From Chloroflexota bacterium (GTDB lineage Bacteria; Chloroflexota; UBA11872; VXOZ01): a DNA stretch of 64,000 bases. Positions within the stretch are counted from its first letter, which is position 1. Every line of letters begins with the position of its first letter. Below are positions 1 through 64,000 of this stretch, in pieces. The notes below the pieces were generated by a model. The model saw only the letters and a program-made list of their open reading frames with translations, did not search any database and was not told the origin of the DNA. The position numbers were made by a program, and so were the translations under genes. The stretch is from the NCBI GenBank assembly GCA_026710945.1, contig JAPOQA010000067.1, positions 1-64,000 of the forward strand, read 5' to 3'.

Positions 1-461
1 AAGCCTTGGGGATTCCGCAGGAGGACCGTCACCGTCTTGGCATCGGTGTCCACCAGCCAGTATTCCTTCACGCCGTGTTTGGCGTAAAGCGAGCGTTTGA
101 AGGTCTGGTCTCGCTCTGCTGTGGAAGGAGAGAGGATTTCAACAACCAAGTCGGGCGCGCCTTGGATGTTCTCGTCAGTAATGATGTGTTCCCGCTCGTT
201 GGAGATGAACAGCAAATCGGGCTGGACTACATCTGTGTCTGAGAGCACTACGTCGAAAGGAGCAGCATAGACGTGGCCAACACCGGTACGTTCAACCGAC
301 AGCCCTAGCAGCATGGTAAGTTTTCTGGAAGTCCTTTGGTGGGCCTCTCCGGGCGCTGGCGCCATAACTAAGTCTCCATCCAACAACTCGTAGCGCTTAT
401 CATCCGGCGTGTTGCGGTAGTCTTGGTACGTGAATTTGAATGTGGGTGTAGAGCTGGCCAT
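1..461 (-). CDS. Uma2-family (DUF820) putative endonuclease, 3' end cut off by window edge
   Basis: Reading the minus strand from the ATG at 459-461 gives an open frame of about 153 codons that runs off the left edge without a stop. The N-terminus resembles the Uma2 family: FTYQDYRNTPDDKRYELLDG, then LVMAPAPGEAHQR, and further on VVQPDLLFIS and PDLVVEILSPST, followed by KEYWLVD. These blocks carry the acidic and Glu positions expected of a PD-(D/E)XK-like fold. Family members are numerous in cyanobacteria and Chloroflexota and their biological role is largely unknown. It is the last gene of the minus-strand block, separated from recX by a palindromic repeat. The fold assignment is by motif recognition only. 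The C-terminus cannot be assessed. Confidence 0.8.
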   Translation of the reverse strand, partial: MASSTPTFKFTYQDYRNTPDDKRYELLDGDLVMAPAPGEAHQRTSRKLTMLLGLSVERTGVGHVYAAPFDVVLSDTDVVQPDLLFISNEREHIITDENIQGAPDLVVEILSPSTAERDQTFKRSLYAKHGVKEYWLVDTDAKTVTVLLRNPQG

Positions 462-477
462 GATTGCTCTCCTGGTT

Positions 478-518
478 GAATCCGTTCGTGGTGAGCCTGT
501 CGAACCATGAACGGATTC
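478..518. repeat. Palindromic repeat, GAGCCTGTCGAA family
   Basis: An imperfect palindrome: GAATCCGTTCGTGGT and its near-complement ACCATGAACGGATTC (one mismatch) flank the core gagcctgtcga. It lies between recX and the Uma2-like gene. The same core recurs near 22.4, 28.5, 49.2 and 54.2 kb, so it is a dispersed intergenic repeat rather than a gene-specific terminator. Confidence 0.8.
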
Positions 519-565
519 CTGTCTTGCATCCCCTGTTGTATACATCATAAGCCGCTGCGCAGTCA

Positions 566-1315
566 TCATTCAACCGGTTCCGACCAACGAGATTCAGCGA
601 TACCCGGTTCTTCCCAGAGTTCATCCACAACCTGCTCGATCACCTCGTAGCTGAAACCCCGGCGGGCAAGAAACGCGCCAAGCTGCTGGCGAAACTTGCC
701 GGGATCGGCGGTCTTGAGTGTGGCTGCGCGCTTGCGTGCGGCCTGGCGCGCCAAAGTCGCCTCGTCGCTCCCAAATCGCGCCAGAGCGTCTTCAATGACT
801 TCCTCAGCAACGCCCTTCTTTCGCAGTTCCCATGCGAGCGCCCTTCTCCCCCTGGGGCGATGCGTGTCACGGCTCTCTATCCAGAAGCGGGCGAATGCCG
901 TGTCGTCCAGGTACCCCAATTCTTGCAGGCGGCTGATTGCGTGTTCGCGCGCCGGCCCATCGAATGACTTCTTGCGCAAGTGGTCGGCCACCTCTTTGGA
1001 GCTGCGAGGGCGATAGGAGACGAAGTTCAAGCTGGCTTCCACGGCGCGACGGTTACTGTCATCACGTTGCCAGGCAAGAATGGCAGCGGGATCGACGAAG
1101 TCGCCAACGCTTAGTCCGCGTGATGCAACGGTCTCCGAGCGCAATCGCAGGCGCTCGCCGCTGCTCAGTTCTACCTTGATGTAGGCTTGCTTAGCTCCCT
1201 GGGGACGGAGAGCGGTGATGGAAACGACTGGAGCGGACTCTCGATTCGCATCGGACGCGCGGTCAAACTCGTGCGGGACTTCGCCGGGATCGTCTACTGA
1301 TAGCACGGATTGCAT
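566..1315 (-). CDS. recX: Regulatory protein RecX
   Basis: RecX binds RecA filaments and limits recombinase activity. The 249-residue product has the usual all-helical triple repeat: LNFVSYRPRSSKEVADHLRK around residues 95-115, ISRLQELGYLDDTAFARFWI around 127-146, then RALAWELRKKGVAEEVIEDA and, near the C-terminus, FLARRGFSYEVIEQVVDELW. About 90 N-terminal residues precede the first repeat, longer than in the E. coli protein but common in Gram-positive-like RecX. It begins 25 bp after plsY and is probably co-transcribed with der and plsY rather than with recA, which is not in the window. The start shown is the first ATG of the frame. An internal start is possible. Confidence 0.9.
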   Translation of the reverse strand: MQSVLSVDDPGEVPHEFDRASDANRESAPVVSITALRPQGAKQAYIKVELSSGERLRLRSETVASRGLSVGDFVDPAAILAWQRDDSNRRAVEASLNFVSYRPRSSKEVADHLRKKSFDGPAREHAISRLQELGYLDDTAFARFWIESRDTHRPRGRRALAWELRKKGVAEEVIEDALARFGSDEATLARQAARKRAATLKTADPGKFRQQLGAFLARRGFSYEVIEQVVDELWEEPGIAESRWSEPVE

Positions 1316-1340
1316 TCCTGAACGCCTGTGGGCGCTGGGG

Positions 1341-1967
1341 TCATGAGCCCCGGCGTCCCAGTGAGATGCGGCGCTCGGTGCCTGCGAGCAACCGCGCTAT
1401 ATTGTCACGGTGCTGCACGATGATGACGATGCCGCCAATGATTGCGTAGACCAAATACACCACGGGTACGTGGAACCATTGCATTGCAATTGCGATAAGA
1501 ATCGGAGCGGCGGCAACTGTTGTAAGAGAAGCGAGGGAGACATGCCGGCTTATCAACATGACCGGCAAGAACACCACCCAAAGTAACGCCACAATTAGCG
1601 GCACCATGAAGGCAAGGCCCGCGGCTCCCGGCACGATGCCCCTGCCGCCGCGAAAACCGATGAACAGGGGCCAATTGTGCCCGATGATTGCCGCGAAGGC
1701 GACTATGGCTTCGCCTTCCGAATTGCCTTCGAAGAGTAAGCGGATGGCGACCAGCGGCAATATCACCTTGAGCGTATCGCCAAGCAAAGACACAATTCCC
1801 GCGGCTACGCCGAACGTGCGCCACACGTTGGTAGAACCTGTGCGCCCGCTGCCGTGCTCACGAATGTCCGTTTCGTGAAAGAGGCGGGCAACGAGCCACC
1901 CGCTGGGGATAGACCCGGCGAGGTAGCCAACAATGAAGTAGAGGGCGTATGAAAGGAGGTCAGCCAT
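1341..1967 (-). CDS. plsY: Glycerol-3-phosphate acyltransferase PlsY (copy 1)
   Basis: An integral membrane enzyme that transfers an acyl group from acyl-phosphate to glycerol-3-phosphate, the first step of phospholipid synthesis. Three PlsY motifs are visible: GYLAGSIPSGWLVAR at the N-terminus, GSGRTGSTNVWRTFG, and GHNWPLFIGFRGGRGI, followed by several hydrophobic helices. The chosen ATG overlaps the der stop codon by 8 bp (1960-1967), which suggests translational coupling. A longer frame start exists upstream but lies inside der. At 208 residues it is a normal length. A second PlsY homologue is encoded at 41829-42521, so the organism has at least two. Confidence 0.92.
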   Translation of the reverse strand: MADLLSYALYFIVGYLAGSIPSGWLVARLFHETDIREHGSGRTGSTNVWRTFGVAAGIVSLLGDTLKVILPLVAIRLLFEGNSEGEAIVAFAAIIGHNWPLFIGFRGGRGIVPGAAGLAFMVPLIVALLWVVFLPVMLISRHVSLASLTTVAAAPILIAIAMQWFHVPVVYLVYAIIGGIVIIVQHRDNIARLLAGTERRISLGRRGS

Positions 1968-3318
1968 GATGGTCGTGAAAGACAAGCCGCAATGGCGTCC
2001 CGTCGAAACCAAAGTGCCGCCGGATTCTGTTTTCCAAGAACCGGCGGTGCGAGAAGTGAGCGAGAGTAGGATCGTTTACGGAGAAGATGAACGTCGGTGG
2101 ATGTGTACTCGCTTGGGTCACATAGTAGATACTAAGTCGCCGTCTTTTCGATGAGAGGGTACGGTTGGCCAACCACTCGCGCAAGGCGCGGTTGAGTGTG
2201 CCGGTCGTGATGCGTTTGCCGCGTTCGATAAAGACCCGCATGGCAGCCGGCAGCACACGGTTAAGATGATAGCCGGTCTTGGCAGACAAGACTACTAGCG
2301 GCGCGTGCGGCATCCAGCGCAACCGGCTCTGTACCATTCGTTTCACTTCTCCGGCATCGGCGTCAACAAGGTCCCATTTGTTAATTAGCACGACCAGACC
2401 CTTGTAGGCTTCATTGACATAACCAGCAATATGCAAATCCTGCGCAGTCAGTCCTTCAGCGGCGTCAATGAGAAGGAGTGCGACGTTGCAGCGCTCCAGA
2501 GCGCGCAGTGTGCGGAGCACACTATGGGATTCTACGCCGTGCTGCACCTTGCCCCGCCGCCGTATACCGGCGGTATCGATGAGTACCGCCGTATCGTCGC
2601 CGTAGTTGACAACGCTGTCGATGGCGTCGCGGGTGGTGCCGGGCACATCGCTGACGATCGTGCGCTCGTGTCCGAGCAGCGCGTTGAGCAGCGCCGATTT
2701 TCCCACGTTCGGCCGCCCCACTATTGCGAACCGGGGAAGCATTAGATCAGATTCTTCTGCCTCGTCTTTGGGAAGATGTGAGCAGACCGCATCCAGCAGG
2801 TCACCCGTGCCAAGTCCGTGCAGCGCCGAGAGCGAAATCACGTCACCTATCCCTAAAGAGTAGAACTCATACGTTTGCAGATGGGTGTTTTCGTTGTCGG
2901 CTTTGTTCGCGGCAATCACAACGGGCTTCTTCGTGGTGCGCAGGAGCGCGGCGATTTCATGGTCCTGTGGTGTGATGCCGGCCGGTGAATCCACGACGAA
3001 GATGATGACGGAAGCCTCTTCTATGGCTGCCTGCACCTGCTCGTACACGGACTCAGCGAGCTTATCACGCTCTTCGGCTATGCCCCCGGTGTCGGTGACG
3101 GTGAAAGCGCGGTCTTGCCATTGCACTACGCCGTAGACGCGGTCGCGGGTCGTACCGGGTATGTCTTCAACGACGGCCTGTCGTTGCCCGAGGAGCCGAT
3201 TGAAGATGCTGGACTTGCCCACGTTCGGGCGTCCTATGAGTGCGACGATTCCGCTTGGGGCGGTAGTGGCACCTGCAAATGGAGTCTCAAAGTCAGCTTG
3301 ATTTGTTGTCGCGCTCAT
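1960..3318 (-). CDS. der: GTPase Der (EngA), ribosome assembly
   Basis: Der is an essential GTPase with two tandem G domains that acts in 50S subunit maturation. Domain 1 has [16 protein letters not shown] near residue 20, DTGG and NKAD. Domain 2 has [16 protein letters not shown] near residue 200, [10 protein letters not shown] and NKWD. A KH-like C-terminal domain follows, with [18 protein letters not shown] and a final [10 protein letters not shown] start at the ATG at 3316-3318 (MSATTNQ), because the upstream in-frame extension of 45 residues shows no similarity to Der. It is followed by plsY with overlapping codons. Confidence 0.96.
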
Positions 3319-3652
3319 AGTGACGATCCGCCGAAATGTGACAGGGCACACATTGTGCCCCTTTTGCATTGATAGGTGAAGATCCCGTGTTTGATGGCAC
3401 GCGTGCTCGCTTCCAATGTGCGGGATTTCCAGGAAGCTAAGCAAATTATACACCAGTTAGACGGTGCAAATTGCCGCCACTGCGTACCGCTCGGGCGGTG
3501 AAGAAAGTAGGTGGAGGCGCCACAGACTCATGGTACAGGGGGTCGCCACGCAGAATTGCAACTCAAATGGAGCGGCTGCGCCTGTCTTAATCACTTTGGG
3601 CTTGGGCATTGCTCACCCGAGGGACAGCGCGCAAGCCGGTTACAGGCTCCGG
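3319..3652. other. Intergenic region between ispH and der
   Basis: About 330 bp between the ispH stop and the chosen der start. An open frame extends der upstream to 3453, but it reads as non-conserved sequence. I see no RNA gene, clear promoter or strong terminator. A promoter for der/plsY/recX is expected here but no good -35/-10 pair stands out. Confidence 0.4.
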
Positions 3653-4513
3653 CTAGGACGCAACTGCGTCAAGCTCTTTGAGCCAGGCCACGACTTCCTG
3701 CACCGACCAATCCGGTGTCGAAGCGCCTGCGGTGATGCCCACGCTCTCCATGTGCTTAAACCAGGCAGGATCGAGTTCGGCCGCTGATTCAATGTGGTAG
3801 GTGGGCGTTTCTTCCTCGCGGGAGATCTCCGCAAGGTGGGTGGTATTGGCACTATTGCGGCCGCCGACTACGACCATCACGTCCACCTGGGGGAGAATGT
3901 CGCGTGCGGCTGCCTGTTGCTTGGTGGTTGCGAAGCAGAGCGTGTTGACGACATGCACTTCAAGCGCGTCTTCAAGCGCCAGGTCCATGAGACGACGGGC
4001 GACTGCTTGAAACCGCTCTACCGTCTGTGTGGTTTGAGAGACCAAACAGATTTTGCGGCGCAAGCGCACGGAGTCCAGCGCCTCGGCGCTCGCCACGGCT
4101 TCTCCGCGGCCATCCGACCAGCCGAGAATGCCGCGCACTTCCTTATGGGTGGGGTCGCCGAAGATGAGAATTTGATAGCCGCGCTCGGCATGCTCCTGCA
4201 CGATGCGGTGCACTTTCGAAACGATGGGACAGGTAGCATCCAAGAGCTCGAGATTGTGTTCCGCTATTTGAGCGGTGACCGCTTTGCCGGTGCCATGGGC
4301 AGTGATGGTGGCGATGCCGTCCTGCGGAATAGCCTCCATGTCGCCAACGACGTTAATGCCATCATCTTGAAGTTTCTCTATCACTGAGGGGTTGTGGACA
4401 AGCTGCCCCAGCGTATGAATCTCGCCCTTCTCTTTCGCTACGGCCTGGGTCATCTCGATGGCCCGCTTGACGCCGTAGCAAAACCCCATTTCTTTTGCCA
4501 GGATGATGTTCAT
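3653..4513 (-). CDS. ispH: 4-hydroxy-3-methylbut-2-enyl diphosphate reductase
   Basis: IspH (LytB) catalyses the last step of the MEP isoprenoid pathway, giving IPP and DMAPP, and uses a [4Fe-4S] cluster. The three cluster cysteines are present: C12 in GFCYGVKRAIE, C95 in DATCPIVSK and C193 in NTLCFATTKQQ. The substrate-binding histidines are seen in TAHGTGK and PTHKEVRGI, with the catalytic Glu in the latter. GGRNSANTTHL is also typical. The ATG at 4511-4513 gives a 286-residue protein starting MNIILAKEMGF, the conserved family N-terminus. A 21-codon upstream extension is not conserved. Its presence indicates that this organism uses the MEP rather than the mevalonate pathway. Confidence 0.96.
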   Translation of the reverse strand: MNIILAKEMGFCYGVKRAIEMTQAVAKEKGEIHTLGQLVHNPSVIEKLQDDGINVVGDMEAIPQDGIATITAHGTGKAVTAQIAEHNLELLDATCPIVSKVHRIVQEHAERGYQILIFGDPTHKEVRGILGWSDGRGEAVASAEALDSVRLRRKICLVSQTTQTVERFQAVARRLMDLALEDALEVHVVNTLCFATTKQQAAARDILPQVDVMVVVGGRNSANTTHLAEISREEETPTYHIESAAELDPAWFKHMESVGITAGASTPDWSVQEVVAWLKELDAVAS

Positions 4514-4833
4514 AGAGTGCTTTCTGCTATCCGCATGCCTGCTCTCATTGTACCGGAGAAGAGTCGGCTGAAACAATCATCTGCTTCTGCCGGCCGAGTG
4601 GGAGTAACGCGCGTAGACTTTGGCTTGTGAATGGAATGCTTCCATGTGGCGAGTTATAAAATCTGCGGCGCTTAAACATTTGCGTGACCGCTCGATGTGA
4701 GCTTGGCCGTATCGCGGTCTTCAACCTGCGCTCCCAAGACCTTCCGTCAAGACGATATGGCGCTAATATTCTGCAATCTCGTCCACGGCTTCAGCAACCG
4801 TGGCAAAGAATTCCAATATAAAGTCGACTTGCA
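4514..4833. other. Intergenic region between plsC and ispH
   Basis: About 320 bp upstream of ispH on the minus strand and downstream of plsC. I see no convincing gene, RNA or strong hairpin. It probably carries the ispH promoter. Confidence 0.35.
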
Positions 4834-5553
4834 TTAGGCGGGCACACGCTCATCAAGCAATGCAATGAGCCGCTGCCGCAGAGACTCGGCAACGGCGTCT
4901 GCCTCGTCTCCCGTGAGTTTCTTGCCATAGTGCTCGTCGAGTTCAAGCGGCTCAGCGAACGTCACGGTAACGCCCACCCGTGGGATGGGGTACCGGCTGC
5001 CCCTCGGCAACGCCTTTTCGGTGTTCCGAATAGCGGCGAGGACTATGGGCACCCGCTGGCGCACCGCAATGCGCACAAAGCCGGAGTTGAACGGTCCGAC
5101 CTCGCCGGTGCGGCTGCGCGTGCCTTCCGGGAAGAGTACGACGGCTTCGTCTTGTTTGAGCAATTGCATGAGAATACGCACGCTGCGCACGTCATTGGTT
5201 TGGCGGATGATTGGATATGTTCCCCAACGGGGCAGCATGAAGCGCAATATTGAGTTGCGGAAGAGCTCCACCTTGGCCATGAATGTGAGCGCGCGGTGGG
5301 GACACGCTACGCCCATGGCAAACGGGTCAAGGTTGTTCCGGTGGTTGCAGATGATGAGCAGCGGCCCTGATCGCGGCGGCTGGCGCCCGCTGACGCGCAG
5401 TCCCAAATAGAGATGGAAGAGCGGCAAGAGGATAAGGCCGCCGACAATGAAGTACCAGAACCAGTTGCGCATGTTCTGATGATTACGCTGGTACTCGATG
5501 TCGGCCTCGGTGATCTGAGAGCGATCAAAGCGCGGTTCTATGTCGGTGCTCAT
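4834..5553 (-). CDS. plsC: 1-acyl-sn-glycerol-3-phosphate acyltransferase (PlsC family)
   Basis: Converts lysophosphatidic acid to phosphatidic acid, the step after PlsY. Acyltransferase block I is NHRNNLDPF (the HX4D catalytic pair). Block III is LFPEGTRSRTGEVGPFNSG. A hydrophobic segment (WFWYFIVGGLILLPLFHLYL) lies near residue 35 and should anchor the protein to the membrane. The start is MSTDIEPRF, preceded by a GGGAAAG Shine-Dalgarno-like stretch. At 239 residues it has the normal length. With two PlsY genes in the same window, the PlsX-PlsY-PlsC route is the likely phosphatidate pathway. Confidence 0.92.
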   Translation of the reverse strand: MSTDIEPRFDRSQITEADIEYQRNHQNMRNWFWYFIVGGLILLPLFHLYLGLRVSGRQPPRSGPLLIICNHRNNLDPFAMGVACPHRALTFMAKVELFRNSILRFMLPRWGTYPIIRQTNDVRSVRILMQLLKQDEAVVLFPEGTRSRTGEVGPFNSGFVRIAVRQRVPIVLAAIRNTEKALPRGSRYPIPRVGVTVTFAEPLELDEHYGKKLTGDEADAVAESLRQRLIALLDERVPA

Positions 5554-6033
5554 TGCGTCTTTCCCAACTCGCGGCAGACTGCTGGCTGACCCGGCACTTC
5601 ACAATTCGATGCGCAGCGGATAGCGTATGCGAGGCTTTGGGCTCGCGCAACACCATTGCCCGAGAGCCTTTTCGTCTATACCTGTAAAGAATACCTAAGC
5701 GCAAGGCCATGTGCCACTACCGGGTGCCTGCCATCGCAACGGCGGGGGTACTCACTCGCGGACGAGTCGGTGCTCGGGGGCGCTCGACCGGAAGCGGCCC
5801 GGTATTCTGCGTTCCTCGATGAGTTTTCCAGCTTGCCGTCTGCTCCTGGAATTGCGTTCCAGGTCATTGCTTAGAGCTACTTCGCTGGTTAGCCGGCCGG
5901 TTGAAGCAAGCCAACCCTAACGCTCACGCGCGGATGGGACATTGTCTATCGCATTTACGGCGTATCAGCCGCGTGCTACGCTTTAGCCTGAATTCGAAAG
6001 CCACCACAGAATCCCACACCTGGGAGAGGATGT
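5554..6033. other. 480-bp region without a recognised gene
   Basis: Divergent intergenic space between plsC and the HesB-like gene. Short open frames of 60-70 codons exist on both strands but none has a ribosome-binding site, plausible composition or recognisable motif. I see no repeat of the dispersed families here. Confidence 0.4.
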
Positions 6034-6333
6034 ATGTTCACGATTACGGAAGCTGCGGCGCAACTCATCAAGTCGCAAATGGAATCGGAAGGCGAGGGCG
6101 AAATGTACCTGCGGGTGTTCATACGCCCTGGCGCGGACGGCATGCAATTCGGCATGTCGAGCGAGGAGAATCCCGGCAAGAATGACGAGGTCAGCGAACA
6201 GCACGGCCTGAAGGTGTTGGTCGATAAGCTAAGTATGCGCACTCTCGACGGCGTGGTTCTGAGTTTCACGGAAGCAGGCGGCTTCAACCTCGGCAAACCG
6301 GCGGACGCAGAAGAGGAAACTGCTGAGGCGTGA
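6034..6333 (+). CDS. IscA/HesB-like protein lacking all cysteines
   Basis: A 99-residue protein with the layout of A-type iron-sulfur carriers: MFTITEAAAQLIKSQME at the start, then YLRVFIRPGADGMQFGMS, a central KVLVDKLSMRTLDGVVLSF, and GGFNLGKP near the end. Canonical IscA/ErpA proteins use one cysteine after the first beta strand and a C-terminal CGCG-type pair. In this protein there is no cysteine at all, and the C-terminal motif is replaced by GGFNLGKPAD and an acidic tail. It cannot bind a cluster in the usual way and may be a structural or regulatory paralogue. It is monocistronic and lies upstream of the tRNA-Ser genes. The family call is fairly secure. The function is unknown. Confidence 0.75.
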   Translation: MFTITEAAAQLIKSQMESEGEGEMYLRVFIRPGADGMQFGMSSEENPGKNDEVSEQHGLKVLVDKLSMRTLDGVVLSFTEAGGFNLGKPADAEEETAEA

Positions 6334-6449
6334 CAGATTTCATCGTTCTTGGTTGTCATCGGATCGTCACGTATCCCTCCATGCACATGCTGTTCGCCAT
6401 GCTCTTGCGCAGTGGCATCGAGACCTCATTTGGATGGATGATTCTGCGG

Positions 6450-6455
6450 TATAAT
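6450..6455 (+). promoter_or_regulatory. -10 element of the tRNA-Ser(UGA) promoter
   Basis: A perfect TATAAT in the context GCGGTATAATTCA lies 18 bp before the mature tRNA 5' end. No good -35 is seen at 17 bp. The same GCGGTATAAT context occurs at 61541-61550. Confidence 0.55.
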
Positions 6456-6473
6456 TCAATAGAACCATGACTT

Positions 6474-6556
6474 GGAGGGGTGTCCGAGTGGTTTATGGAG
6501 ATGGTCTTGAAAACCATTGACCGAAAGGTCCGGGGGTTCGAATCCCTCCCCCTCCG
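6474..6556 (+). tRNA. tRNA-Ser, anticodon UGA
   Basis: The acceptor stem GGAGGGG pairs with CCCCTCC. The anticodon arm ATGGT-CTTGAAA-ACCAT gives anticodon TGA (reads UCN serine codons). A long variable arm GACC-GAAA-GGTC, as expected for class II tRNA-Ser, and a T-arm with TTCGAAT are present. The discriminator is G at 6556. CCA is not encoded (next bases ccg). Confidence 0.95.
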
Positions 6557-6638
6557 CCGTTGATGTTGAGCTACCGCAATGGTTTGAGACGGCGCAAGAG
6601 CCGAGTCGTCAGTCCCACAATAAGCCTAAGATTGGAAT

Positions 6639-6666
6639 CGTCATTCCGGCGAAAGCCGGAATCCAG
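6639..6666. repeat. Short palindromic repeat (ATTCCGGC-GAAA-GCCGGAAT)
   Basis: A perfect 8-bp stem with a GAAA tetraloop, in the context CGTCATTCCGGCGAAAGCC. This sequence type is a familiar dispersed repeat in many environmental bacterial genomes. It sits between the two tRNA-Ser genes. Confidence 0.7.
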
Positions 6667-6940
6667 GGGAGTGTGGGCGGTCCACTGTTGCCGGATGTCG
6701 AGGCATGCTTGGTTCTGATCTTCTTTCACCACTTAGCAAGGTGGGAAGGGGAAGCGCGACTGATTCCAAGAACCAGAGTTCAGCGGCTAGGCTTCAAGTA
6801 AGATTTGCGATAACCGCCCCAATTCCTTGCCCCTGGCCTGCAATATAGGAATCAAAGCCAAAGCTCCCATGAACTGCTCGCGACGCCGTGCTGTCGAAAG
6901 AGCCGGCATTGACGGTCGATGGGCAAGTTGCCCGATAGGC

Positions 6941-6946
6941 TATAAT
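6941..6946 (+). promoter_or_regulatory. -10 element upstream of tRNA-Ser(GCU)
   Basis: A perfect TATAAT lies 65 bp before the mature 5' end of the second tRNA-Ser, implying a leader of roughly 58 nt that includes the perfect palindrome GACCTTAAGGTC. No good -35 is seen at the standard spacing. Confidence 0.45.
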
Positions 6947-7011
6947 GAGAGTAGCTCCGCGCAACTTCGGGGACCGACCTTAAGGTCTTCGGATTACGCA
7001 CAGGAGCGCAT

Positions 7012-7105
7012 GGAGGGGTCGCATAGTTGGTCTAGTGCGGTCGCCTGCTAAGCGACAGTGGGGTTAATAGCTCCACCGAGGGTTCGAATCCCTCCCCCTC
7101 CGCCA
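7012..7105 (+). tRNA. tRNA-Ser, anticodon GCU
   Basis: The acceptor GGAGGGG/CCCCTCC is identical to that of the tRNA-Ser at 6474. The anticodon loop CTGCTAA gives GCT, which reads AGC and AGU. A long variable arm (GGGGTTAATAGCTCC region) and TTCGAAT T-loop are present. The terminal CCA is encoded (7103-7105), unlike the neighbouring tRNA-Ser. Confidence 0.95.
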
Positions 7106-7116
7106 AGCGACAAACT

Positions 7117-7158
7117 AAAGAGAGCAGCGTCCACCAGAGTGTTGACGCTGCTCTCTTT
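7117..7158 (+). terminator. Strong intrinsic terminator after tRNA-Ser(GCU)
   Basis: A perfect 15-bp inverted repeat, AAAGAGAGCAGCGTC and GACGCTGCTCTCTTT, with a 12-nt loop. The 3' arm itself ends in CTCTCTTT, providing the pyrimidine-rich tail. Confidence 0.85.
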
Positions 7159-7360
7159 GTATTACACATGCCGCGCTGCTGTGTTGGTATGCTCAGCCGG
7201 ACCGACGGAGGGATGGTGGTGGCTGTGACACGCGGCGGCTTCTTGCCAGAAGCCGGTGCCAAAGTGGATCAACACTATTGTGACGTTGGGCAATTGCTCG
7301 TTTAACCTTGTTCGGCAAGGCAACAAGCGGACGCAGGTTGCGTGCACGTCTCTGTGCGGA

Positions 7361-7564
7361 CCTACGCTACCGGAAGGTACACGGCTGCGCGCAGATCCCG
7401 TGCAAACCTACGATACCGGCAGGCGCAGGTTGCAAACCTACGCTACCGGATCATACACGGCAGCGGGCACAGGTCGCGCGCATGTCTCCGAGCGAGCCTA
7501 CGCTACTGGCGCCCATGCACGGCAAGGTAAGAAGCAGACGCAGGTTGCGAACCTGCGCTACCGG
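7361..7564. repeat. Degenerate array of CCTACGCTACCGG repeat units
   Basis: Five copies of a 13-mer close to CCTACGCTACCGG begin at 7361, 7407, 7437, 7497 and 7552. Several are preceded by an inverted CGCAGGTTGC, so each unit can fold as AGGTTGCAAACCT-type hairpins. Spacing is irregular (30-60 bp), so this is not a CRISPR array. Single units occur at 31437 and 56973. The array fills the space downstream of the solute-binding protein gene. Confidence 0.7.
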
Positions 7565-7602
7565 CAGTCCTTCTCGTCAATGCAGACTTCTCGAACCGCT
7601 TG

Positions 7603-9033
7603 CTACGAGACTGCCGTGCGCACGGCTCGTTCGATCGCAGGCATGGCATCCGCGACGGACACCTGACCGGAGATTGCTTGGCGCAGCGGCAGGGCCAGAT
7701 TGCGCCCCAGGGCTTGGCGGCCCTGCACCGGCGAGGGGCTTTCCTGATCGAGCAGGTCCAGGTACTCCGTATAGGTGGGCGTAAAGTTTGTCACCAGCTT
7801 GGCCATGGGATATTTCCACTGGGGTTTGAACGGCAGGGTCATGCTGGTGTTGCCCAGGTAGTCCTGGAGCGTTTCTCTGGTATAGAGGAACGTCAGGAGG
7901 TCCCACCCGGACGTTGGATTGCCGGCGACTTCCGGAATGGCAATCTGGTGCGACCACACCTGAGTCGCGCCCGCGCTGCCACTCGGACCCTTGGGCAGCG
8001 GCAGCCAGTGGAATTGCAATTCCGGATCGTCGGATTGTTCTTCCGACTGCACACGCACCGCGTGATTGATCGCGTCCGCATTCACCACCGCCATCGAGGT
8101 GCGCCCGCGCACGAAAAGGTTTGCCGTGTCCACGAATGGCGACGGATCGCCGCTGACCTTATCCTCAGAGACCATGTCAGCCAGGAACTGAAGCGCTGCT
8201 TGCGCATCGGCATTGTTCACCACCACCGACCCGCCATCGGCGTTATTCTGGAAGAACCCGGTGTTATTGCTGTAGAGCCAGGTCAGGACTTGGAGCCAGT
8301 TGGAGCTCACGTGCATCCCAGGACGCGTGACGGTGTCGCCTTGCCGCTGGGTAAGCTGTGCGGCAGCTTCCCGCAGGTTTCCCCAACCCCACTGCTTGAA
8401 GGCTTCCACGTCTACGGTCATGCCGGCATCTTCCAGGTGCTTCACGTTTAGCGCCAGTCCGATAGCCTGGGGATCATCGTAGGGGACAGCGTACACACTG
8501 CCGTTCACAGTAGCGTACGGGAGCACGCCTTTCACGAATTGCTGCAGGTTTACGGTGCGCGGCCACTCGAGGTAAGGGGTGAGGTCTCGCACCAGCGATG
8601 CCTCCGCCCAGCTTGGAAGCGCTCCCATGGGCACGTGCACAGCGTCCGGACCGCCTGTGCCCGCTGCCGTAGCTTGTGCAAGCCTATTCTCCACCTCGCG
8701 TTGGCTACCGAGAAATACCGGCTCGAGTGTGTTGCCCGTGCGGGCAGCAAACAGGTTGTGTACGTCAGTGAGCCACTGCTGGGTGGGTCCTGTGGCCCAG
8801 GTCCAAAATGTCACCAGCCCCGGACTGCGGATGATGGGTTTGGGACCTTCCACCGGAGTCGGCGTGATTGGGATAAACGGCGTAGGCGTGGGAACGCACG
8901 GGCCGTCGCAGCGGCGGCGGTTTATGCCGGAGCACGCAGAGAAGAGCGTTGCCGCGCCGCCAAGGCCAAATGCGCCCAGCGTGCGTAGCACAGTTCGACG
9001 CGAGTGTTCAGATGGGACCAATCCATTCTTCAT
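7603..9033 (-). CDS. Tat-exported solute-binding lipoprotein (ABC sugar-type, family 1)
   Basis: The N-terminus has a twin-arginine motif, SRRTVLRTLGAFGLGG, and a lipobox LFSAC, followed by a PTPTPFIPITPTP linker, so it should be exported folded and lipid-anchored. The mature part resembles bacterial family-1 extracellular solute-binding proteins: LVTFWTWATGPTQQWL at the start, and VYAVPYDDPQAIGLALNVKH and FVRGRTSMAVVNAD further on. The ATG at 9031-9033 is chosen because GGAGGT lies 8 bp upstream. The longer frame adds 31 unrelated residues. No permease or ATPase gene is adjacent, so its transporter partner, if any, is elsewhere. It is divergent from the molybdoenzyme gene. Confidence 0.9.
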   Translation of the reverse strand: MKNGLVPSEHSRRTVLRTLGAFGLGGAATLFSACSGINRRRCDGPCVPTPTPFIPITPTPVEGPKPIIRSPGLVTFWTWATGPTQQWLTDVHNLFAARTGNTLEPVFLGSQREVENRLAQATAAGTGGPDAVHVPMGALPSWAEASLVRDLTPYLEWPRTVNLQQFVKGVLPYATVNGSVYAVPYDDPQAIGLALNVKHLEDAGMTVDVEAFKQWGWGNLREAAAQLTQRQGDTVTRPGMHVSSNWLQVLTWLYSNNTGFFQNNADGGSVVVNNADAQAALQFLADMVSEDKVSGDPSPFVDTANLFVRGRTSMAVVNADAINHAVRVQSEEQSDDPELQFHWLPLPKGPSGSAGATQVWSHQIAIPEVAGNPTSGWDLLTFLYTRETLQDYLGNTSMTLPFKPQWKYPMAKLVTNFTPTYTEYLDLLDQESPSPVQGRQALGRNLALPLRQAISGQVSVADAMPAIERAVRTAVS

Positions 9034-9301
9034 GAGGCGGTTACCTCCGTCCTGCGGGCGCCTGCAAGCGTTTTGCGAATCAAGTATGCGCTGCAATGAG
9101 CGCATGACTACTTTAGCGAATAGCATACTCTACCTATTCCTCACAAGTCTACGCTGTTTGTCACCGTTTTGCCACCCGGCGGCTATTCTTCTTAAAAGGA
9201 GCTTTTCTTAAGAACTTCTTAAGTGGGAGGGATGCTTGCCCAATATCGCTATGCTACGATGAAGTCAAGGCATCCGAACGTAGGAGTTGAGGAGGACATC
9301 C

Positions 9302-10921
9302 ATGCAGTCTACCGTACCGTGGCGCAGAGAGTTTCTGTCCGGCGCCATAGCCACAGTAGCCTTACTCGCGGTCTATTTTGTCGCACGCTTCATCTGGCAG
9401 ATTCCGGCCTTGCCGGAGGCGGTGATTGAAAGCATTCTTAGCTTTATTCCGCCTGCCCTTTTTGAGGCGGTGATTCAGATATTTGGCTCATTGGCCAAGA
9501 CCCTGAATTTCTACGCGATACTCATTGGAATGGTTGGCGTGGGTGGCCTATTTGGGCTACTTTATGGCCGGCTGCTGGCTCTACTTGGTGCAAAAGATAG
9601 CAGTGGCGGAACGCCGACGGCGTTGCTGTACGGCCTCGGCATCGGCGGGTTGCTGTGGCTAGTCCACTCAGTCACGATTTCGCCATTCGTGGAGCGCGGC
9701 TTCTTCGGCATGGATGCATCCTCACCGGCCATTGCTGCCGTTGCCATCGACATCATTGCCTACCTGGCTTTTGGGTTTGTGCTTGCGTACGTCCGGCAAC
9801 CCTTTGTCGTTGAGGATTCTGAAACAGCCTCTGAGGGCGTGTTGTCCCGTCGGTCGCTGGCGCCGTTGGCTGTTTCCGGGCTGGCTTTAGGCGGCGCCTA
9901 TGCGCTCAAGCGATCGTTTGCTGCACAAGCGCAGGCCATTTTCAATGAACCATCAAAAGAAACTACAGTTTCCGACAGCGGCGAGACGCTCCCCATATTC
10001 CAGCAAGGCTTTGAGGGACTGGAACCCTTGGTCACGCCCAACGACCAGTTCTACGTAATCTCCAAGAACAACATCGATCCTACCGTTGACGTGAAGGACT
10101 GGAGTCTCACCATCACCGGTATGGTGGACAACAAGATGATTCTGGACTACGATGCGCTGACGGCCATGCCCAGCCAGCAGCAATACGCGACACTGCAGTG
10201 CATCAGCAACGCGGTCGGTGGAGACCTCATCGGCTGTGCGCTGTGGGAAGGCGTATCACTGTGGGATCTGCTGGTCCAAGCGGGCATCCAACCGGGCGTG
10301 AAGGACATCGTCTTGCACGCGGCAGACGGGTACCAGGAGAGCATCCCTCTGGAAAAGGCGCAAGATCCCGAGGTACTTCTGGCGTACCGCATGAATGGTG
10401 CGATACTGCCGAACAACCACGGTTTTCCAGCGCGCTTGATTGTGCCCAACATCTACGGCATGAAGAACGTGAAGTGGCTGACGCGGATCGAACCGGTGGA
10501 CCACGACTTCAAGGGCTTCTGGCAGCAGCGGGGCTGGAGCGATGAAGCCATTTACAAGACAATGTCTCGCATCGATGCGCCGCGTAACGGTGCTACAGTA
10601 AGCGCCAAAGTAGACCGAGAAGTGTTGATCGGAGGCATCGCCTTTGCCGGCAACCGCGGCATTAGCAAGGTGGAAGTCCGCATCGACGAGAGCGACTGGA
10701 TAGAAGCGGAGCTCGGCAAGGTGCTCAGCCAGTTGTCATGGGTGCAGTGGAAGATCACGTGGGAACCGCCGGTTGCGGCCGGCTATACAATTCGGGTGCG
10801 CGCCACCGACGGCACCGGCGAGCTACAGGATGAAACGGAGCTGGAGCCCGCGCCCAATGGCGCTTCCGGCTGGCACACCATTAGTTCACGCATTAGCGGC
10901 ATCAGTGACGGGCAAAACTAG
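9302..10921 (+). CDS. Membrane-anchored sulfite-oxidase-family molybdopterin oxidoreductase
   Basis: About 170 N-terminal residues form five or so membrane helices (FLSGAIATVALLAVYFVARF onward). A second segment, SRRSLAPLAVSGLALGGAYA, resembles a twin-arginine signal and sits before the catalytic domain. The catalytic part is of the sulfite oxidase/nitrate reductase type: FYVISKNNIDPTVDVKDWSL, then LQCISN with C300 as the expected molybdenum ligand, HGFPARLIVPNIYGMKNVKW, and a C-terminal dimerisation-type domain beginning ISKVEVRIDES. The ATG at 9302 is preceded by GAGGAGG. A TTG 15 bp earlier would place the ribosome site inside the gene. Electron donor and acceptor are unknown. No cytochrome gene is adjacent. 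Confidence 0.88.
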   Translation: MQSTVPWRREFLSGAIATVALLAVYFVARFIWQIPALPEAVIESILSFIPPALFEAVIQIFGSLAKTLNFYAILIGMVGVGGLFGLLYGRLLALLGAKDSSGGTPTALLYGLGIGGLLWLVHSVTISPFVERGFFGMDASSPAIAAVAIDIIAYLAFGFVLAYVRQPFVVEDSETASEGVLSRRSLAPLAVSGLALGGAYALKRSFAAQAQAIFNEPSKETTVSDSGETLPIFQQGFEGLEPLVTPNDQFYVISKNNIDPTVDVKDWSLTITGMVDNKMILDYDALTAMPSQQQYATLQCISNAVGGDLIGCALWEGVSLWDLLVQAGIQPGVKDIVLHAADGYQESIPLEKAQDPEVLLAYRMNGAILPNNHGFPARLIVPNIYGMKNVKWLTRIEPVDHDFKGFWQQRGWSDEAIYKTMSRIDAPRNGATVSAKVDREVLIGGIAFAGNRGISKVEVRIDESDWIEAELGKVLSQLSWVQWKITWEPPVAAGYTIRVRATDGTGELQDETELEPAPNGASGWHTISSRISGISDGQN

Positions 10922-11062
10922 GAGAACTGAGAGTTTACGCCTATGGCTGTTGCTTAAAGACGCGGGGCGCACTATGACACTCGTAGAAGAGGCGTGCGTG
11001 CAGGAGCGACTGCTCACCACCGTGGTCCCTACCCTATAAAGTACGCACACTTTTTCGAGGTT

Positions 11063-11097
11063 GCTTCTGGGTCACACATACCCTGTGTCCCAGAAGC
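11063..11097. terminator. Stem-loop downstream of the molybdoenzyme gene
   Basis: GCTTCTGGG with a CACA extension pairs with TGTGTCCCAGAAGC around a short loop. There is no T-run on either side, so it is either a factor-dependent terminator or an mRNA 3' stabiliser. The rest of 10922-11406 is AT-rich with no recognised gene and marks the left edge of the restriction-modification locus. Confidence 0.5.
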
Positions 11098-11406
11098 TTC
11101 GCGTTAAGGGTATCTTTGTATCATTGCGTCGGTGTCTCTTTCCAAAGCGCCAATTTGGGTTCCGCTCAATTTGTGAGGTCTTAGTGCTCTTGGGACCGCA
11201 GTTGAGCCCAATCCGGAATGGAATTCCAAAGACTTGAAGGCTGGCTTGACCGAATTCACCGAGCCTAACTATCATGAAACTGATTTAGTTGATGCCGCAT
11301 CTCACTGAGAAATCTTCGATAGTTGTGTTGAGGTTTAATTGCACCTTCATTTTCAATTCCTTACCGATTTCCGCGATGTCCTTCCAATTGGCAGGAGACG
11401 AAACTA

Positions 11407-12798
11407 GTGGAACCTGTGCAGTCTCCGAATGGTGGAAGTGTAAAGGGACGTAGGACGCTTTACGAGCGATTCAGGAGCCGCATCTCTGTAAACTCAGATT
11501 TCACGCGCAAAGCAGTCTCATTTCAAGGAAATCGCAAAGTCCCTGGATTTCGTTGGATGAAGTACAAAGAGGGCTTCTCCCGCGGGCTTGTTGAGCGGTT
11601 TGTCGAAAAGCACAGACCAACGTCCGTACTTGATCCATTTGCAGGCATTGGAACCACACCCCTGATTGCCGGGAGCAAGGGGATTATGGCGACAGGCATA
11701 GAGATTATGCCTGTGGGCGTCTCGGTAGGCAAAGCAATCACCCATGCTGCCAATGGCGTTACGAAGCCAGCACTCGAAGCTGCAAGTGTCGACTTAGTTG
11801 GACGTGTGGCTTCCAGTGAGCTTGCCCCGTCTCAATTCGCATTTCCACATGTTGACATTACCAAAGCAGCTTTTCCACAAGAGACGGAGATCGCAATTGC
11901 CAAAGCTCGACAGTTTATTTCTAAAGTAGACGACAGCGCCCTTCGAGCCCTGCTAAACGTGGCATGTATGACGGTCTTGGAAGACGTTAGCTTTACCCGA
12001 AAAGATGGTCAATACCTAAGGTGGGATTATCGATCGGGTAGAACGCTTAGAGCGAAAATGCACAAAGGGCCAATCCCTACGTTTAAGCAGGCGGTGGAAG
12101 CGCGGCTATTCGAGATGATTCAGGATATGGAGATACTCAAGCAAGAGTATGGGGGCAGTGCACCTAAGTTGGTTGTCGGATCATGTTTGGACTCAATGCA
12201 GCAGCTAGAGGATGCAAGCTTTGATATGGCGATAACGTCGCCGCCTTATGCCAATAGGTATGACTACACCCGCACCTACGCCCTAGAACTTGCTTGGCTT
12301 GGGTATGACCAAGCGAAATTCGTAGACCTGAGACAGCAGATGTTGTCCGCGACCGTTGAGAATAGGACGAAACTCTTGTGGCTACGCCAAGTGTACGACC
12401 GTTCGCCTAGTCTGTTGAACGATGCTATCGGAATGTACCAGGATCAGGAAGCTCTTCATGAGGTTCTCACTATTCTCAATCGGCACGTTGGTGAGTTGAG
12501 CAATAGGCATGTGATTAGGCTGCTGGAAGGGTACTTCCAGGAGATGGCAATTGTCGTGGCAGAGTTGGGTCGACTAATCCAGCCAGGTGGAACTGTGATC
12601 ATGGTAAATGACAATGTCCAATATCATGGCGAAGAAGTGCCGGTAGATCTCATTTTGTCAGACTTCGCTGAGCAGTCAGGATTCTCTTGTGAAAACATCT
12701 GGAAGCTGCCCCGTGGCAAGGGAAACTCAAGTCAGCAGATGGGTCGGTTCGGTAGGCGTGAAATCAGAAAGTGCGTGTATAGGTGGGTGCGCAAGTGA
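11407..12798 (+). CDS. Type II DNA methyltransferase (amino-methyltransferase with TSPPY motif)
   Basis: A 463-residue SAM-dependent DNA methylase. Motif I is DPFAGIGTT at residues 76-84 and motif IV is TSPPY at about 277, followed by ANRYDYTRTYALELAW. The TSPPY form is typical of N4-cytosine and some N6-adenine methylases. A late motif IQPGGTVIMVNDN precedes the C-terminus. The order, cofactor motif first with about 190 residues before the catalytic motif, leaves room for a target-recognition region between them. The GTG at 11407 has AGGAG 8 bp upstream. It overlaps the next gene by 4 bp (GTGA) and presumably protects the host from that endonuclease. Composition is clearly more AT-rich than the flanks, suggesting transfer. 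Confidence 0.88.
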   Translation: MEPVQSPNGGSVKGRRTLYERFRSRISVNSDFTRKAVSFQGNRKVPGFRWMKYKEGFSRGLVERFVEKHRPTSVLDPFAGIGTTPLIAGSKGIMATGIEIMPVGVSVGKAITHAANGVTKPALEAASVDLVGRVASSELAPSQFAFPHVDITKAAFPQETEIAIAKARQFISKVDDSALRALLNVACMTVLEDVSFTRKDGQYLRWDYRSGRTLRAKMHKGPIPTFKQAVEARLFEMIQDMEILKQEYGGSAPKLVVGSCLDSMQQLEDASFDMAITSPPYANRYDYTRTYALELAWLGYDQAKFVDLRQQMLSATVENRTKLLWLRQVYDRSPSLLNDAIGMYQDQEALHEVLTILNRHVGELSNRHVIRLLEGYFQEMAIVVAELGRLIQPGGTVIMVNDNVQYHGEEVPVDLILSDFAEQSGFSCENIWKLPRGKGNSSQQMGRFGRREIRKCVYRWVRK

Positions 12799-13739
12799 CA
12801 AGTCTGGAGGATGCACTCATACGATCAACCCTGATGTCGGAGAGAATCCGGCAGCGAACAGATCAGGTACTGAGAAAGCTGGTTGAGAGCTTTGCTGCAA
12901 GCTTGGTTTTCTCTCCATTCGAAGAGCTTATGATTAGTGAGCAAGCCTGGAAACTCATAACTGATTCAGAAATTGATCCCAAGCTCGTATTCGCCCATCC
13001 TAAACTTCTCCAGGAGTATCCACAGACATCACAGTACTACCGCGGGATAGCATTGCTGCCGCAGAAAAGAGTTGCCGACATCGCAGTGCCAATCGCTTCT
13101 TGGGAAGATGGGACTCGCAAAACTCCTATTGGAGACGAACAGAGCTTGAAAGTAGCTCGGCTCTATAACGCGGCTATCTCCTCGATCATCGAAGGTACGA
13201 CCAATTGGACCTTGGAGGACGGTTATAGGAACATAATCGCCAATATGGGCATTGGGCTAGATGGGACGTTTCGCAACATCATCGGTCAGGATGCTGAGAA
13301 ACTGGTGAAAACCCGGATCAAGAACTGGCTCAAGAGTGAAGGACTGATTCTGAAAGAAGATGATTCTGGGACACAATTCGAACTACCACGTGGCTATGGG
13401 ATGCGTTTCGGTTCCGAGCCCGACGTTCTGTTCCGATTTAGGACCGAGAAACAAAGTGAAGATGTCGCAACGATAGAGATCAAGGGAGGCAAGGATCCTG
13501 CGGGAGCGCTGGAACGGCTGGGTGCAATGCAGAAGAGCTTTGAGGCAACCCCTGCTAACTGCGTCAATTTTCTCGTTGTAGGCGTAGTAACTGAGGAAAT
13601 GAGATCCAGACTGAATGCCAAGGGCATTGTAAAGGTATTCTTGCTTGACGAATTGGCGCACGATGGCGAGCCCTGGACTCGCTTCCTTAACGAGGTCTTT
13701 CACTATACAGTACGAATCACCGACTCGATCGTACCCTAA
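12795..13739 (+). CDS. XcyI-like type II restriction endonuclease
   Basis: A 314-residue protein whose C-terminal half carries a PD-(D/E)XK nuclease core: EPDVLFRF around residue 212, then TIEIKGGKDPAGALERLGA about 20 residues later, with E-x-K in IEIKGG. The wording of the N-terminal half (YPQTSQYYRGIALLPQK) reminds me of the XcyI family, which cuts CCCGGG, but that match is from memory and specificity is not proven. The GTG at 12795 overlaps the methylase stop as GTGA. A GTG 12 bp upstream is the alternative. Together with the preceding methylase it forms a complete restriction-modification pair. No controller gene is visible. Confidence 0.75.
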   Translation: MTSLEDALIRSTLMSERIRQRTDQVLRKLVESFAASLVFSPFEELMISEQAWKLITDSEIDPKLVFAHPKLLQEYPQTSQYYRGIALLPQKRVADIAVPIASWEDGTRKTPIGDEQSLKVARLYNAAISSIIEGTTNWTLEDGYRNIIANMGIGLDGTFRNIIGQDAEKLVKTRIKNWLKSEGLILKEDDSGTQFELPRGYGMRFGSEPDVLFRFRTEKQSEDVATIEIKGGKDPAGALERLGAMQKSFEATPANCVNFLVVGVVTEEMRSRLNAKGIVKVFLLDELAHDGEPWTRFLNEVFHYTVRITDSIVP

Positions 13740-13849
13740 CGGCTCCTGGTGGGCCATAGGTTAAGCCTTCAACGCTACGTGTTAGTGGTGCTGGCGAAAT
13801 AAGTGCATGTCGTGGCTCACCATAGGTTCGCAGGCCACTGCTCAGATAT

Positions 13850-14911
13850 TTAGAGGCGCGTCGCTAGTGTGGAAATGCCAAGGGCTTCTGCCATGGCATC
13901 CAGGTCTTCCACGATTTGAGTTGCAAAGGCTATACCGTCGCGCAAGAAGTGCTCTTTGCGCTCCAATTCAATCTCGCCGGGCAGGTAAACGCGGTCGACG
14001 CCTTTGGCCTTATCGGAATCGCGCATTTGGCGGATTTGGACGTCCATACGCTGCTTGAATTCCTCCACGGGCATCATGTGGCCGATGTCGAGCGCCATGA
14101 AGAGTTGGCCCATGGCCTGCGGCGTATTGGGAATGCCGCCCCGGCGCACGTCCTGACCGAAGAGCGCGCCCGTGAGCACGCCGCACAGCGCGTCGAGCAC
14201 CACCGCCAGGCCGTAGCCCTTGGGACCGCCCACCGGCGCCATGAGCGTGGCGATGCTGGGATCCGTAGTGGGAACGCCCTCGTCAGTCAGGGCCCAGTCG
14301 GGAGGAATTGACTCGCCCTTGCGCTTCGCCAATGCCACTTTACCGGCTGCCACGACGCTCACCGCCATGTCGAGCATGAGCGGGCGCTCCTTGTGGGCCG
14401 GTATGGCGTAGGCGATGGGCGTATTGCTCAAGCTGGGCGTGACGCCGCCGTAGGGCGCCATGACCTGAATGCCGTTTGTTGAACAGAAGCCGATGGCGTC
14501 GTGGTCGATGGCGCGCATGGTGTAGTACGCGGCTGCGCCAAAGTGATTACTCTCCCGCACACCCACGGCGCCAATGCCGAACTGCTTGGCTTTCTCAATT
14601 GCCAGGTCCATCGCTTGAACTCCCGCCACCTGCCCCATAGCATTGCGCGCGCTGATGACGGCCGTGGCGCCGTTGTCTGACACGACTTCAGGCGAAGCCG
14701 TCGGGTCAATCGATCCAACTTGGATCCAGTTGGTGTACAACGGCAGAAAGTTGCTGCCGTGGGTAAAGACGCCTGTGAGATCGGCGTGCACCAGCGACTG
14801 CGCCACGAGTGATGCTTCCCCCGGCAGCATGCCGACTTTGCAGAATGCTTCCGTGTCGAACTCTTCCATAGTTGTGGCCGGTACGCGGACAATTCCAATT
14901 TCAGCGGGCAT
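13850..14911 (-). CDS. Ldh/MdH-family NAD(P)-dependent dehydrogenase
   Basis: A member of the malate/L-sulfolactate/ureidoglycolate dehydrogenase family, which is unrelated to Rossmann lactate dehydrogenases. Diagnostic stretches are VHADLTGVFTHGSNFLP (active-site His), VGVRESNHFGAAAYYTM, NTPIAYAIP, MLDMAVSVVAAGKVALAKR and GPKGYGLAVVLDALCGVLTG. The ATG at 14909-14911 has GGGAGA 9 bp upstream. An earlier ATG adds 18 unlikely residues. The substrate is a 2-hydroxy acid of unknown identity. It is followed, on the same strand, by no related gene. The nearby TauE/SafE exporter makes a sulfonate such as sulfolactate a possible but unproven substrate. Confidence 0.88.
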   Translation of the reverse strand: MPAEIGIVRVPATTMEEFDTEAFCKVGMLPGEASLVAQSLVHADLTGVFTHGSNFLPLYTNWIQVGSIDPTASPEVVSDNGATAVISARNAMGQVAGVQAMDLAIEKAKQFGIGAVGVRESNHFGAAAYYTMRAIDHDAIGFCSTNGIQVMAPYGGVTPSLSNTPIAYAIPAHKERPLMLDMAVSVVAAGKVALAKRKGESIPPDWALTDEGVPTTDPSIATLMAPVGGPKGYGLAVVLDALCGVLTGALFGQDVRRGGIPNTPQAMGQLFMALDIGHMMPVEEFKQRMDVQIRQMRDSDKAKGVDRVYLPGEIELERKEHFLRDGIAFATQIVEDLDAMAEALGISTLATRL

Positions 14912-15176
14912 GAATCGGTCTCCCCAGATTGTGTGAATCTCTTGCGTTGCTGCGTTTCTCGGCAAACAGCAAGTTCAAAGTGCGTCTTGCTGGGCACCTA
15001 CAGTCGCGGCTAACAGACGGTCAAGTGCGAGAGGACAGAAGACAATGCGAGCGAACTTAAGTATAGCATTCATGTCGACGGAAAGAGGATGCAAGAAATG
15101 ACGGCAGCTACCTCTATTACGATTCTCCCGCGACCCGTCAGCAGGTACTGGCTCTACGCAAGAGAGTGCGGTCGAA

Positions 15177-16235
15177 TCAGGCGCTCACCTCATCGGGAGC
15201 CGGCTTCTTGCGAGCCGCCCGCAGCAGCAACCCGGCAATCACCAAGCAGATGGCCCCGGAGACGCCCAGCAGCAGCACCGCCGCCACCGTGTCCAGAAAG
15301 TGCAGGCGGCTCACGCTTTCGGAAAGCTCCTTCAGTGCCACCGCCACGCCGCCGCTGAGCACCGTCACGCCAAATAACCCGCGTATCCGCCCGGGCTCGA
15401 CGAAGCGGGTTGCCGTGGCCCCGACCTGCGCTCCCGCCGAGGCGGCGGCCAGCATGATGATCGCCATGAGCAAGTCCACGTGGTTGCCCAGGGCGTAGAT
15501 AAAGGTACCCACCGAGCCGGTGATAATGATTTGGAAGAGATCAGTGCCGATGGCCATGACGGTGGGGACGCCCACCACGTAGACTAGCAGGGGCATCAGG
15601 ATGAAGCCGCCGCCCGCCCCTAGTAGCCCGGCCATGAAGCCCACGCCAAAGCCAATGCTGAAGGGCACGAATACCGAGATGCTCTGAATCCCAGATAGAG
15701 GCAAGGCTACCCGGGTTGGCGTGATCCCCCGCCCCGGCAGCCAGATGGCATGGGGCGGAATTTGCAGCGCTTGCACCTTGCGCGCCAGGCTTGCCGTGGA
15801 CACCGCGTCGCCGGCCGCCCCGCTGCTGCGGCGCACCTTGAAGTAGTCGTAGACGATGAACGATCCCAGGGCGCCCAGGAAGATGACGTAGACGTACCGG
15901 ATCACCGGGCCGATGATACCCGCCTCGAGCAAGGCCACGTTCAGTCGCTCGGCCAGAATCTCGCCGGGCACGGTGCCGCAGACCATCAGCAGTCCCAGCC
16001 TAAAGTCCACGTGGCCCAGGCCCTTGTGCTTTAGCATGTTGATGATGGAGGAACCCATCACCAAGGTGAGCCCGGTGCCCACCGCGAAGATGGGCGGCAC
16101 CCCAAAGACCAGCAGTCCCCCAGTAATCAGGAACCCACCCCCTACACCAAAGAAGCCGCCAAGGGTGCCGACAATCAGACCCAGCAACACGAGGAGCACC
16201 GGGTCAACCGTCACGCCGGCGTTGGGGAATAGCAT
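15177..16235 (-). CDS. TauE/SafE-family sulfite/organosulfonate exporter
   Basis: A 352-residue membrane protein with about eight helices. The conserved TauE/SafE halves appear as LLGLIVGTLGGFFGVGGGFLI at the N-terminus and GFGVGFMAGLLGAGGGFILMP in the middle, the two inverted family repeats. The ATG at 16233-16235 is preceded by GAGGG and begins MLFPNAGV, two bases after the stop of the small membrane protein gene. A longer frame start would overlap that gene. The family exports or imports sulfite, sulfoacetate and similar anions. Location beside an Ldh-type dehydrogenase is suggestive only. Confidence 0.9.
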   Translation of the reverse strand: MLFPNAGVTVDPVLLVLLGLIVGTLGGFFGVGGGFLITGGLLVFGVPPIFAVGTGLTLVMGSSIINMLKHKGLGHVDFRLGLLMVCGTVPGEILAERLNVALLEAGIIGPVIRYVYVIFLGALGSFIVYDYFKVRRSSGAAGDAVSTASLARKVQALQIPPHAIWLPGRGITPTRVALPLSGIQSISVFVPFSIGFGVGFMAGLLGAGGGFILMPLLVYVVGVPTVMAIGTDLFQIIITGSVGTFIYALGNHVDLLMAIIMLAAASAGAQVGATATRFVEPGRIRGLFGVTVLSGGVAVALKELSESVSRLHFLDTVAAVLLLGVSGAICLVIAGLLLRAARKKPAPDEVSA

Positions 16236-16237
16236 GC

Positions 16238-16423
16238 TTACCCTCGCCCGCTGGCCCTGGACCGGCTGCCGGCCCACGCAGATATGGCCCACCGCAGGAC
16301 CAGTTCCCAGAGGGCGTAGAGGCTCAGTGCCGTGCTTGCCACCATTGCCATGACCAGCAAGGCCCACAACAGTGGATACTGGCTGCTAAATTCTTGCAAG
16401 AATTCCGTTAGCGCTTCGTACAT
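16238..16423 (-). CDS. Small single-span membrane protein upstream of TauE/SafE
   Basis: A 61-residue protein, MYEALTEFLQEF followed by a hydrophobic helix (LLWALLVMAMVASTALSLYA) and a basic, serine-rich tail. A GTG 27 bp upstream is an alternative start. It abuts the exporter gene and follows the binding-protein gene by 41 bp, so all three are probably in one transcript. It is not recognised as a known family. An accessory role for the exporter is inference from position. Confidence 0.6.
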   Translation of the reverse strand: MYEALTEFLQEFSSQYPLLWALLVMAMVASTALSLYALWELVLRWAISAWAGSRSRASGRG

Positions 16424-16464
16424 GCCTCTCAGTATATCCAACTGTACCACGCCCGCGCGCCGGA

Positions 16465-17589
16465 TCAGCGCGCTCCCTCATTCCACATCTGAGCGCGGCG
16501 CATGAAGACCAGCGGATCGCTCACCCACTCCGCGTAGCCGATGCGCCGGTTATCCGTCAGCCAGTTGATCTTTTCGTCAAGGCAGGCGGCGAGTGGGGCA
16601 TCCTCCACGGCGAGCGTAAAGCCGCCATGTTCAACGTCCGCATCGAGGGCCGTCACCACCAAGGCGCCGTCAGCGGTGTGCGCGGTGTCGCGGTTGCCAA
16701 TCTCGCCCCGGGCTAAGGCGTCTATCTCGCCGGCGCGGAGGGCCGCGATGAGTTCCACTTCGCCCAATTCATCCCCCAGATAGACCACCTGCGGCATGGT
16801 CTCGTCAGGCGGGTAGAGATGCTGCCTGCCGATCAGGTTTTCCGTCGCGCCCGCGGCGGTGATAACGTAGTCCGGGGTACCGTCGGCAACCACCGTGCCC
16901 TGGGGTGTTTCCACGCGCGCGCCTGCGGCCAGCACGCCGTTCGCATCAACCAGGCCGGTCAGTTCCAGCAGGCGAAACTCGCCCGTGGTGCCGGCCAGCA
17001 CGCCCACGCGTACATCACCGGTCAGGTCGGCGTGGCTGGCGAGACGTTCCGCGTCCGGAGCGCGCACCAGCAACGACTGGCGAAAGGCGACGTGCCCGTT
17101 GCTGAAGACACCCGCCTGCCGGCCCGCCGCATCACGCGTGCGCGAGTCGAGTATCGTGATGCCGCCGCCAATGATGTCATACTCCGGCCCGGCGGATAGC
17201 AGCCAAATGCCGTCCCAATGCGCGATACCCCGGCGGGAGAAGGCCAGCCCCGCGCCCGCCATGGCTTCCAGCGCGCTGAGCAGATCCGCCTCATAGCCGC
17301 GATGCGTGTTGAAACCGGCGGCATTCGGATCTTCATCAGCACTGTAACTGACGGGCGCAAAGTAGGCGTAGAAGCCCGCGTTCAACACCCGCCCGTCAGC
17401 CGTGCAGGCCCCACCTCGGTCCACGCCCGTGCCGCTTCTTGCTTCACTCTCGGCTCGATCGACGCGCTCAACGCTGCGAACACCCACCCCACAGGCGGCA
17501 AGCCATACCAGCAATACGCCCGGTACCAGGACTTTCAAGAGGTTCTCGCAAACGCCGCTACCCGTCCAGTCCCGTACGCCTTTCCACAT
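16465..17589 (-). CDS. Family-3 (amino-acid type) solute-binding lipoprotein
   Basis: After a basic start the signal segment ends with lipobox VWLAAC, giving a lipid-anchored protein of 374 residues in total. The mature region matches amino-acid binding proteins: FAPVSYSADEDPNAAGFN, GYEADLLSALEAMAGAGLAF, WDGIWLLSAGPEYDIIGGGI (the IDIIxGGIT-type block), VGVLAGTTGEFRLLEL and a late IGYAEWVSDPLVF. The ATG at 17587-17589 was chosen because the upstream 49 codons are not signal-like. Unusually for the family, no permease or ATPase gene is nearby. It lies between rmuC and the TauE exporter on the same strand. Confidence 0.85.
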   Translation of the reverse strand: MWKGVRDWTGSGVCENLLKVLVPGVLLVWLAACGVGVRSVERVDRAESEARSGTGVDRGGACTADGRVLNAGFYAYFAPVSYSADEDPNAAGFNTHRGYEADLLSALEAMAGAGLAFSRRGIAHWDGIWLLSAGPEYDIIGGGITILDSRTRDAAGRQAGVFSNGHVAFRQSLLVRAPDAERLASHADLTGDVRVGVLAGTTGEFRLLELTGLVDANGVLAAGARVETPQGTVVADGTPDYVITAAGATENLIGRQHLYPPDETMPQVVYLGDELGEVELIAALRAGEIDALARGEIGNRDTAHTADGALVVTALDADVEHGGFTLAVEDAPLAACLDEKINWLTDNRRIGYAEWVSDPLVFMRRAQMWNEGAR

Positions 17590-17732
17590 AGCGAATTCAA
17601 CCCTCTTACGTGTTGCATGCCATGCCATTATAGCACTCGCATGCTGGGGCATAGCGTGACGCAACAGACTGGAGAAGCTGTACAATGGCGAGTAGCAATC
17701 CTGAGGAAGAACGCGCCGGGCCGGGGGCGAAT

Positions 17733-18929
17733 TCATTGCGTTGCCGCTTCGTCTTGTTCATCGTCCTCTTGGGCGGTACGCAGGTTTTCCAGCTTCAGGA
17801 GTTGCCGTTCCATGGCGCGGCGGCGGGTGCCGGTGAGGGTGTCGAAGTCGTTGGACAGACGTTGGAAGTCGTTCTCCAATTTCTCCAGCGCATCAGCGTA
17901 GCGCGACCATTCCTTCGAAAACGCGGCCAGCAAAGTGAGCATTTCGCCCGCAGTCTGCTGCATGGAGAACGACTCACTAGCCTGGCGAATGACGCTGAGC
18001 ACGCCAAAGAGGCTGAAGGGCGAGCACAAGACGACGCGGCTCTCCAGGCTGTTCTCCAAGAGCGTGCTATCGCGTTGGAGGATGAAACCGTACACCTGTT
18101 CCAGCGGAATGAAGAGCAGAGCACACTCCACCGTGCTGGCTTCCGGGTCGATGTATTCGCGGGAGGCAACGGCTTTCACGTGGCCGCGCACGTCGCGGAG
18201 AAATTGCTGCTCAAACTGCTCCCGTTCAGTATCGCCCTCAGTCTCAAGTGATCGCAGATAGTTGTCCAACGGGAACTTGACGTCCATATTGAGGTAGAGG
18301 TCCTTCGGCAGCTTGAAGGTGAAGTCGGGACGTGTCCCCGCCGCGGTCGTCGTCTGCTTGGTGTAGTGGATATTGGGGAGCAGGCCGGCGGCCCTGAGCA
18401 CGTCCTCCGCCATGCGCTCGCCCCAGGCGCCGCGGGCGCGGCTGTTGGCCAGCGTTTCCCGCAGCGAATTTGTCGTCTCCGTAAGCTGCTTCGTCTGATC
18501 GGCGGTATTGCGGATTTCCGTTGTCAGAGCGCTCAGCCGCTCGCCGCTCTGCGCCTGCATGTCCGTCATCAACGTGCGCACCTGACCCAGGGTCGCACTC
18601 ATTTGATTGAGTTGCTGGTCGATGAGGTGCTTCTTGCTGTCAAGCTCTTGCGTGGACTGCGTCTGCTGCGCGCCGAGCTGGCTCTTGGCAAGCTGCACTA
18701 GTTGGCTCGTGCTCTGATTGAGCGCCTGCAAAGAAAGGCTGCTGAACTGGTCGGCCATGTGATTGAGGAGCGTCTGCACTTGCTCTTGCTGGGCGCGCTC
18801 GGTCTGCGCGCGCAGGCGCTCGCCGATCACCTCAGCAGTGCGCTTGCGCCACAGGCCAAAGAGCGCAGCAAGGGCAATGCCGAGAAACAGTCCCGCCGCC
18901 CCGCCAACAAAGAGAGAAGTGGTATCCAT
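17733..18929 (-). CDS. rmuC: DNA recombination protein RmuC
   Basis: RmuC is a putative nuclease-fold protein that limits DNA inversion and rearrangement. The product starts with a single membrane helix (LFVGGAAGLFLGIALAALFG), then a long coiled coil of about 150 residues (ERAQQEQVQTLLNHMADQ onward), then the conserved catalytic region: RGAWGERMAEDVLRAAGL, PDFTFKLPKDLYLNMDVKFP and ALLFIPLEQVYGFI. The ATG at 18927-18929 places the helix at the N-terminus as in other family members. At 398 residues it has a typical length. Confidence 0.93.
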   Translation of the reverse strand: MDTTSLFVGGAAGLFLGIALAALFGLWRKRTAEVIGERLRAQTERAQQEQVQTLLNHMADQFSSLSLQALNQSTSQLVQLAKSQLGAQQTQSTQELDSKKHLIDQQLNQMSATLGQVRTLMTDMQAQSGERLSALTTEIRNTADQTKQLTETTNSLRETLANSRARGAWGERMAEDVLRAAGLLPNIHYTKQTTTAAGTRPDFTFKLPKDLYLNMDVKFPLDNYLRSLETEGDTEREQFEQQFLRDVRGHVKAVASREYIDPEASTVECALLFIPLEQVYGFILQRDSTLLENSLESRVVLCSPFSLFGVLSVIRQASESFSMQQTAGEMLTLLAAFSKEWSRYADALEKLENDFQRLSNDFDTLTGTRRRAMERQLLKLENLRTAQEDDEQDEAATQ

Positions 18930-19047
18930 GCTTACACTGCCGAGCGTGCCAATTGCTTCAAATTCGATCTGGGCATGTGGTCGCACACCCAACGGAGAAT
19001 CTTGCGAAACTTTGAGGGACACGAGCAACTGGGCCGAATTGAAAGGA

Positions 19048-19085
19048 GTCTCCCCTCCCCCCGGTCCTCTCTCCAGGGAGAAGGT
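19048..19085. repeat. CTCCCC/GGGAG pyrimidine-purine repeat
   Basis: gtctcccctccccccggtcc followed by tctctccagggagaagg can fold into a GC-rich hairpin. It resembles the sequence at 26466-26554 and lies upstream of rmuC. It is likely a dispersed intergenic repeat. Confidence 0.45.
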
Positions 19086-19176
19086 GTTTTCACGCCAGCC
19101 GGTCTGGGATGTGCTGGCCTGGGTTGTGCAGAGGATTCCAACAAAACAGCGCCGTGAAAACGCTTGGTTTCAATCT

Positions 19177-19971
19177 TCACGCCAGACCTCGGCGCGCGCC
19201 GGCATCAATGTCGATAGACGTACCGGTGATCATGGCCGCCTGATCTGAGACGAGGAATGTCACCAGGTTGGCTACGTCTGCCGGGAGCGTCACGCGACCC
19301 AAGGGGTTGGGCGCGCGCATCTCGGCTGCCGCTTGTTGCGCCGGTATGCCCCGTAACTGTTCGGCCTGCCGGGCCATGTCATCGATGAGGCCGGTTTCCG
19401 TGAGGCCCGGATTGACCATAACGATGCGGATACGGTCCTTGGCAACTTCATCGGCAAAGGTCTTGGTAAATGCCAGGAGACCGGCGTTCATCACACTGGC
19501 GATGGCAAGTCGAGTCGACGGATCGTGTGCGGAGCCGCCGCCAACGAGCACAATAGCGCCGCCGCCGCTCTGCCGCATGTAGGGGACTGCCTCACGCGCA
19601 GCGCGAATGTATCCAAGCAGCTTGAGGCGAATTTGCTCTTCCCAGGCAGCGTCCGGCACGTCCAAGGTGCCGCCAACGGTACCGCCGCCCGCACATGCAA
19701 CCAGAATGTCCAGCCGACCGAACTCATTGTCGGCCGTCTGTAGGGCCTCTTGAATGGCGCTGCGCGTCGTTACGTCCGCGGCAATGCCGATTGCTTGGCG
19801 ACCCGAGTCTTGAGAGATCGCGCGGGCCGCCGCGTCCAGGTCGGTAGACGTACGCGCCACAAGGGTCACGTTTGCGCCTTGACCGGCCAGAGCGAAACCA
19901 ATCGCTCTCCCTATCCCACGACTACCGCCGGTCACTATGGCTGCGCGACCTTCAAGAGTTTGCAAACCCAT
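19177..19971 (-). CDS. SDR-family protein with altered catalytic residues
   Basis: A 264-residue short-chain dehydrogenase/reductase fold: TGGSRGIG cofactor motif at residues 14-21, NNAG-equivalent ACAGGG at 92-97, and VNPGLTETGLI later. The active site is atypical. S147 is kept, but the residue expected to be the catalytic Tyr is A158 and the expected Lys is N162 (IASVMNAGLLAFTK). Some divergent SDR subfamilies carry Asn here, so it may bind NAD(P) without ordinary ketoreductase chemistry, or use another acid. It stands alone, with a tandem 20-bp repeat in its upstream region. Confidence 0.85.
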   Translation of the reverse strand: MGLQTLEGRAAIVTGGSRGIGRAIGFALAGQGANVTLVARTSTDLDAAARAISQDSGRQAIGIAADVTTRSAIQEALQTADNEFGRLDILVACAGGGTVGGTLDVPDAAWEEQIRLKLLGYIRAAREAVPYMRQSGGGAIVLVGGGSAHDPSTRLAIASVMNAGLLAFTKTFADEVAKDRIRIVMVNPGLTETGLIDDMARQAEQLRGIPAQQAAAEMRAPNPLGRVTLPADVANLVTFLVSDQAAMITGTSIDIDAGARRGLA

Positions 19972-20005
19972 GCTTCCTCTCCCGGTTCCTCACTTTTGCT
20001 TCAAG

Positions 20006-20045
20006 CTGCAACGTATGTTGACTGCCTGCAACGTATGTTGACTGC
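20006..20045. repeat. Two perfect 20-bp tandem repeats upstream of the SDR gene
   Basis: CTGCAACGTATGTTGACTGC occurs twice without interruption, 35-74 bp upstream of the SDR start. The position fits a repeated operator for a transcription factor. No regulator is encoded next to it. Confidence 0.6.
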
Positions 20046-20259
20046 GCCGTACAAAATTACTATGTTGTAATTGTCTAAGATAGTTGGTGCCAAGTGCCAC
20101 AATAATAAAGATGAACTTGCACATATTCAAGTTACATCTTATACTCGTTAATAGTGTACTCACACACCGTGCACGATTCGAATAGGGGAATCGTATGATG
20201 GCGTGTCGTGCGGTAGCTCGCAGGTGCCTCGAGCAGTCCTGGCAACCGCTCATGTGAGA

Positions 20260-20288
20260 TTGATACAATGAGTTTAGCGTAGCATATT
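20260..20288 (+). promoter_or_regulatory. Possible sigma-70 promoter for the tripartite exporter operon
   Basis: TTGATA (20260-20265), a 17-bp spacer and CATATT (20283-20288) lie about 105 bp before the adaptor gene. The surrounding 20075-20300 segment is markedly AT-rich, as expected for a promoter region. Confidence 0.4.
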
Positions 20289-20394
20289 CTCCTCAGTGGT
20301 TCTTGGCTGCTAGGATGTGCATTGCACCGGGCGAAGCCACACGAATCTGAGATTCCAAGTAATCTATTCAGCGTGAATGCATGGAGAGAATTCA

Positions 20395-22335
20395 GTGGCC
20401 AGATGGCAGAAAATCGCTCTGCTGATCGTTATCGTGGCAGCGCTCATCATTGTTGGCAGGTTCGTCGTAGTGCCACGCCTCACCGACTCTAACGGCGCTG
20501 ACGTTGAAAGCGCCGAGACGGAATTCGTGGTGGTGAGCCGTGGGACGATTATGACCACGGTCAACGCCTCCGGTAGCATTGTGTACCCGGAGCAAGTGGG
20601 ACTCGGATTCTCCACGTCGGCAGACCTGCGTGAGATATTCGTCGCTGTTGGGGATGAGGTGGCGGCAGACGCCCCGCTGGCCTCCATAGACGACACCGAC
20701 CTCCGGGTGGCAGTGCAGGAAAAAGAAGCGGATTTGCGCACTGCCGAGGTGAACCTGGAGAGGCTGGAGAGAGCACGGCCGGAAGATATCCGGACGGCGG
20801 AAATTGCGGTTGTGGACGCTGAGGCCAAACTGGCCGAGCTGCTGGATGGCCCGTTGCAATCCGAAATCAACGATGCGGAAGCAGCCGTGATTGGCGCTGA
20901 AGTTGCCTACGATAGAGCCGTGAAGGCGCTTGCAGCCCTGCGCAATCCCGAGGAAAGCGACATCGCGGCAGCCCGCAACGATGTCAATAGCGCGGAATCA
21001 GCCCTGGCGGCAGCGCAGGAAAATCTGGATGCGCTGCGCGCCGGCGGCAGCGAGGCCAGGATGCAAGCGGCCGCCAACGCACTCCTCATCGCAAGAAACC
21101 GATACCACGATGAGCGGGAGCGCATAAAGGACGAGATTACGAGGCTCCTCGATGAGTTGGAGGATGCAGAAGAGGCCCTGGATGAAGCCAAAGAAGATGA
21201 TGAAGAATTCGATAGCGCCTTCACCGAGGAGGCGCTGGAGGACGCACAAGAGAAGTACGATGAGGCAAAAGAGGATGTGGATGTAGAGATCCCTAAACTG
21301 ACGGATCAACTCCTGCCCAACCCGCCGTCGGGCACGAAGGCGGGAGAACTCTTGGGCGCGGTGAGAGAGGCGCAGCTTTCGTACGATAGTGCAAGTGTAT
21401 CGGTCACGGATGACGAGCATGCGGCCCAGCGCAGTGTGGACAGCGCCATGCGGACGCTTACGGCCGCGCAGGATAGGCTTGATGCCTTGCTCAATCCCTC
21501 AGCGGAAGACATCACGGTTGCGGAAAGAGAAGTGCAGAGCGCCCGGCTGAACCTGGATAACGCCCAGCGCAGGCGGACAGAACTCCTGGAGGGGCCGAAG
21601 AGCGAGGACGTGGCCAAGGCGCGCAATGAACTGGAGCTCAAGCGCCTGGACCTGCAGGATAAGCGCACCGGCGCCAGCGCCCAAGACCTTGAATTGGAGC
21701 GGCTAAAGGTCGAGCGAGCACAGCGAAGCTTGGAAACGGCCCACCAAGACCTGGCGGACGCCACCTTGCGGGCGCCGTTTGCCGGGGTAGTGGCGACAGT
21801 GGAGGGCAACATCGGACAAAAGCCGGAAGCCGTCGTCGTTACGCTGGTGCGCACGGAGCGGGTCGAAATGCACGCCCGGGTAGACGAGGCGGACGTGGAG
21901 TCCGTGGCGAAGGGCCAGCCGGTGGTTGTCAATACGTATGCATCGCCTGACGTCAAGATTACCGGCGTGTTGGAAACCATCTCGCCAATATCCACCTCGG
22001 AGCAGGGCGTCGTGCTCTTCCCCATTACCATCCGTCTGGAGCCGGGCGGCCAACGCTTGCGGGGCGGTCTCTCTGCCAACGCGATGATTGAGGTATCGAG
22101 CCGCGAGAACGTCCTCCTCGTGCCAAATAGAGCCATACGGCGTGAGGGTGACGAGCGGGTGGTCTATGTTCGACGCGATGGCGATGAGCTGGAACGCCGC
22201 GTAGTTGAAATTGGCGTGCGCGATAGCGAAGTGTCGGAGATTGTGAGCGGCGTCAGTGAAGGGGAGGAGGTCGCCGTGCCGTCGCGGGCGGGCGGCAGCA
22301 TTGACGGCGGCCCCGTGGACATCCGTACGCGGTAG
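20395..22335 (+). CDS. HlyD/MacA-type periplasmic adaptor with extended coiled coil
   Basis: A membrane-fusion-type adaptor of about 646 residues. An N-terminal helix (IALLIVIVAALIIVGRFVVV) anchors it. A biotinyl-lipoyl-like half (VNASGSIVYPEQVGLGFST and the matching TLRAPFAGVVATVEGNIG near residue 465) brackets a very long coiled coil (roughly residues 105-460) rich in Glu, Ala and Lys. A beta-barrel and C-terminal domain follow (VLLVPNRAIRREGDERVVYV). The coiled coil is longer than in typical MacA. The GTG at 20395 is favoured because GGAGAG lies 6 bp upstream, while an ATG at 20377 has none. It forms an operon with the ATPase and MacB-like permease. Confidence 0.9.
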   Translation: MARWQKIALLIVIVAALIIVGRFVVVPRLTDSNGADVESAETEFVVVSRGTIMTTVNASGSIVYPEQVGLGFSTSADLREIFVAVGDEVAADAPLASIDDTDLRVAVQEKEADLRTAEVNLERLERARPEDIRTAEIAVVDAEAKLAELLDGPLQSEINDAEAAVIGAEVAYDRAVKALAALRNPEESDIAAARNDVNSAESALAAAQENLDALRAGGSEARMQAAANALLIARNRYHDERERIKDEITRLLDELEDAEEALDEAKEDDEEFDSAFTEEALEDAQEKYDEAKEDVDVEIPKLTDQLLPNPPSGTKAGELLGAVREAQLSYDSASVSVTDDEHAAQRSVDSAMRTLTAAQDRLDALLNPSAEDITVAEREVQSARLNLDNAQRRRTELLEGPKSEDVAKARNELELKRLDLQDKRTGASAQDLELERLKVERAQRSLETAHQDLADATLRAPFAGVVATVEGNIGQKPEAVVVTLVRTERVEMHARVDEADVESVAKGQPVVVNTYASPDVKITGVLETISPISTSEQGVVLFPITIRLEPGGQRLRGGLSANAMIEVSSRENVLLVPNRAIRREGDERVVYVRRDGDELERRVVEIGVRDSEVSEIVSGVSEGEEVAVPSRAGGSIDGGPVDIRTR

Positions 22336-22377
22336 CGCGACGTGCAATCACGACACAGATCGACGTGCCAACTTGTG

Positions 22378-22438
22378 CTTCGACAAGCTCAGCACGAACG
22401 GTTTTATGCCTTTTCCGTTCGTCCTGAGCCTGTCGAAG
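22378..22438. repeat. Palindromic repeat, GAGCCTGTCGAA family
   Basis: CTTCGACAAGCTCAGCACGA and the following acgg form the left arm, and ccgttcgtcctgagcctgtc with gaag the right arm of an imperfect 24-bp inverted repeat. It interrupts the exporter operon between adaptor and ATPase genes. A 3' flank (cagagcgatg...atgagat) is shared with the copy at 49203. Confidence 0.85.
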
Positions 22439-22508
22439 GGCAAATCTACACAGAGCGATGTATTTATGAGATGAGTTCTAGGTATGCATCGATAAGATGG
22501 GGTACTGC

Positions 22509-23465
22509 ATGCGCGAGAGCGTGATTGAAACAAGAGACCTCAGGAAGACCTACGTGATGGGCGATTCTGAGATTCATGCCCTCGACGGTGTTTCGCTACA
22601 CGTTGAGCGGGGGGATTTGCTGGCGATCACGGGTCCTTCCGGTTCCGGCAAGTCCACGCTCATGAATATCCTCGGCTGCTTGGACCGGCCGGATGCCGGG
22701 GATTACCTGTTGGACGGCGAAGACGTCGCCACACTTGATGACAATCGCTTGGCTGAGATACGCAACCGCAAGATTGGGTTCGTCTTCCAGTCTTTCAATT
22801 TGCTGCCGCGCGTGAGCGCGTTGGAGCAGGTAGAGCTTCCGTTGCTCTACGGGGGCGGCAATAAGCGGAGCGACTCCGCGAAGCGGTCTCTGCAAGGAGC
22901 CGAGTCAACACTTCACTCAGGCAACCAGACGCCCGAACTATCCGGGGCCCAGCAGCGGGTTGCAGTCGCGCGGGACTTGCTGCTCCAAAGAGGCGGCGCC
23001 GAGTGGCGTAACCGCGCGCGGGAGGCACTCGTTGCCGTGGGCTTGGAAGACCGCATGTCACACAAGCCGACGGAGCTTTCCGGCGGCCAGCAACAGCGTG
23101 TCGCCATCGCGCGCGCGCTCGTGACCGATCCCGCGATCATTTTGGCGGACGAGCCGACCGGTAACTTGGATTCGCGCACCAGCGAGGAGCTTATGGCGCT
23201 GCTCCTGCGGCTCAATGCCGACCGCGGGATCACGGTAGTCTTCATTACCCACGAAGAGGACATCGCGCGCCGCACGAATCGTATCGTGCGCATGCGCGAC
23301 GGTCGCATTGACGCTGAGGAGCGCGGGGAGATGGGCGGCAGTACCCCCGTCCCGGGCAGGGCAGAAGCGGATCACGCACCCAGGGGTGATCCGAATCGCG
23401 ACGTGCCAACGTCCAACCAGCAAGCGGCGCGGCAATCATCGCGTCCTGGTGAGGTAAGGCCGTGA
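22509..23465 (+). CDS. MacB-type ABC exporter ATPase with an insertion carrying a second signature motif
   Basis: Couples ATP hydrolysis to export through the adjacent permease. Walker A is GPSGSGKST at residues 42-50, the Q-loop is [11 protein letters not shown] at 91-101, the signature [15 protein letters not shown] is at 190-204, and Walker [13 protein letters not shown] follows. Between LPLLYGGG (to 117) and the usual [10 protein letters not shown] there are about 47 extra residues that include [19 protein letters not shown] (142-160), a near copy of the signature. The C-terminal 45 residues are an extra polar tail. The ATG at 22509 follows a GGGG stretch. The stop overlaps the permease start by 4 bp (GTGA). 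Confidence 0.9.
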
Positions 23466-24718
23466 ATTTCGCGACATTGAAAGTAGCAATCACCGCGCTG
23501 GCTGCCAACAAACTGCGCACGAGTTTGACCCTGCTGGGCATGATCATCGGTGTGGCGTCGGTCACGGCGCTCATGTCCATCGGGCGGGGGGTGGAGCGGC
23601 AAATCACGACCGAGTTGCAGGCGGCCGGCACAAATGTCCTCTTCATTTTCAGCGGCCGGCCGGGCGGTTCCGATAGCGACGATCCGATTGTGCCGCTGAC
23701 GTACGAAGATGCGCTCGCGCTTGAAGAGTTGAAATGGGATGGAACAGTAATTGAGATCGCCGTAGAAGGAAGCAGCCGCGGCATGGCTGTTGTGGCCCAG
23801 GGCAGGAACTCCCAAGCCTCAATTCGCGGTGTGACCGCAAGTTACATCTCAGTGAACAATTATGAATTAGCTTACGGCCAACCTCTTTCTGAAACAGACT
23901 TGAACTCCCGGGCGTTAGTTGCCGTATTGGGCTCGAATGTCGCCGCAGACTTGTTTCCAATCGATGATCCGATCGATCAGACAATTCGCGCCGATAACCT
24001 GCGGCTGCGCGTGATTGGCGTGCTGGTAGAACAGGGCAGCGGCGCTTTCGGACAAAGTGCCGACGACATGGTGCTGATACCCATCACGACCGCCCACGCC
24101 CGCCTGAGCAGATTTGTTACCGCGCGCGGCGGACAGCCCATCAACACGATCAGCGTTGAGTTGCCAGATGAGCGGGAAGAGACAATCGACGTAGGGGCAG
24201 CCGGCATCCGGCAGATCCTGCGCGAACGTCATGAAATCCCGGAAGAAGAGGACGACGACTTCATCATCATGAGTCCCAAGGACCTCATCGAGGCGGTGAG
24301 CGCGGCCTTGGGTGTCTTTACGCTCTTCTTGGGCGCGATTGCCGGCATCTCCTTGCTGGTGGGCGGCATTGGGATCATGAATATCATGCTCGTCTCCGTA
24401 ACCGAACGCACTCGCGAGATCGGCATCCGCAAGGCGGTGGGCGCAAAACGACGGGACATTCTGATCCAGTTTCTCGTCGAGAGCGTGGTGGTGAGCGTGC
24501 TCGGGGGCCTGCTGGGCATACTGCTCGGCGCGCTGATCTCATTCGGCATCGCGCAGATTCCGCTGGGTGACGATGGAGAAGGGTTGCAGACGGCGGTCAC
24601 CCTGGACATTGTCCTGCTCGCAGTCGGTGTTGCAGCGTCGGTGGGCATCTTCTTCGGCATCTATCCCGCCAATCGCGCCGCCCGCCTCGATCCCATCCAG
24701 GCCCTACGCTACGAGTAA
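23462..24718 (+). CDS. MacB/LolE-like ABC exporter permease
   Basis: A 418-residue permease of the MacB topology: one N-terminal helix region ([20 protein letters not shown]), a large periplasmic domain, then three C-terminal helices beginning [20 protein letters not shown]. The conserved [20 protein letters not shown] lies between them, and [17 protein letters not shown] ends the protein as in most MacB-type permeases. The GTG start sits in a GTGA overlap with the ATPase and is preceded by GAGGT. The three genes form a complete tripartite-like system. No TolC gene is adjacent, as expected if there is no conventional outer membrane. Confidence 0.93.
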
Positions 24719-24816
24719 GAGTGCGCAAAGCCCTTCCTCAGCTCAACGGGAGAGTGGACGCAGCGTTCTGCCAGTCCGAGAAGGTTCCCGCTGGAAATAC
24801 GACAGGAAAAGCCGGT

Positions 24817-25428
24817 ATGAAACCAGAATCATCTTACGATGAGCGATACGGCGCCCAGGAATTTCACTGGGGCACGAAGCCGTCCGCCATATGTCAGCGA
24901 GTGTTGCGACTAGTGCCGCCTGACCGACCGGTCTCGTTGCTCGATATCGGCTGTGGGGAGGGCAGGAATGCGGTCTTCTTTGCGCATAGCGGGTATGAAG
25001 TTACGGCGTTCGATCTTTCGGCGGCAGGTGTAGCAAAGACAGAACGCCTTGCGGAAGCAGCCAACGCTACGCTTAGGGTCTTTCAGGCGAACATGAATGA
25101 GCATAGGTTGGAAGAGAATTTCGATGTCCTATTCTCTACGGGGGTGTTCCATCTCATTCCTCGAAGGCTGCGACGGGACATCTTCTTGCACTACAAAAAA
25201 CAGACTCTTACAGGCGGCCTCAACGTGTTCTCTGTCTTTGTCCGCAAGCCCTTCATCGGCAAAGCGCCGGATAGTGATCCGGGCGCGGAACCCTGGCTAT
25301 CGGGCGAACTCCTCACGCTCTACCATGACTGGAAGATTGAGTACAGCACTGAAGAGATCTTCGACTGCATGTCAGGCGGCGTTCCGCATCAGCACGCGAT
25401 GAGTCGGATGATTGCGCGAAAGGTTTAG
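24817..25428 (+). CDS. TehB-like class I SAM methyltransferase
   Basis: A 203-residue methyltransferase. It begins SSYDERYGAQEFHWGTKPS, and the SAM-binding motif I is LLDIGCGEGRNAVFFA, followed by GYEVTAFDLSAAGV. Motif III-like EENFDVLFSTGVFHLI precedes a TehB-like late region. The ATG at 24817 has AGGAAA upstream. A longer frame that starts 2 bp after the permease stop adds 32 unlikely residues. TehB relatives detoxify tellurite or methylate small molecules. The substrate here is unknown, though proximity to an exporter operon is compatible with a detoxification role. Confidence 0.82.
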   Translation: MKPESSYDERYGAQEFHWGTKPSAICQRVLRLVPPDRPVSLLDIGCGEGRNAVFFAHSGYEVTAFDLSAAGVAKTERLAEAANATLRVFQANMNEHRLEENFDVLFSTGVFHLIPRRLRRDIFLHYKKQTLTGGLNVFSVFVRKPFIGKAPDSDPGAEPWLSGELLTLYHDWKIEYSTEEIFDCMSGGVPHQHAMSRMIARKV

Positions 25429-25526
25429 GGTTCGCGTTTCGCGTATCGCCCGAATCTCTTGCTCCTCATACTTCACCCATTTGCCATCTGCTCATTCTGG
25501 ACTCGTATCGCAATCGCGTACGCAGC

Positions 25527-26369
25527 CTAGAGATCTTTGCGCGCGAACACTCCCATACCCAGCAGCACGGCGAAAGTGATATACAAGAGCGCCCAGACAA
25601 GCATAATTGCTGAAGGTTGACTGAAGCCCTCAAACGGCCCGCCGGCGAGGATGGCAAGTTCCTGCACGTTCAACCGTTGTGCAGCCATGCGCCACAGCGC
25701 GTCAGAGGGCAGGAGCAAGCTGGATATAATGCCGATGTTCTGCATTACCTGGTTATCCAGCAGCACTCCCAGTTGTTCCACCATGCCGCCGACCATCGCG
25801 AGACCGTAGAGCATGATGACGGTCACGCCCGCCGTGAGCGTCGAGAGCAGCGTACTGGCGCACACAGTAACGCACGTGAGTAGGACCGCCAGCAAGCCGA
25901 GCAAGAGCGCCGACTGCAATCCCGACCATGAATAGAAACCGGCAAACGCCCAGGTAAGGAGGAGCAAGGCCACCGTCGTCGCAATCGCGAACGCGGCGGA
26001 CATGGCCCCTAAGCCGCAACACTTGCCGACTAGCACCTGCCAGCGCATGAGCGGCTTCGGGATGATCGCGTGGAGGGTGTTTTGCTCTACCTCAGTGGCG
26101 ATAGCGCCTGCTGAGGTGAAAATCGCCACCAGTGCCGTCAGCATGCCGGCCACGTTGAGCGCCGCCGCCAGGAGTTGGCCCGAGACGGCATCGCGAAATA
26201 CATCCGGATCTATAAAACGATCGGGTACCGCCAGGTCGCGCATGACAAAGTACATGCCCAGGCCGTATAACGTGAGAAATGCGGTGGCCAGGAGCACGCC
26301 GCCCAGCACGGCTTTCTTGCGCACGCCTTCCTGCAGCGTAATCTTAGCTATGACGAAAATCGGCAGCAT
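25527..26369 (-). CDS. ABC-2 type transporter permease
   Basis: A 280-residue membrane protein with six predicted helices: KAVLGGVLLATAFLTLYGLG, MLTALVAIFTSAGAIATEVE, LGAMSAAFAIATTVALLLLT, LLLGLLAVLLTCVTVCASTL, and two at the C-terminus (IMLVWALLYITFAVLLGMGV). The NTLHAIIPKPLMRWQVLVGK segment after helix 2 is the amphipathic block typical of ABC-2 permeases. The start MLPIFVIAKITLQ at 26369 is preferred. The upstream in-frame extension runs into repeat sequence. The partner ATPase lies just upstream at 26610. Confidence 0.85.
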   Translation of the reverse strand: MLPIFVIAKITLQEGVRKKAVLGGVLLATAFLTLYGLGMYFVMRDLAVPDRFIDPDVFRDAVSGQLLAAALNVAGMLTALVAIFTSAGAIATEVEQNTLHAIIPKPLMRWQVLVGKCCGLGAMSAAFAIATTVALLLLTWAFAGFYSWSGLQSALLLGLLAVLLTCVTVCASTLLSTLTAGVTVIMLYGLAMVGGMVEQLGVLLDNQVMQNIGIISSLLLPSDALWRMAAQRLNVQELAILAGGPFEGFSQPSAIMLVWALLYITFAVLLGMGVFARKDL

Positions 26370-26465
26370 TGCAATGTCTTTTTCCTTGGCAACGGCGGTG
26401 CCGTTTTTAATGAGGCCCCTCTTACTAACTCTGCAAAACATTGGAATCAGGCTGGGATTCCGCCT

Positions 26466-26554
26466 GCTCTCCCCTCTCCCCCAGGAGAGGGAGTGCCCTT
26501 GCTTGAAAGTGGGGTTATGCAAAGGTCTCCTCAGGGAGAGGGAGATCCTCTCAC
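26466..26554. repeat. Repeat between ABC ATPase and permease genes
   Basis: Two inverted purine/pyrimidine units, ctcccctctcccccaggaga with ggga, and ctcctcagggagagggagat, lie within the 240-bp gap between the ATPase stop and the permease start. They can fold strongly and may attenuate expression of the permease. A related sequence is at 19048. Confidence 0.5.
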
Positions 26555-26609
26555 CCGCTGGCACGGGTAGCGTATAGTCCTCCTAGTGCGAGATTCTTCC
26601 AATAGATAA

Positions 26610-27524
26610 TCACGCGCCGGTGTCTTCCACGGTCCGCACAAATAGGTCTTCTAAGCTCTCTTGGCGCAATGCCACGTGATGGACGGCAGCGCCCGCAGTA
26701 ACGAGGAGAGAGACAACCTGTGGAACGTCGGCGGGGTCGGTCAAGGCCAGCGTAAGGCGATCGTCCTCGTACGCCGTAATCTTCCACCGCGCCTTCACGC
26801 GCTCCAACACGTCCTCACGTATGCCCTGGGCCTGCACGTCCAACAGGCGCTGCGTGGCAAGTAGCTCGTCCAAGGTGCCGTCGCGCACGACCTCGCCACG
26901 TTGGATTATTGCCACCCGGTCGCACACTGCCTCTACCTCAGAGAGCAGGTGCGAATTTAGGAAGACGGTCTTCTTCTCGGCCTTGAGTTGGCGGATGATA
27001 TCCCGTACCAGGCGGCGGCCGATGGGATCGAGGGCGCTGGTGGGTTCATCGAGGAAGACCAGTTCCGGATCGTGGAGCAAGGCCTGGGCGATGCCAATGC
27101 GCTGGAGCATGCCTTTCGAGAAGGTGCGCAGTTGCTGAGCGGCGGCGCGCTCCAAATTCACGAGCGCGAGCACATCGGAGATTCTCTGCTTGCGAAGTTT
27201 GCCGCTCATGCCGTAGAGCTGGCCGTGAAAATTCAGGAACTCGCGCGCGGTGAACCATTCGTGGAAGCGAAACTGCTCCGGCAGAAAGCCTATCTTGGCT
27301 TTGATGCGGTGATCGCCCAAAGAGGCGCCGAGGAGCGTCCCGTCGCCCCCCGTAGGGAAGACGAGACCCAGCAGCATCTTCACACAGGTACTCTTGCCGG
27401 CGCCGTTCGGCCCCAGAAAGCCGAATATCTCCCCGGTTGGCACCGCAAGATCCAGGCTCGCCACTGCCGGGGTTGTGCCATAGACTTTGCGTAGTTGGCG
27501 GGTTGTGACTGCAAGTTCGGGCAT
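26610..27524 (-). CDS. ABC-2 exporter ATP-binding protein
   Basis: A 304-residue ATPase of the CcmA/DrrA type. Walker A is GPNGAGKST near residue 39, Q-loop FLPEQFRFHEWFT, signature-like TFSKGMLQRIGIAQALLHDP, Walker B LVFLDEPTSALDPIGRR, and the H-loop NSHLLSEVEAVCDR. The signature reads FSKGM rather than LSGGQ, a recognised variant in this subfamily. About 80 C-terminal residues form the accessory domain. It follows the amidohydrolase by 14 bp and precedes its permease. Confidence 0.92.
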   Translation of the reverse strand: MPELAVTTRQLRKVYGTTPAVASLDLAVPTGEIFGFLGPNGAGKSTCVKMLLGLVFPTGGDGTLLGASLGDHRIKAKIGFLPEQFRFHEWFTAREFLNFHGQLYGMSGKLRKQRISDVLALVNLERAAAQQLRTFSKGMLQRIGIAQALLHDPELVFLDEPTSALDPIGRRLVRDIIRQLKAEKKTVFLNSHLLSEVEAVCDRVAIIQRGEVVRDGTLDELLATQRLLDVQAQGIREDVLERVKARWKITAYEDDRLTLALTDPADVPQVVSLLVTAGAAVHHVALRQESLEDLFVRTVEDTGA

Positions 27525-27538
27525 GGTAGGGGAGTCGA

Positions 27539-28315
27539 TTATGCCAAGAGTGTGTGACTGTGAGGCTGCTGCGCGAAGGCGGCTTGCGCATTCTCGTAGA
27601 GTATCTGATCTTTCTGCCCTGCAGAGATATCTGCTCCATATACTTTCGCCAGTTGCGAGGTAAACGAGCGGCCGGTGCCGTCACTGCCTTGAACGATGTG
27701 ATCGGCGCCGACGTACCTGACGAGCATCTCCGTGTAGCCGTTGGTTGCCTCGCAGCCGCCGATGTCCAGGTAGATGTTCGGCAGTCCGCAGGCCAGTTTG
27801 ACCGTATACTCCACGTCGCCGCTGGCGTGACCCCAGAAGAAGCTCACGTTCGGGTGACGCAAGGCGGCGGCGCGCATGTCAAAGGGATCGGTCTCGCCTG
27901 GGAGATTGCCCGTAACTTCCATCCACGAATGCTGCAACACCGGCAGCCGGTAGGCGGCGCACACGGCAAAGATAGGATCAACGCGGGGGTCGTTCGCCTT
28001 GACCGCCGTCCAGAGTTTCACTCCCTGAGGGCCGCGATGTTCTGCCACCCGCCGCTCCAGTTCGTCAACGGCAAACCGGCCGTGAGCAGGATTTAGATAC
28101 CACATGGGGATAACACGGTCGGGGTTTGCGGCAGCAACCTGGGCGGTACGGTCGTTGCAATCAGACACAAACTGCCGTGAAGGAGAATTCGGCGAACTGC
28201 TGCCTTCCAGGTTGATGCTGTTGAGGCACAGAATCATGTCGAGCTGTTCAGCCTGACGCAACGCGCGCTCCAGCATCGGCATGGAGCGAATGTGCACATG
28301 GACGTCAATTATCAT
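27539..28315 (-). CDS. Amidohydrolase 2 family metal-dependent hydrolase
   Basis: A 258-residue TIM-barrel hydrolase. MIIDVHVHI supplies the first metal-binding HxH, LPVLQHSWM a third His, FFWGHASGD a fourth, and IVQGSDGTGR the catalytic Asp. Also typical is GPQGVKLWTAV. The family includes decarboxylases and lactonases. The substrate is unknown. It is the first gene of a three-gene minus-strand unit with the ABC-2 ATPase and permease. A second, distinct family member lies at 57162. Confidence 0.85.
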   Translation of the reverse strand: MIIDVHVHIRSMPMLERALRQAEQLDMILCLNSINLEGSSSPNSPSRQFVSDCNDRTAQVAAANPDRVIPMWYLNPAHGRFAVDELERRVAEHRGPQGVKLWTAVKANDPRVDPIFAVCAAYRLPVLQHSWMEVTGNLPGETDPFDMRAAALRHPNVSFFWGHASGDVEYTVKLACGLPNIYLDIGGCEATNGYTEMLVRYVGADHIVQGSDGTGRSFTSQLAKVYGADISAGQKDQILYENAQAAFAQQPHSHTLLA

Positions 28316-28448
28316 GAAGTTTCCCGCTGTCCATTCCGCCTGGTTTTTTCGCGCAGACGAGTTCCAACGGATCTATCCGCTGACCGTGTCTCGTAGCATT
28401 TCACTGCACCGATTCCGACCACCCCGCAGCGTCTCGAATTGCTGAATC

Positions 28449-28606
28449 GAGTACGGGGCAGGCTCTGAGCATGTCGATGGGTGGAGAGGAAGAGATTATC
28501 GTTGCTAAGGACGAACGGTCTTCTGAGTTCTTGCGCTTCGACCCTTCGTCAAGCCTGTGCTGAGCTTGTCGAAGTGCTCAGGACAGGCAGGCTCAGCGCG
28601 AACGGT
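28449..28606. repeat. Clustered palindromic repeats, GAGCTTGTCGAA family
   Basis: The 28316-28759 gap contains the string AGTACGGGGCAGGCTCTGAG (starting at 28450), shared with 54189 onward, then a palindromic cluster including gctgagcttgtcgaagtgct and ggctcagcgcgaacggtttt. No protein-coding gene is credible here. The local open frame is repeat-derived. Confidence 0.75.
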
Positions 28607-28759
28607 TTTAGCACATTGCAACAAGCGCATGTCCAGCATGAACGAGCGCGGATTCCAGGCTGCGTCGTTCAAGACGCACGGTCAGCCACATAGTCGCATT
28701 CCTTCTCTCATTCTATACTAAGCCGTAGCATAAGAATGAGAATCAGCTAAGGACGTGTT

Positions 28760-29506
28760 GTGGAATTACTGTTTGGCTTTCACCCGGTGCGGGAAGCATT
28801 GCGCGCGGGGCGCGTGCCCGAAGCGGTATGGGTTGTAGCAGGGGCGAAGGGTCTGGGTGAGATTGTCGCCCTGGCTGGGACGAGCGGCGTGAATGCCCGG
28901 CAGGTTACGCGGCAGGACTTAGGAAATCTCTGCCACAGCAGTCACCACCAAAACGTCGCCGCGCGCTTTCCCGAGCGCACGTTGCACTCTCTGGACTATC
29001 CACTGGCCATTGCTGAGCGACGCGGCCAGATGCCATTTATCTTGGCCCTCGACCATCTGCAAGACCCGCAGAATCTCGGATCGTTGCTGCGTACGGCGGA
29101 GGCCGTGGGCGTGCATGGCGTGGCATTGCCCAAAGACCGCAGTGTTGCGGCAAGCACGACCGTAGCACGCGCATCCAGTGGCGCCGTAGAACACCTGGCG
29201 CTGTGCTCAGTTACGAACCTCATGCGCACACTGGCGTGGTACAAAGAACGAGGCGTGTGGATTGTGGGCCTCGACCCCGCCGGAGAAACTCAGTACGATG
29301 CGCTGGACTACGATTGGCCGGTAGTAGTCGTGGTGGGCAGCGAGGACAAGGGGCTGCGCCCGCTGATCAGACGCGCGTGCGACTACCGCGTGCATATTCC
29401 TATGACAGGTCGGGTGGCGTCCCTCAATGCCGCCGTGGCCGGTTCAATCTTGCTCTACCATGTCTGGCGCGCACGCGAGCTCGCCAGCGCGCGCGAGGGG
29501 CAATGA
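28760..29506 (+). CDS. rlmB: 23S rRNA (guanosine-2'-O)-methyltransferase RlmB-type (SpoU/TrmH)
   Basis: A SPOUT-fold 2'-O-methyltransferase that, in E. coli, modifies G2251 of 23S rRNA. An N-terminal substrate-binding domain (FGFHPVREALRAGRVPEAVW) is followed by the three SPOUT motifs: DPQNLGSLLRTAEAVG, VVVVGSEDKGLRPLI and IPMTGRVASLNAAVAGSILL, which form the knot. The GTG start has AAGGA upstream. A TATACT at 28714-28719 may be its -10, but no -35 is clear. At 248 residues it is of normal length. Confidence 0.93.
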   Translation: MELLFGFHPVREALRAGRVPEAVWVVAGAKGLGEIVALAGTSGVNARQVTRQDLGNLCHSSHHQNVAARFPERTLHSLDYPLAIAERRGQMPFILALDHLQDPQNLGSLLRTAEAVGVHGVALPKDRSVAASTTVARASSGAVEHLALCSVTNLMRTLAWYKERGVWIVGLDPAGETQYDALDYDWPVVVVVGSEDKGLRPLIRRACDYRVHIPMTGRVASLNAAVAGSILLYHVWRARELASAREGQ

Positions 29507-29645
29507 GCATGGGTTTGGCGCGTCTGTGCGCCTCGTTGGCTTTGCCAATGGCCTAGTGTGGGCGGCTGTGGGAGGCAGGGGCGCTTGGGATGAAATTGTC
29601 GAATTAGCAAGGTCCCGACGCAAACGCGGCTCTCTAGTCGCAATA

Positions 29646-29673
29646 GTAGGGGCACGGCATGCCGTGCCCCTAC
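29646..29673. repeat. Perfect 28-bp palindrome
   Basis: The sequence from gtaggggcacggca to its exact complement tgccgtgcccctac is a perfect palindrome with no loop. It lies 140 bp after rlmB, converging with the next minus-strand gene. It could form a cruciform or terminator, or be a repeat-family member. Confidence 0.8.
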
Positions 29674-29829
29674 GCGAGCATGACCCAGTCAAATGCTTCT
29701 CCCAGGGCAGCGCCAGCGAGCGCCCCTATGGCAGATGTTAGAGCCCTAGTGGCAGGGGCGATTGAATGGCGAAGGTTGTTTCTTGCTAACTGTGGGCACT
29801 GACGAGAAGCATCAGCAGCGCCGCACCGT

Positions 29830-31116
29830 TCACTCGCGAACATTGCCTCCCGTCCGTTGGTATTCGCTAACTCGGGAGCACCCCTCATTGACGATAGTGG
29901 CGACGTCGTCGCCGCGTATAAGCATTTTCCACACTTCGTGCATAGCATAAATTGCAGCGCCAGACCTGGAGTGCCATTCGCGTCCGTGTGCCATGGACTG
30001 CTGATATGCCTCGACTTCATCCGGTCTAAGCTCTGGCCGCAACTCTCCAATCCGCGCCACCGCTTCCTTCTGCGCAGGCACATACACGCGCGACTGCATT
30101 ACTTCAACGAGAGCCTTCAGAGCCGTATACGCTGCCTCCGGGTGTTTCGTCCGGGAGGCAATGCCAATGCCCATGCTCGACCAGGTTGGCACAGCCTGCA
30201 CCTTGCCGCTGGGTAGCGCAGCCACGCTGTATCTGTTTTGAAGTAGATGCATCGGGTGGTAGTTATACACCATGGCAGGCGCCTGTCCTAGCGGCTGATA
30301 AACTAGCTTCCACAGGTCTTCTCCCACAGTTGGCGTGACGCGATGCGTATGCAGAAGGTCGTGGATGAACTGCAGGGCCTCGACCGCGGCCGGTTCCTGC
30401 AGCCGACACACCTGTGTTTCCGGATCAACCGCCACGGCCCCGTTCTGCCAGAGTGCCCACCAAAGACCATTGAAGTGCGGGATCACCCCCCAGCGCGCAA
30501 CGGTGCCATCATCCTTGCGGTGCGTGAGTTGCGCCGCACTTTCCACCAAGTCGTCCCAGTCCCAGCTACCGTCCGGCGGAAGCGGCTCTTCCATGAAGTA
30601 CGGAGCGTGGTAATTGAGCATGAGAGGCAAGGCATCCAAGGGCAGGGCATAGAGCGCTCCCCGCCGGTACTGCTCCAGCACAACAGGGTAGAACGACTGG
30701 ATAAGGGACGGTCCATCAGCGCCGGTAAACTGGTCCAAAGGCAATAGAATACCTTCCTCTCCCAAGCCTTGGGCAACCCACTGGTCCACGGTCAAGAGGT
30801 CTACCTCGTTGCTTTCCATCCAGGTCACAAGGTCCTCCTGCGAAAGGAGTTCCACCTGGTACTTCATGTTTAGCGTGTACCGCCCGCGCTTCGGTCCTAA
30901 GGGGTTCTCCTCGTCTTCAGTTAGGGTTGCCACGGCCTGACGTAGATACGTTTCTGGGTTTACGCCAACTGGACGATTGAGCCCGGCGGCAATGCGTACT
31001 GCCCAGTTTACTTCCGGTTCGCTGACGATGCCTGGCGCGGAGAAGGAACACCCTACGCCGCTGATTCCGGCAGCAAGCGCCGCTGTGCCGCCTATGAGTG
31101 ATCTGCGTGTAAGCAT
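29830..31116 (-). CDS. Solute-binding lipoprotein, family 1 (orphan)
   Basis: Begins MLTRRSLIGGTAALAAGISG, a twin-arginine-like signal, with a lipobox-like SGVGC at residues 20-24. The mature part resembles sugar-type extracellular binding proteins (DLLTVDQWVAQGLGEEGILL, YALPLDALPLMLNYH, and ARWGVIPHFNGLWWALWQNG). The ATG at 31114-31116 has GGAG 8 bp upstream. An earlier start adds 35 unrelated residues. It is 428 residues long with no transporter genes in the neighbourhood. Confidence 0.87.
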   Translation of the reverse strand: MLTRRSLIGGTAALAAGISGVGCSFSAPGIVSEPEVNWAVRIAAGLNRPVGVNPETYLRQAVATLTEDEENPLGPKRGRYTLNMKYQVELLSQEDLVTWMESNEVDLLTVDQWVAQGLGEEGILLPLDQFTGADGPSLIQSFYPVVLEQYRRGALYALPLDALPLMLNYHAPYFMEEPLPPDGSWDWDDLVESAAQLTHRKDDGTVARWGVIPHFNGLWWALWQNGAVAVDPETQVCRLQEPAAVEALQFIHDLLHTHRVTPTVGEDLWKLVYQPLGQAPAMVYNYHPMHLLQNRYSVAALPSGKVQAVPTWSSMGIGIASRTKHPEAAYTALKALVEVMQSRVYVPAQKEAVARIGELRPELRPDEVEAYQQSMAHGREWHSRSGAAIYAMHEVWKMLIRGDDVATIVNEGCSRVSEYQRTGGNVRE

Positions 31117-31436
31117 CGTGCTGCTCCTTTCCGTGAGATGGGATCTCACTTCAGGTGCACATGCGGACCCTGTACGCAATGCATGTGCAGTGTCATACCT
31201 GTAACCATTACACCGCAACATAGCCTGTCAAGCATTAGAAACACATAAGAAATGAGAAGAAGCCCCCGGGGATCGATCCTGCACGTTTTCTCTATTCATT
31301 ACTGCCAAGCAGGAAACGGGACTGTCAAGGGCGCTCGAACTGTCCGTTACCTGGGCCCAACGCAGCGGGGTTGGGGACGGGAACTAATGTTGTCGCATTA
31401 AAGCATGATGGCGACAAACACCGCGCCTCACATCCC

Positions 31437-31551
31437 CGGTAGCGCAGGTTTGCAACCTGCGTTGCTATGAGGTCAATACTTTGCGCGTCTGTTTCTCTTT
31501 GCTCCGGCGGGGGACAAGCCCCCGCGCTACTCTAACGTGACACCATTGGGG
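31437..31551. repeat. Composite repeat module (CGGTAGCGCAGG unit plus GGGGGACAAGCCCCC unit)
   Basis: A hairpin unit cggtagcgcaggtttgcaac ctgcg (31437-31461) is followed about 45 bp later by the palindrome ggcgggggacaagcccccgc gctac (31506-31530) and then acaccattgggg. The same order of blocks recurs at 56973-57093. The 31222-31762 gap holds no recognisable gene. Confidence 0.7.
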
Positions 31552-31762
31552 ATGGGAACCCACGATACGCACTGGAGTGGAACTGGGCATCTCTCCCTGA
31601 TCGAGAATCCCAACTATGCAAGTGCAGGGCAGTCCTGTACTGGGAGAGACAAAACCCTCAGGTTTGCAAAGTATGCGAGTGAGTAGGCAGCAGAGGCGAA
31701 ATACCGTTTGTCAGTATGGAGTACGTGAAAGCTCTATCGCCACCAAGCCGAAAGGATGTTCC

Positions 31763-34700
31763 TCACATCCAGCCTAGACGCCTGATGACAGAAGGCAGAA
31801 ACCAGATAACGGCTAGCAGTGGCAGCGCGATGAGGGCGATCGCAATGCCGAGACGGAAGGCCACCGGCTGGTAGCGGAAGACGATCTCATGTGCGCCTGC
31901 AGGGACCAAGACTGCTTGGTAGTAGGCGTTCGCCCGCCAAATTTCAAGTGGTTGTCCGTCAAGCGTGGCTTCCCAGCCGGGGATAAAGGTCTCTGAAAAC
32001 ACGAGCATGCGTGGGGTTGGAGAGTCGTACCGCACGATTAGGTGTTCTGGTTGGGGTCGTACCGTTTCAAGTGTGACTGTTGCGGAATCCGCCCCAAGCA
32101 CAACGTGTGTCATTTCCAATTCACGAGACTCAGAGCCGACGCCAAAGCGGGTTTCGTGATGGGGGAGCACAACGCCGAACGGCGGCCCGCCGCCCACGAG
32201 GTCCAGACGCTGGAGCCAATGCTTGAGTGGCCTCAGAAACCCGGTCAACGCATTGCGCGGCGGCAACTCGAGGAAGTCCGTCTCCCGTTCCAGGACAACG
32301 TCTTGTCCGACGCGGAATGCAGGGTTACCGAGAGCGATGCGAGCCAGATCGGTGCTCGCCGCAAGGTAGACTGTACTCGCTGCATACACGAGGCCAAGTG
32401 CATGATCGCGCTGGTAGAGCTTCACGTCTCCGCTGAATAGGAGCGACAATGGCTCGGTGGTGAGGATGAATGGTGCGTGAGCCTCGGGCCCAACTGCGCT
32501 CATGGCAACCAGATGCAGCGTGCCGTTGGCAGCTTGGTATTCTACAGCGGCTTCTTTGATGGATACGGTCTCGCCGAGATCTACGACTGCGTGATAATGG
32601 CGGCCTTGCGGGTTATCCCGCCAGGCGCCAGCAACCCGCACCTCTTGGTGCGCCGGAGTTGATTTTTCAAACTCGCCCTCGGCGGTATGCACGCCGGCCT
32701 GCAAGGGTCGTTCGATAACCCGGTTATCAGTGGTTGTGATACGGAGCGTGGCGACTGCCTGCCCCTGTGGGAGAGTGGCCGCATCGGTAAGGTACGAGAT
32801 GATCCCGATGCGGTCGGCGGCAACTTGCGGCACACTGGCAAGGGTAACCGCCGGGCTTTCCGCGTTGACGGCTTGCGTAAAGGTTGTGTCGTAGTACACG
32901 TCGTCAACCCACGGGTCGCGTATCTTGTCATCGAGCAGATAGGCAACGCCAAAGAGGTCGAGGATGCGAGGCGGCGGCACGGCTTTGAGCTGGTCGCGGA
33001 GGATTGCGTCCGGTAGCGCCGACGCGCCGGGCTGCAGCACCTCCTTCATGCGCACGTAGCCATCCAGAGGCAGCACACCGCCGTCGTAGCCGTCTATGGT
33101 CGCGATTTGGAAACCTTGCGGCACGTTCGGGGTCATGACTTCAAAGTATTTCTGCGTGACGAGCAGATTGTACGTGCTGCCGTCTCCCAAGTGAGCGAAC
33201 TGCTCCCGCAGTTGCGGTTCTACGCCGGGAGCGTAGGCAGTACCGGCAAGACTGAGGATGCGCCCGCCCTGATACACGTCGCGCAGTGTAGCAGTTACAG
33301 GTCCCGGGTCGGTATAGGCGATGGGAGGCGGCGCTTGGTTGTACTCCAGATGTCGCGAGGCCCAGAAGAGCTCCAACGCCAAGAAAAGCGGCAAGAGTAA
33401 GAGAAGGGACGGAACGCGCAGCACGACGAGAATAAGCCCAACGCTCGCAATCGCAAAACCGAGCCAAATGAGGGGCAGTTCAGATGAGAATGATTGCTGG
33501 AGCGGCGCGAGCGCAGCGAGAACCAACGCTAAGAGGACAACTCCCACCCCAAATCGCAGAATCGTTTGGCGTGGTCTCCCATGATTGCGGGCAGTGTTGG
33601 CTAACCAGTCAATACCAATGCCGACAAGCACACTGGCGCTGAACGTGTAGAGCAACAGCCAACGGGCGGGGACTCGAAAGAGGTCTAATCCCGGCAGGAC
33701 CTCAAAGAGGGCCGGATAGACCGGATTATACTTGCCAAGTGCCAGGAAAAGGCCTACGAAGGCAAGGCCGGCAAAGCCCCACGTGGCAGGCCGGCGGTAA
33801 GCTGCGACCAATGCAAGCAGCGCCAGTGCAATGGCGAGGATGCCGATAAAGCCGAAGAACTCATCCGTGCTTACGAAACCGTCCGGAGTGGGCAGCATGC
33901 CGGCGAGAAACTCACGTGGGGACAGCGAGAATGAAGAGGCTTCGTCATAGCTCAGGCCCCCCTGACGGATGGAGTGGCGGGTGAGCTGGAGCATGGGCAG
34001 CACTTGCGGAGCGGTAAGCGCCGCCGTGCTCGCGAACGCGCCGCCAAGCAGGACCAGAGCTACGACGGGGCGCCATAGAATTTGCGTGTACCGGTCCCGC
34101 AGGTAGGTGAACCAAGGAGGCGCTGGCGGCAGTCCCAACGTAGGCGCGCTCTGCTCCGTGACAGGCCCCTCCGCTGTCGTAAGAAAGGCGGGTCGATTAG
34201 CAGTGACGCCGAGCAAGTCCCACGCGGTATGTCCCAGCCAAGAGAACATCACCGCGACCAGGGTCATGTATGAAGGTTGAGCATGTCCGGCAAGGAACTG
34301 CACCGCAAGGAGGAAGCTTAGCGCTACCGCCCACCGCACGCTGCGCCCGCGATACACGTAGTGCGCGGCGAGGAGGGCCCACGGCAACCACACTGCGGCG
34401 TTCACTTGATTGACGTGCCCGACCTGAGCGCCTAAGAACCCACTTAGACCAAACGTTATGGCAGCCCCTATCGCCGCAGGCCAGACGAGGTTCGTGGTCA
34501 TTCGGGTGAAAACGTAAACTCCTAGGGCGCCCCAAAGCAGGTGCAGCGCGATGGAGAGTGCCAGACCCGTCTCGGCAGAAAAGAAGAGGTAGAGTAGATT
34601 CGGTGGGTAGAACACCGCAGTCTGTTGGTTGGCAAGGAATGGGGCGCCCTGGAAAAGATAGGGATTCCACAACGGCAGGTTGCCTTGCCGCAGCGCTGCC

Positions 34701-34885
34701 GCAGCGTATTGGCGGTACGGGTAGAAATACGTCGACAGATCGTAGCCCGCGAGCACCCGGTCGGTGAGAAGCGCTTTCCAAAAGAAGGCGGTTACAAGCG
34801 CCGCAAGGAGAAAGGTAGCACCCAGCCATGGCCCATGACGTCGGAGGAATGCATTGGAGGAAAGTGCTTGAGACGAAGATGTCAT
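31763..34885 (-). CDS. YfhO-family polytopic membrane protein
   Basis: A 1040-residue protein with the YfhO layout. The N-terminus has GATFLLAALVTAFFWKALLT and then YDLSTYFYPYRQYAAAALRQ, followed by NLPLWNPYLFQGAPFLANQQ, matching the family's signature extracytoplasmic loop. About a dozen helices fill residues 20-500, followed by a long extracellular region and a final pair of helices (LGIAIALIALPLLAVIWFLP). In Bacillus YfhO is required for lipoteichoic acid glycosylation. The role here is unknown. It stands alone on the minus strand, and its start lacks a strong Shine-Dalgarno. Confidence 0.88.
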   Translation of the reverse strand: MTSSSQALSSNAFLRRHGPWLGATFLLAALVTAFFWKALLTDRVLAGYDLSTYFYPYRQYAAAALRQGNLPLWNPYLFQGAPFLANQQTAVFYPPNLLYLFFSAETGLALSIALHLLWGALGVYVFTRMTTNLVWPAAIGAAITFGLSGFLGAQVGHVNQVNAAVWLPWALLAAHYVYRGRSVRWAVALSFLLAVQFLAGHAQPSYMTLVAVMFSWLGHTAWDLLGVTANRPAFLTTAEGPVTEQSAPTLGLPPAPPWFTYLRDRYTQILWRPVVALVLLGGAFASTAALTAPQVLPMLQLTRHSIRQGGLSYDEASSFSLSPREFLAGMLPTPDGFVSTDEFFGFIGILAIALALLALVAAYRRPATWGFAGLAFVGLFLALGKYNPVYPALFEVLPGLDLFRVPARWLLLYTFSASVLVGIGIDWLANTARNHGRPRQTILRFGVGVVLLALVLAALAPLQQSFSSELPLIWLGFAIASVGLILVVLRVPSLLLLLPLFLALELFWASRHLEYNQAPPPIAYTDPGPVTATLRDVYQGGRILSLAGTAYAPGVEPQLREQFAHLGDGSTYNLLVTQKYFEVMTPNVPQGFQIATIDGYDGGVLPLDGYVRMKEVLQPGASALPDAILRDQLKAVPPPRILDLFGVAYLLDDKIRDPWVDDVYYDTTFTQAVNAESPAVTLASVPQVAADRIGIISYLTDAATLPQGQAVATLRITTTDNRVIERPLQAGVHTAEGEFEKSTPAHQEVRVAGAWRDNPQGRHYHAVVDLGETVSIKEAAVEYQAANGTLHLVAMSAVGPEAHAPFILTTEPLSLLFSGDVKLYQRDHALGLVYAASTVYLAASTDLARIALGNPAFRVGQDVVLERETDFLELPPRNALTGFLRPLKHWLQRLDLVGGGPPFGVVLPHHETRFGVGSESRELEMTHVVLGADSATVTLETVRPQPEHLIVRYDSPTPRMLVFSETFIPGWEATLDGQPLEIWRANAYYQAVLVPAGAHEIVFRYQPVAFRLGIAIALIALPLLAVIWFLPSVIRRLGWM

Positions 34886-35168
34886 ATGTGAAGATTGTGC
34901 CCGATTCGCTCCCTGCTGCTTGTGTTAAATGATAGGAGAGGATTGGCGCGTGAGCAAATGAGCGTGGCTCTTTTGGGGTAACGCATATGACGATGAAGAT
35001 TGATCTAATTCCTGGGACACTCATCTTCCCAGGGCCACAGGCATGCTCATTGGGTATATTGGCAGCGTCTCGGCGGAACTGCCAATATAAGAAGTCGGTT
35101 TCGCCAGAGCGGTGGAAACAAGATTAGGTGCGGTACACAGTGGTGGGTAATGCCGGCGTACCGTGTGG

Positions 35169-35789
35169 TTACGTGATCTCGTTCGCCAGGATTATGGCCT
35201 CGGCAATTTCTCTCATCGGTTTGCGGCGGTCCATAGCAAGCTTTTGGATGCGGCGGAAGGCTGCGCCTTCGGAGAGGCCTTGCGCATCCATCAGCATCCC
35301 TTTTGCCCGCTCTACCAGTCGCCGCGTTGCCAGCGTCTCCTTAAGGTCCACGTTTTCCAGCTCGATTGCCTTCAACTCCGCGAAGCGGGCAATGGCGACT
35401 TCGAGTGTCGGCACGAGGTCGGCTTCACGGAACGGTTTGGAGATGTAGCCTAGCACGCCTGCCTCTCGTGCATCCTCGACGAGTCCGCGCTCACTGAAGG
35501 CCGTGAGGAGCACTATCGGCGCAATCCGCTCTTCCAAGAGGACGCGCGCAGCAGTTATGCCATCCATCTTTGGCATCTTGATGTCCATGAGCACCAGGTC
35601 AGGCCGCAAGCGCCGCGTCAGGGACACTGCCATGTGCCCATCTGCCGCTTCGCCAACTACCGTGTAACCCAGGTCGGTCAGCCGCTCTCGTAAGTCCAAG
35701 CGGATGATCGACTCATCATCCACGACAAGTATCCGCGTTTGCGGGGTCTCTTGTTCAGTTGCAGTGATCTCTGCACTTTCGATATTCAT
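35169..35789 (-). CDS. Response regulator with ANTAR RNA-binding output domain
   Basis: Receiver domain: TRILVVDDESIIRLDLRERL near the start, VLMDIKMPKMDG with the phosphoacceptor Asp, then LLTAFSERG and GYISKPFREADL (the Thr/Ser and Lys). The C-terminus is an ANTAR domain, LVERAKGMLMDAQGLSEGAA then IQKLAMDRRKPM, which binds paired hairpins in nascent RNA to prevent termination. I start at MNIESAEITA (35789). The 48-codon upstream extension is non-conserved. No sensor kinase is nearby, so the partner and RNA targets are unknown. Confidence 0.93.
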   Translation of the reverse strand: MNIESAEITATEQETPQTRILVVDDESIIRLDLRERLTDLGYTVVGEAADGHMAVSLTRRLRPDLVLMDIKMPKMDGITAARVLLEERIAPIVLLTAFSERGLVEDAREAGVLGYISKPFREADLVPTLEVAIARFAELKAIELENVDLKETLATRRLVERAKGMLMDAQGLSEGAAFRRIQKLAMDRRKPMREIAEAIILANEIT

Positions 35790-36107
35790 AGTTTCGATGA
35801 TCCAAAGAGGTGCATGTAGCGGACGTGACTTGGGAGAAAATACTAGGCTTTCAAGAGTGGTATTGAATTCAAGAATGAGGTCCAAGCCGGCCGATTTTGC
35901 TTCGATTGGTCTCAGACCAGCCTTGCTGTACATGATACACTACCTACCGACGGAGAAGAACGATTCCTTGCTTTCTCCTACGCTGGTTGCGCGACTTTCA
36001 CGCACGCACTTTGCATGCGTGGGTGAAGCAGTTGTGACTAGCGCCTCAGCAATTCTCGTGCGAGACGGCAGTCTCTCCACGCACTGGCCGCATGTGGAGC
36101 ACCATTC

Positions 36108-37208
36108 ATGACGCCTGATGAAGATCGTGCATTCTATGTAGCGCTGAGTATGGCGCCGGATATTGGGCCGGGTCGGATGCACCGCCTCTTGCGGCACTTT
36201 GGCACAATGGGCGCGGCTTGGAGCGCTTCTCCTGCCGCATGGCGGGATGCCGGCCTGGAGCCGGCCGTTGCCGCCAACCTGGAACGCGCGCGCGGCAAGA
36301 TTGACCCGACGAAGGAACTGGCCCGGCTTGCGAAAGCGCAGATTGAGGCGCTGACGTGGGCCGATGCCGCATTTCCTCCGCTCCTCAGGCAGATTCCCAG
36401 TCCTCCCATTTGCCTTTACGTACGTGGCAGTGTGGCGGCGAGCGACGCGTTGGGCGTGGCAATAGTGGGTACGCGCAATGCAACTTCCTATGGGCGCAGT
36501 GTCACCCGCCGCTTAGCTACAGACCTCGCCGCCAATGGCGTGACGGTGGTTAGCGGGTTGGCTCGCGGCATAGACGCCGTGGCACATCGCGCTGCCCTCG
36601 AGTCCGGAGGGCGTACGCTCGCAGTCTTTGGTTGCGGACTGGACATCATCTACCCGGCCGAGCACCGGCGGCTGGCTGAGGAGATCGCGGTACAGGGGGC
36701 GCTCATTTCCGAATACCCATTGGGACGACAGCCTGCAGCGGATCAATTTCCCGTGCGCAATCGACTCATAAGCGGTCTTTCGCTTGGCGTTGTAATCACC
36801 GAGTCCCGCGAACGGAGCGGCGCGCTCATTACTGCTGAATTTGCGGGCCAACAAGGGCGCGATGTCTTCGCGGTGCCCGGCAGCATCATGACGCGGTCCA
36901 GCGCTGGGCCGCACCGTTTAATCCAGGACGGCGCCAAGCTCGTCATGAACGTAGAAGACATTCTCGGCGAACTCAACATCCACATGACCGGGAGGCAGGC
37001 TGAACTGGCTACCGCTATCCCCATGAGTGCGGAAGAAGGGCGCATCTTTGAGGTGCTGGATGGCGATCCGGTGCACGTGGACGAAATCAGTGCCCAAACT
37101 GCTATCCCAGTGCAAGAGGTAAGCAGTTTGCTGACGCTGATGGAGGTGCGGGGCGTTGTTCATGCGGTTGGTGCCCTCACGTATGCGCGCGGCAGGCAAA
37201 GAGACTGA
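36108..37208 (+). CDS. dprA: DNA-processing protein DprA
   Basis: DprA loads RecA on incoming single-stranded DNA during transformation and is often present in bacteria not known to be competent. The Rossmann-like core has VAIVGTRNATSYGRSV, VVSGLARGIDAVAHRAAL, GGRTLAVFGCGLDIIYP, and SERSGALIT-like ESRERSGALITAEFA. An N-terminal SAM-like domain and a C-terminal winged helix (LDGDPVHVDEISAQTAIPVQ) complete the 366-residue architecture. It overlaps no upstream gene, and a small gene follows after 3 bp. Confidence 0.95.
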   Translation: MTPDEDRAFYVALSMAPDIGPGRMHRLLRHFGTMGAAWSASPAAWRDAGLEPAVAANLERARGKIDPTKELARLAKAQIEALTWADAAFPPLLRQIPSPPICLYVRGSVAASDALGVAIVGTRNATSYGRSVTRRLATDLAANGVTVVSGLARGIDAVAHRAALESGGRTLAVFGCGLDIIYPAEHRRLAEEIAVQGALISEYPLGRQPAADQFPVRNRLISGLSLGVVITESRERSGALITAEFAGQQGRDVFAVPGSIMTRSSAGPHRLIQDGAKLVMNVEDILGELNIHMTGRQAELATAIPMSAEEGRIFEVLDGDPVHVDEISAQTAIPVQEVSSLLTLMEVRGVVHAVGALTYARGRQRD

Positions 37209-37211
37209 CAG

Positions 37212-37523
37212 ATGAGCCCGGATCCCCGCGTACTCTATGAACGGTTGGCGCAAGCAACTGCCGAAGAACAGGCTTTGGTGTTGAGTTTTCTTTTTGGTAA
37301 GCGCACCGTGGAAGGGGGGCGCGCTAATCCACAACTCGACCTCTTCCTGGGGGTGCTGCAGGTTGAATTGCCGGGCGCCATTGAACTGCTTGGCGACCTC
37401 CGCTTCCATCTGGGGGACAAGCTACATGGAGAGGTCTTGCAATGGGCGCAAGGTGAGACGGAGGCTGGCCCACTGTACGCACGTGTCTTGAGTAGATACC
37501 AGGCGCTATTCTGCGGTGGCTAG
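37212..37523 (+). CDS. Small protein immediately downstream of dprA
   Basis: A 103-residue product beginning MSPDPRVLYERLAQATAEEQ. It is predominantly helical and acidic, with LDLFLGVLQVELPGAIELLG in the centre and two late segments, LHGEVLQWAQGETEAGPL and LSRYQALFCGG. No known family is recognised. It starts 3 bp after the dprA stop and must be translated with it, so it is probably real and may share the competence or recombination context. Function is not assigned. Confidence 0.6.
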   Translation: MSPDPRVLYERLAQATAEEQALVLSFLFGKRTVEGGRANPQLDLFLGVLQVELPGAIELLGDLRFHLGDKLHGEVLQWAQGETEAGPLYARVLSRYQALFCGG

Positions 37524-37655
37524 ACCGACATATACTACCTGTCCTGGTTGGCTCACCTAACGCTTGAGGGTGTATCGAGATTGCACCCGCCGCAGTTGCG
37601 AGTAGCTAACTGACGTGCCATAATGGGTGCGAGCAAACACTATGCGAGGAATGCG

Positions 37656-37904
37656 ATGCCAAAATTTGATATCTTCTTTCAGGTAGGGCCATTCATTGAA
37701 TGGGGATACTCTTCCGCGCAGTTTTTGAGTGCTGTGGCGATCACCTCGAACTATGCGGTCTTTGGCGCGGTGATGCTGGGCACACTCGTCATCTTGCTTG
37801 CGGCGCTTGACTTCTGGGTTTTTCAATTTCGTCGCAAGAAGCTGTGGATCGATTGGGACAAGCCTGAGGAACCGTTCAAACCCCAACCCTACGACGGTCC
37901 CTAG
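37656..37904 (+). CDS. Small single-span membrane protein
   Basis: MPKFDIFFQVGPFIEWGYSS starts an 82-residue protein with one clear helix (YAVFGAVMLGTLVILLAALD) and a basic then proline-rich cytoplasmic tail ending KPQPYDGP. GAGGA precedes the ATG at 37656. An in-frame start at 37623 is possible. No family is recognised. Confidence 0.6.
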   Translation: MPKFDIFFQVGPFIEWGYSSAQFLSAVAITSNYAVFGAVMLGTLVILLAALDFWVFQFRRKKLWIDWDKPEEPFKPQPYDGP

Positions 37905-38356
37905 TCGCCCCCCAGTAAAGGCTCTTGCCAAAGGAGCCCAGGAAGTCAGAGTCTACCGTTTCTGTTGCGGGCTGAGTTTGTTGTACTACGGGCGAGGCCT
38001 CTTCTTTCAGCATTGGTAGATTGCAAAGACAATCTCGTCTCGAGTCCTGCTTCGTTGCCGCCTTGATGAAGTCTTTCTGTCCCGATCCTATGCGATTGTC
38101 GGTAGCGCATCAAGGTCCCTTGCCTACGGTCCTGAGCATTGCCCGGTAGTTCATTGCGGCCCGTGATGCTACCATCCTCAAATGGGCAACCTAGAGGGTC
38201 TGCTGCATTAGAGTAATCTACTCTGCAATAGCTTTTTGCGCCCCTTCTTGAGTTCTTTTCGAAGCCAGTCAGCCTTGCACTTTCCCTGGAATAAGCGGGG
38301 ATGAATTGGAATTCTCGCAGCCCACCGATCAGGTTCAAAGGAAGTGAGAGGGACAC
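37905..38356. other. 450-bp region without a recognised gene
   Basis: Between the small membrane protein and the first MDR dehydrogenase. A weak stem (GGCTC...GAGCC at 37920-37938) is the only structure noticed. I see no promoter of good quality, repeat-family member or RNA gene. Confidence 0.35.
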
Positions 38357-39364
38357 GTGAAGTCGAATAGCCGCCGGCTGGTGTTCCCGGGACCGCAAGA
38401 GGTCGCCTGGGAAGAGCATCACGTGCCGCTGCCCCAATGCGGTGAACTATCGATAGAGACCCGCCGTTCCTTGATCAGCATAGGCACCGAATTGGCTTTC
38501 TTCTCCGGTCGGCAATGGACGAATCCGGGGACGGGTATACTGCCGAAATATCCAACGTATGCCGGGTACTCTAATGCCGGTATCGTGGTAGCAACCGGCG
38601 AAGCTACGGCGCCGTGGAAAGTGGGCGACCGTATTGCCAGCGGCGCCCGTCACGCCACCCTTCAAGTTGTGCGCAATCTCGACGGGGCCGTTTCGATTCC
38701 CAAATCGGTTTCGGATGAAGAAGCAACGTTCTGCACATTGGGGGCTACCGTGCTCAACGCCTACCGTCGCGGGACGCCGCAGCTTGGCGAGTGCGCAGTA
38801 GTCGTGGGACAGGGAATCCTCGGCCAGCTCGCGGTCCAGTTTCTTCGTCTTGGGGGTTGCGAGCCGGTCATCGCCGTTGATCTTGAACCAAGTCGGCTAG
38901 CTCTTACTCAGAAGGTAGGGGCTGCTACCCATCTGCTAAATCCCAGTGTAGACGACGTGGTGGGAGTGGTTTACGACCTTACCGCAGGCCGCGGCGCCGA
39001 TATCGTCTTCGAGGCAACCGGTCTTACTGAGACGTATGACCTGACGTTTGCTCTGACGAGGCCCCACGGACGGGTGGTAGGACTTGGCTCGCCGCGCTAT
39101 CCCGCGCCGGTGGATATGCAGCAGGTGCACATCAAGCCTCTCCAGGTCATTGGCGCCATCGGCAATCACCCGAGCGGAGAGTCAAAGGAAAATCGCTGGA
39201 CGCGCGGCGCTCACGCCGCTTACTTCATGGACCTTCTGGAGCATGACCGCGTCAACGTGCGTGACCTCATCACGCACCGGACCCCCGCGGCAGACGCCCC
39301 AAATCTATATCCGAAGCTACTCGCGGACCGTACGTCCTACCTTGGCGTAGTCTTGGAGTGGTAG
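38357..39364 (+). CDS. MDR-family dehydrogenase lacking the canonical zinc site
   Basis: A 335-residue medium-chain dehydrogenase. The usual catalytic GxCGTD block is replaced by SLISIGTELAFFSG. The segment YAGYSNAGIVVATGEATAP is the GHE-region counterpart, and the Rossmann motif is VVGQGILGQLAVQF near residue 155. It resembles the group with bacteriochlorophyllide/threonine-type GTEL motifs rather than zinc alcohol dehydrogenases. A GTG start with GAGAGGGA upstream is used. Its paralogue at 39395-40426 converges on it. The substrate is unknown. A sugar or polyol is plausible. Confidence 0.85.
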   Translation: MKSNSRRLVFPGPQEVAWEEHHVPLPQCGELSIETRRSLISIGTELAFFSGRQWTNPGTGILPKYPTYAGYSNAGIVVATGEATAPWKVGDRIASGARHATLQVVRNLDGAVSIPKSVSDEEATFCTLGATVLNAYRRGTPQLGECAVVVGQGILGQLAVQFLRLGGCEPVIAVDLEPSRLALTQKVGAATHLLNPSVDDVVGVVYDLTAGRGADIVFEATGLTETYDLTFALTRPHGRVVGLGSPRYPAPVDMQQVHIKPLQVIGAIGNHPSGESKENRWTRGAHAAYFMDLLEHDRVNVRDLITHRTPAADAPNLYPKLLADRTSYLGVVLEW

Positions 39365-39394
39365 CGAACCGACCCCTCCGGAGACGGTAAGCAG

Positions 39395-40426
39395 CTAGCG
39401 CCAGTCGAACAGCACTCCGAGAGAGTTCTCCCCGCCTGAGGCGAGCATGGCGTAAGTGGCGGCAGCATCTGTCGGCAACGCGACGTGGGTGATCAGGTGC
39501 TCAGCCTGTACGGCGCCACTTTCAAGCATGGTGAGATAGAGTTGGCGGTGGCGCTGCTGAGTCCACGGTGCCTGCGGTGTGGCCTCCGTCGGCGTCAGCG
39601 GTTGGAAGACGCCCATGAGCGTGAGGTCGCGCCGGAAGAAGTCTGCGTAGAGGTTCAGTTCCGCCTTGCCCATGGGGCCGCCAAGCATCACGATGATGCC
39701 GCGTGTCGCCGCCACACGCAGGCTTGTCGGCAGCGCGTCGGGCACCGGTGTGGCATCGTAGACCCGTTCGACGCCGTTGCCGCCGGTCACGTCCATGACG
39801 GCGGCGTACACATCTTCTTGGGCGGCGTTCAGGGCCAAATCGGCGCCGCTGCGCTGCGCTCGTTCCAGCCGGAAATCTGCCACGTCGGTCGCGATGACGG
39901 GCCGACACCCGGCCGCTTTCAAGAATTGGACAACCATCTGGCCGACAACACCCTGCCCGGCTACCAGAGCCGCCTGTCCGACTTCCGGCGGCGCGCGCCG
40001 CACACCCGCTAAGGCCACCTGCGCGAGTACCGCAAGCGCGGCGCCATCAGACGGTACATTGGGCGGTAGGCGATCGATCGCGTCCGTCTCTACCGTTCGC
40101 AGGTAGTGACTGGTGTGGTTCGCCATGGTGAGGACGCGCTCGCCCGGCTGGTACGCCGTCACATCCGCGCCGACTTCCGCCACGATTCCCACGTTCGCAT
40201 ATCCCGGCCGCACTGGGAACGGACGCTGCGGCACGCCGGAGTCGGCATACACATTCATATAGCGCTTGCGTTCAGTGCCCGCGCTAATGCAACTGTACTC
40301 GGACTGCACCAAGACTTGCCCAGGGCCCGGGGGCTCGATGGAGAAGTCTTCGAGTTCGGCTGCAAACTCATGTGGGAAGACGACGACTCTGCCAGTCGGC
40401 ACGGGAAAACTCCTTCGCTGATTCAA
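39395..40426 (-). CDS. MDR-family dehydrogenase, paralogue of the convergent neighbour
   Basis: A 343-residue protein with the same GTE-type substitution, SEYSCISAGTERKRYMN, in place of the catalytic cysteine block, YANVGIVAEVGADVTAYQPG, and Rossmann LVAGQGVVGQMVVQFLKAAG. It shares block order, but not close sequence, with the gene at 38357. Their 3' ends are 30 bp apart. It is probably a non-zinc oxidoreductase of unknown substrate. A perfect start ATG at 40424-40426 begins MNQRRSFPVP. Confidence 0.84.
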   Translation of the reverse strand: MNQRRSFPVPTGRVVVFPHEFAAELEDFSIEPPGPGQVLVQSEYSCISAGTERKRYMNVYADSGVPQRPFPVRPGYANVGIVAEVGADVTAYQPGERVLTMANHTSHYLRTVETDAIDRLPPNVPSDGAALAVLAQVALAGVRRAPPEVGQAALVAGQGVVGQMVVQFLKAAGCRPVIATDVADFRLERAQRSGADLALNAAQEDVYAAVMDVTGGNGVERVYDATPVPDALPTSLRVAATRGIIVMLGGPMGKAELNLYADFFRRDLTLMGVFQPLTPTEATPQAPWTQQRHRQLYLTMLESGAVQAEHLITHVALPTDAAATYAMLASGGENSLGVLFDWR

Positions 40427-40542
40427 AGGGTCTGGCTAGCAGATTTACACTGCTATATGACAAGACTCCTGCCCCCTGAAGTCTACCTATTATGAATCTG
40501 ACCCTCGGCACGACAATGCGAGAGCAACTGGGATCCTCGTCA

Positions 40543-41655
40543 CTACAGGAATACCATGTTGTTACGGTGCACGGCTTCATCGCCGAAAGATTCAGGTAAG
40601 AGTTTGGTGATTTCGCTCGACTTCCTCCCCATGATCTTCCGCAGTTCGTCGGAAGGATAGTTCACCAGGCCGCAGGCAAAAGCATCTCCGCCGTCGGCGC
40701 GAATTTCCACGGTATCCCCTCGACTAAATGTGCCCTCTACGGCGATTATGCCGGCAGGCAGGAGGCTGCGTCCGTTCTTCAAGAGCGCATTTGCCGCGCC
40801 GGCGTCGACGATGATGCGATGGCCGCGCGCGAGGTCCGAGGCCATCCAGGCATCGCGCAGACTCTTCGTGCGGCTGACCTTGCTCGCGAACCGCGTTCCT
40901 ATCTCTTCCCCCGCGGCTACGGCCAGCATCGCGTCAGGAAGCGTGCCCCGGCAGATAACGACATCGGTGCCTGCAGCGGTAGCCATGCGGGCGGCTTTGA
41001 TCTTGGTTGCCATACCGCCCACACTGCTGGCGGAACCGGCGCCGCCCGCCATAGCTTCGACTTCGCGGGTAATGCTTGCCACCATTGGCACATGGGTGGC
41101 GGACGTATCGCTGCGCGGGTCCGCTGTGTAGAGACCCTTGATGTCGGTCAAGATTGCAAGGAGATCGGCATCCACCAGATTTGCAACGAGGGCAGAGAGC
41201 GTATCATTGTCGCCGATCTGCTGGAGTTCGGCCACGGCAACTACATCGTTCTCGTTGCAGATCGGCAGCACGCCGGTTTCCAGTAGGCCGAGGAGCGTAT
41301 TGCGCGCGTTCAGGTAGCCGTCGCGTTCCAATTCAGTCCGCGTAAAGAGAGCTTGGGCCACCGCTACGCCATAGGGGGCGAAGAGTTCCGCATACGTCCG
41401 CATGAGAAGCGGCTGACCGATGGCGGCCAGTATCTGCCGGACCGGAATGCCCTTGCCGCTGGGGGATGGCACACCGGCGTTTCTGCCGGCTGCTACGGCG
41501 CCAGAGGAGACGAGCACCACCTGTTTTCCTTGATCTCGCAGGAGGGCGATCTGGCGCGCATAGTCGGCCATGCGTTCACGGTTAAGTTGCATCCCAGCCT
41601 GCGTGAGCAAGTTTGTGCCAACTTTGATGACAATGCGATGCAGTGGTGAAGACAT
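40543..41655 (-). CDS. proB: Glutamate 5-kinase with PUA domain
   Basis: Phosphorylates L-glutamate in the first step of proline synthesis. The amino-acid kinase part has IVIKVGTNLLTQAG, QVVLVSSGAVAAGR, LPICNENDVVA, FGDNDTLSALVA-like IGDNDTLSALVANL and VGGMATKIKAARMATAAGTD. The PUA domain begins around residue 275 (RIIVDAGAANALLKNGRSLL then GVIA-type SLLPAGIIAVEGTFSRGDTV). At 370 residues it has the normal two-domain length. The partner proA is not adjacent. Confidence 0.95.
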   Translation of the reverse strand: MSSPLHRIVIKVGTNLLTQAGMQLNRERMADYARQIALLRDQGKQVVLVSSGAVAAGRNAGVPSPSGKGIPVRQILAAIGQPLLMRTYAELFAPYGVAVAQALFTRTELERDGYLNARNTLLGLLETGVLPICNENDVVAVAELQQIGDNDTLSALVANLVDADLLAILTDIKGLYTADPRSDTSATHVPMVASITREVEAMAGGAGSASSVGGMATKIKAARMATAAGTDVVICRGTLPDAMLAVAAGEEIGTRFASKVSRTKSLRDAWMASDLARGHRIIVDAGAANALLKNGRSLLPAGIIAVEGTFSRGDTVEIRADGGDAFACGLVNYPSDELRKIMGRKSSEITKLLPESFGDEAVHRNNMVFL

Positions 41656-41828
41656 GTCTTGCTTGCCGTAAACTAAAGGGGAAACGGTGCCGCTACATCA
41701 ACAGGATACCAAGCCCGCTATGTTGCAGGAAAGCGGCCTGTGTGGGCAAGATATCGCTAGCGTGGTAATCTCTGGCATAGACCGCGCGTGAAGCCGGCGA
41801 CGGAGTGTGGGGGTTAGAGAAGTAGACT

Positions 41829-42521
41829 ATGGCATTTCAAGTTATCGGTCTCATGCTTGCTGCCTACTTATTGGGTGCAGTTCCGTTTGTCTACCTGTTG
41901 GGGCGCATTGCCGGTGTAGACTTGCGGGATGAAGGCAGCCGTAATGTTGGTGGCACCAATTTGTGGCGCACAGTGGGGCCGTTCACGGGTATTCTCGGCG
42001 CGGTTCTGGATATTGGCAAAGGCGTGGCGCCAGTGCTTGTGGCGCGAGCGCTCGATCTCAATGACAGCGTGATTGGGCTGGCGGCAATTGCGGCAGTGGC
42101 CGGGCAGTGCTGGCCCGTCTTTCTCCGCTTTCAAGGAGGGCGCGGCATCTCAGTGGTGGCCGGCGTCGTGATTGCTCTATCGCCAATGACCTTCTTCTGG
42201 GCTGTCATGCCGGCTGGCGCCGGTCTTGCGGCACATGTAGTCATGGGACGCCGCAAGCAGCAGACTACGGCCGCAGTCCTAGGTAAAGAGAGCAAGGACA
42301 GTCGCACCGTACCCCTCTTCATGATGATCTCGATTGTAATCCTACCCTTCGCGGCCGTGGCGCTTGGTGATTCACCCGCCACGGTACTAACGTTTGCGGT
42401 GCTTTCTCTCATCCTTATATTTCGCCGTCTCACCGCCGGACTGCGCCAAGACCGCGGTTCTCCACTAGCGCTCTCTGCCCGCTTGCGCAACCGGTTTCTC
42501 TATGACCGCGCTCAGGCGTAA
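41829..42521 (+). CDS. PlsY-like glycerol-3-phosphate acyltransferase (copy 2)
   Basis: A 230-residue membrane protein with the PlsY motifs: LLGAVPFVYLLGRIAGVD, GSRNVGGTNLWRTVGPFTGI, and GQCWPVFLRFQGGRGISVVA. It matches copy 1 at the motif level but lacks the GHNWP histidine (here GQCWP) and has a charged insertion around MGRRKQQTTAAVLGKESKD. A second PlsY paralogue may act with a different acyl donor or be regulatory. GAGAAGTAGA precedes the ATG. It is divergent from proB. Confidence 0.87.
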   Translation: MAFQVIGLMLAAYLLGAVPFVYLLGRIAGVDLRDEGSRNVGGTNLWRTVGPFTGILGAVLDIGKGVAPVLVARALDLNDSVIGLAAIAAVAGQCWPVFLRFQGGRGISVVAGVVIALSPMTFFWAVMPAGAGLAAHVVMGRRKQQTTAAVLGKESKDSRTVPLFMMISIVILPFAAVALGDSPATVLTFAVLSLILIFRRLTAGLRQDRGSPLALSARLRNRFLYDRAQA

Positions 42522-42545
42522 GGACAATTGAGGTTCTATCCCCCT

Positions 42546-44267
42546 CTAATATCCCATTGCTGCCGAGGTTGGGTAATACGGGTCGGCAGCGCCGATCAGT
42601 GACCCGTCTTGCCGCTGAATCGCGACTGGGCTCGCAAAGTAACGCGGCAGGAATGCTTCCTCCGCCACGATGATGTTGTGGCCCCTTTGCCTGAGTTCCG
42701 CGCAGACGGCAGGGTCAATGCGAATGCTCACAATTGGATTCAAGGTGCTGCAATCCATGCGCGGGGCGTTGATCGCGGCTTGAATGTCCAAATCGAAGTC
42801 GACTAAATTGATGGCAAGCTGAGCAACCGTGTTGATAATGCGCCGCCCGCCGGACGCGCCCAATGCTGCGAGTGCCTGGCCGTCACGCTCGAGGACGATC
42901 GGGCACATGTTGTTGAGCGGCTTCTTACCGCCTTCCGTCGAGTTGCTCGTGCCCGGCTCCGGGTTGTACCACATCATGCCGTTATTCATGAGTACGCCGG
43001 CGCCCGGCACGACCACCCGCGAACCCCACGCGGAGAGCAGCGTCTGCGTGAGTGCCACGGCGTTGCCCGCGCCGTCCATAGCGGCGAGATGCGTGGTCGA
43101 TTCTGCAGACGAACTGGGCAGCGGGCTTGAATCCGCAGCCCCGCTGCCGGACTGATACTGCCACGGATCGCCATGCGTGCGCTCCGCTTGCGCCTTTTGA
43201 AGATCAATCGTCCGGGCCATGGCGGCGGCGTATTCCTTGGAGAGGAGGCCGTCCAGGGGCACCGGCACACGCGTCGGATCGGCCATGTAGGCAAAACGGT
43301 CGGCAAACGCCTGGCCGGAAGCTTCAATGAAAGCGTGCAGGTAGTCGGCTGAGTTGTGGCCTAATGCTCGGACGTCGAAGTTATCCAGGATGTTGAGAAT
43401 CTCCATTACGGTGGGCGCGCCCGTGCCGCCCCGCATGCCGATGACGTTTGCATCGCGGTATGTGCCCAGGACTGACTGCGCATGGACTGTAGCCTCATAC
43501 TGGGCAAAGTCTTCTGCGGAGAGGATCCCACCGTTTTCCTGAACGTGACGGGCAATCTGTTCCCCAACCCGTCCGCCGTAGAGCACCGAAGGGCCGTCCT
43601 CTGCAAGGGCGCGCAGCGTAACGCCTAGTTCCGGCTGACGCAGCATGCCCGCTGCTCCCGGCTCTGTAAGAAACGGCAGCCGATGCGGATAGCCGTTGCT
43701 AAGGAAGGTGTCGGCAGTGGCGGGAAACCGGTTGAGCAGGGCAAGGTCTTGCGCTTGCCACATGGTCTCGAACCACGATAGCGCAAAGCCCTCTTCAGCC
43801 AGGCGAATAGCCGGTGCTACGGCACTATCCAGACCGATTGTGCCGAATTCCTCCAGCGCTGCCGCCATGCCGGCCACCATACCCGGTATGGCAATCGACG
43901 AGTAGCCGTAGATGTTGGCATTGTCCTTGACCAAGCGCCAGCCAAACAGCTCGTTATCGTAGCCCTCTACCAACTCCCACATGTCCGGGGATGCCGCCTG
44001 AGGCGCTTGCATGGGAAAAGCCACGACTACACGCTGTTGTGATTCCTTTAGGAAGATGGACATATAGCCGCCTCCGCCGACGCCGCTCATGGGTGGCTCC
44101 ACCACGCCGGCGGCGAAGGCCGTCGCGACTGCGGCGTCTACTGCGTTCCCGCCGGCTTGCAGCACTTCCAAACCGGCTTGAGCGGCGAGGCGGTGTTTCG
44201 CCGCCACCATGCCTGCGGGCGCCGTGGCTGCTTGCACGTGTGCTTCCCATTGCGTTTCCGTGGTCAT
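42546..44267 (-). CDS. Gamma-glutamyltransferase family protein
   Basis: An Ntn-hydrolase that cleaves gamma-glutamyl amides such as glutathione or related acylases. The proenzyme cleavage site is in STTHLAAMD near residue 390, where the second threonine becomes the nucleophile. Other family blocks are AAQAGLEVLQAGGNAVDAAV at the start, GVVEPPMSGVGGGGYMSIFL, PGMVAGMAAALEEFGTIGLD, NNGMMWYNPEPG and LGASGGRRIINTVAQLAINL. The ATG at 44265-44267 has GGGAGA upstream. No signal peptide is seen, so it is probably cytoplasmic, unlike secreted E. coli Ggt. Confidence 0.93.
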   Translation of the reverse strand: MTTETQWEAHVQAATAPAGMVAAKHRLAAQAGLEVLQAGGNAVDAAVATAFAAGVVEPPMSGVGGGGYMSIFLKESQQRVVVAFPMQAPQAASPDMWELVEGYDNELFGWRLVKDNANIYGYSSIAIPGMVAGMAAALEEFGTIGLDSAVAPAIRLAEEGFALSWFETMWQAQDLALLNRFPATADTFLSNGYPHRLPFLTEPGAAGMLRQPELGVTLRALAEDGPSVLYGGRVGEQIARHVQENGGILSAEDFAQYEATVHAQSVLGTYRDANVIGMRGGTGAPTVMEILNILDNFDVRALGHNSADYLHAFIEASGQAFADRFAYMADPTRVPVPLDGLLSKEYAAAMARTIDLQKAQAERTHGDPWQYQSGSGAADSSPLPSSSAESTTHLAAMDGAGNAVALTQTLLSAWGSRVVVPGAGVLMNNGMMWYNPEPGTSNSTEGGKKPLNNMCPIVLERDGQALAALGASGGRRIINTVAQLAINLVDFDLDIQAAINAPRMDCSTLNPIVSIRIDPAVCAELRQRGHNIIVAEEAFLPRYFASPVAIQRQDGSLIGAADPYYPTSAAMGY

Positions 44268-44498
44268 GCTTTTCTCCCATCGCTCACGACGATTGTGTTC
44301 TGCTTGCAGTTCACCAGTGGAAAAGACCTGTGCGCCAATAGATTCTCGTGGCACACTTGCCAGACAGCGCGCAGCCTAGAGAACCGGTACGGGAGCATCA
44401 AGTCTCCGCCGCCCTAGAGTGGCTGTACAGGCGCTTGCGCCGGATCCATTAAGTACAAGGTTTGTGACGTGGTTGCAGACTGCTCTCTCCAGAGTTGG

Positions 44499-44786
44499 TT
44501 AGCCAATCCCAATGTTTACGTAGCCAAGTTCCCGCAGGATATATACTCCCGCGGCGGCGGCAATCGCGAGAAAGGCGAGTATCTGCACTAGTCTCACGAT
44601 CGGTCGCAGCAGGGCGCTTACTATGTGCGAGATGATCGAGAAGACCACCAGGACGCCAATCGCGAGGATGACCCAAATGCCCCAGTCGGGAACTTGATCC
44701 AACTCCGCCGGTCCAATGCTCCGCAACCACTGCGTGGCAGTGTCAAGCACCTCTTCGACGGCAGGCAGCCAATTCTCCGTATCCAT
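44499..44786 (-). CDS. Small two-span membrane protein
   Basis: A 95-residue protein with an acidic N-terminal helix (MDTENWLPAVEEVLDTATQW) and two hydrophobic segments, GIWVILAIGVLVVFSIISHI and ILAFLAIAAAAGVYILRELG. AGGA lies 9 bp before the ATG. Possibly a mechanosensing or stress membrane protein, but no family is recognised. It lies between ggt and fabI, divergent from the latter. Confidence 0.6.
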   Translation of the reverse strand: MDTENWLPAVEEVLDTATQWLRSIGPAELDQVPDWGIWVILAIGVLVVFSIISHIVSALLRPIVRLVQILAFLAIAAAAGVYILRELGYVNIGIG

Positions 44787-45054
44787 GCTCTCATCCTTTC
44801 TTGCGACCGCTTCACTTCATTGTCGAAGCGGCTCTGCCACTCTGTCAACACATAGGCCAGGTAGCGGTCGGTGGCATAGCATAGCCCGCGTACCGAGGGC
44901 TGCATTGGGGTATCATGAAGTTCGGCTGATGATTAGTTAACGGTGAAAGAGGCAAGGTCAGTCATAGCGAGTGGTTCGTGTTTGCAGGTGTAGATTTGAG
45001 CGGCCTTGGAATCGAGCAGACGGCAATGAGAGCTTCACTTTAGGGAGTAATGGA

Positions 45055-45834
45055 ATGTACACGATTGACTTGCGCGGCAAGCATGCACTTGTCATGGGAG
45101 TAGCCAACAAAGAGAGCGCGGCCTGGGCCATCGTGCAGGCGCTGGCCGGCGCCGGGGCGCGCATTGCTTTAAACTACCAAGTGGAACGCTTGGCCACGCG
45201 CGTGCAGGACCTCGCCGCTACACTTGATAACCCGTTGGTAGCGCCCTGCGACGTGACGCATCCTGACGAGGTTGAGGCGCTCTTTGCGCTCGTCGAGCAA
45301 GAGTTCGGCTCGCTGGATATTCTGGTGCACAGTCTTGCGTTCGCCAACCGGGACGAATTCGCGAAAGAGTTTGTGGATACGTCCCGCGACGGTTTTCTGC
45401 AGGCGATAGAAATCAGCGCACACTCATTGATTACGCTTTCGCGAGCCGCGCTGCCGCTCATGCAGAAGGCCGGTGGCGGCAGCATTATGGCGCTGACGTA
45501 TCTGGGCGGCGAGCGTGTGGTGGCGGGCTATAAGCTCATGGGCCCGGCCAAGGCCACGCTAGATGCCAACATGCGCTACCTGGCCGAGAATCTCGGGCCC
45601 CATAACATTCGGGTGAACGCCATCTCCGCCGGCGCCATGCGCACCCTCTCTTTGGCAGGCATTCCCGGCGGGCGCAACTTCCTGCTCGATTTGCCGGAGC
45701 GTACGCCTCTGCGCCGCAACATCACCCAAGCGGAAGTCGGCGATACCGCTCTCTACCTGGCCTCCTCACTATCGTCCGGCGTTACCGGCGAGACCATCCA
45801 CGTGGACGCGGGCTACCACATCATCGGTCTATAA
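45055..45834 (+). CDS. fabI: Enoyl-[acyl-carrier-protein] reductase, FabI type
   Basis: NADH-dependent reductase of the last step of each fatty-acid elongation cycle. The cofactor region is VMGVANKESAAWAIVQALAG at residues 13-32, the hallmark of FabI rather than classical SDRs. Catalytic Y159 and K166 sit in VVAGYKLMGPAKATLDANMR (Tyr-x6-Lys). NAISAGAMRTLSL and GVTGETIHVDAGYHIIG are also typical. The ATG at 45055 has AGGGAG upstream. At 259 residues it has the normal length. The enzyme class is the target of triclosan and isoniazid. Confidence 0.95.
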   Translation: MYTIDLRGKHALVMGVANKESAAWAIVQALAGAGARIALNYQVERLATRVQDLAATLDNPLVAPCDVTHPDEVEALFALVEQEFGSLDILVHSLAFANRDEFAKEFVDTSRDGFLQAIEISAHSLITLSRAALPLMQKAGGGSIMALTYLGGERVVAGYKLMGPAKATLDANMRYLAENLGPHNIRVNAISAGAMRTLSLAGIPGGRNFLLDLPERTPLRRNITQAEVGDTALYLASSLSSGVTGETIHVDAGYHIIGL

Positions 45835-45921
45835 GCTGTATCTGCAAGTGATCGCTTTGGAAACCCGCTCACAGCCTATGTACCGAGCCGTGCAGACGGG
45901 GCTATCGGGACAGTCTCACGG

Positions 45922-46314
45922 TCACTCGCCGCCTAAATCACGTTCGAGCTTTTCGATCTTGCGATCAGAAACTGTGATGGAAACTTCGTGAGCGAGGGTA
46001 GCCGCTTCCCTGCGGTACTTACGAGGAATCTTCAACCGGACTCTGCCCTGTTTGGCGTTGGGAACATCTTCCACGAGCTCCATACTATTCATCTGGATAG
46101 CGATGTCTGTTCTCAGGAAGTTTGTCCGGAACTCAACGTCATCAATCTGCTCGAAGGGCAGAACGACCTTCTTTAAATCTGATTTGAAAGCGCCGGTAAA
46201 GATATCCTTGATCTGATACTCGAGCACTATGGCATTGGAAGTGAGGACCAGGAGGCCTTCGGCTTCCGCAAGCCCTTCATAGACTTCAGGGAAATGGAAC
46301 GGAAGAGAACTCAT
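45922..46314 (-). CDS. Conserved hypothetical protein, probable PH-like domain
   Basis: A 130-residue soluble protein starting MSSLPFHFPEVYEGLAEAEG. The central portion alternates strands (LLVLTSNAIVLEYQIKDIFT, KVVLPFEQIDDVEFRTNFLR, IAIQMNSMELVEDVPNAKQG, RVRLKIPRKYRREAATLAHE), a pattern like bacterial PH-fold proteins, followed by a C-terminal helix. The family assignment rests on this pattern only. It precedes the Yip1 pair on the same strand and could be membrane-associated through them. Confidence 0.6.
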   Translation of the reverse strand: MSSLPFHFPEVYEGLAEAEGLLVLTSNAIVLEYQIKDIFTGAFKSDLKKVVLPFEQIDDVEFRTNFLRTDIAIQMNSMELVEDVPNAKQGRVRLKIPRKYRREAATLAHEVSITVSDRKIEKLERDLGGE

Positions 46315-46460
46315 TGACTCTAGCGACTACCCACAGATTCTATTGCTGTATCCGACTCAAGTGTAAATTATTCAGGGAATTGGCCCGAAACAGCCAGGCT
46401 CTACGCTTTACCGCATCTAGCCAGTCACGACTCTGAGACTAAAAGGACGCCGCCAAACTG

Positions 46461-47018
46461 CTACGCTGTTGGAGCTGGAACGCCGATGCCAAACACAGAA
46501 GCTACTATGGTGACTAGGATTGCCATCACAACCCAACCGATGATTGCCGTTAGGATAGCCTTGCCGGTACCCACGTCGAGGGCTTGACGGATAGCGATGA
46601 GGCCGGCGAGGAGAACCCAGATAAGCAGGGCGAGCCGCAGCAAGCCGCCGATCAAGGGGATAGCTCCCAGCACGCCCATGAAGACTAGGAGCACGTTTGG
46701 CGACTGGGCAAAGCCGAGCGTGCGCAGCATCTCCCCGTATGTGGCCGTGCCGCCAAGCAATTTGGCGCCAATGATGTAGGTAACGAGGGCCCAGGTCAGC
46801 CAGCCGAGTACTGCGACAAGAATGCCGCCCACGAGGCCTGATACGGCATCGATTGGATTCAAGGTTAGGAGTTTCCATAACGCGCCACCGATACCGCTGG
46901 CAAGAGCGACGATGAGTACCACTTGCACAGCTTGACTGGTAGCGTTGCGGTCGTGCTCCACCTCCTCATACAGCCGAGGATCGAGCATGGCAGCTCGAAT
47001 CATGCGGTTAACGAGCAT
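46461..47018 (-). CDS. Yip1-family membrane protein (copy 1)
   Basis: A 185-residue polytopic protein with about five helices beginning AVQVVLIVALASGIGGALWK, and blocks GWLTWALVTYIIGAKLLGGT and TYGEMLRTLGFAQSPNVLLV, which match the Yip1/YIPF family. Function in bacteria is unknown. It starts with MLVNRMIRAAMLDPRLYEEV, and the next minus-strand gene shares this N-terminus. A Shine-Dalgarno AAGGAAG precedes the ATG. Confidence 0.85.
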   Translation of the reverse strand: MLVNRMIRAAMLDPRLYEEVEHDRNATSQAVQVVLIVALASGIGGALWKLLTLNPIDAVSGLVGGILVAVLGWLTWALVTYIIGAKLLGGTATYGEMLRTLGFAQSPNVLLVFMGVLGAIPLIGGLLRLALLIWVLLAGLIAIRQALDVGTGKAILTAIIGWVVMAILVTIVASVFGIGVPAPTA

Positions 47019-47103
47019 GGCTTCTTCCTTTCTTTGTGCTTCTCAGACGAATGTGGATGCTCCACCACCCAGAACTGGAAATTAGAACTCCAGTTATTGC
47101 CAA

Positions 47104-47132
47104 ATTCTAGCATATTGAATTAGAACCTGCAA
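47104..47132 (-). promoter_or_regulatory. Possible promoter of the first Yip1 gene
   Basis: On the minus strand TTGCAG (47127-47132), a 17-bp spacer and TAGAAT (47104-47109) lie about 90 bp upstream of the gene's start, in an AT-rich stretch. The -10 is close to consensus. The -35 is weak. Confidence 0.4.
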
Positions 47133-47269
47133 GCTTAGTATGCGAATTATTGAATCCTAGCGGATTTCCTCCCCGGTCATGGGACAATGCCGTGCGAGAA
47201 TCTCCCGGCTGCAACCTACGCCGGTCGCGCGCCGCCCATTGTCGTCAATTGAGCGCTACGCAAGTTCCT

Positions 47270-47854
47270 TCACACGTTATCGATTTGGAAGTTCTCAGGA
47301 AAGAGCGCAAACGATACGGCTGAGAATATTACGATCATGGCGACTGCAATGGAAACCGTAATGATCGTGGCCTTGCCGGTACTAATCCCCAGGGTCTGTC
47401 GCGTTGCGATGACGTCTACTATGAGGACCCAAAGTGCCGCCGCAAGCCCCAAGAGACCGCCCAGGACTGCCCCGGCAGCCGGAATGAAGACCAATGGCAC
47501 GGAGAGTATGGAAATGACCGACGGCGATTGGGCAAAACCAATCGCGCGGAGCATTTGCAGGTAGCTGGCTGTGCCGCCAAAGACACCGGTTCCCAGCAGG
47601 TAGGCAAGGAACGCCCACAGCAGCCAGCCAAGGACTGCAGTGGCAACAGATGTGGCTATGTTGGTGGAAACACTATCCTCTACCCCAGACTCCGCCGGGG
47701 TATTGAGCAACTGCACGAGACTGCTGATGACGCCGATAACACCAACGATGATAACGACCTGCACTGCTTGGGTCAATGCATTGCGGTCTTCTTTGATCTC
47801 GTCGAACACCAGCGGATCGAGCATGGCGGCACGGAACATGCGGTCGGCAAGCAT
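47270..47854 (-). CDS. Yip1-family membrane protein (copy 2)
   Basis: A 194-residue paralogue of the neighbouring Yip1 protein. It starts MLADRMFRAAMLDPLVFDEI and shares GWLLWAFLAYLLGTGVFGGT and LQMLRAIGFAQSPSVISILS with copy 1. The ATG at 47852-47854 has GAAGGA upstream. An in-frame extension adds 67 unlikely residues. The two copies face the same way and are about 250 bp apart, so they probably arose by tandem duplication and have since diverged. Confidence 0.85.
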   Translation of the reverse strand: MLADRMFRAAMLDPLVFDEIKEDRNALTQAVQVVIIVGVIGVISSLVQLLNTPAESGVEDSVSTNIATSVATAVLGWLLWAFLAYLLGTGVFGGTASYLQMLRAIGFAQSPSVISILSVPLVFIPAAGAVLGGLLGLAAALWVLIVDVIATRQTLGISTGKATIITVSIAVAMIVIFSAVSFALFPENFQIDNV

Positions 47855-48333
47855 GGCAGATCCTTCTTCGTCCTTACTCCGGGAACCGTTTATGTCGCGC
47901 TGCGATTGCTCCACGAGAACACAGAAAACGACGTGCGACCGATTAGCGGGAACTTGCGCTCCGCCTGGTGGCAGGAATGTCTTCTTAGCTAAGCTGGCAC
48001 GACGATAGAAGACTGAATTGAACGCTCTCCACATGCGCCGGAAAGCCGGTCCCAATCAGGGAGCAGCGCAGAGGCGACACAGGTTGCACGGAAGGCAGGC
48101 TGGATGTGGATTTGCGCTTCTCGCGCTCTATATTGAAGCGGCTGCGCTTATTTGTCAATTGTTGGCCTGCAGGTACAATTCGAGTTGTGTATTGCCCACG
48201 CAATTTGTGATTGAATGCTTGCGCGCCTTGACAAGATGTTGGCGCCGCAGCAGCATAGCAACTAGCACGTTTCGACAGACGCGATTCGCTACTTTCGTAT
48301 TCAATTCAGTCTAACCGAGAGGAGTCTGAAGTG

Positions 48334-49173
48334 ATGAGTGTTGCCGTTGCAGAATCAGGAAAACTTTCCGTAGACGATGTGGAATTCTTTAACGAACACG
48401 GCTACCTGCGGCTGAAGCAGGTCTTCAGTCCGGACGAAGTCGGGGCGCTCAGCGAGGAGCTCGACCACATTATCCAGTACTTTGCCACCCACGGCAAAGG
48501 CTGGAGCGGCCCGTGGCGCAAGCAACTGATGGAAGAGGACGCGGACGCCAAGAGCCTCTTGGTGACCATCCACGAGCTGCAGAGCTACAGCGAGGCCTGG
48601 GCGCGGGCGTTCGTGCAGGAGCGGTTGGTGCAGTCAATCGCCGACATCATCGGGCCGGACCTGGAGTTCCACCACAGCACGCTCCACGCCAAAGGCCCGG
48701 ACACCGGCACGCCCTTCCCCATGCACCAGGACTACCCCTTCTATCCCCACCAGGACGGGCGCTACATCGATGCCATCGTGCACGTGGACGGCGCCGACGA
48801 GACCAGCGGCTGCTTGAAGTTCCTGGAAGGCAGCCACAAGCTGGGGCCGTTGGAGCACAGCCGCGAGGGCTCGCCGCACCTCGATCAGAACGTGTACCGC
48901 CTGCAAGATGCCGTCTCCGTGCCGGCAGACCCGGGCGACGTGGTGCTCTTCAGCATCTGGACCATCCACGGCTCCGCGCTGAACGAGCAGCCCCGCTGGC
49001 GGCGCGTGGTGCGCTTCGGCTACCGCAACCCGCGCAACCTCCAGGTGAGCGGCCAGGCCATGGGCCGCCCCGGCATCATGGTGCGCAGCGTCCGCCCCAA
49101 GCTGGAAAACCAGACCATCGAGGTCTACGGCAACTGGGGCCCGCAAGCCGTCGCGCCAAGAGACGACGACTAA
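48334..49173 (+). CDS. Phytanoyl-CoA dioxygenase family (PhyH) protein
   Basis: A Fe(II)/2-oxoglutarate-dependent oxygenase of 279 residues. The facial triad is H131 and D133 in PFPMHQDYPFY, and H212 in WTIHGSALNEQ. R226 in the RVVRFGYRNP segment is a candidate 2-oxoglutarate ligand. Substrate is not deducible. Family members in this kind of bacterium often act on osmolytes, sterols or lipids. The ATG at 48334 has GAGGAG upstream. The gene is GC-richer in third positions than its neighbours. A palindromic repeat follows, and a TIM-barrel epimerase gene lies next on the same strand. Confidence 0.9.
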   Translation: MSVAVAESGKLSVDDVEFFNEHGYLRLKQVFSPDEVGALSEELDHIIQYFATHGKGWSGPWRKQLMEEDADAKSLLVTIHELQSYSEAWARAFVQERLVQSIADIIGPDLEFHHSTLHAKGPDTGTPFPMHQDYPFYPHQDGRYIDAIVHVDGADETSGCLKFLEGSHKLGPLEHSREGSPHLDQNVYRLQDAVSVPADPGDVVLFSIWTIHGSALNEQPRWRRVVRFGYRNPRNLQVSGQAMGRPGIMVRSVRPKLENQTIEVYGNWGPQAVAPRDDD

Positions 49174-49202
49174 AAGCAATCTCATAAATCGGTTCGATAG
49201 CC

Positions 49203-49284
49203 GATTCGTGCTGAGTGTTGCGCGAAGTCCTTGTCGAAGCACGAACGGATTCTTGCCGTTCCGTTCGTCCTGAGCCTGTCGAAG
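49203..49284. repeat. Palindromic repeat, GAGCCTGTCGAA family
   Basis: gattcgtgctgag and gaagcacgaacggattc to the left, and ccgttcgtcctgagcctgtc with gaag on the right, fold as an imperfect hairpin. The right flank (cagagcgatgcatcaatgag) matches the flank of the 22378 copy, so the element is longer than its palindrome. Confidence 0.8.
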
Positions 49285-49414
49285 GGCGGTTCTAACAGAG
49301 CGATGCATCAATGAGATAAGCTCTAATTATTGGCTACTTGCGCTGGTGCAAAGGCGCGTTGCGCATGCGCCCTGGTTCAGTCTGACATTGAGTATTCTTG
49401 CAGTTGGAGGCACT

Positions 49415-50185
49415 ATGATACGCTTTGGCTATCGCACACCGGGGTTGAAGGCGTTTTCGTTTCGGCAAAAGGTACAGCTTGCGTCGGCACTAGATTTGCC
49501 TGCTATCGAGGTGGCGCGGACGGAGTTTGCGTCGTTGGCGGACTGCAATGAACTGAAGGAGGCGTGCGCCGCATTGGGTGTAGAGGTGACATCCATGGGT
49601 GGCGCAATGGGCCTTTGTGACCCGACTCTCCGGGAAGAGGTCCTGGAACAGCTCGACTTCGCGCTCGACGCGTGCGAGGTGTTGGACGTGGACATCTTCT
49701 TCACCCGCGTCATGTCGCAGGCGCCGGGCGTGCCCCAGGCCGATACGTGGGAGGCGTGCGCGGACATCACGCGTGCGGTCTGCGAGCGGTCTGCGGAGCG
49801 CGGCATCCGCTTTGCGCTGGAGGCCGATCCGCCGTGTTTCGTGCACACGTTGGAGCGGGTCGAGCGACTCATGGAACTGGTCGACCACCCGAACTTCTGG
49901 CTGAACTACGATCCCACCAACTACTACGTTGTCGGCAGCGATCCGCTGCTGGTTATCGAGCGTTACGCCGACCGCATCATCAACGGCCACGTGAAGGACG
50001 CCGTCTACCGCACCGACGCGAAGGAAGAGCGTCCAGTGGGTGAGGGCGAGGTGCCGTACGCGGAGATCTTTCGCGCGATGCTCGACCGGGGCCTCGACGT
50101 CGCCATGCACATTGAGCACTGCAACAGTGTTGAATGCGTGACCGAGGCGGCGGCCCACGTGAAGAAGGTGATGGCCACGCTGTAA
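49415..50185 (+). CDS. Sugar phosphate isomerase/epimerase (xylose-isomerase-like TIM barrel)
   Basis: A 256-residue TIM barrel. Typical stretches are IEVARTEFASLADCNELKE, FALEADPPCFVHTLERVERL (metal-binding Glu), HPNFWLNYDPTNYYVVGSDP (Asp), INGHVKDAVYRTDAK (His) and HIEHCNSVECVTEAAAHVKK. The metal ligands expected of the family are thus visible. The ATG at 49415 follows GGAGG. Pairing with a PhyH gene suggests use in polyol or inositol catabolism, but the specific substrate is not deducible. Confidence 0.87.
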   Translation: MIRFGYRTPGLKAFSFRQKVQLASALDLPAIEVARTEFASLADCNELKEACAALGVEVTSMGGAMGLCDPTLREEVLEQLDFALDACEVLDVDIFFTRVMSQAPGVPQADTWEACADITRAVCERSAERGIRFALEADPPCFVHTLERVERLMELVDHPNFWLNYDPTNYYVVGSDPLLVIERYADRIINGHVKDAVYRTDAKEERPVGEGEVPYAEIFRAMLDRGLDVAMHIEHCNSVECVTEAAAHVKKVMATL

Positions 50186-50406
50186 ACCTCGGCACGTGAA
50201 AGTCGCGTGTCCAATGGTCGCTTTGCTGTTTGAGTGAGTCCACCAAATGACTTGTGGCGTTTTCGCACACCTTTCCCGCCGGTTACATATCTGGAATCAC
50301 GGTCCCTGCTTGGGCACCGGGTATACTAGAGTCCGAATCGTGGTCGGATGCACGCAGGCGTTTCCGCCAGCAACTCATCTGCGGACAGTATTTGGGAAAT
50401 TGAGCT

Positions 50407-51246
50407 GTGACAATTCTCAATGAGTTTCTTCTCTACCTCCGAGACTACCTACCTTCATTGGTGGGGGCGTTGGTCATTGCCCTCGTTGGCTGGTTCGGCT
50501 CTTACTGGGTCAAGCGCAGCGTGGACGGTCTGGTTACTCGAGTGGGATGGGATGAGATCACGTGGGGCTATGTGAGCACGCTTGCCCGGTACTTCTTCCT
50601 GGCAATCATGCTTACGGCAGCGCTGAAGCAGATTGGGTTTCCCATTGAGTCGTTCCTGGTGTCGGTCGGCATTACCGGGATCATCATCGGCATGGGCGCT
50701 CGGCGGTCCATTGCGAATTACTTCGCCGGACTGATGATGCTGGGAGCCAAGCCCTTCGGCAAGGGCGACCTTATCGAGTTTGGTCCGCCGCAGCAAATCG
50801 GCTTCGTAACGCACGTGAACCTCAGCTACACTGGGCTGCTTACCCTGGATAATGCGCGCATCGTTGTGCCGAACGGTGTGCTTTGGCGAAATAAGATAAT
50901 CAACCACTCGAGTTATGACATGCGCGTGCTGCAAATTCCCCTGGCCGCCTCCTACGAGGTGGACCTGGATTGGGTGAAAGACATCGCATTGGACAAGCTG
51001 CAGAACCACCCCGCAATCCTGGACGATCCGGCACCGCGTTTCAAGATGCTCGAGGTGTCGGCAGACGAAGAACGGGCCCAACTGCTTGGCTGGACAGCTT
51101 CGAAGTCCGTAAACCTTTACGGTGAACTCATCACCGAACTGCGCCAAGAGTTCGCCGACGCCGGCCTGACGGTAACGATACCAGCTAAAGATGTGAGCCT
51201 CACGGGCGAGGAATACCAATGGCTAAAGAGGTACAGCACTCCCTAG
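50407..51246 (+). CDS. mscS: MscS-family mechanosensitive channel
   Basis: A 279-residue channel. Three N-terminal helices (LPSLVGALVIALVGWFGSYW, YFFLAIMLTAALKQIGFPIE and VSVGITGIIIGMGARRSIAN) are followed by the pore-lining and beta domain GLMMLGAKPFGKGDLIEFGP, then the conserved NARIVVPNGVLWRNKIINHS and the alpha-beta C-terminal vestibule. It opens under membrane tension and protects against hypo-osmotic shock. The GTG start is used. The final 28 bp overlap the next gene, in a different frame. Confidence 0.9.
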   Translation: MTILNEFLLYLRDYLPSLVGALVIALVGWFGSYWVKRSVDGLVTRVGWDEITWGYVSTLARYFFLAIMLTAALKQIGFPIESFLVSVGITGIIIGMGARRSIANYFAGLMMLGAKPFGKGDLIEFGPPQQIGFVTHVNLSYTGLLTLDNARIVVPNGVLWRNKIINHSSYDMRVLQIPLAASYEVDLDWVKDIALDKLQNHPAILDDPAPRFKMLEVSADEERAQLLGWTASKSVNLYGELITELRQEFADAGLTVTIPAKDVSLTGEEYQWLKRYSTP

Positions 51247-52685
51247 AGCACTCGACAGAGCAAACTGCTGCCAAGAGTCGGCGGGCAGCAGCAACTATGG
51301 GCGTTGAGAACGTAATGGCGCGGCTCTCACTGAGCCGTTCTCGCGTCTATCGCCTCATCAAAGATGGCGTGCTTAAGGCGAACAAGAGTGATGCGGTGCT
51401 GACGTTTCAGGAAGATGACGTTGCGGCGGCCGCCGGCGAGCTTGCGGGTAGGCGCCAGAATGCGGAAACCCTTGTCCGTATCTTCACGGATCGCCTTGCC
51501 GAGCATGGCATTGTCGATCTGCCCGAGATTGACATTGCAGACGACGAAGCCGGCTCAAAGGAAGCGGTGAAGAGGCTGTTGCTCGATTGCATGGCGGCGC
51601 AAGCGAGCGACTTCTATGTGAACCTGACAGCAAGCGGTGACAAGCTCTTAGTGCGCACTTTGGGTCGCATCCACGAAGTTGCGCGCGTGGAATGCGAGCT
51701 TGGTGACCGCCTGAAGACAGAACTCAAGGCGCTTGCATCACTCCCCAATGATGGCGCCGGCGTCTCCAGTGTAGCTATCTTCAGGCACGCGGACGAGAAT
51801 TATTCGGCGCAGATACGACTGAGCGTCGTGCCAAGTCATGCCGGCGAACGGCTCCACCTCCAATTCTTCCATGTCGGTGCGGCGCAGACCCTTGCGGATA
51901 TTGGCTATACAGCAGAGCAGTGCAAGGCCTTGCGCCGCTTGCTGGTGGGGAAGCCCGGCCTATTCGTGCTTACGGGTAGCCACTATCGCGTAGTGCAAGA
52001 GCATCGTCTGGCCCTGGCACAATACTTGGAATTACAGGGGAAGCTCGTGGCATCCATTGATGGATTTTCCAACTACCAGTCCGAAAACACCGTGCACATT
52101 AATAGCAGAGAGGCCGAAAACACTGACGATGCCGGCCCATGGCAGATGGCCATGGGCCTATGCCCGGATGTAATCTTGCTGGATGACGTCCAAGACTCCA
52201 CTGAGATGGAATCTGTTGAGGCCGCGTTGTCCGCTGGCATTACAGTCTTCGTCCAGGTGCAGAGAGCTTCAATTCGAGCTGCCCTTGAATACCTTGCAGG
52301 GCTTGGCTTGGAGCAATGCGAACGCTCTCCTTATTTTCTTGCCGCCAGCGAGTTCATTGTCTTGCCAAGGTTATGTCCGGACTGCCGGGAGCCGCGTGCC
52401 ATGGCATCAGACGAGGTTGAACTCCTGCGTGCCTCTGCCGGGGCGCAGCTTTACAGGGCGGCTGGTTGCAACAAGTGCGAAGGAGGATATCGGGGCAGCC
52501 GCACCGTCTGGGGACTGCTCTCCGGCGATAGTGCGCGCGATACAGGCTCGCACCCTGGAGACCCCCTACAGTCCAAGGAAGGTAGTAAAATTCCTCCGTG
52601 CGACACTCTACTGCCCACAGCACTGCGCAGCGCAGTACTGGCGGGGGAAGTGGCGTTCGAGCACGTCAACCTTCACCTCAAGTAG
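51219..52685 (+). CDS. Degenerate PilB/GspE-like protein with N-terminal HTH and no Walker A lysine
   Basis: A 488-residue protein that overlaps mscS by 28 bp. Residues about 27-72 (MGVENVMARLSLSRSRVYRL) form an excisionase/MerR-like helix-turn-helix. From about 125 the order of blocks follows PilB/GspE secretion ATPases: ASDFYVNLTASGDKLLVRTL, then RLSVVPSHAGERLHLQFF. The Walker A position reads LFVLTGSHYRVVQEHR, with no GxxxxGKS. The Walker B position is DVILLDDVQD (317-326), and a Zn-binding tetracysteine CPDC (386-389) and CNKC (417-420) follows. It therefore looks like a pseudo-ATPase fused to a DNA-binding domain. ATG with GAGGA upstream. No pilus gene is nearby. Confidence 0.78.
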   Translation: MAKEVQHSLEHSTEQTAAKSRRAAATMGVENVMARLSLSRSRVYRLIKDGVLKANKSDAVLTFQEDDVAAAAGELAGRRQNAETLVRIFTDRLAEHGIVDLPEIDIADDEAGSKEAVKRLLLDCMAAQASDFYVNLTASGDKLLVRTLGRIHEVARVECELGDRLKTELKALASLPNDGAGVSSVAIFRHADENYSAQIRLSVVPSHAGERLHLQFFHVGAAQTLADIGYTAEQCKALRRLLVGKPGLFVLTGSHYRVVQEHRLALAQYLELQGKLVASIDGFSNYQSENTVHINSREAENTDDAGPWQMAMGLCPDVILLDDVQDSTEMESVEAALSAGITVFVQVQRASIRAALEYLAGLGLEQCERSPYFLAASEFIVLPRLCPDCREPRAMASDEVELLRASAGAQLYRAAGCNKCEGGYRGSRTVWGLLSGDSARDTGSHPGDPLQSKEGSKIPPCDTLLPTALRSAVLAGEVAFEHVNLHLK

Positions 52686-52842
52686 AAGGCCGAGCGGGCG
52701 CCGTTGCCAATTGTGCCTCGTCTGAGCAGCACTGCGACTAAGCGTATCGCCGCACTCGCGTGGTACCATACCCCCTGCACACGGCTGGAAAGCGCGCCGT
52801 TTTGAACGCGGCGCGATTTCGTTTGTAGAGGGCGGGAACCAC

Positions 52843-54156
52843 GTGCAGACGACCCAAGACGCGATGGCGGTGACCGGCTATTTCCAGGCGTTGCGGCTCT
52901 TCAACCGCAACGTGCGGATCTTCATTCTCAGCGCGCTGCTCCTCGGGTTCGCCTTCTTCGGCATCTATGCCGTGCTCCTCAATCTCTACCTGCTCCGCCT
53001 CGGGTATGGGCCTACGGTCGTTGGGTTGATAAACGGCATGGGCTTTGTAGCGTACGCCGTGTTCAGCATACCGGCGGGCGCTTTAGGGGCGCGCTTTGGC
53101 ACGCGGCGCATGCTGCAGGTGGGTTTCGTGCTCGCCGCCTTGGGCACGGGCTTGCTCCCCGCCGCGCAATTCCTGGAAGGTACTCTGCAGGTGGCGTGGA
53201 TTGCCGTCACGTATACTGTCACCTCCATGGGGCTCGACGCCTATTTCGTGAACAGCAATCCGTTCATGCTGCAGTCCACGACTCCCCGCGAGCGCATGTA
53301 CCTTTATTCTCTGCGGGTCGGCATGAGCCCTATAGCAGCTTTTGTCGGTGCTCTGGTCGGTGGCTTTCTGCCGGGGACGTTGGCGAGACTGCTGCCCATC
53401 ACCGACACGGCCTCATTCGCGTTGGCGTTGCTGGTGGCGGCGGTCGCCTTGCTCGTCGGCGTCGTAGCGCTCTTAAATACCACCGCGACTGCGTCACTCA
53501 CTCAAGACCCAGAGCCGCCAGTGCGCACGAGCAGGTCCGCGTCGGGTCTGCCGATTCTCATCATCACGATGATGGGCTTGGTCATCATGCTGCGTATCGC
53601 ATCTGAGGGAGCCCAGCGCACGTTTTTCAACGTCTATCTAGATGAGATCTTGGCGATGCCCACGGCGCAGATCGGGATGTTGGCCGCGGTCGGGCAGCTT
53701 GTAGGCGGCTTTGCTGCTCTCATGTCACCCTTTCTTGCGCGGCGGTGGGGTCTTGAGCCAGTAATCGTGTGGGCTAGCCTGGGCATGGCGCTGAGCACCG
53801 TGGCATTTGCGCTCACCCCGCATTGGGCCGGCGCGGCGGTAGGCTACGCGGGGCTGGTCAGCTTTACGTACATTCAGCGCCCGTGCAGCTTGCGCCACAC
53901 GATGGAAGTCGTGCCCGCGCGCTGGCGGGAGACTGCCGCCGGTGTCGCCAACATGGTGGCGGGAATCGGCTGGGGCACCATGGGGTTCGCCGGCGGCTAC
54001 CTGGTAGGCATCTACGGCTATCAGAGCTTCTTTTTGGCGAGCGCGGCTCTGACCGGCGTTAGCGCTGTAATCTTCTTATGGTATTTTGGCTTGCCGAGCC
54101 GTGCTCAATCGAGAAGGCAGGGCGCCGGTGCGCGAGAGAATAACTCAAATGGGTGA
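52843..54156 (+). CDS. MFS transporter
   Basis: A 437-residue protein with about 12 helices, beginning FILSALLLGFAFFGIYAVLL. The first-half MFS loop motif is visible as GALGARFGTRRMLQVGFVLA, and the second half has AALMSPFLARRWGLEPVIVW. Substrate is not deducible. A GTG start with GGGCGGG upstream is chosen. Confidence 0.9.
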   Translation: MQTTQDAMAVTGYFQALRLFNRNVRIFILSALLLGFAFFGIYAVLLNLYLLRLGYGPTVVGLINGMGFVAYAVFSIPAGALGARFGTRRMLQVGFVLAALGTGLLPAAQFLEGTLQVAWIAVTYTVTSMGLDAYFVNSNPFMLQSTTPRERMYLYSLRVGMSPIAAFVGALVGGFLPGTLARLLPITDTASFALALLVAAVALLVGVVALLNTTATASLTQDPEPPVRTSRSASGLPILIITMMGLVIMLRIASEGAQRTFFNVYLDEILAMPTAQIGMLAAVGQLVGGFAALMSPFLARRWGLEPVIVWASLGMALSTVAFALTPHWAGAAVGYAGLVSFTYIQRPCSLRHTMEVVPARWRETAAGVANMVAGIGWGTMGFAGGYLVGIYGYQSFFLASAALTGVSAVIFLWYFGLPSRAQSRRQGAGARENNSNG

Positions 54157-54189
54157 TAGGGCACTGTCATCCGCTCGCTCCTGAACCAA

Positions 54190-54300
54190 GTACGGGGCAG
54201 GCTCTGAGCTTGTCGAAGAGCCCGCTCGAGGGAGCAGGAATTGCGGTTCGCAACACCGTGCGTGCTTCGACACGGGTTTCGCAAGGCCCCCTCAGCACGA
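54190..54300. repeat. Palindromic repeat cluster, GAGCTTGTCGAA family
   Basis: tacggggcaggctctgagct then tgtcgaagagcc, and later gtgcttcgacacgggtttcg and cctcagcacgatcgg, share the family's core. The stretch AGTACGGGGCAGGCTCTGAG matches the copy beginning at 28450. It lies between the MFS gene and the aldo/keto reductase. Confidence 0.7.
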
Positions 54301-54379
54301 TCGGTAGCCAACTAACTACGCATGGACCTTGGATGACGAACTACTGTTTATTGAATTCCGCGAAGGCGCAGAAATTCAT

Positions 54380-55267
54380 TTACATTAGCTGCGACCAGTC
54401 TTGACCGTGTTCTCTAAATTGCTCTCTCAATGACGTTAGTACGGACGAGGGCAGCGGCCCGGCCGCGACCTGCTTGATATTGCTGCGCAATTGGTCAAGA
54501 CTGTCGATGCCGACGATGGCCGTATCGATGTAGTCGAATGAGTGGCAGAAGCGTAGCGCCAGCGCCACACCGTCTGCCGGCGCGCCGTCCGGCAGCGTGA
54601 AGCGCTGCGCGCGCTGCCAGTAATCGTCGGCGTAGCTGTACGGTGAGGCAGGCCGGTTGAACGCGGCGTTGGCGATAGGGCGCTTGGCAATGATGCCCAT
54701 GCCGGCGGCTTCAGCAGCGGGCAGAACCTCATCCAACCCACTCTGGTCGACCACATTGAACGACGTGAGCAGCGTGGCAAAGACGCCCATGCCGATGGCT
54801 TCCACCGCCACCTCGTTGTCGCCGCTAAAGCCGATGTAGCGGGTCTTGCCGGCTGCTTGGGCGTCCTGCAGGGCGCGCAGCACGTCCCCCTGGCGCAGCA
54901 CGTCGCTCTCGCAGGTGTGGATGTGGACGAGGTCAAGGTAATCGGTCTGCATGCGGCGCAGGGATTGGTCAATGCCCTGTGTCACCGCTTCAGCCGTCCA
55001 CTCCGGCGCGGTGATGTCACCGGCGACGTGCCCGCACTTGGTGGTGAGCCAGTACTCGTCGCGGCGGTGGCTGATGAATTTGCCGAGGGTCTCTTCGCTT
55101 GCACCGTAGCACTCCGCGGTGTCGATGTAGTTGACGCCGTTGTCCAGAAGCGTGTTCAGCAGTTCTTCGGCCTCTGCGGGTGAGCCGGTGTCTGTGGCGA
55201 TACGAGCCGCGCCAAAGCCCAGCCAACTTACGTCCATATCGGTTTGGCCCAATCTGCGTCGTTCCAT
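54380..55267 (-). CDS. Aldo/keto reductase
   Basis: A 295-residue TIM-barrel NADPH-dependent oxidoreductase. The catalytic tetrad is visible: Asp and Tyr in NYIDTAECYGASEETLGKFI, Lys in YWLTTKCGHVAG, and His in DLVHIHTCESD. MERRRLGQTDMDVSWLGFGA is a conserved start, and the ATG at 55265-55267 has AGGAG 8 bp upstream. The subfamily resembles L-galactose/aryl-alcohol dehydrogenases. The substrate is unknown. Confidence 0.9.
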   Translation of the reverse strand: MERRRLGQTDMDVSWLGFGAARIATDTGSPAEAEELLNTLLDNGVNYIDTAECYGASEETLGKFISHRRDEYWLTTKCGHVAGDITAPEWTAEAVTQGIDQSLRRMQTDYLDLVHIHTCESDVLRQGDVLRALQDAQAAGKTRYIGFSGDNEVAVEAIGMGVFATLLTSFNVVDQSGLDEVLPAAEAAGMGIIAKRPIANAAFNRPASPYSYADDYWQRAQRFTLPDGAPADGVALALRFCHSFDYIDTAIVGIDSLDQLRSNIKQVAAGPLPSSVLTSLREQFREHGQDWSQLM

Positions 55268-55406
55268 GCTCAAACTCCTACGTTGCATTGATGTATTAAT
55301 CTGCCAGTGCCGTGTGACGTTGCCTTGCGGCGATCATACTGGGTACGCCTAATGCCCTCTTGGCTCCCTGCACTGCGAAATCTTGTCCGCTCAGTGGACG
55401 GTACGG

Positions 55407-55597
55407 CTGACAGGGGTATGTAAATGTCATTCCGAGCGCAGCGTCGAACAGGGTTCGCTGACTTCGTCAAAGACGCGGAATCTAAAGATGCTGGCTTTGC
55501 GGGGATGTGCTTTAGATTCCGCGCTCTGAGCGACACTCCGCTGCGCTCCGTTCGGAATGACATGTGAAGTCGATTATAGAATACATACCCCTGTCAG
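55407..55597. mobile_element. 191-bp MITE-like element with perfect 16-bp terminal inverted repeats
   Basis: CTGACAGGGGTATGTA at 55407-55422 is exactly complementary to TACATACCCCTGTCAG at 55582-55597. Inside, atgtcattccgagcgcagcg (55424-55443) is mirrored by cgctgcgctccgttcggaat gacat (55540-55564), giving a nested palindrome. It encodes no protein. No clear target-site duplication was seen at the edges. It is a non-autonomous transposon-like or hairpin repeat. Confidence 0.75.
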
Positions 55598-55705
55598 GTG
55601 GATGGCACGGAGAAGATCGACCCCAGCCACGGCTCGACGCGGTTCACGGCACGCCGTCCAGCGCGCTTGTCATGCCCAGCGGCTTAGGCTTTCTCGCCTT
55701 CAATG

Positions 55706-55959
55706 CAGGTAATGCTTCTTCCCTTGCGGCGACAGAACCGTGAGGCGATACGAGTTGTAATCCTTATACTCGTCCTTGAGAACGTTGAAGGGCCGACCCT
55801 AAGAAGCCGCAACGCTGCTCTGGCAGCCACCGCAGGGAATGCCTCTTCCCTTGCGGTGACAGAACCGTGACACTATACGAGGTGTAACACGCTAACTCGT
55901 CCTTGGGAACGTTGATGGGCCGGCCCCAGGTAGACGCAACGGTGTACTCCCAGCCACCG
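55706..55959. repeat. Tandem duplication of about 126 bp at the 3' end of the secreted-protein gene
   Basis: Copy A (about 55706-55831) and copy B (about 55832-55959) align across their whole length with scattered differences: aatgcttcttcccttgcggc against aatgcctcttcccttgcggt, and gacagaaccgtga in both. They end in gcagccacc and cccagccacc respectively. Copy B encodes the in-frame C-terminal region of the protein. Copy A reads in a different frame and holds its current stop. Confidence 0.8.
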
Positions 55960-56717
55960 GTACGGAAGATGTAGACGGATTGGGAAACGAGTCCTGTGAT
56001 GGCACTAGCCCAAATGAACCCGCGGCTCTCGCGTGCATTGGCCGCTTGCGCTATATTCTGAGCGGCGATGCTGCGCTCGCCACGCCACGTTGTCCAGGCG
56101 CTATCCTTGCTTGCGAGCGCGCGGGCAAGTTCCGCGAGGCTGCCTACACCCTCGCCCCAGAGTGTAGCTGCTGCCCTGACCTCCGCGAGGATCGGCCCTC
56201 GGTACGCCAACTCCGGTTCTTTGCCTGGGACACCAAAGGTGTAGACCAGCGTATCCTCGTCCTCGCGGTATACGGTCACCTGCTTACCGTTCTCCAACCG
56301 AAAACTGACGAGCACGTCCTGTTCCGCCACGATGGTCGATTCTGGACTGGGCGTGGGCAATGGCGTAGGTGTCGGAGTGGGCGTGCCGTCCGGAGCGTAG
56401 TCAGGTTCCCACGGGAAGCGCTCGGTATTGAGACGCCGCTCGAGTCCGTTCGGTCCGTTGATCCAGGTGCGGTAGCCGTTGGTGAAGGCGGTCCGGTTGT
56501 CGGCCTTGCGCCAGACCAGCAGGCCGCCCGTAGTTTGCTGATTGCTATCGCCAATGGCGTTGTAGCGCTCGTTCTCCAGACATGCGCCGACGATGTTGTG
56601 GCCGATGAGGTCGCGGAGTGTCGCAAAGCCGAGCACAAACCGGCACTCTGCCGCCGCGACGGAGGTCGGCAGAAGCAGGAACAGGGCAAAGGCGAGGAGC
56701 ACAGCGAGACGTTTCAT
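55764..56717 (-). CDS. Secreted protein with proline/threonine linker, 3' end rearranged
   Basis: A 317-residue protein with a Sec signal peptide (MKRLAVLLAFALFLLLPTSV ending AAA), an N-terminal domain (CRFVLGFATLRDLIGHNIVG), a PTPTPTPLPTPSP linker near residue 112-124, and a C-terminal domain ending about YSVTVLSPQGKRHSLR. The final 21 residues (WLPEQRCGFLGSALQRSQGR) come from the adjacent duplicated copy read out of frame, so the natural C-terminus was probably changed. No family is recognised. The N-terminal domain resembles lipoprotein-associated hypothetical proteins of this bacterial type. Confidence 0.7.
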   Translation of the reverse strand: MKRLAVLLAFALFLLLPTSVAAAECRFVLGFATLRDLIGHNIVGACLENERYNAIGDSNQQTTGGLLVWRKADNRTAFTNGYRTWINGPNGLERRLNTERFPWEPDYAPDGTPTPTPTPLPTPSPESTIVAEQDVLVSFRLENGKQVTVYREDEDTLVYTFGVPGKEPELAYRGPILAEVRAAATLWGEGVGSLAELARALASKDSAWTTWRGERSIAAQNIAQAANARESRGFIWASAITGLVSQSVYIFRTGGWEYTVASTWGRPINVPKDELACYTSYSVTVLSPQGKRHSLRWLPEQRCGFLGSALQRSQGRV

Positions 56718-56972
56718 CAGTGTCTCTCTTTGCTCTTTAAAAGAAATCGGAGGTGGAGCGGTTGTTGTTCTATTCTACAGCACGATGGAAAACGCAGAGA
56801 ACAGGCGCGGTTTGCACACCCGGACGCGCGGACGGGTGTAGCCAAGCATCTGGACTCGGTTGATGTTGCGTTGTCGGTGTACGAGCAAGTCGTAGCGCGG
56901 TGGCTTGTCCCCAATGGTGTCGCGTTAACTTTCCTGGCAAGGAGCATGGCGCTCTTCAGTGTCCCGCAACTC

Positions 56973-57106
56973 CGGTAGCGCAGGTTACGCGCACGGAACG
57001 TGCGAACCTGCGTCTGCTGCTGACTTGGTCGCAGGTCCAATTGCCTTGGCGGGGGACAAGCCCCCGCGCTACGTTAATGCGACACCATTGGGGTTTGTCC
57101 CCCGCC
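56973..57106. repeat. Composite repeat module, second copy
   Basis: cggtagcgcaggttacgcgc ... cgaacctgcg (56973-57012), then ggcgggggacaagcccccgc gctac (57048-57072), then acaccattgggg (57082-57093). The order and spacing follow the module at 31437-31551. The rest of 56718-57161 has no recognised gene. Confidence 0.7.
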
Positions 57107-57161
57107 TCTTGGCGCACTACGTTAGCTCCATCTATGAGCTGTACTGCTTTTCCTTATTCTT

Positions 57162-58046
57162 TCATTCTGCGGAAGGCGCCTCTTGGGGAATGGCGTGCGG
57201 GTAGTGGCCGCCCTGATCGTCAAAGGGCCGGTGCTTTTCGGAGAGTTCGTAGCTCAAGATCTTTTCCATGGTGTTACCCCATACGCCCTGCTGGATGTCG
57301 GGCGGTACGCCGAGCACGTCCATGCAGTTGCGGTAGTCATTCATCACGTCTTCCATGAGGAAATACGGCACGTCGGTGCCAAAGATGATCTTTTCCCAGG
57401 CGTCGCGTCCCCAGGGATCGCGATACTGGCTGTCGCGGCGCCACCATAGGATCTTGCCCACGTCTTCCGGGTCCAGCATTTTCAGCGTCGAGCCGGTGAT
57501 GTCCATGTAGAGGTTGGGATTCCAACGCAGCACCATGCCGCCCTCATACCACCAGGGGTTTCCAAGATGGGCGCCGATCATGACGAGTTCAGGAACCTGG
57601 CGGGCGATGTAGTCCAGATGCACCGGCATCATGCGACCGGAGTGAACGTCGTTCTCTATGTCATTGGCGTGCCGGGCGACGATGCCTTGATGAAAGAGTA
57701 TGGGCATTTCCAGGTCGGCGGCTTTCTGATAGGTGGGAATGTAGGAGCGGTCGTCGTAGGCTTTGCGCGTCTTGATAAACTTTAGGCCTCTGAAGCCGCT
57801 GTCGTAGAACTGCTGCACCGTATCCACGGCGTTGGAGTCCAGGGCCGGGTCCACCCAGCCGAATCCAACGAGTTCGTCCGGGTGTTTCTTGATAGCCTGC
57901 TCAATTCCCTCGTTGCTGCTGCCCGGTCCGCTGGTGCTGGTCGCCAGCAGTACCGTCTTGTCTACGCCGAGCTTGGCCATCGTGTCGATGAGTTTGTCGG
58001 CGTAGTCTTTTTCCTGACCGAGATGATGATGGGCGTCTATGACCAC
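57162..58046 (-). CDS. Amidohydrolase 2 family hydrolase
   Basis: A 294-residue metal-dependent hydrolase or decarboxylase. VIDAHHHLG opens with the first metal-binding histidines, GFRGLKFIKTRKAYDD follows, then MPILFHQGIVARH, LVMIGAHLGNPWWYEGG and IIFGTDVPYFLMED with the catalytic Asp. GTG at 58044-58046 is chosen because GGGAGGA lies 6 bp upstream. A GTG 15 bp earlier would place the ribosome site inside the gene. It is distinct from the amidohydrolase at 27539. The substrate is unknown. Confidence 0.87.
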   Translation of the reverse strand: MVIDAHHHLGQEKDYADKLIDTMAKLGVDKTVLLATSTSGPGSSNEGIEQAIKKHPDELVGFGWVDPALDSNAVDTVQQFYDSGFRGLKFIKTRKAYDDRSYIPTYQKAADLEMPILFHQGIVARHANDIENDVHSGRMMPVHLDYIARQVPELVMIGAHLGNPWWYEGGMVLRWNPNLYMDITGSTLKMLDPEDVGKILWWRRDSQYRDPWGRDAWEKIIFGTDVPYFLMEDVMNDYRNCMDVLGVPPDIQQGVWGNTMEKILSYELSEKHRPFDDQGGHYPHAIPQEAPSAE

Positions 58047-58436
58047 GGGTGTTCCTCCCACGAGTTGAATGCTGATGTGTGTCGTCCCATGGCGATTATA
58101 TATCCATCAAGCATGGAATGTAATTCTCGGACTGGGGTCGTGTCCGCTGAAGGCCGAGCGGATGGCGCGGGGCCTCGCGCTCCGATTAGCGAGGGCTTTG
58201 GTGTTATTCCCATTATTGACGCCGCATGCCGGTTCTGCGTACTTGGGTCCCGGCACGGCGCATGCTCGCGTCTTGTACAAGACGTGCGTGATTATGTGAA
58301 ACGTGAACCTGTGATGATAGCATGTTCAATGCGAACAATTGGAGTTCTGAATGTCTCTTGAGTGAGATTTGTAAATGTTAACCTTGCATGGTATGATTCC
58401 TGGAGTGTATTGGCAAAAGAATGCAAGGGACACCTG

Positions 58437-59351
58437 TTGGCTGCGATTGTCGTAGAAAACCTGCAAAAGTCGTATGGTGACCTGAGGGCGGTGGATGGGT
58501 TGAGCTTCGCCGTGGAAGCGGGTGAGGTCTTTGGCTTGCTGGGACCCAACGGCGCCGGCAAGACCACGACGGTGGAAATCCTCATCGGACTGCGCGAGCG
58601 CGACGGCGGCCGCGTGCAGGTGACGGGATACGACCCGGCGCAAGAGGGCGATGCGGTCAAGGCGCAGATCGGCGTCCAATTGCAGCAGACGGAGCTCTTC
58701 CCGCTGCTGAGCGTGGAAGAGATTCTCCGTCTGTTTGCCAGCTTCTACAGCGATAGCAAGCCGGTTGCCGAACTCCTCGAATTGGTGGGGTTGCAGGAGC
58801 GGCGCAAAGCCAAGTACCGGCATCTCTCCGGCGGTCAGAAACAACGGCTCTCACTGGCGCTGACGCTCATCAACGATCCGGCCTTAGTCTTCCTGGATGA
58901 GCCCACAACCGGTCTCGACCCCCAGGCCCGCCGCGCCCTCTGGGATATCGTGGAGCAGATGCGAGATCAGGGCAAGACCGTGTTGCTGACAACACACTAT
59001 ATGGAAGAGGCCGAAGTCTTGTGCCAGCGTGTTGCCGTCATCGACCACGGCAAGATTCTCGCTCTCGGCACGCCCCGCGATCTGGTGGACGAATTTGTGC
59101 CGGAACGGGCAATTGAAGTCGCGCTCATGGATGGCGTGGACGCAAGCAGCCTGGCAGGACTGTCAGGCGTAACGCACGTCGACATGAAGCATGGCTCCGC
59201 CGCCATCTATACGACGAACATCCGTGAGACAATGGCGTCTCTCTTGCAGGTATCCGGCGAGTCCGCATTGAGTCTGGATAGCTTGCGCATTCAGCGCGGC
59301 ACCTTGGAGGACGTTTTCCTCCATCTCACCGGAAGGGAAATTCGCGAATGA
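58437..59351 (+). CDS. ABC-2 exporter ATP-binding protein
   Basis: A 304-residue ATPase of the drug/polysaccharide type. Walker A GPNGAGKTT at about 40, Q-loop VQLQQTELFPLLSVEE, signature HLSGGQKQRLSLALTL, Walker B LVFLDEPTTGLDPQARR, and H-loop TTHYMEEAEVLCQR. The last 90 residues form the accessory domain. A TTG at 58437 has AAGGGA 7 bp upstream and matches family N-termini (AAIVVENLQKSYG). An upstream GTG at 58362 is less likely. It overlaps its permease by 4 bp (ATGA). Confidence 0.92.
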   Translation: MAAIVVENLQKSYGDLRAVDGLSFAVEAGEVFGLLGPNGAGKTTTVEILIGLRERDGGRVQVTGYDPAQEGDAVKAQIGVQLQQTELFPLLSVEEILRLFASFYSDSKPVAELLELVGLQERRKAKYRHLSGGQKQRLSLALTLINDPALVFLDEPTTGLDPQARRALWDIVEQMRDQGKTVLLTTHYMEEAEVLCQRVAVIDHGKILALGTPRDLVDEFVPERAIEVALMDGVDASSLAGLSGVTHVDMKHGSAAIYTTNIRETMASLLQVSGESALSLDSLRIQRGTLEDVFLHLTGREIRE

Positions 59352-60430
59352 GGGCCCTTTGGACGCTCACGTACTACACCGGTCTGCAGTTCGGCCGTGA
59401 CAAGGTAGCGCTTTTTTGGACCCTGGTTTTCCCCATCGTGCTGATGGTCATTATCGGCTCCGCTTTCGGTGAGTCGGAGAGCGCCTCGATGCCGGTGGGC
59501 CTGGTGGTGCGAGATCAGGGGCCGGCCGGGCAGACAATTGCGCAGGTGCTCGAAGAAATTGAGCTCTTCGATTTGACGATTGGATCGGAAGAAGCTGAGC
59601 TGGCTGCGCTCGGCAGAGGCGATCGGCGCGCGGTCGTGATACTTCCCGAAGATCTCTCGGCTGCCTGGCAGCGGCGCGAAGTCGCTACAATCGGCGTCCA
59701 TATGGACATCAGCCAGCAGCAGTCCGCCGGTACCGCGTTGACTATCGTGCAGCAGGTAATCGAAGGCGTACAACGGGAGTTTACCCAGCAACCGAGTCTG
59801 GTTACCGTGGAAACGCATTCGGTGCAGGCGGAGAACTTCCGGCCCATCGACTATATCGCGCCCGGAATTCTGGCTCTCTCGGTGGCCCAGCTAGGGCTCT
59901 TTGGCGCCACCACCTTGGTGGAGCAGCGGCAACAGCGACTGCTGCGGCGGCTCCAGGCCACCCCGGTTTCGCGTTGGATGGTCTTGCTGAGCAACATTGT
60001 CGTCCGGCTCGCCATTGCGTTAGTGCAGACGGGTATTCTGCTGGGTGTCGCGCTGGCGCTCTTCCGCATTCAGGTTGTGGGATCGTGGCCCGCCATCATC
60101 GGCATCGTCGTTTTCGGCACGCTGGCGTTCATTGCGCTCGGCTTTCTCTTGGGTGCGTTGGCGCCCAGTGCGGAAGCGCTGATTGCCATCGTACAAATGG
60201 TGAACTTTCCCATGATGTTCCTTTCCGGCGCGCTCTTCCCGCTGGACTTCATGCCGGAATTCTTGCGTCCGGTCGCCGTTGTGCTCCCCCTCACCTACCT
60301 CGCTGACATTCTGCGGCAAGTCATGGTGGATGCCACGCCGTACGCGACCATGCTGCAAGGCATGGGTGTCTTGTTGCTCTTCATGGTTGCCTCGGCGCTG
60401 CTCTCATGGCGCTTCTTCCGCTGGGAGTAG
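59348..60430 (+). CDS. ABC-2 type exporter permease
   Basis: A 360-residue permease: one N-terminal helix (DKVALFWTLVFPIVLMVIIG), a large extracytoplasmic domain, and five C-terminal helices starting DYIAPGILALSVAQLGLFGA. The E-loop-like RQQRLLRRLQATPVSRWMVL and VNFPMMFLSGALFPLDFMPE match the ABC-2 signature. It completes the exporter with the overlapping ATPase gene. The substrate is unknown. Confidence 0.92.
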   Translation: MRALWTLTYYTGLQFGRDKVALFWTLVFPIVLMVIIGSAFGESESASMPVGLVVRDQGPAGQTIAQVLEEIELFDLTIGSEEAELAALGRGDRRAVVILPEDLSAAWQRREVATIGVHMDISQQQSAGTALTIVQQVIEGVQREFTQQPSLVTVETHSVQAENFRPIDYIAPGILALSVAQLGLFGATTLVEQRQQRLLRRLQATPVSRWMVLLSNIVVRLAIALVQTGILLGVALALFRIQVVGSWPAIIGIVVFGTLAFIALGFLLGALAPSAEALIAIVQMVNFPMMFLSGALFPLDFMPEFLRPVAVVLPLTYLADILRQVMVDATPYATMLQGMGVLLLFMVASALLSWRFFRWE

Positions 60431-60497
60431 TTGAATCGCAGAATGCGCTTGCCGCGGCACGCGCCAAATTGCCGATTCGCGCGGTCAAGATTAAGGA

Positions 60498-60531
60498 GAG
60501 CGGTGCGGCGGAGAAATCCGCCGCACCGCTC
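60498..60531. terminator. Bidirectional terminator between converging genes
   Basis: GAGCGGTGCGGCGG and CCGCCGCACCGCTC form a perfect 14-bp stem around the loop agaaat. It lies between the ABC permease stop (60430) and the end of the convergent glyoxalase gene (60560). The T-rich tail is weak (cctattcttcc). Confidence 0.8.
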
Positions 60532-60559
60532 CTATTCTTCCCGAGACGAAACCAGAGAC

Positions 60560-60916
60560 CTACTCGCCTTTGACGAGACCAATCAAGGTGCCGTCCGGAT
60601 CGGCAAACAACGCGAAGGTCACCATATCGGGGATTACGGTTGGCGGCAGGATGGTCTTCCCACCCAATTGCTCCGCCTTGTCAAGGTAGGTCTGCAGATC
60701 GTCTACCTCGATGTAGATCTTCACGCCGGTGCGATCACCCTCCTCTTCCACGCCGAAGATGCCGCCGCCAATGCCGCGGTCACTCCCCGTATTCACCACC
60801 CCATAGCCCATCGGATTATCGGAGTCTATGGTCCAGTCAAAGAGCTCGGTGTAGAACTGTTGGGTCTTGGCGCTATCGGAACCGACAATTTCAAAATGCA
60901 CGATCGGATTGGGCAT
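60560..60916 (-). CDS. Glyoxalase/VOC superfamily protein
   Basis: A 118-residue VOC-fold protein: IVHFEIVGSDSAKTQQFYTE begins the first beta-alpha unit, and IYIEVDDLQTYLDKAEQLGG plus FALFADPDGTLIGLVKGE the second. This single VOC module should dimerise, as in small bleomycin-resistance or dioxygenase-like proteins. The ATG at 60914-60916 has GAGGAG 10 bp upstream. The longer frame adds 35 unlikely residues. Activity is unknown. Confidence 0.88.
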   Translation of the reverse strand: MPNPIVHFEIVGSDSAKTQQFYTELFDWTIDSDNPMGYGVVNTGSDRGIGGGIFGVEEEGDRTGVKIYIEVDDLQTYLDKAEQLGGKTILPPTVIPDMVTFALFADPDGTLIGLVKGE

Positions 60917-61309
60917 AAAAGGCAATCTCCTCTTGATTGAAAGTTTGGTGTGTGCATTCGTACGGTATCCCGTTGTGCTGAGCGGAAAACAAGCCGTCAA
61001 CGGGGCAATTGGCAATGTCAATCCTGCGCGCTTTGCTTTACATTGACCCTCCTTTGTTCATTGGAATGCGGTACTTTGCTTATTCGCAGGGGTGACGATC
61101 CCCATTTGACTGGTGCCCGTCCGCAGCCAACCCCTCACCGATGCGTCGGGGCTGAAATTCCCTTGGGCTCTCGGGCCGGGGGCCGGTCCGTGGCAACGAG
61201 CCGGAGAATTCCCCTATGCAAGCTACATTCTCGCGAGCCGTCGGAACGCAACGAGACAACAGAAGAAAGCAAGTTCAAGCCAGAGAAAAAAATTGCGAGT
61301 GACGGAGGG

Positions 61310-61382
61310 AGCGGGAGACGGGACTCGAACCCGCGACATCCAGCTTGGAAGGCTAGCGCTCTACCAACTGAGCTACTCCCGC
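61310..61382 (-). tRNA. tRNA-Gly, anticodon UCC
   Basis: On the minus strand the acceptor GCGGGAG pairs with CTCCCGC, D-arm GCTCAGTTGGTAGAGC, anticodon loop CTTCCAA giving TCC, and T-arm CGGGTTCGAGTCCCG. The discriminator is T. CCA is not encoded. Confidence 0.96.
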
Positions 61383-61544
61383 AACAAACCCTGCTACCGT
61401 TAATTATAGACCAGCAGACCCTGAGGCGAAATGGGCGCTGGCACGCTTCAAGGTCTTTTAGCGATCTGCCCCCTGAATTAGAGCCATTTGCATCAATAGT
61501 CCCCGAGGGAGGCATTACGCACCGATTGTCGCGATCTAATGCGG

Positions 61545-61550
61545 TATAAT
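61545..61550 (+). promoter_or_regulatory. -10 element directly before a gene start (possible leaderless mRNA)
   Basis: A perfect TATAAT ends only 8 bp before the ATG at 61559. Transcription would begin about at the start codon. The GCGGTATAAT context equals that of the tRNA-Ser promoter at 6450. Confidence 0.55.
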
Positions 61551-61558
61551 CAGAAACT

Positions 61559-61912
61559 ATGAAACGGCAATTGGCTGGACAGCGTGGTGCAGGCAAGTAC
61601 GTGTGGCGACTTCTTACGGAACGTCCGCGGGAACTCATTGAGCCATCCATTGATGAAAGCCCGGTGCCGGGCTGGATCCTTATCTGGTCGCTGATTCTCA
61701 TCAAGCTTTTCATTGGCGGCGCAATTCTCTTCTTCTTTAGTGCCGAGGAATCGCTCATCTTCGTCATCGGCACCCATTGGATGGCGCCTGCCGCGATAGT
61801 CGCGCTTCTCCTGCCGCTTGGGCTCTTCTGGGGGAGGCTCTGGCGGGTAAGGTTGCGGCGAGCGGAATTCCAGCGGGCAGAGTGGGACTTGGACAAACCC
61901 CGCAAGCGGTAG
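61559..61912 (+). CDS. Small two-span membrane protein, possibly leaderless
   Basis: A 117-residue protein with a basic start (MKRQLAGQRGAGKYVWRLLT) and two helices, GWILIWSLILIKLFIGGAIL and HWMAPAAIVALLLPLGLFWG, then a basic C-terminus ending DLDKPRKR. No family is recognised. No Shine-Dalgarno is present. A perfect TATAAT lies immediately upstream. Confidence 0.65.
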   Translation: MKRQLAGQRGAGKYVWRLLTERPRELIEPSIDESPVPGWILIWSLILIKLFIGGAILFFFSAEESLIFVIGTHWMAPAAIVALLLPLGLFWGRLWRVRLRRAEFQRAEWDLDKPRKR

Positions 61913-62007
61913 AGCGGTTTTCGTGCCTGGTCGAAAGCGCTTCTTTGCTGGGAATTCACTCCTCAATTGCGTACGCACATTGGATGCGAAAATCGCTCTT
62001 TAGGCAC

Positions 62008-62050
62008 TTGACGACGGTGTTAACTTAGATTATCCTTGCACAGCAAGGAT
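62008..62050 (+). promoter_or_regulatory. Possible promoter with overlapping hairpin upstream of the binding-protein gene
   Basis: TTGACG (62008-62013), 17 bp, then TATCCT (62031-62036), about 120 bp before the gene. ATCCTTGC and GCAAGGAT at 62032-62050 form an inverted repeat overlapping the -10 and start site, a position suited to an operator. Confidence 0.45.
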
Positions 62051-62171
62051 GGGGGGGATTCCCATTCGTGTATTTGTATTGTGGAGCGCCCTAATGAGAT
62101 AGGGACTGATCCTCTGTATTCAGGGTTGAAATGCCAACAGAGGAAGCGAATGCGACTATAGGAGGTCGAGC

Positions 62172-63524
62172 ATGCGAAAAGGTTTATCCCGCCGGACATT
62201 TCTCGGCGGAAGTGCGCTGGCTGGCGCGGGACTGCTCTTGGCAGCCTGCGGACAGGCGCAGATGGTGGAAGAGGCTCCGGCCGAAGAAGAGATGAAAGAG
62301 GAGCCGAAAGAGGCTGCCAAAGAAGCCGAGGCCATGGAGGCCAAGGTTGTCAATTACTTGCACGTTGACCTGGCCCAGAATGAAATCTGGCAAAACTCCT
62401 GGGGCAGCATTTTTGATAAGTACAAGGCCAAGCATCCGGATCTGGAACTTACCGTAACAGGTACAAGTTTTGGCGAACTTCCCGCCAAGGCTGGTGCGGC
62501 GCAAGCGGGCGGTATCGCATTTGACGCCGTTTACGGCTATTTTGCGTGGTTGGGCCCGTTTATCGAGTCTGAGATCATCACAAACATCGACCCCTACCTG
62601 GCTGCGGATGGGGACGTTTCACCAGATGACTTCTACGATGCCACCAAAGAGCGGTATCAGGGTCAGACCTACGGCTTGGCATGGTTCAGCAACGGCAAAG
62701 AGATTTGGTTCAACAAGAATCTCTTCACCGAAGCCGGCCTTCAGAACCCGACCGAGATGGAAGCGGATGGCGCGTGGACCTGGGAAGCGCTCCTGGAGTC
62801 TGCGAAGCTGCTGACTAAAGTTGAAGGCGACGAGATCGTGCAAGGCGGCGTGCAGCTTTATGCTGGTTTCACTTCCTACCTCTGCATGTACGCCTGGGCG
62901 TATGGCGCCGATTTCTGGGATGAGGGCTGCACAATGCCCACCTTTACGTCCGACTCCTTCCGAGACGCGGTACAGTTCCACGTGGACGTGGCGCTGAAAC
63001 ACAAGGTGATGGGCGGCTCCTACATTAAGGGCACCCAGGCCATGTTCAACACCGGCTCCTTTAACGTCCGCACGTTTGAAGCCAACATCACACCGGAGCA
63101 GCTCTTTGAGATCGGCATGGCGCCGATGCCGAGCGGCCCCGCCGGACGTCCCGTCGCATTGGCGAATAACGCCATGTATCTTGGCGGTTCCGGCGTGAAC
63201 CCCGATGGCGGCTGGGAGTTCCTGAAGCACACAGTCAGCGCCGACGTTGTTGACGAGGTCGGAGCCATGGGCGGTGGGCGCTATGTGGCCAACAAGAACA
63301 TTACGCCGGCCACAACCACCGACTATGAAGATGTCAACGTCTACCTGATGCAGGCTGCAAATAGCCGCATCACCCCCACAATCCTCAAGCAGGCTGATTT
63401 CAATGCTGCTTGGTCGGAGACGTGGGCAGAGTTGGTAGAGGGCAGCCTCACTGTGCCTGAAGCTTTGGATCGCACCCAGGGACAGTTGGAAAACTGGCTG
63501 GCCGAAGGCGGCTGCATCCAGTAG
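62172..63524 (+). CDS. Tat-exported solute-binding lipoprotein (family 1)
   Basis: MRKGLSRRTFLGGSALAGAG is a clear twin-arginine signal, and LLLAAC is the lipobox. A long acidic linker (VEEAPAEEEMKEEPKEAAKE) precedes the binding domain, which begins VVNYLHVDLAQNEIWQNSWG and later has QGQTYGLAWFSNGKEIWFNK and GSFNVRTFEANITPEQLFEI, typical of sugar-type binding proteins. The ATG has GGAGG upstream. It is 450 residues long. A stem-loop follows. No permease or ATPase is adjacent on the right before the window ends. Confidence 0.93.
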   Translation: MRKGLSRRTFLGGSALAGAGLLLAACGQAQMVEEAPAEEEMKEEPKEAAKEAEAMEAKVVNYLHVDLAQNEIWQNSWGSIFDKYKAKHPDLELTVTGTSFGELPAKAGAAQAGGIAFDAVYGYFAWLGPFIESEIITNIDPYLAADGDVSPDDFYDATKERYQGQTYGLAWFSNGKEIWFNKNLFTEAGLQNPTEMEADGAWTWEALLESAKLLTKVEGDEIVQGGVQLYAGFTSYLCMYAWAYGADFWDEGCTMPTFTSDSFRDAVQFHVDVALKHKVMGGSYIKGTQAMFNTGSFNVRTFEANITPEQLFEIGMAPMPSGPAGRPVALANNAMYLGGSGVNPDGGWEFLKHTVSADVVDEVGAMGGGRYVANKNITPATTTDYEDVNVYLMQAANSRITPTILKQADFNAAWSETWAELVEGSLTVPEALDRTQGQLENWLAEGGCIQ

Positions 63525-63547
63525 TCTGTTCGTACGTGCATATGATG

Positions 63548-63580
63548 GAGGCGGAGAATCCACATGGGATTCTCCGCCTC
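63548..63580 (+). terminator. Stem-loop terminator of the binding-protein gene
   Basis: GAGGCGGAGAATCC and GGATTCTCCGCCTC form a perfect 14-bp stem with a 5-nt loop, 24 bp after the stop. There is no T-run, so termination may be factor-dependent or the stem may protect the 3' end. Confidence 0.7.
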
Positions 63581-63770
63581 TGCAGCTTAAGGTGCGACTG
63601 GCGTTTTCACGAGCCTAACACGCTGTTGTGAGGGGCCTTTCTAATATGTATGCGGCAACAGCACGCTGCCTGCACAAGGTCAAAGCGGTGCAGAATCCGG
63701 CCGGCTTGTGCCCAAACAATGGGTCTATGCCTTTTAGCAGTAGTAGCATTCTGTCTTAGGCGCTCTCCAC

Positions 63771-63799
63771 GTGACAGCATTCACAATGTTCGCTATAAT
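63771..63799 (+). promoter_or_regulatory. Promoter with consensus -10 upstream of the probable hisC
   Basis: GTGACA (63771-63776), 17 bp, then TATAAT (63794-63799). The start codon is 143 bp downstream of the -10, so a long leader is expected. I see no His-rich leader peptide in it. Confidence 0.55.
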
Positions 63800-63941
63800 G
63801 CCCCAGTTGCCACCATAGCGGCGTTATATCTAATGGCCGATTCTTGGGTGCTCCTCAACTGGAAGCGGCCTCGGTTGTCAGAGAGTTGATTCTCGCGGAA
63901 TACATGGTGGTAAGGTACGCGATCAGGAAGGGATTCTGCCA

Positions 63942-64000
63942 GTGATTCCGGCCCCACGGAAAGCCGTCCAGGAGATGTCGCCCTATATTCCCGGGGAGCA
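63942..64000 (+). CDS. Probable histidinol-phosphate aminotransferase, first codons only
   Basis: A GTG at 63942 preceded by GGAAGGG opens a frame reading MIPAPRKAVQEMSPYIPGE to the window edge. The end resembles the conserved N-terminus of HisC-type aminotransferases (a Leu/Met-rich stretch, then PYxPGE/K). Only 19 residues are visible, so the call is tentative. Other fold-type-I aminotransferases start similarly. Confidence 0.45.
   Translation, partial: MIPAPRKAVQEMSPYIPGE

Follow-up and report, generated by a model that had tools for sequence, protein, structure and literature searches.

What could be the function of a protein that has the body of a secretion or pilus motor, a predicted DNA-binding head and none of the nucleotide-binding motifs of its family, and whose gene overlaps that of a mechanosensitive channel? 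This question is raised by a gene pair in a 64,000-nucleotide stretch of a Chloroflexota contig (the whole stretch is here called the window), where mscS is followed by an open reading frame that starts with ATG and encodes 488 amino acids (Table 1). The GspE/PilB family of motors is regarded as consisting of obligate ATPases that work in membrane machines, and an earlier note on this DNA had proposed that the frame, here called the pseudo-ATPase gene, specifies a catalytically dead member of this family that is fused to a helix-turn-helix (HTH) and linked to mscS.

Table 1. Features of the mscS/pseudo-ATPase locus (positions in the window)
Feature	Position	Strand	Basis
Conserved element GTATACTAGAGTCCGA upstream of mscS; TGNTAGAGT-like candidate extended -10 or operator	50321..50336	+	shared 9-mer
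mscS, small-conductance mechanosensitive channel family, 279 aa	50407..51246	+	MS_channel_2nd E=2e-14; NCBIfam
28-bp overlap, end of mscS and start of HTH/pseudo-ATPase gene	51219..51246	+	same length in 4 species
HTH-fused Walker-A-less GspE/PilB-like protein, 488 aa	51219..52685	+	profile matches, orthologues, dN/dS
MerR/excisionase-type winged helix-turn-helix, residues 27-69	51297..51425	+	HTH_17, AF2, Foldseek, conservation
Long helix after wing, residues 65-95, possible dimerisation helix (predicted role)	51411..51503	+	AF2 models
N2-type domain of GspE/PilB, residues 109-220, family R200 and G209-E210 retained	51543..51878	+	Pfam, AF2 model, conservation
Walker A position, here GSHYRVVQE, residues 253-261	51975..52001	+	alignment with P-loop-bearing relatives
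Asp box position, EDPxEY replaced by DGFSNY, residues 281-286	52059..52076	+	alignment
Walker B position, CPDVILLDDVQD, residues 315-326	52161..52196	+	alignment
His box position, residues 340-348, both His lost	52236..52262	+	alignment
Tetracysteine (zinc) site CPDC...CNKC, residues 386-420	52374..52478	+	alignment

The assignment of the protein to the GspE/PilB family is based on profile and structural matches. Its T2SSE (PF00437) match in Pfam covers residues 109-435 (E=2.1e-17, 63.3 bits against a cut-off of 24.9) and is present in 4/4 orthologues, while NCBIfam GspE/PilB models also match, with scores far under their equivalog cut-offs. GspE, PilB and PilF represent the nearest solved structures, and GspE and PilB are likewise the best PDB matches of a whole-protein AlphaFold model, which is of low confidence (pLDDT 57, from a shallow alignment). 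GspE/PulE of type II secretion systems (T2SS) and PilB/PilF of type IV pili (T4P) are thus the best matches of the window protein in both sequence and fold, and it shares with them the block order from N2 to the C-terminal domain, the tetracysteine zinc site and the C-terminal tail. It differs from them in that it is devoid of any nucleotide motif, in that a winged HTH of the MerR/excisionase type replaces the usual N-terminal (N1/MshEN) domain, in that its gene adjoins mscS, and in that the genome lacks a T2SSF platform. A frameshift, which the earlier note had named as a way in which its reading could fail, or an assembly artefact was ruled out by an identical open frame in four separate assemblies.

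Alignment with 29 intact Chloroflexota relatives, which were picked by a P-loop regular expression and therefore display the appearance of intact members rather than their frequency, returned GPTG(S/A)GKTT at the P-loop position in 29/29 cases; four further phylum or class matches that failed this expression still possessed GK[ST]. At the same position the window protein and its three orthologues read GSHYRVVQE, GSHYRVVQE, GSHDRIVQQ and GSDERTMQP, the Walker A motif GxxxxGK[ST] being lost in all four orthologues that cover the site. The Asp box, the Walker B glutamate and the His box are lost in 5/5 clade members, including a C-terminal fragment from another family of the class (G020); the catalytic glutamate column of Walker B reads D, G, R, W or T in the clade, and neither this glutamate nor the arginine directly after it survives in any clade member covering the site. 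All four nucleotide motifs are consequently absent from every orthologue covering them, with no orthologue bearing an intact GxxxxGKS at the P-loop position, which supports the catalytically dead PilB/GspE fold that had been claimed.

C386, C389, C417 and C420 of the tetracysteine site are all retained in 5/5 clade members, the G020 fragment included, as are the fold glycines in the alignment with the 29 P-loop-bearing relatives. Among 124 positions that are near-invariant in the active set, 22 are unchanged in the clade and 102 are changed, and D322, W308, Q346, R263 and Q260 are invariant in the clade where active enzymes are near-invariant for other residues. Since several changed positions are invariant for another residue, the clade represents a family with constraints of its own.

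The N-terminal region was assigned to the MerR/excisionase type by several lines of evidence. HTH_17 matches residues 27-69 of the window protein below the curated Pfam cut-off (E=0.0011; 19.6 bits against 27), and the match occurs in 4/4 orthologues, with a best E of 2e-4. An AF2 model of residues 22-110 (89 residues; pLDDT 82, and about 80-89 for the winged HTH itself) shows two helices and a hairpin wing followed by a helix of 30 residues, and matches the winged-HTH fold of BldC, phage Xis, RacA, SoxR and GlnR in Foldseek. The matches to BldC, Xis and RacA superpose at 1.1-2.7 A, with target TM scores of 0.64-0.80 and probabilities near 1.0; the Foldseek E-values are weak (about 0.02 or worse, up to 0.15), and values of 0.03 or more are expected for so small a domain. 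Run against PDB sequences, the HTH profile returned chance matches only. Across distant pairs the HTH is the best conserved domain, at 65-78% identity versus 46-57% for the two motor domains. The N-terminal HTH of the earlier note is thus borne out by the weak profile matches in all four orthologues, by its presence in the AlphaFold model and by the Foldseek matches to BldC, RacA, Xis and SoxR. MerR/excisionase-type proteins share the arrangement of two helices, a hairpin wing and a further helix; however, they carry a small effector domain or a coiled coil, whereas the HTH of the window is joined to an entire dead secretion-ATPase body.

No T2SSF/PilC platform was found in the six genomes of the genus, while controls and other Chloroflexota were positive, and no other T2SSE protein above the cut-off was found in the genus. 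On these grounds a component of a T2SS, T4P or Tad system was ruled out. It is therefore very unlikely that the protein takes part in building pili or in type II secretion in these cells, and what is left is recruitment of the fold to a different function.

Among 61 relatives, orthologues are present in three other species of the genus (G005 at 88%, G001 at 49% and G002 at about 48% identity). The G020 fragment, from a different family of the same class, spans 220 amino acids at 45% identity and is cut by a contig edge, and no orthologue was found in the remaining class members examined. A match in G022, at 36% identity, was rejected as due to chance; in L012 its position is antisense to reading frames that can be annotated as oxidoreductase-like. 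In a sample of 400 Chloroflexota genomes the other matches were T2SSE regions aligning from residue 82 or later, plus two HTH-only matches; the T2SSE relatives inspected for motifs in this sample carry GK[ST], and no HTH-fused or P-loop-less relative was found elsewhere in it. A search of 110 genomes of the class with the HTH model returned a single stand-alone frame of 246 amino acids. No relative was found among viral contigs, and a viral origin was accordingly rejected; on plasmids the best 30 matches are ordinary GspE proteins only, none of which spans the HTH (28 of these 30 start near query residue 100-117, and one at 66). The carriers are a small group of uncultured Chloroflexota. In the literature searched, whose coverage was incomplete, nothing relevant was found on HTH-GspE fusions, on dead GspE/PilB proteins, on P-loop-less GspE/PilB proteins with an HTH or on regulators in MscS operons, nor any paper describing a partner of the pseudo-ATPase type that overlaps mscS.

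Substitution patterns indicate that the gene is maintained. Its pairwise dN/dS is 0.22-0.34 by NG86, and up to 0.59 by YN00 for the closest pair, against 0.06-0.12 for mscS (NG86). In many comparisons dS is above 1 and only a rough value. The gene changes at several times the rate of mscS. The 137 base differences between the window and G005 produce 61 amino-acid changes, where 91.7 +/- 4.8 are expected under neutrality, and random placement of 137 changes created a stop in 912 of 1000 simulations. No stop or frameshift occurs in the gene in four species, at dS above 1. Judged by these comparisons, the gene is under purifying selection and not in decay.

The upstream partner gene encodes an ordinary channel of the MscS type, 279 amino acids long (E=1e-27 to the NCBIfam MscS subfamily model, under the model cut-off), with 87-88% identity in G001 and G002; it is unlike other MscS channels in being overlapped by the pseudo-ATPase gene. 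The overlap of 28 bp includes the mscS stop and is identical in length in all four species that possess both genes, and GAGGAA lies just upstream of the pseudo-ATPase ATG in each of them. In two congeners, G003 and G004, the flanking genes (a TIM-barrel, sugar-isomerase-like gene and an MFS gene) adjoin in the absence of both mscS and the pseudo-ATPase gene, and no remnant of either was detectable in the gaps. G003 and G005 share 90-94% DNA identity over the MFS gene and beyond, and the pair is present in G005 only. The two genes are therefore present or absent as one block, through at least one event and probably two; as such events are few, the linkage is well supported, though not overwhelmingly so. 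The linkage to mscS that the earlier note had suggested is in this way upheld by the constant overlap in four species and the joint absence in two congeners. It is seen within one genus only, the gene upstream of the G020 fragment being out of view at the contig edge.

The G005 MFS gene is 98.4% identical to that of G003 and only 86% to that of the window (50407-54156 region), while the G005 mscS/pseudo-ATPase block is, unlike that MFS gene, nearest to the window; these mixed affinities at 50407-54156 may be read as a sign of recombination. In addition, a 58-bp stretch at about 57048-57105 recurs at 91% identity in an unrelated place, upstream of a PhyH gene in G003, and is probably a dispersed repeat.

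A short element precedes mscS. The 9-mer CTAGAGTCC recurs at a corresponding distance in three species, although the rest of the intergenic region has diverged. It is the longest word shared upstream of mscS; none of 2000 Markov-shuffled sets contained one longer than 8. The exact 16-mer pattern of the element occurs once per genome, only upstream of mscS, and at two mismatches a search for a regulon returned no excess over the reversed pattern. The element is a probable promoter of the two-gene unit, in which CTAGAGTCC may act as an extended -10, as an operator or in both roles. Beside it, at 50332-50355, lies an inverted repeat, TCCGA-N7-TCGGA, both arms of which change in G001 to give TCCAA-N7-TTGGA; the repeat is absent in G002, and no inverted repeat occurs in all three. 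Strong conservation across six species marks the MFS promoter region on the downstream side (52760-52860), which includes GCGTGGTACCAT (TGG-TACCAT, like an extended -10) and a GCGCCG...CGCGGCGC inverted repeat.

The reading that we favour, with about even confidence, is that of a domesticated pseudo-ATPase that acts as an oligomeric DNA-binding partner of the mscS unit, probably as its regulator or autoregulator. An ancestral secretion motor of the GspE/PilB type would have ceased to bind and hydrolyse ATP, and a winged HTH of the MerR/excisionase type and a long helix take the place of the N1/MshEN domain. In the genus, mscS and the pseudo-ATPase gene would form one transcriptional and translational unit, and the partner would be made in a fixed ratio with MscS. 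The retained N2 and C-terminal fold with its zinc site would serve as an oligomerisation scaffold that gathers several HTH heads, and the protein would bind DNA, with the mscS promoter region as the plainest candidate (autoregulation being the simplest proposal), and once bound would set the channel level in response to some input; we infer oligomerisation, DNA binding, the location of the operator and the effect on mscS. In Myxococcus, mutation of the PilB Walker A motif altered exopolysaccharide output separately from pili (PMC11656802), which provides a precedent for this family acting beyond its motor role. A more ambitious form of the favoured reading, in which the motor body without its ATPase has been turned into an oligomeric transcription factor that either controls the mechanosensitive channel or is physically coupled to it, and so links membrane tension with gene expression, is put forward tentatively and is doubtful. 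Against regulation stand the possibility that the upstream element is a core promoter only, the sub-cut-off HTH_17 score, the weak Foldseek E-values and the low pLDDT of the full-length model, together with linkage in a single genus and the faster evolution relative to mscS.

The same overlap and joint gain and loss would also fit a non-regulatory partner acting together with the channel, namely an adaptor or tether in the cytoplasm whose old motor domain contacts MscS or the membrane nearby and whose HTH holds DNA, as a RacA-like anchor. Among the structural matches of the HTH, RacA ranks with the best, and the inner membrane is the normal workplace of the GspE/PilB family (PMC11656802). No membrane-binding or MscS-contacting feature was found in the protein, however, and we consider this tether unlikely. 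MscS normally assembles from seven subunits and the motor fold from six, so that symmetric docking is not obvious. Were the protein instead an autonomous DNA binder (a repressor or nucleoid-type factor) with targets elsewhere and mscS merely a convenient neighbour, the superior conservation of the HTH would be accommodated, and the upstream element, which has no inverted repeat common to the three species, need not be its site; the constant overlap and the joint presence and absence with mscS speak against such independence, which we regard as rather improbable.

A further possibility, that mscS is merely accompanied by what is left of a secretion ATPase in decay or under near-neutral evolution, would be in keeping with a dN/dS above that of mscS, with the 102 altered positions and with loss of the gene in some congeners. 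Yet frames free of stops and frameshifts at such divergence, significant constraint, invariants peculiar to the clade, the preserved cysteines and a related fragment in another family all argue against decay, and we hold a relic to be very unlikely. Polar residues invariant in the clade at the old site (S254, R257, Q260, R263, D281 and D322) could suggest that nucleotide is bound after all, in a rebuilt non-canonical site; with the Walker A lysine and serine/threonine, the catalytic glutamate, the Asp box aspartate and both His box histidines all absent, this is extremely unlikely.

HTH_17 may occur on some intact GspE-like proteins of other phyla, a consideration that bears on the newness of the fusion and leaves the dead active site and the mscS linkage unaffected. 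By its sequence the protein belongs to a known fold family, of which the P-loop loss combined with the HTH fusion appears to be a new form with a predicted function. A conserved, dead GspE/PilB member with a DNA-binding head, in a genome devoid of the corresponding machine, would be a clear case of motor-fold takeover, and the gene pair offers a concrete means to ask whether MscS channels can be regulated by a dedicated operon partner. If the more ambitious reading is true, the protein would represent a new kind of bacterial regulator, built from the body of a secretion or pilus motor.
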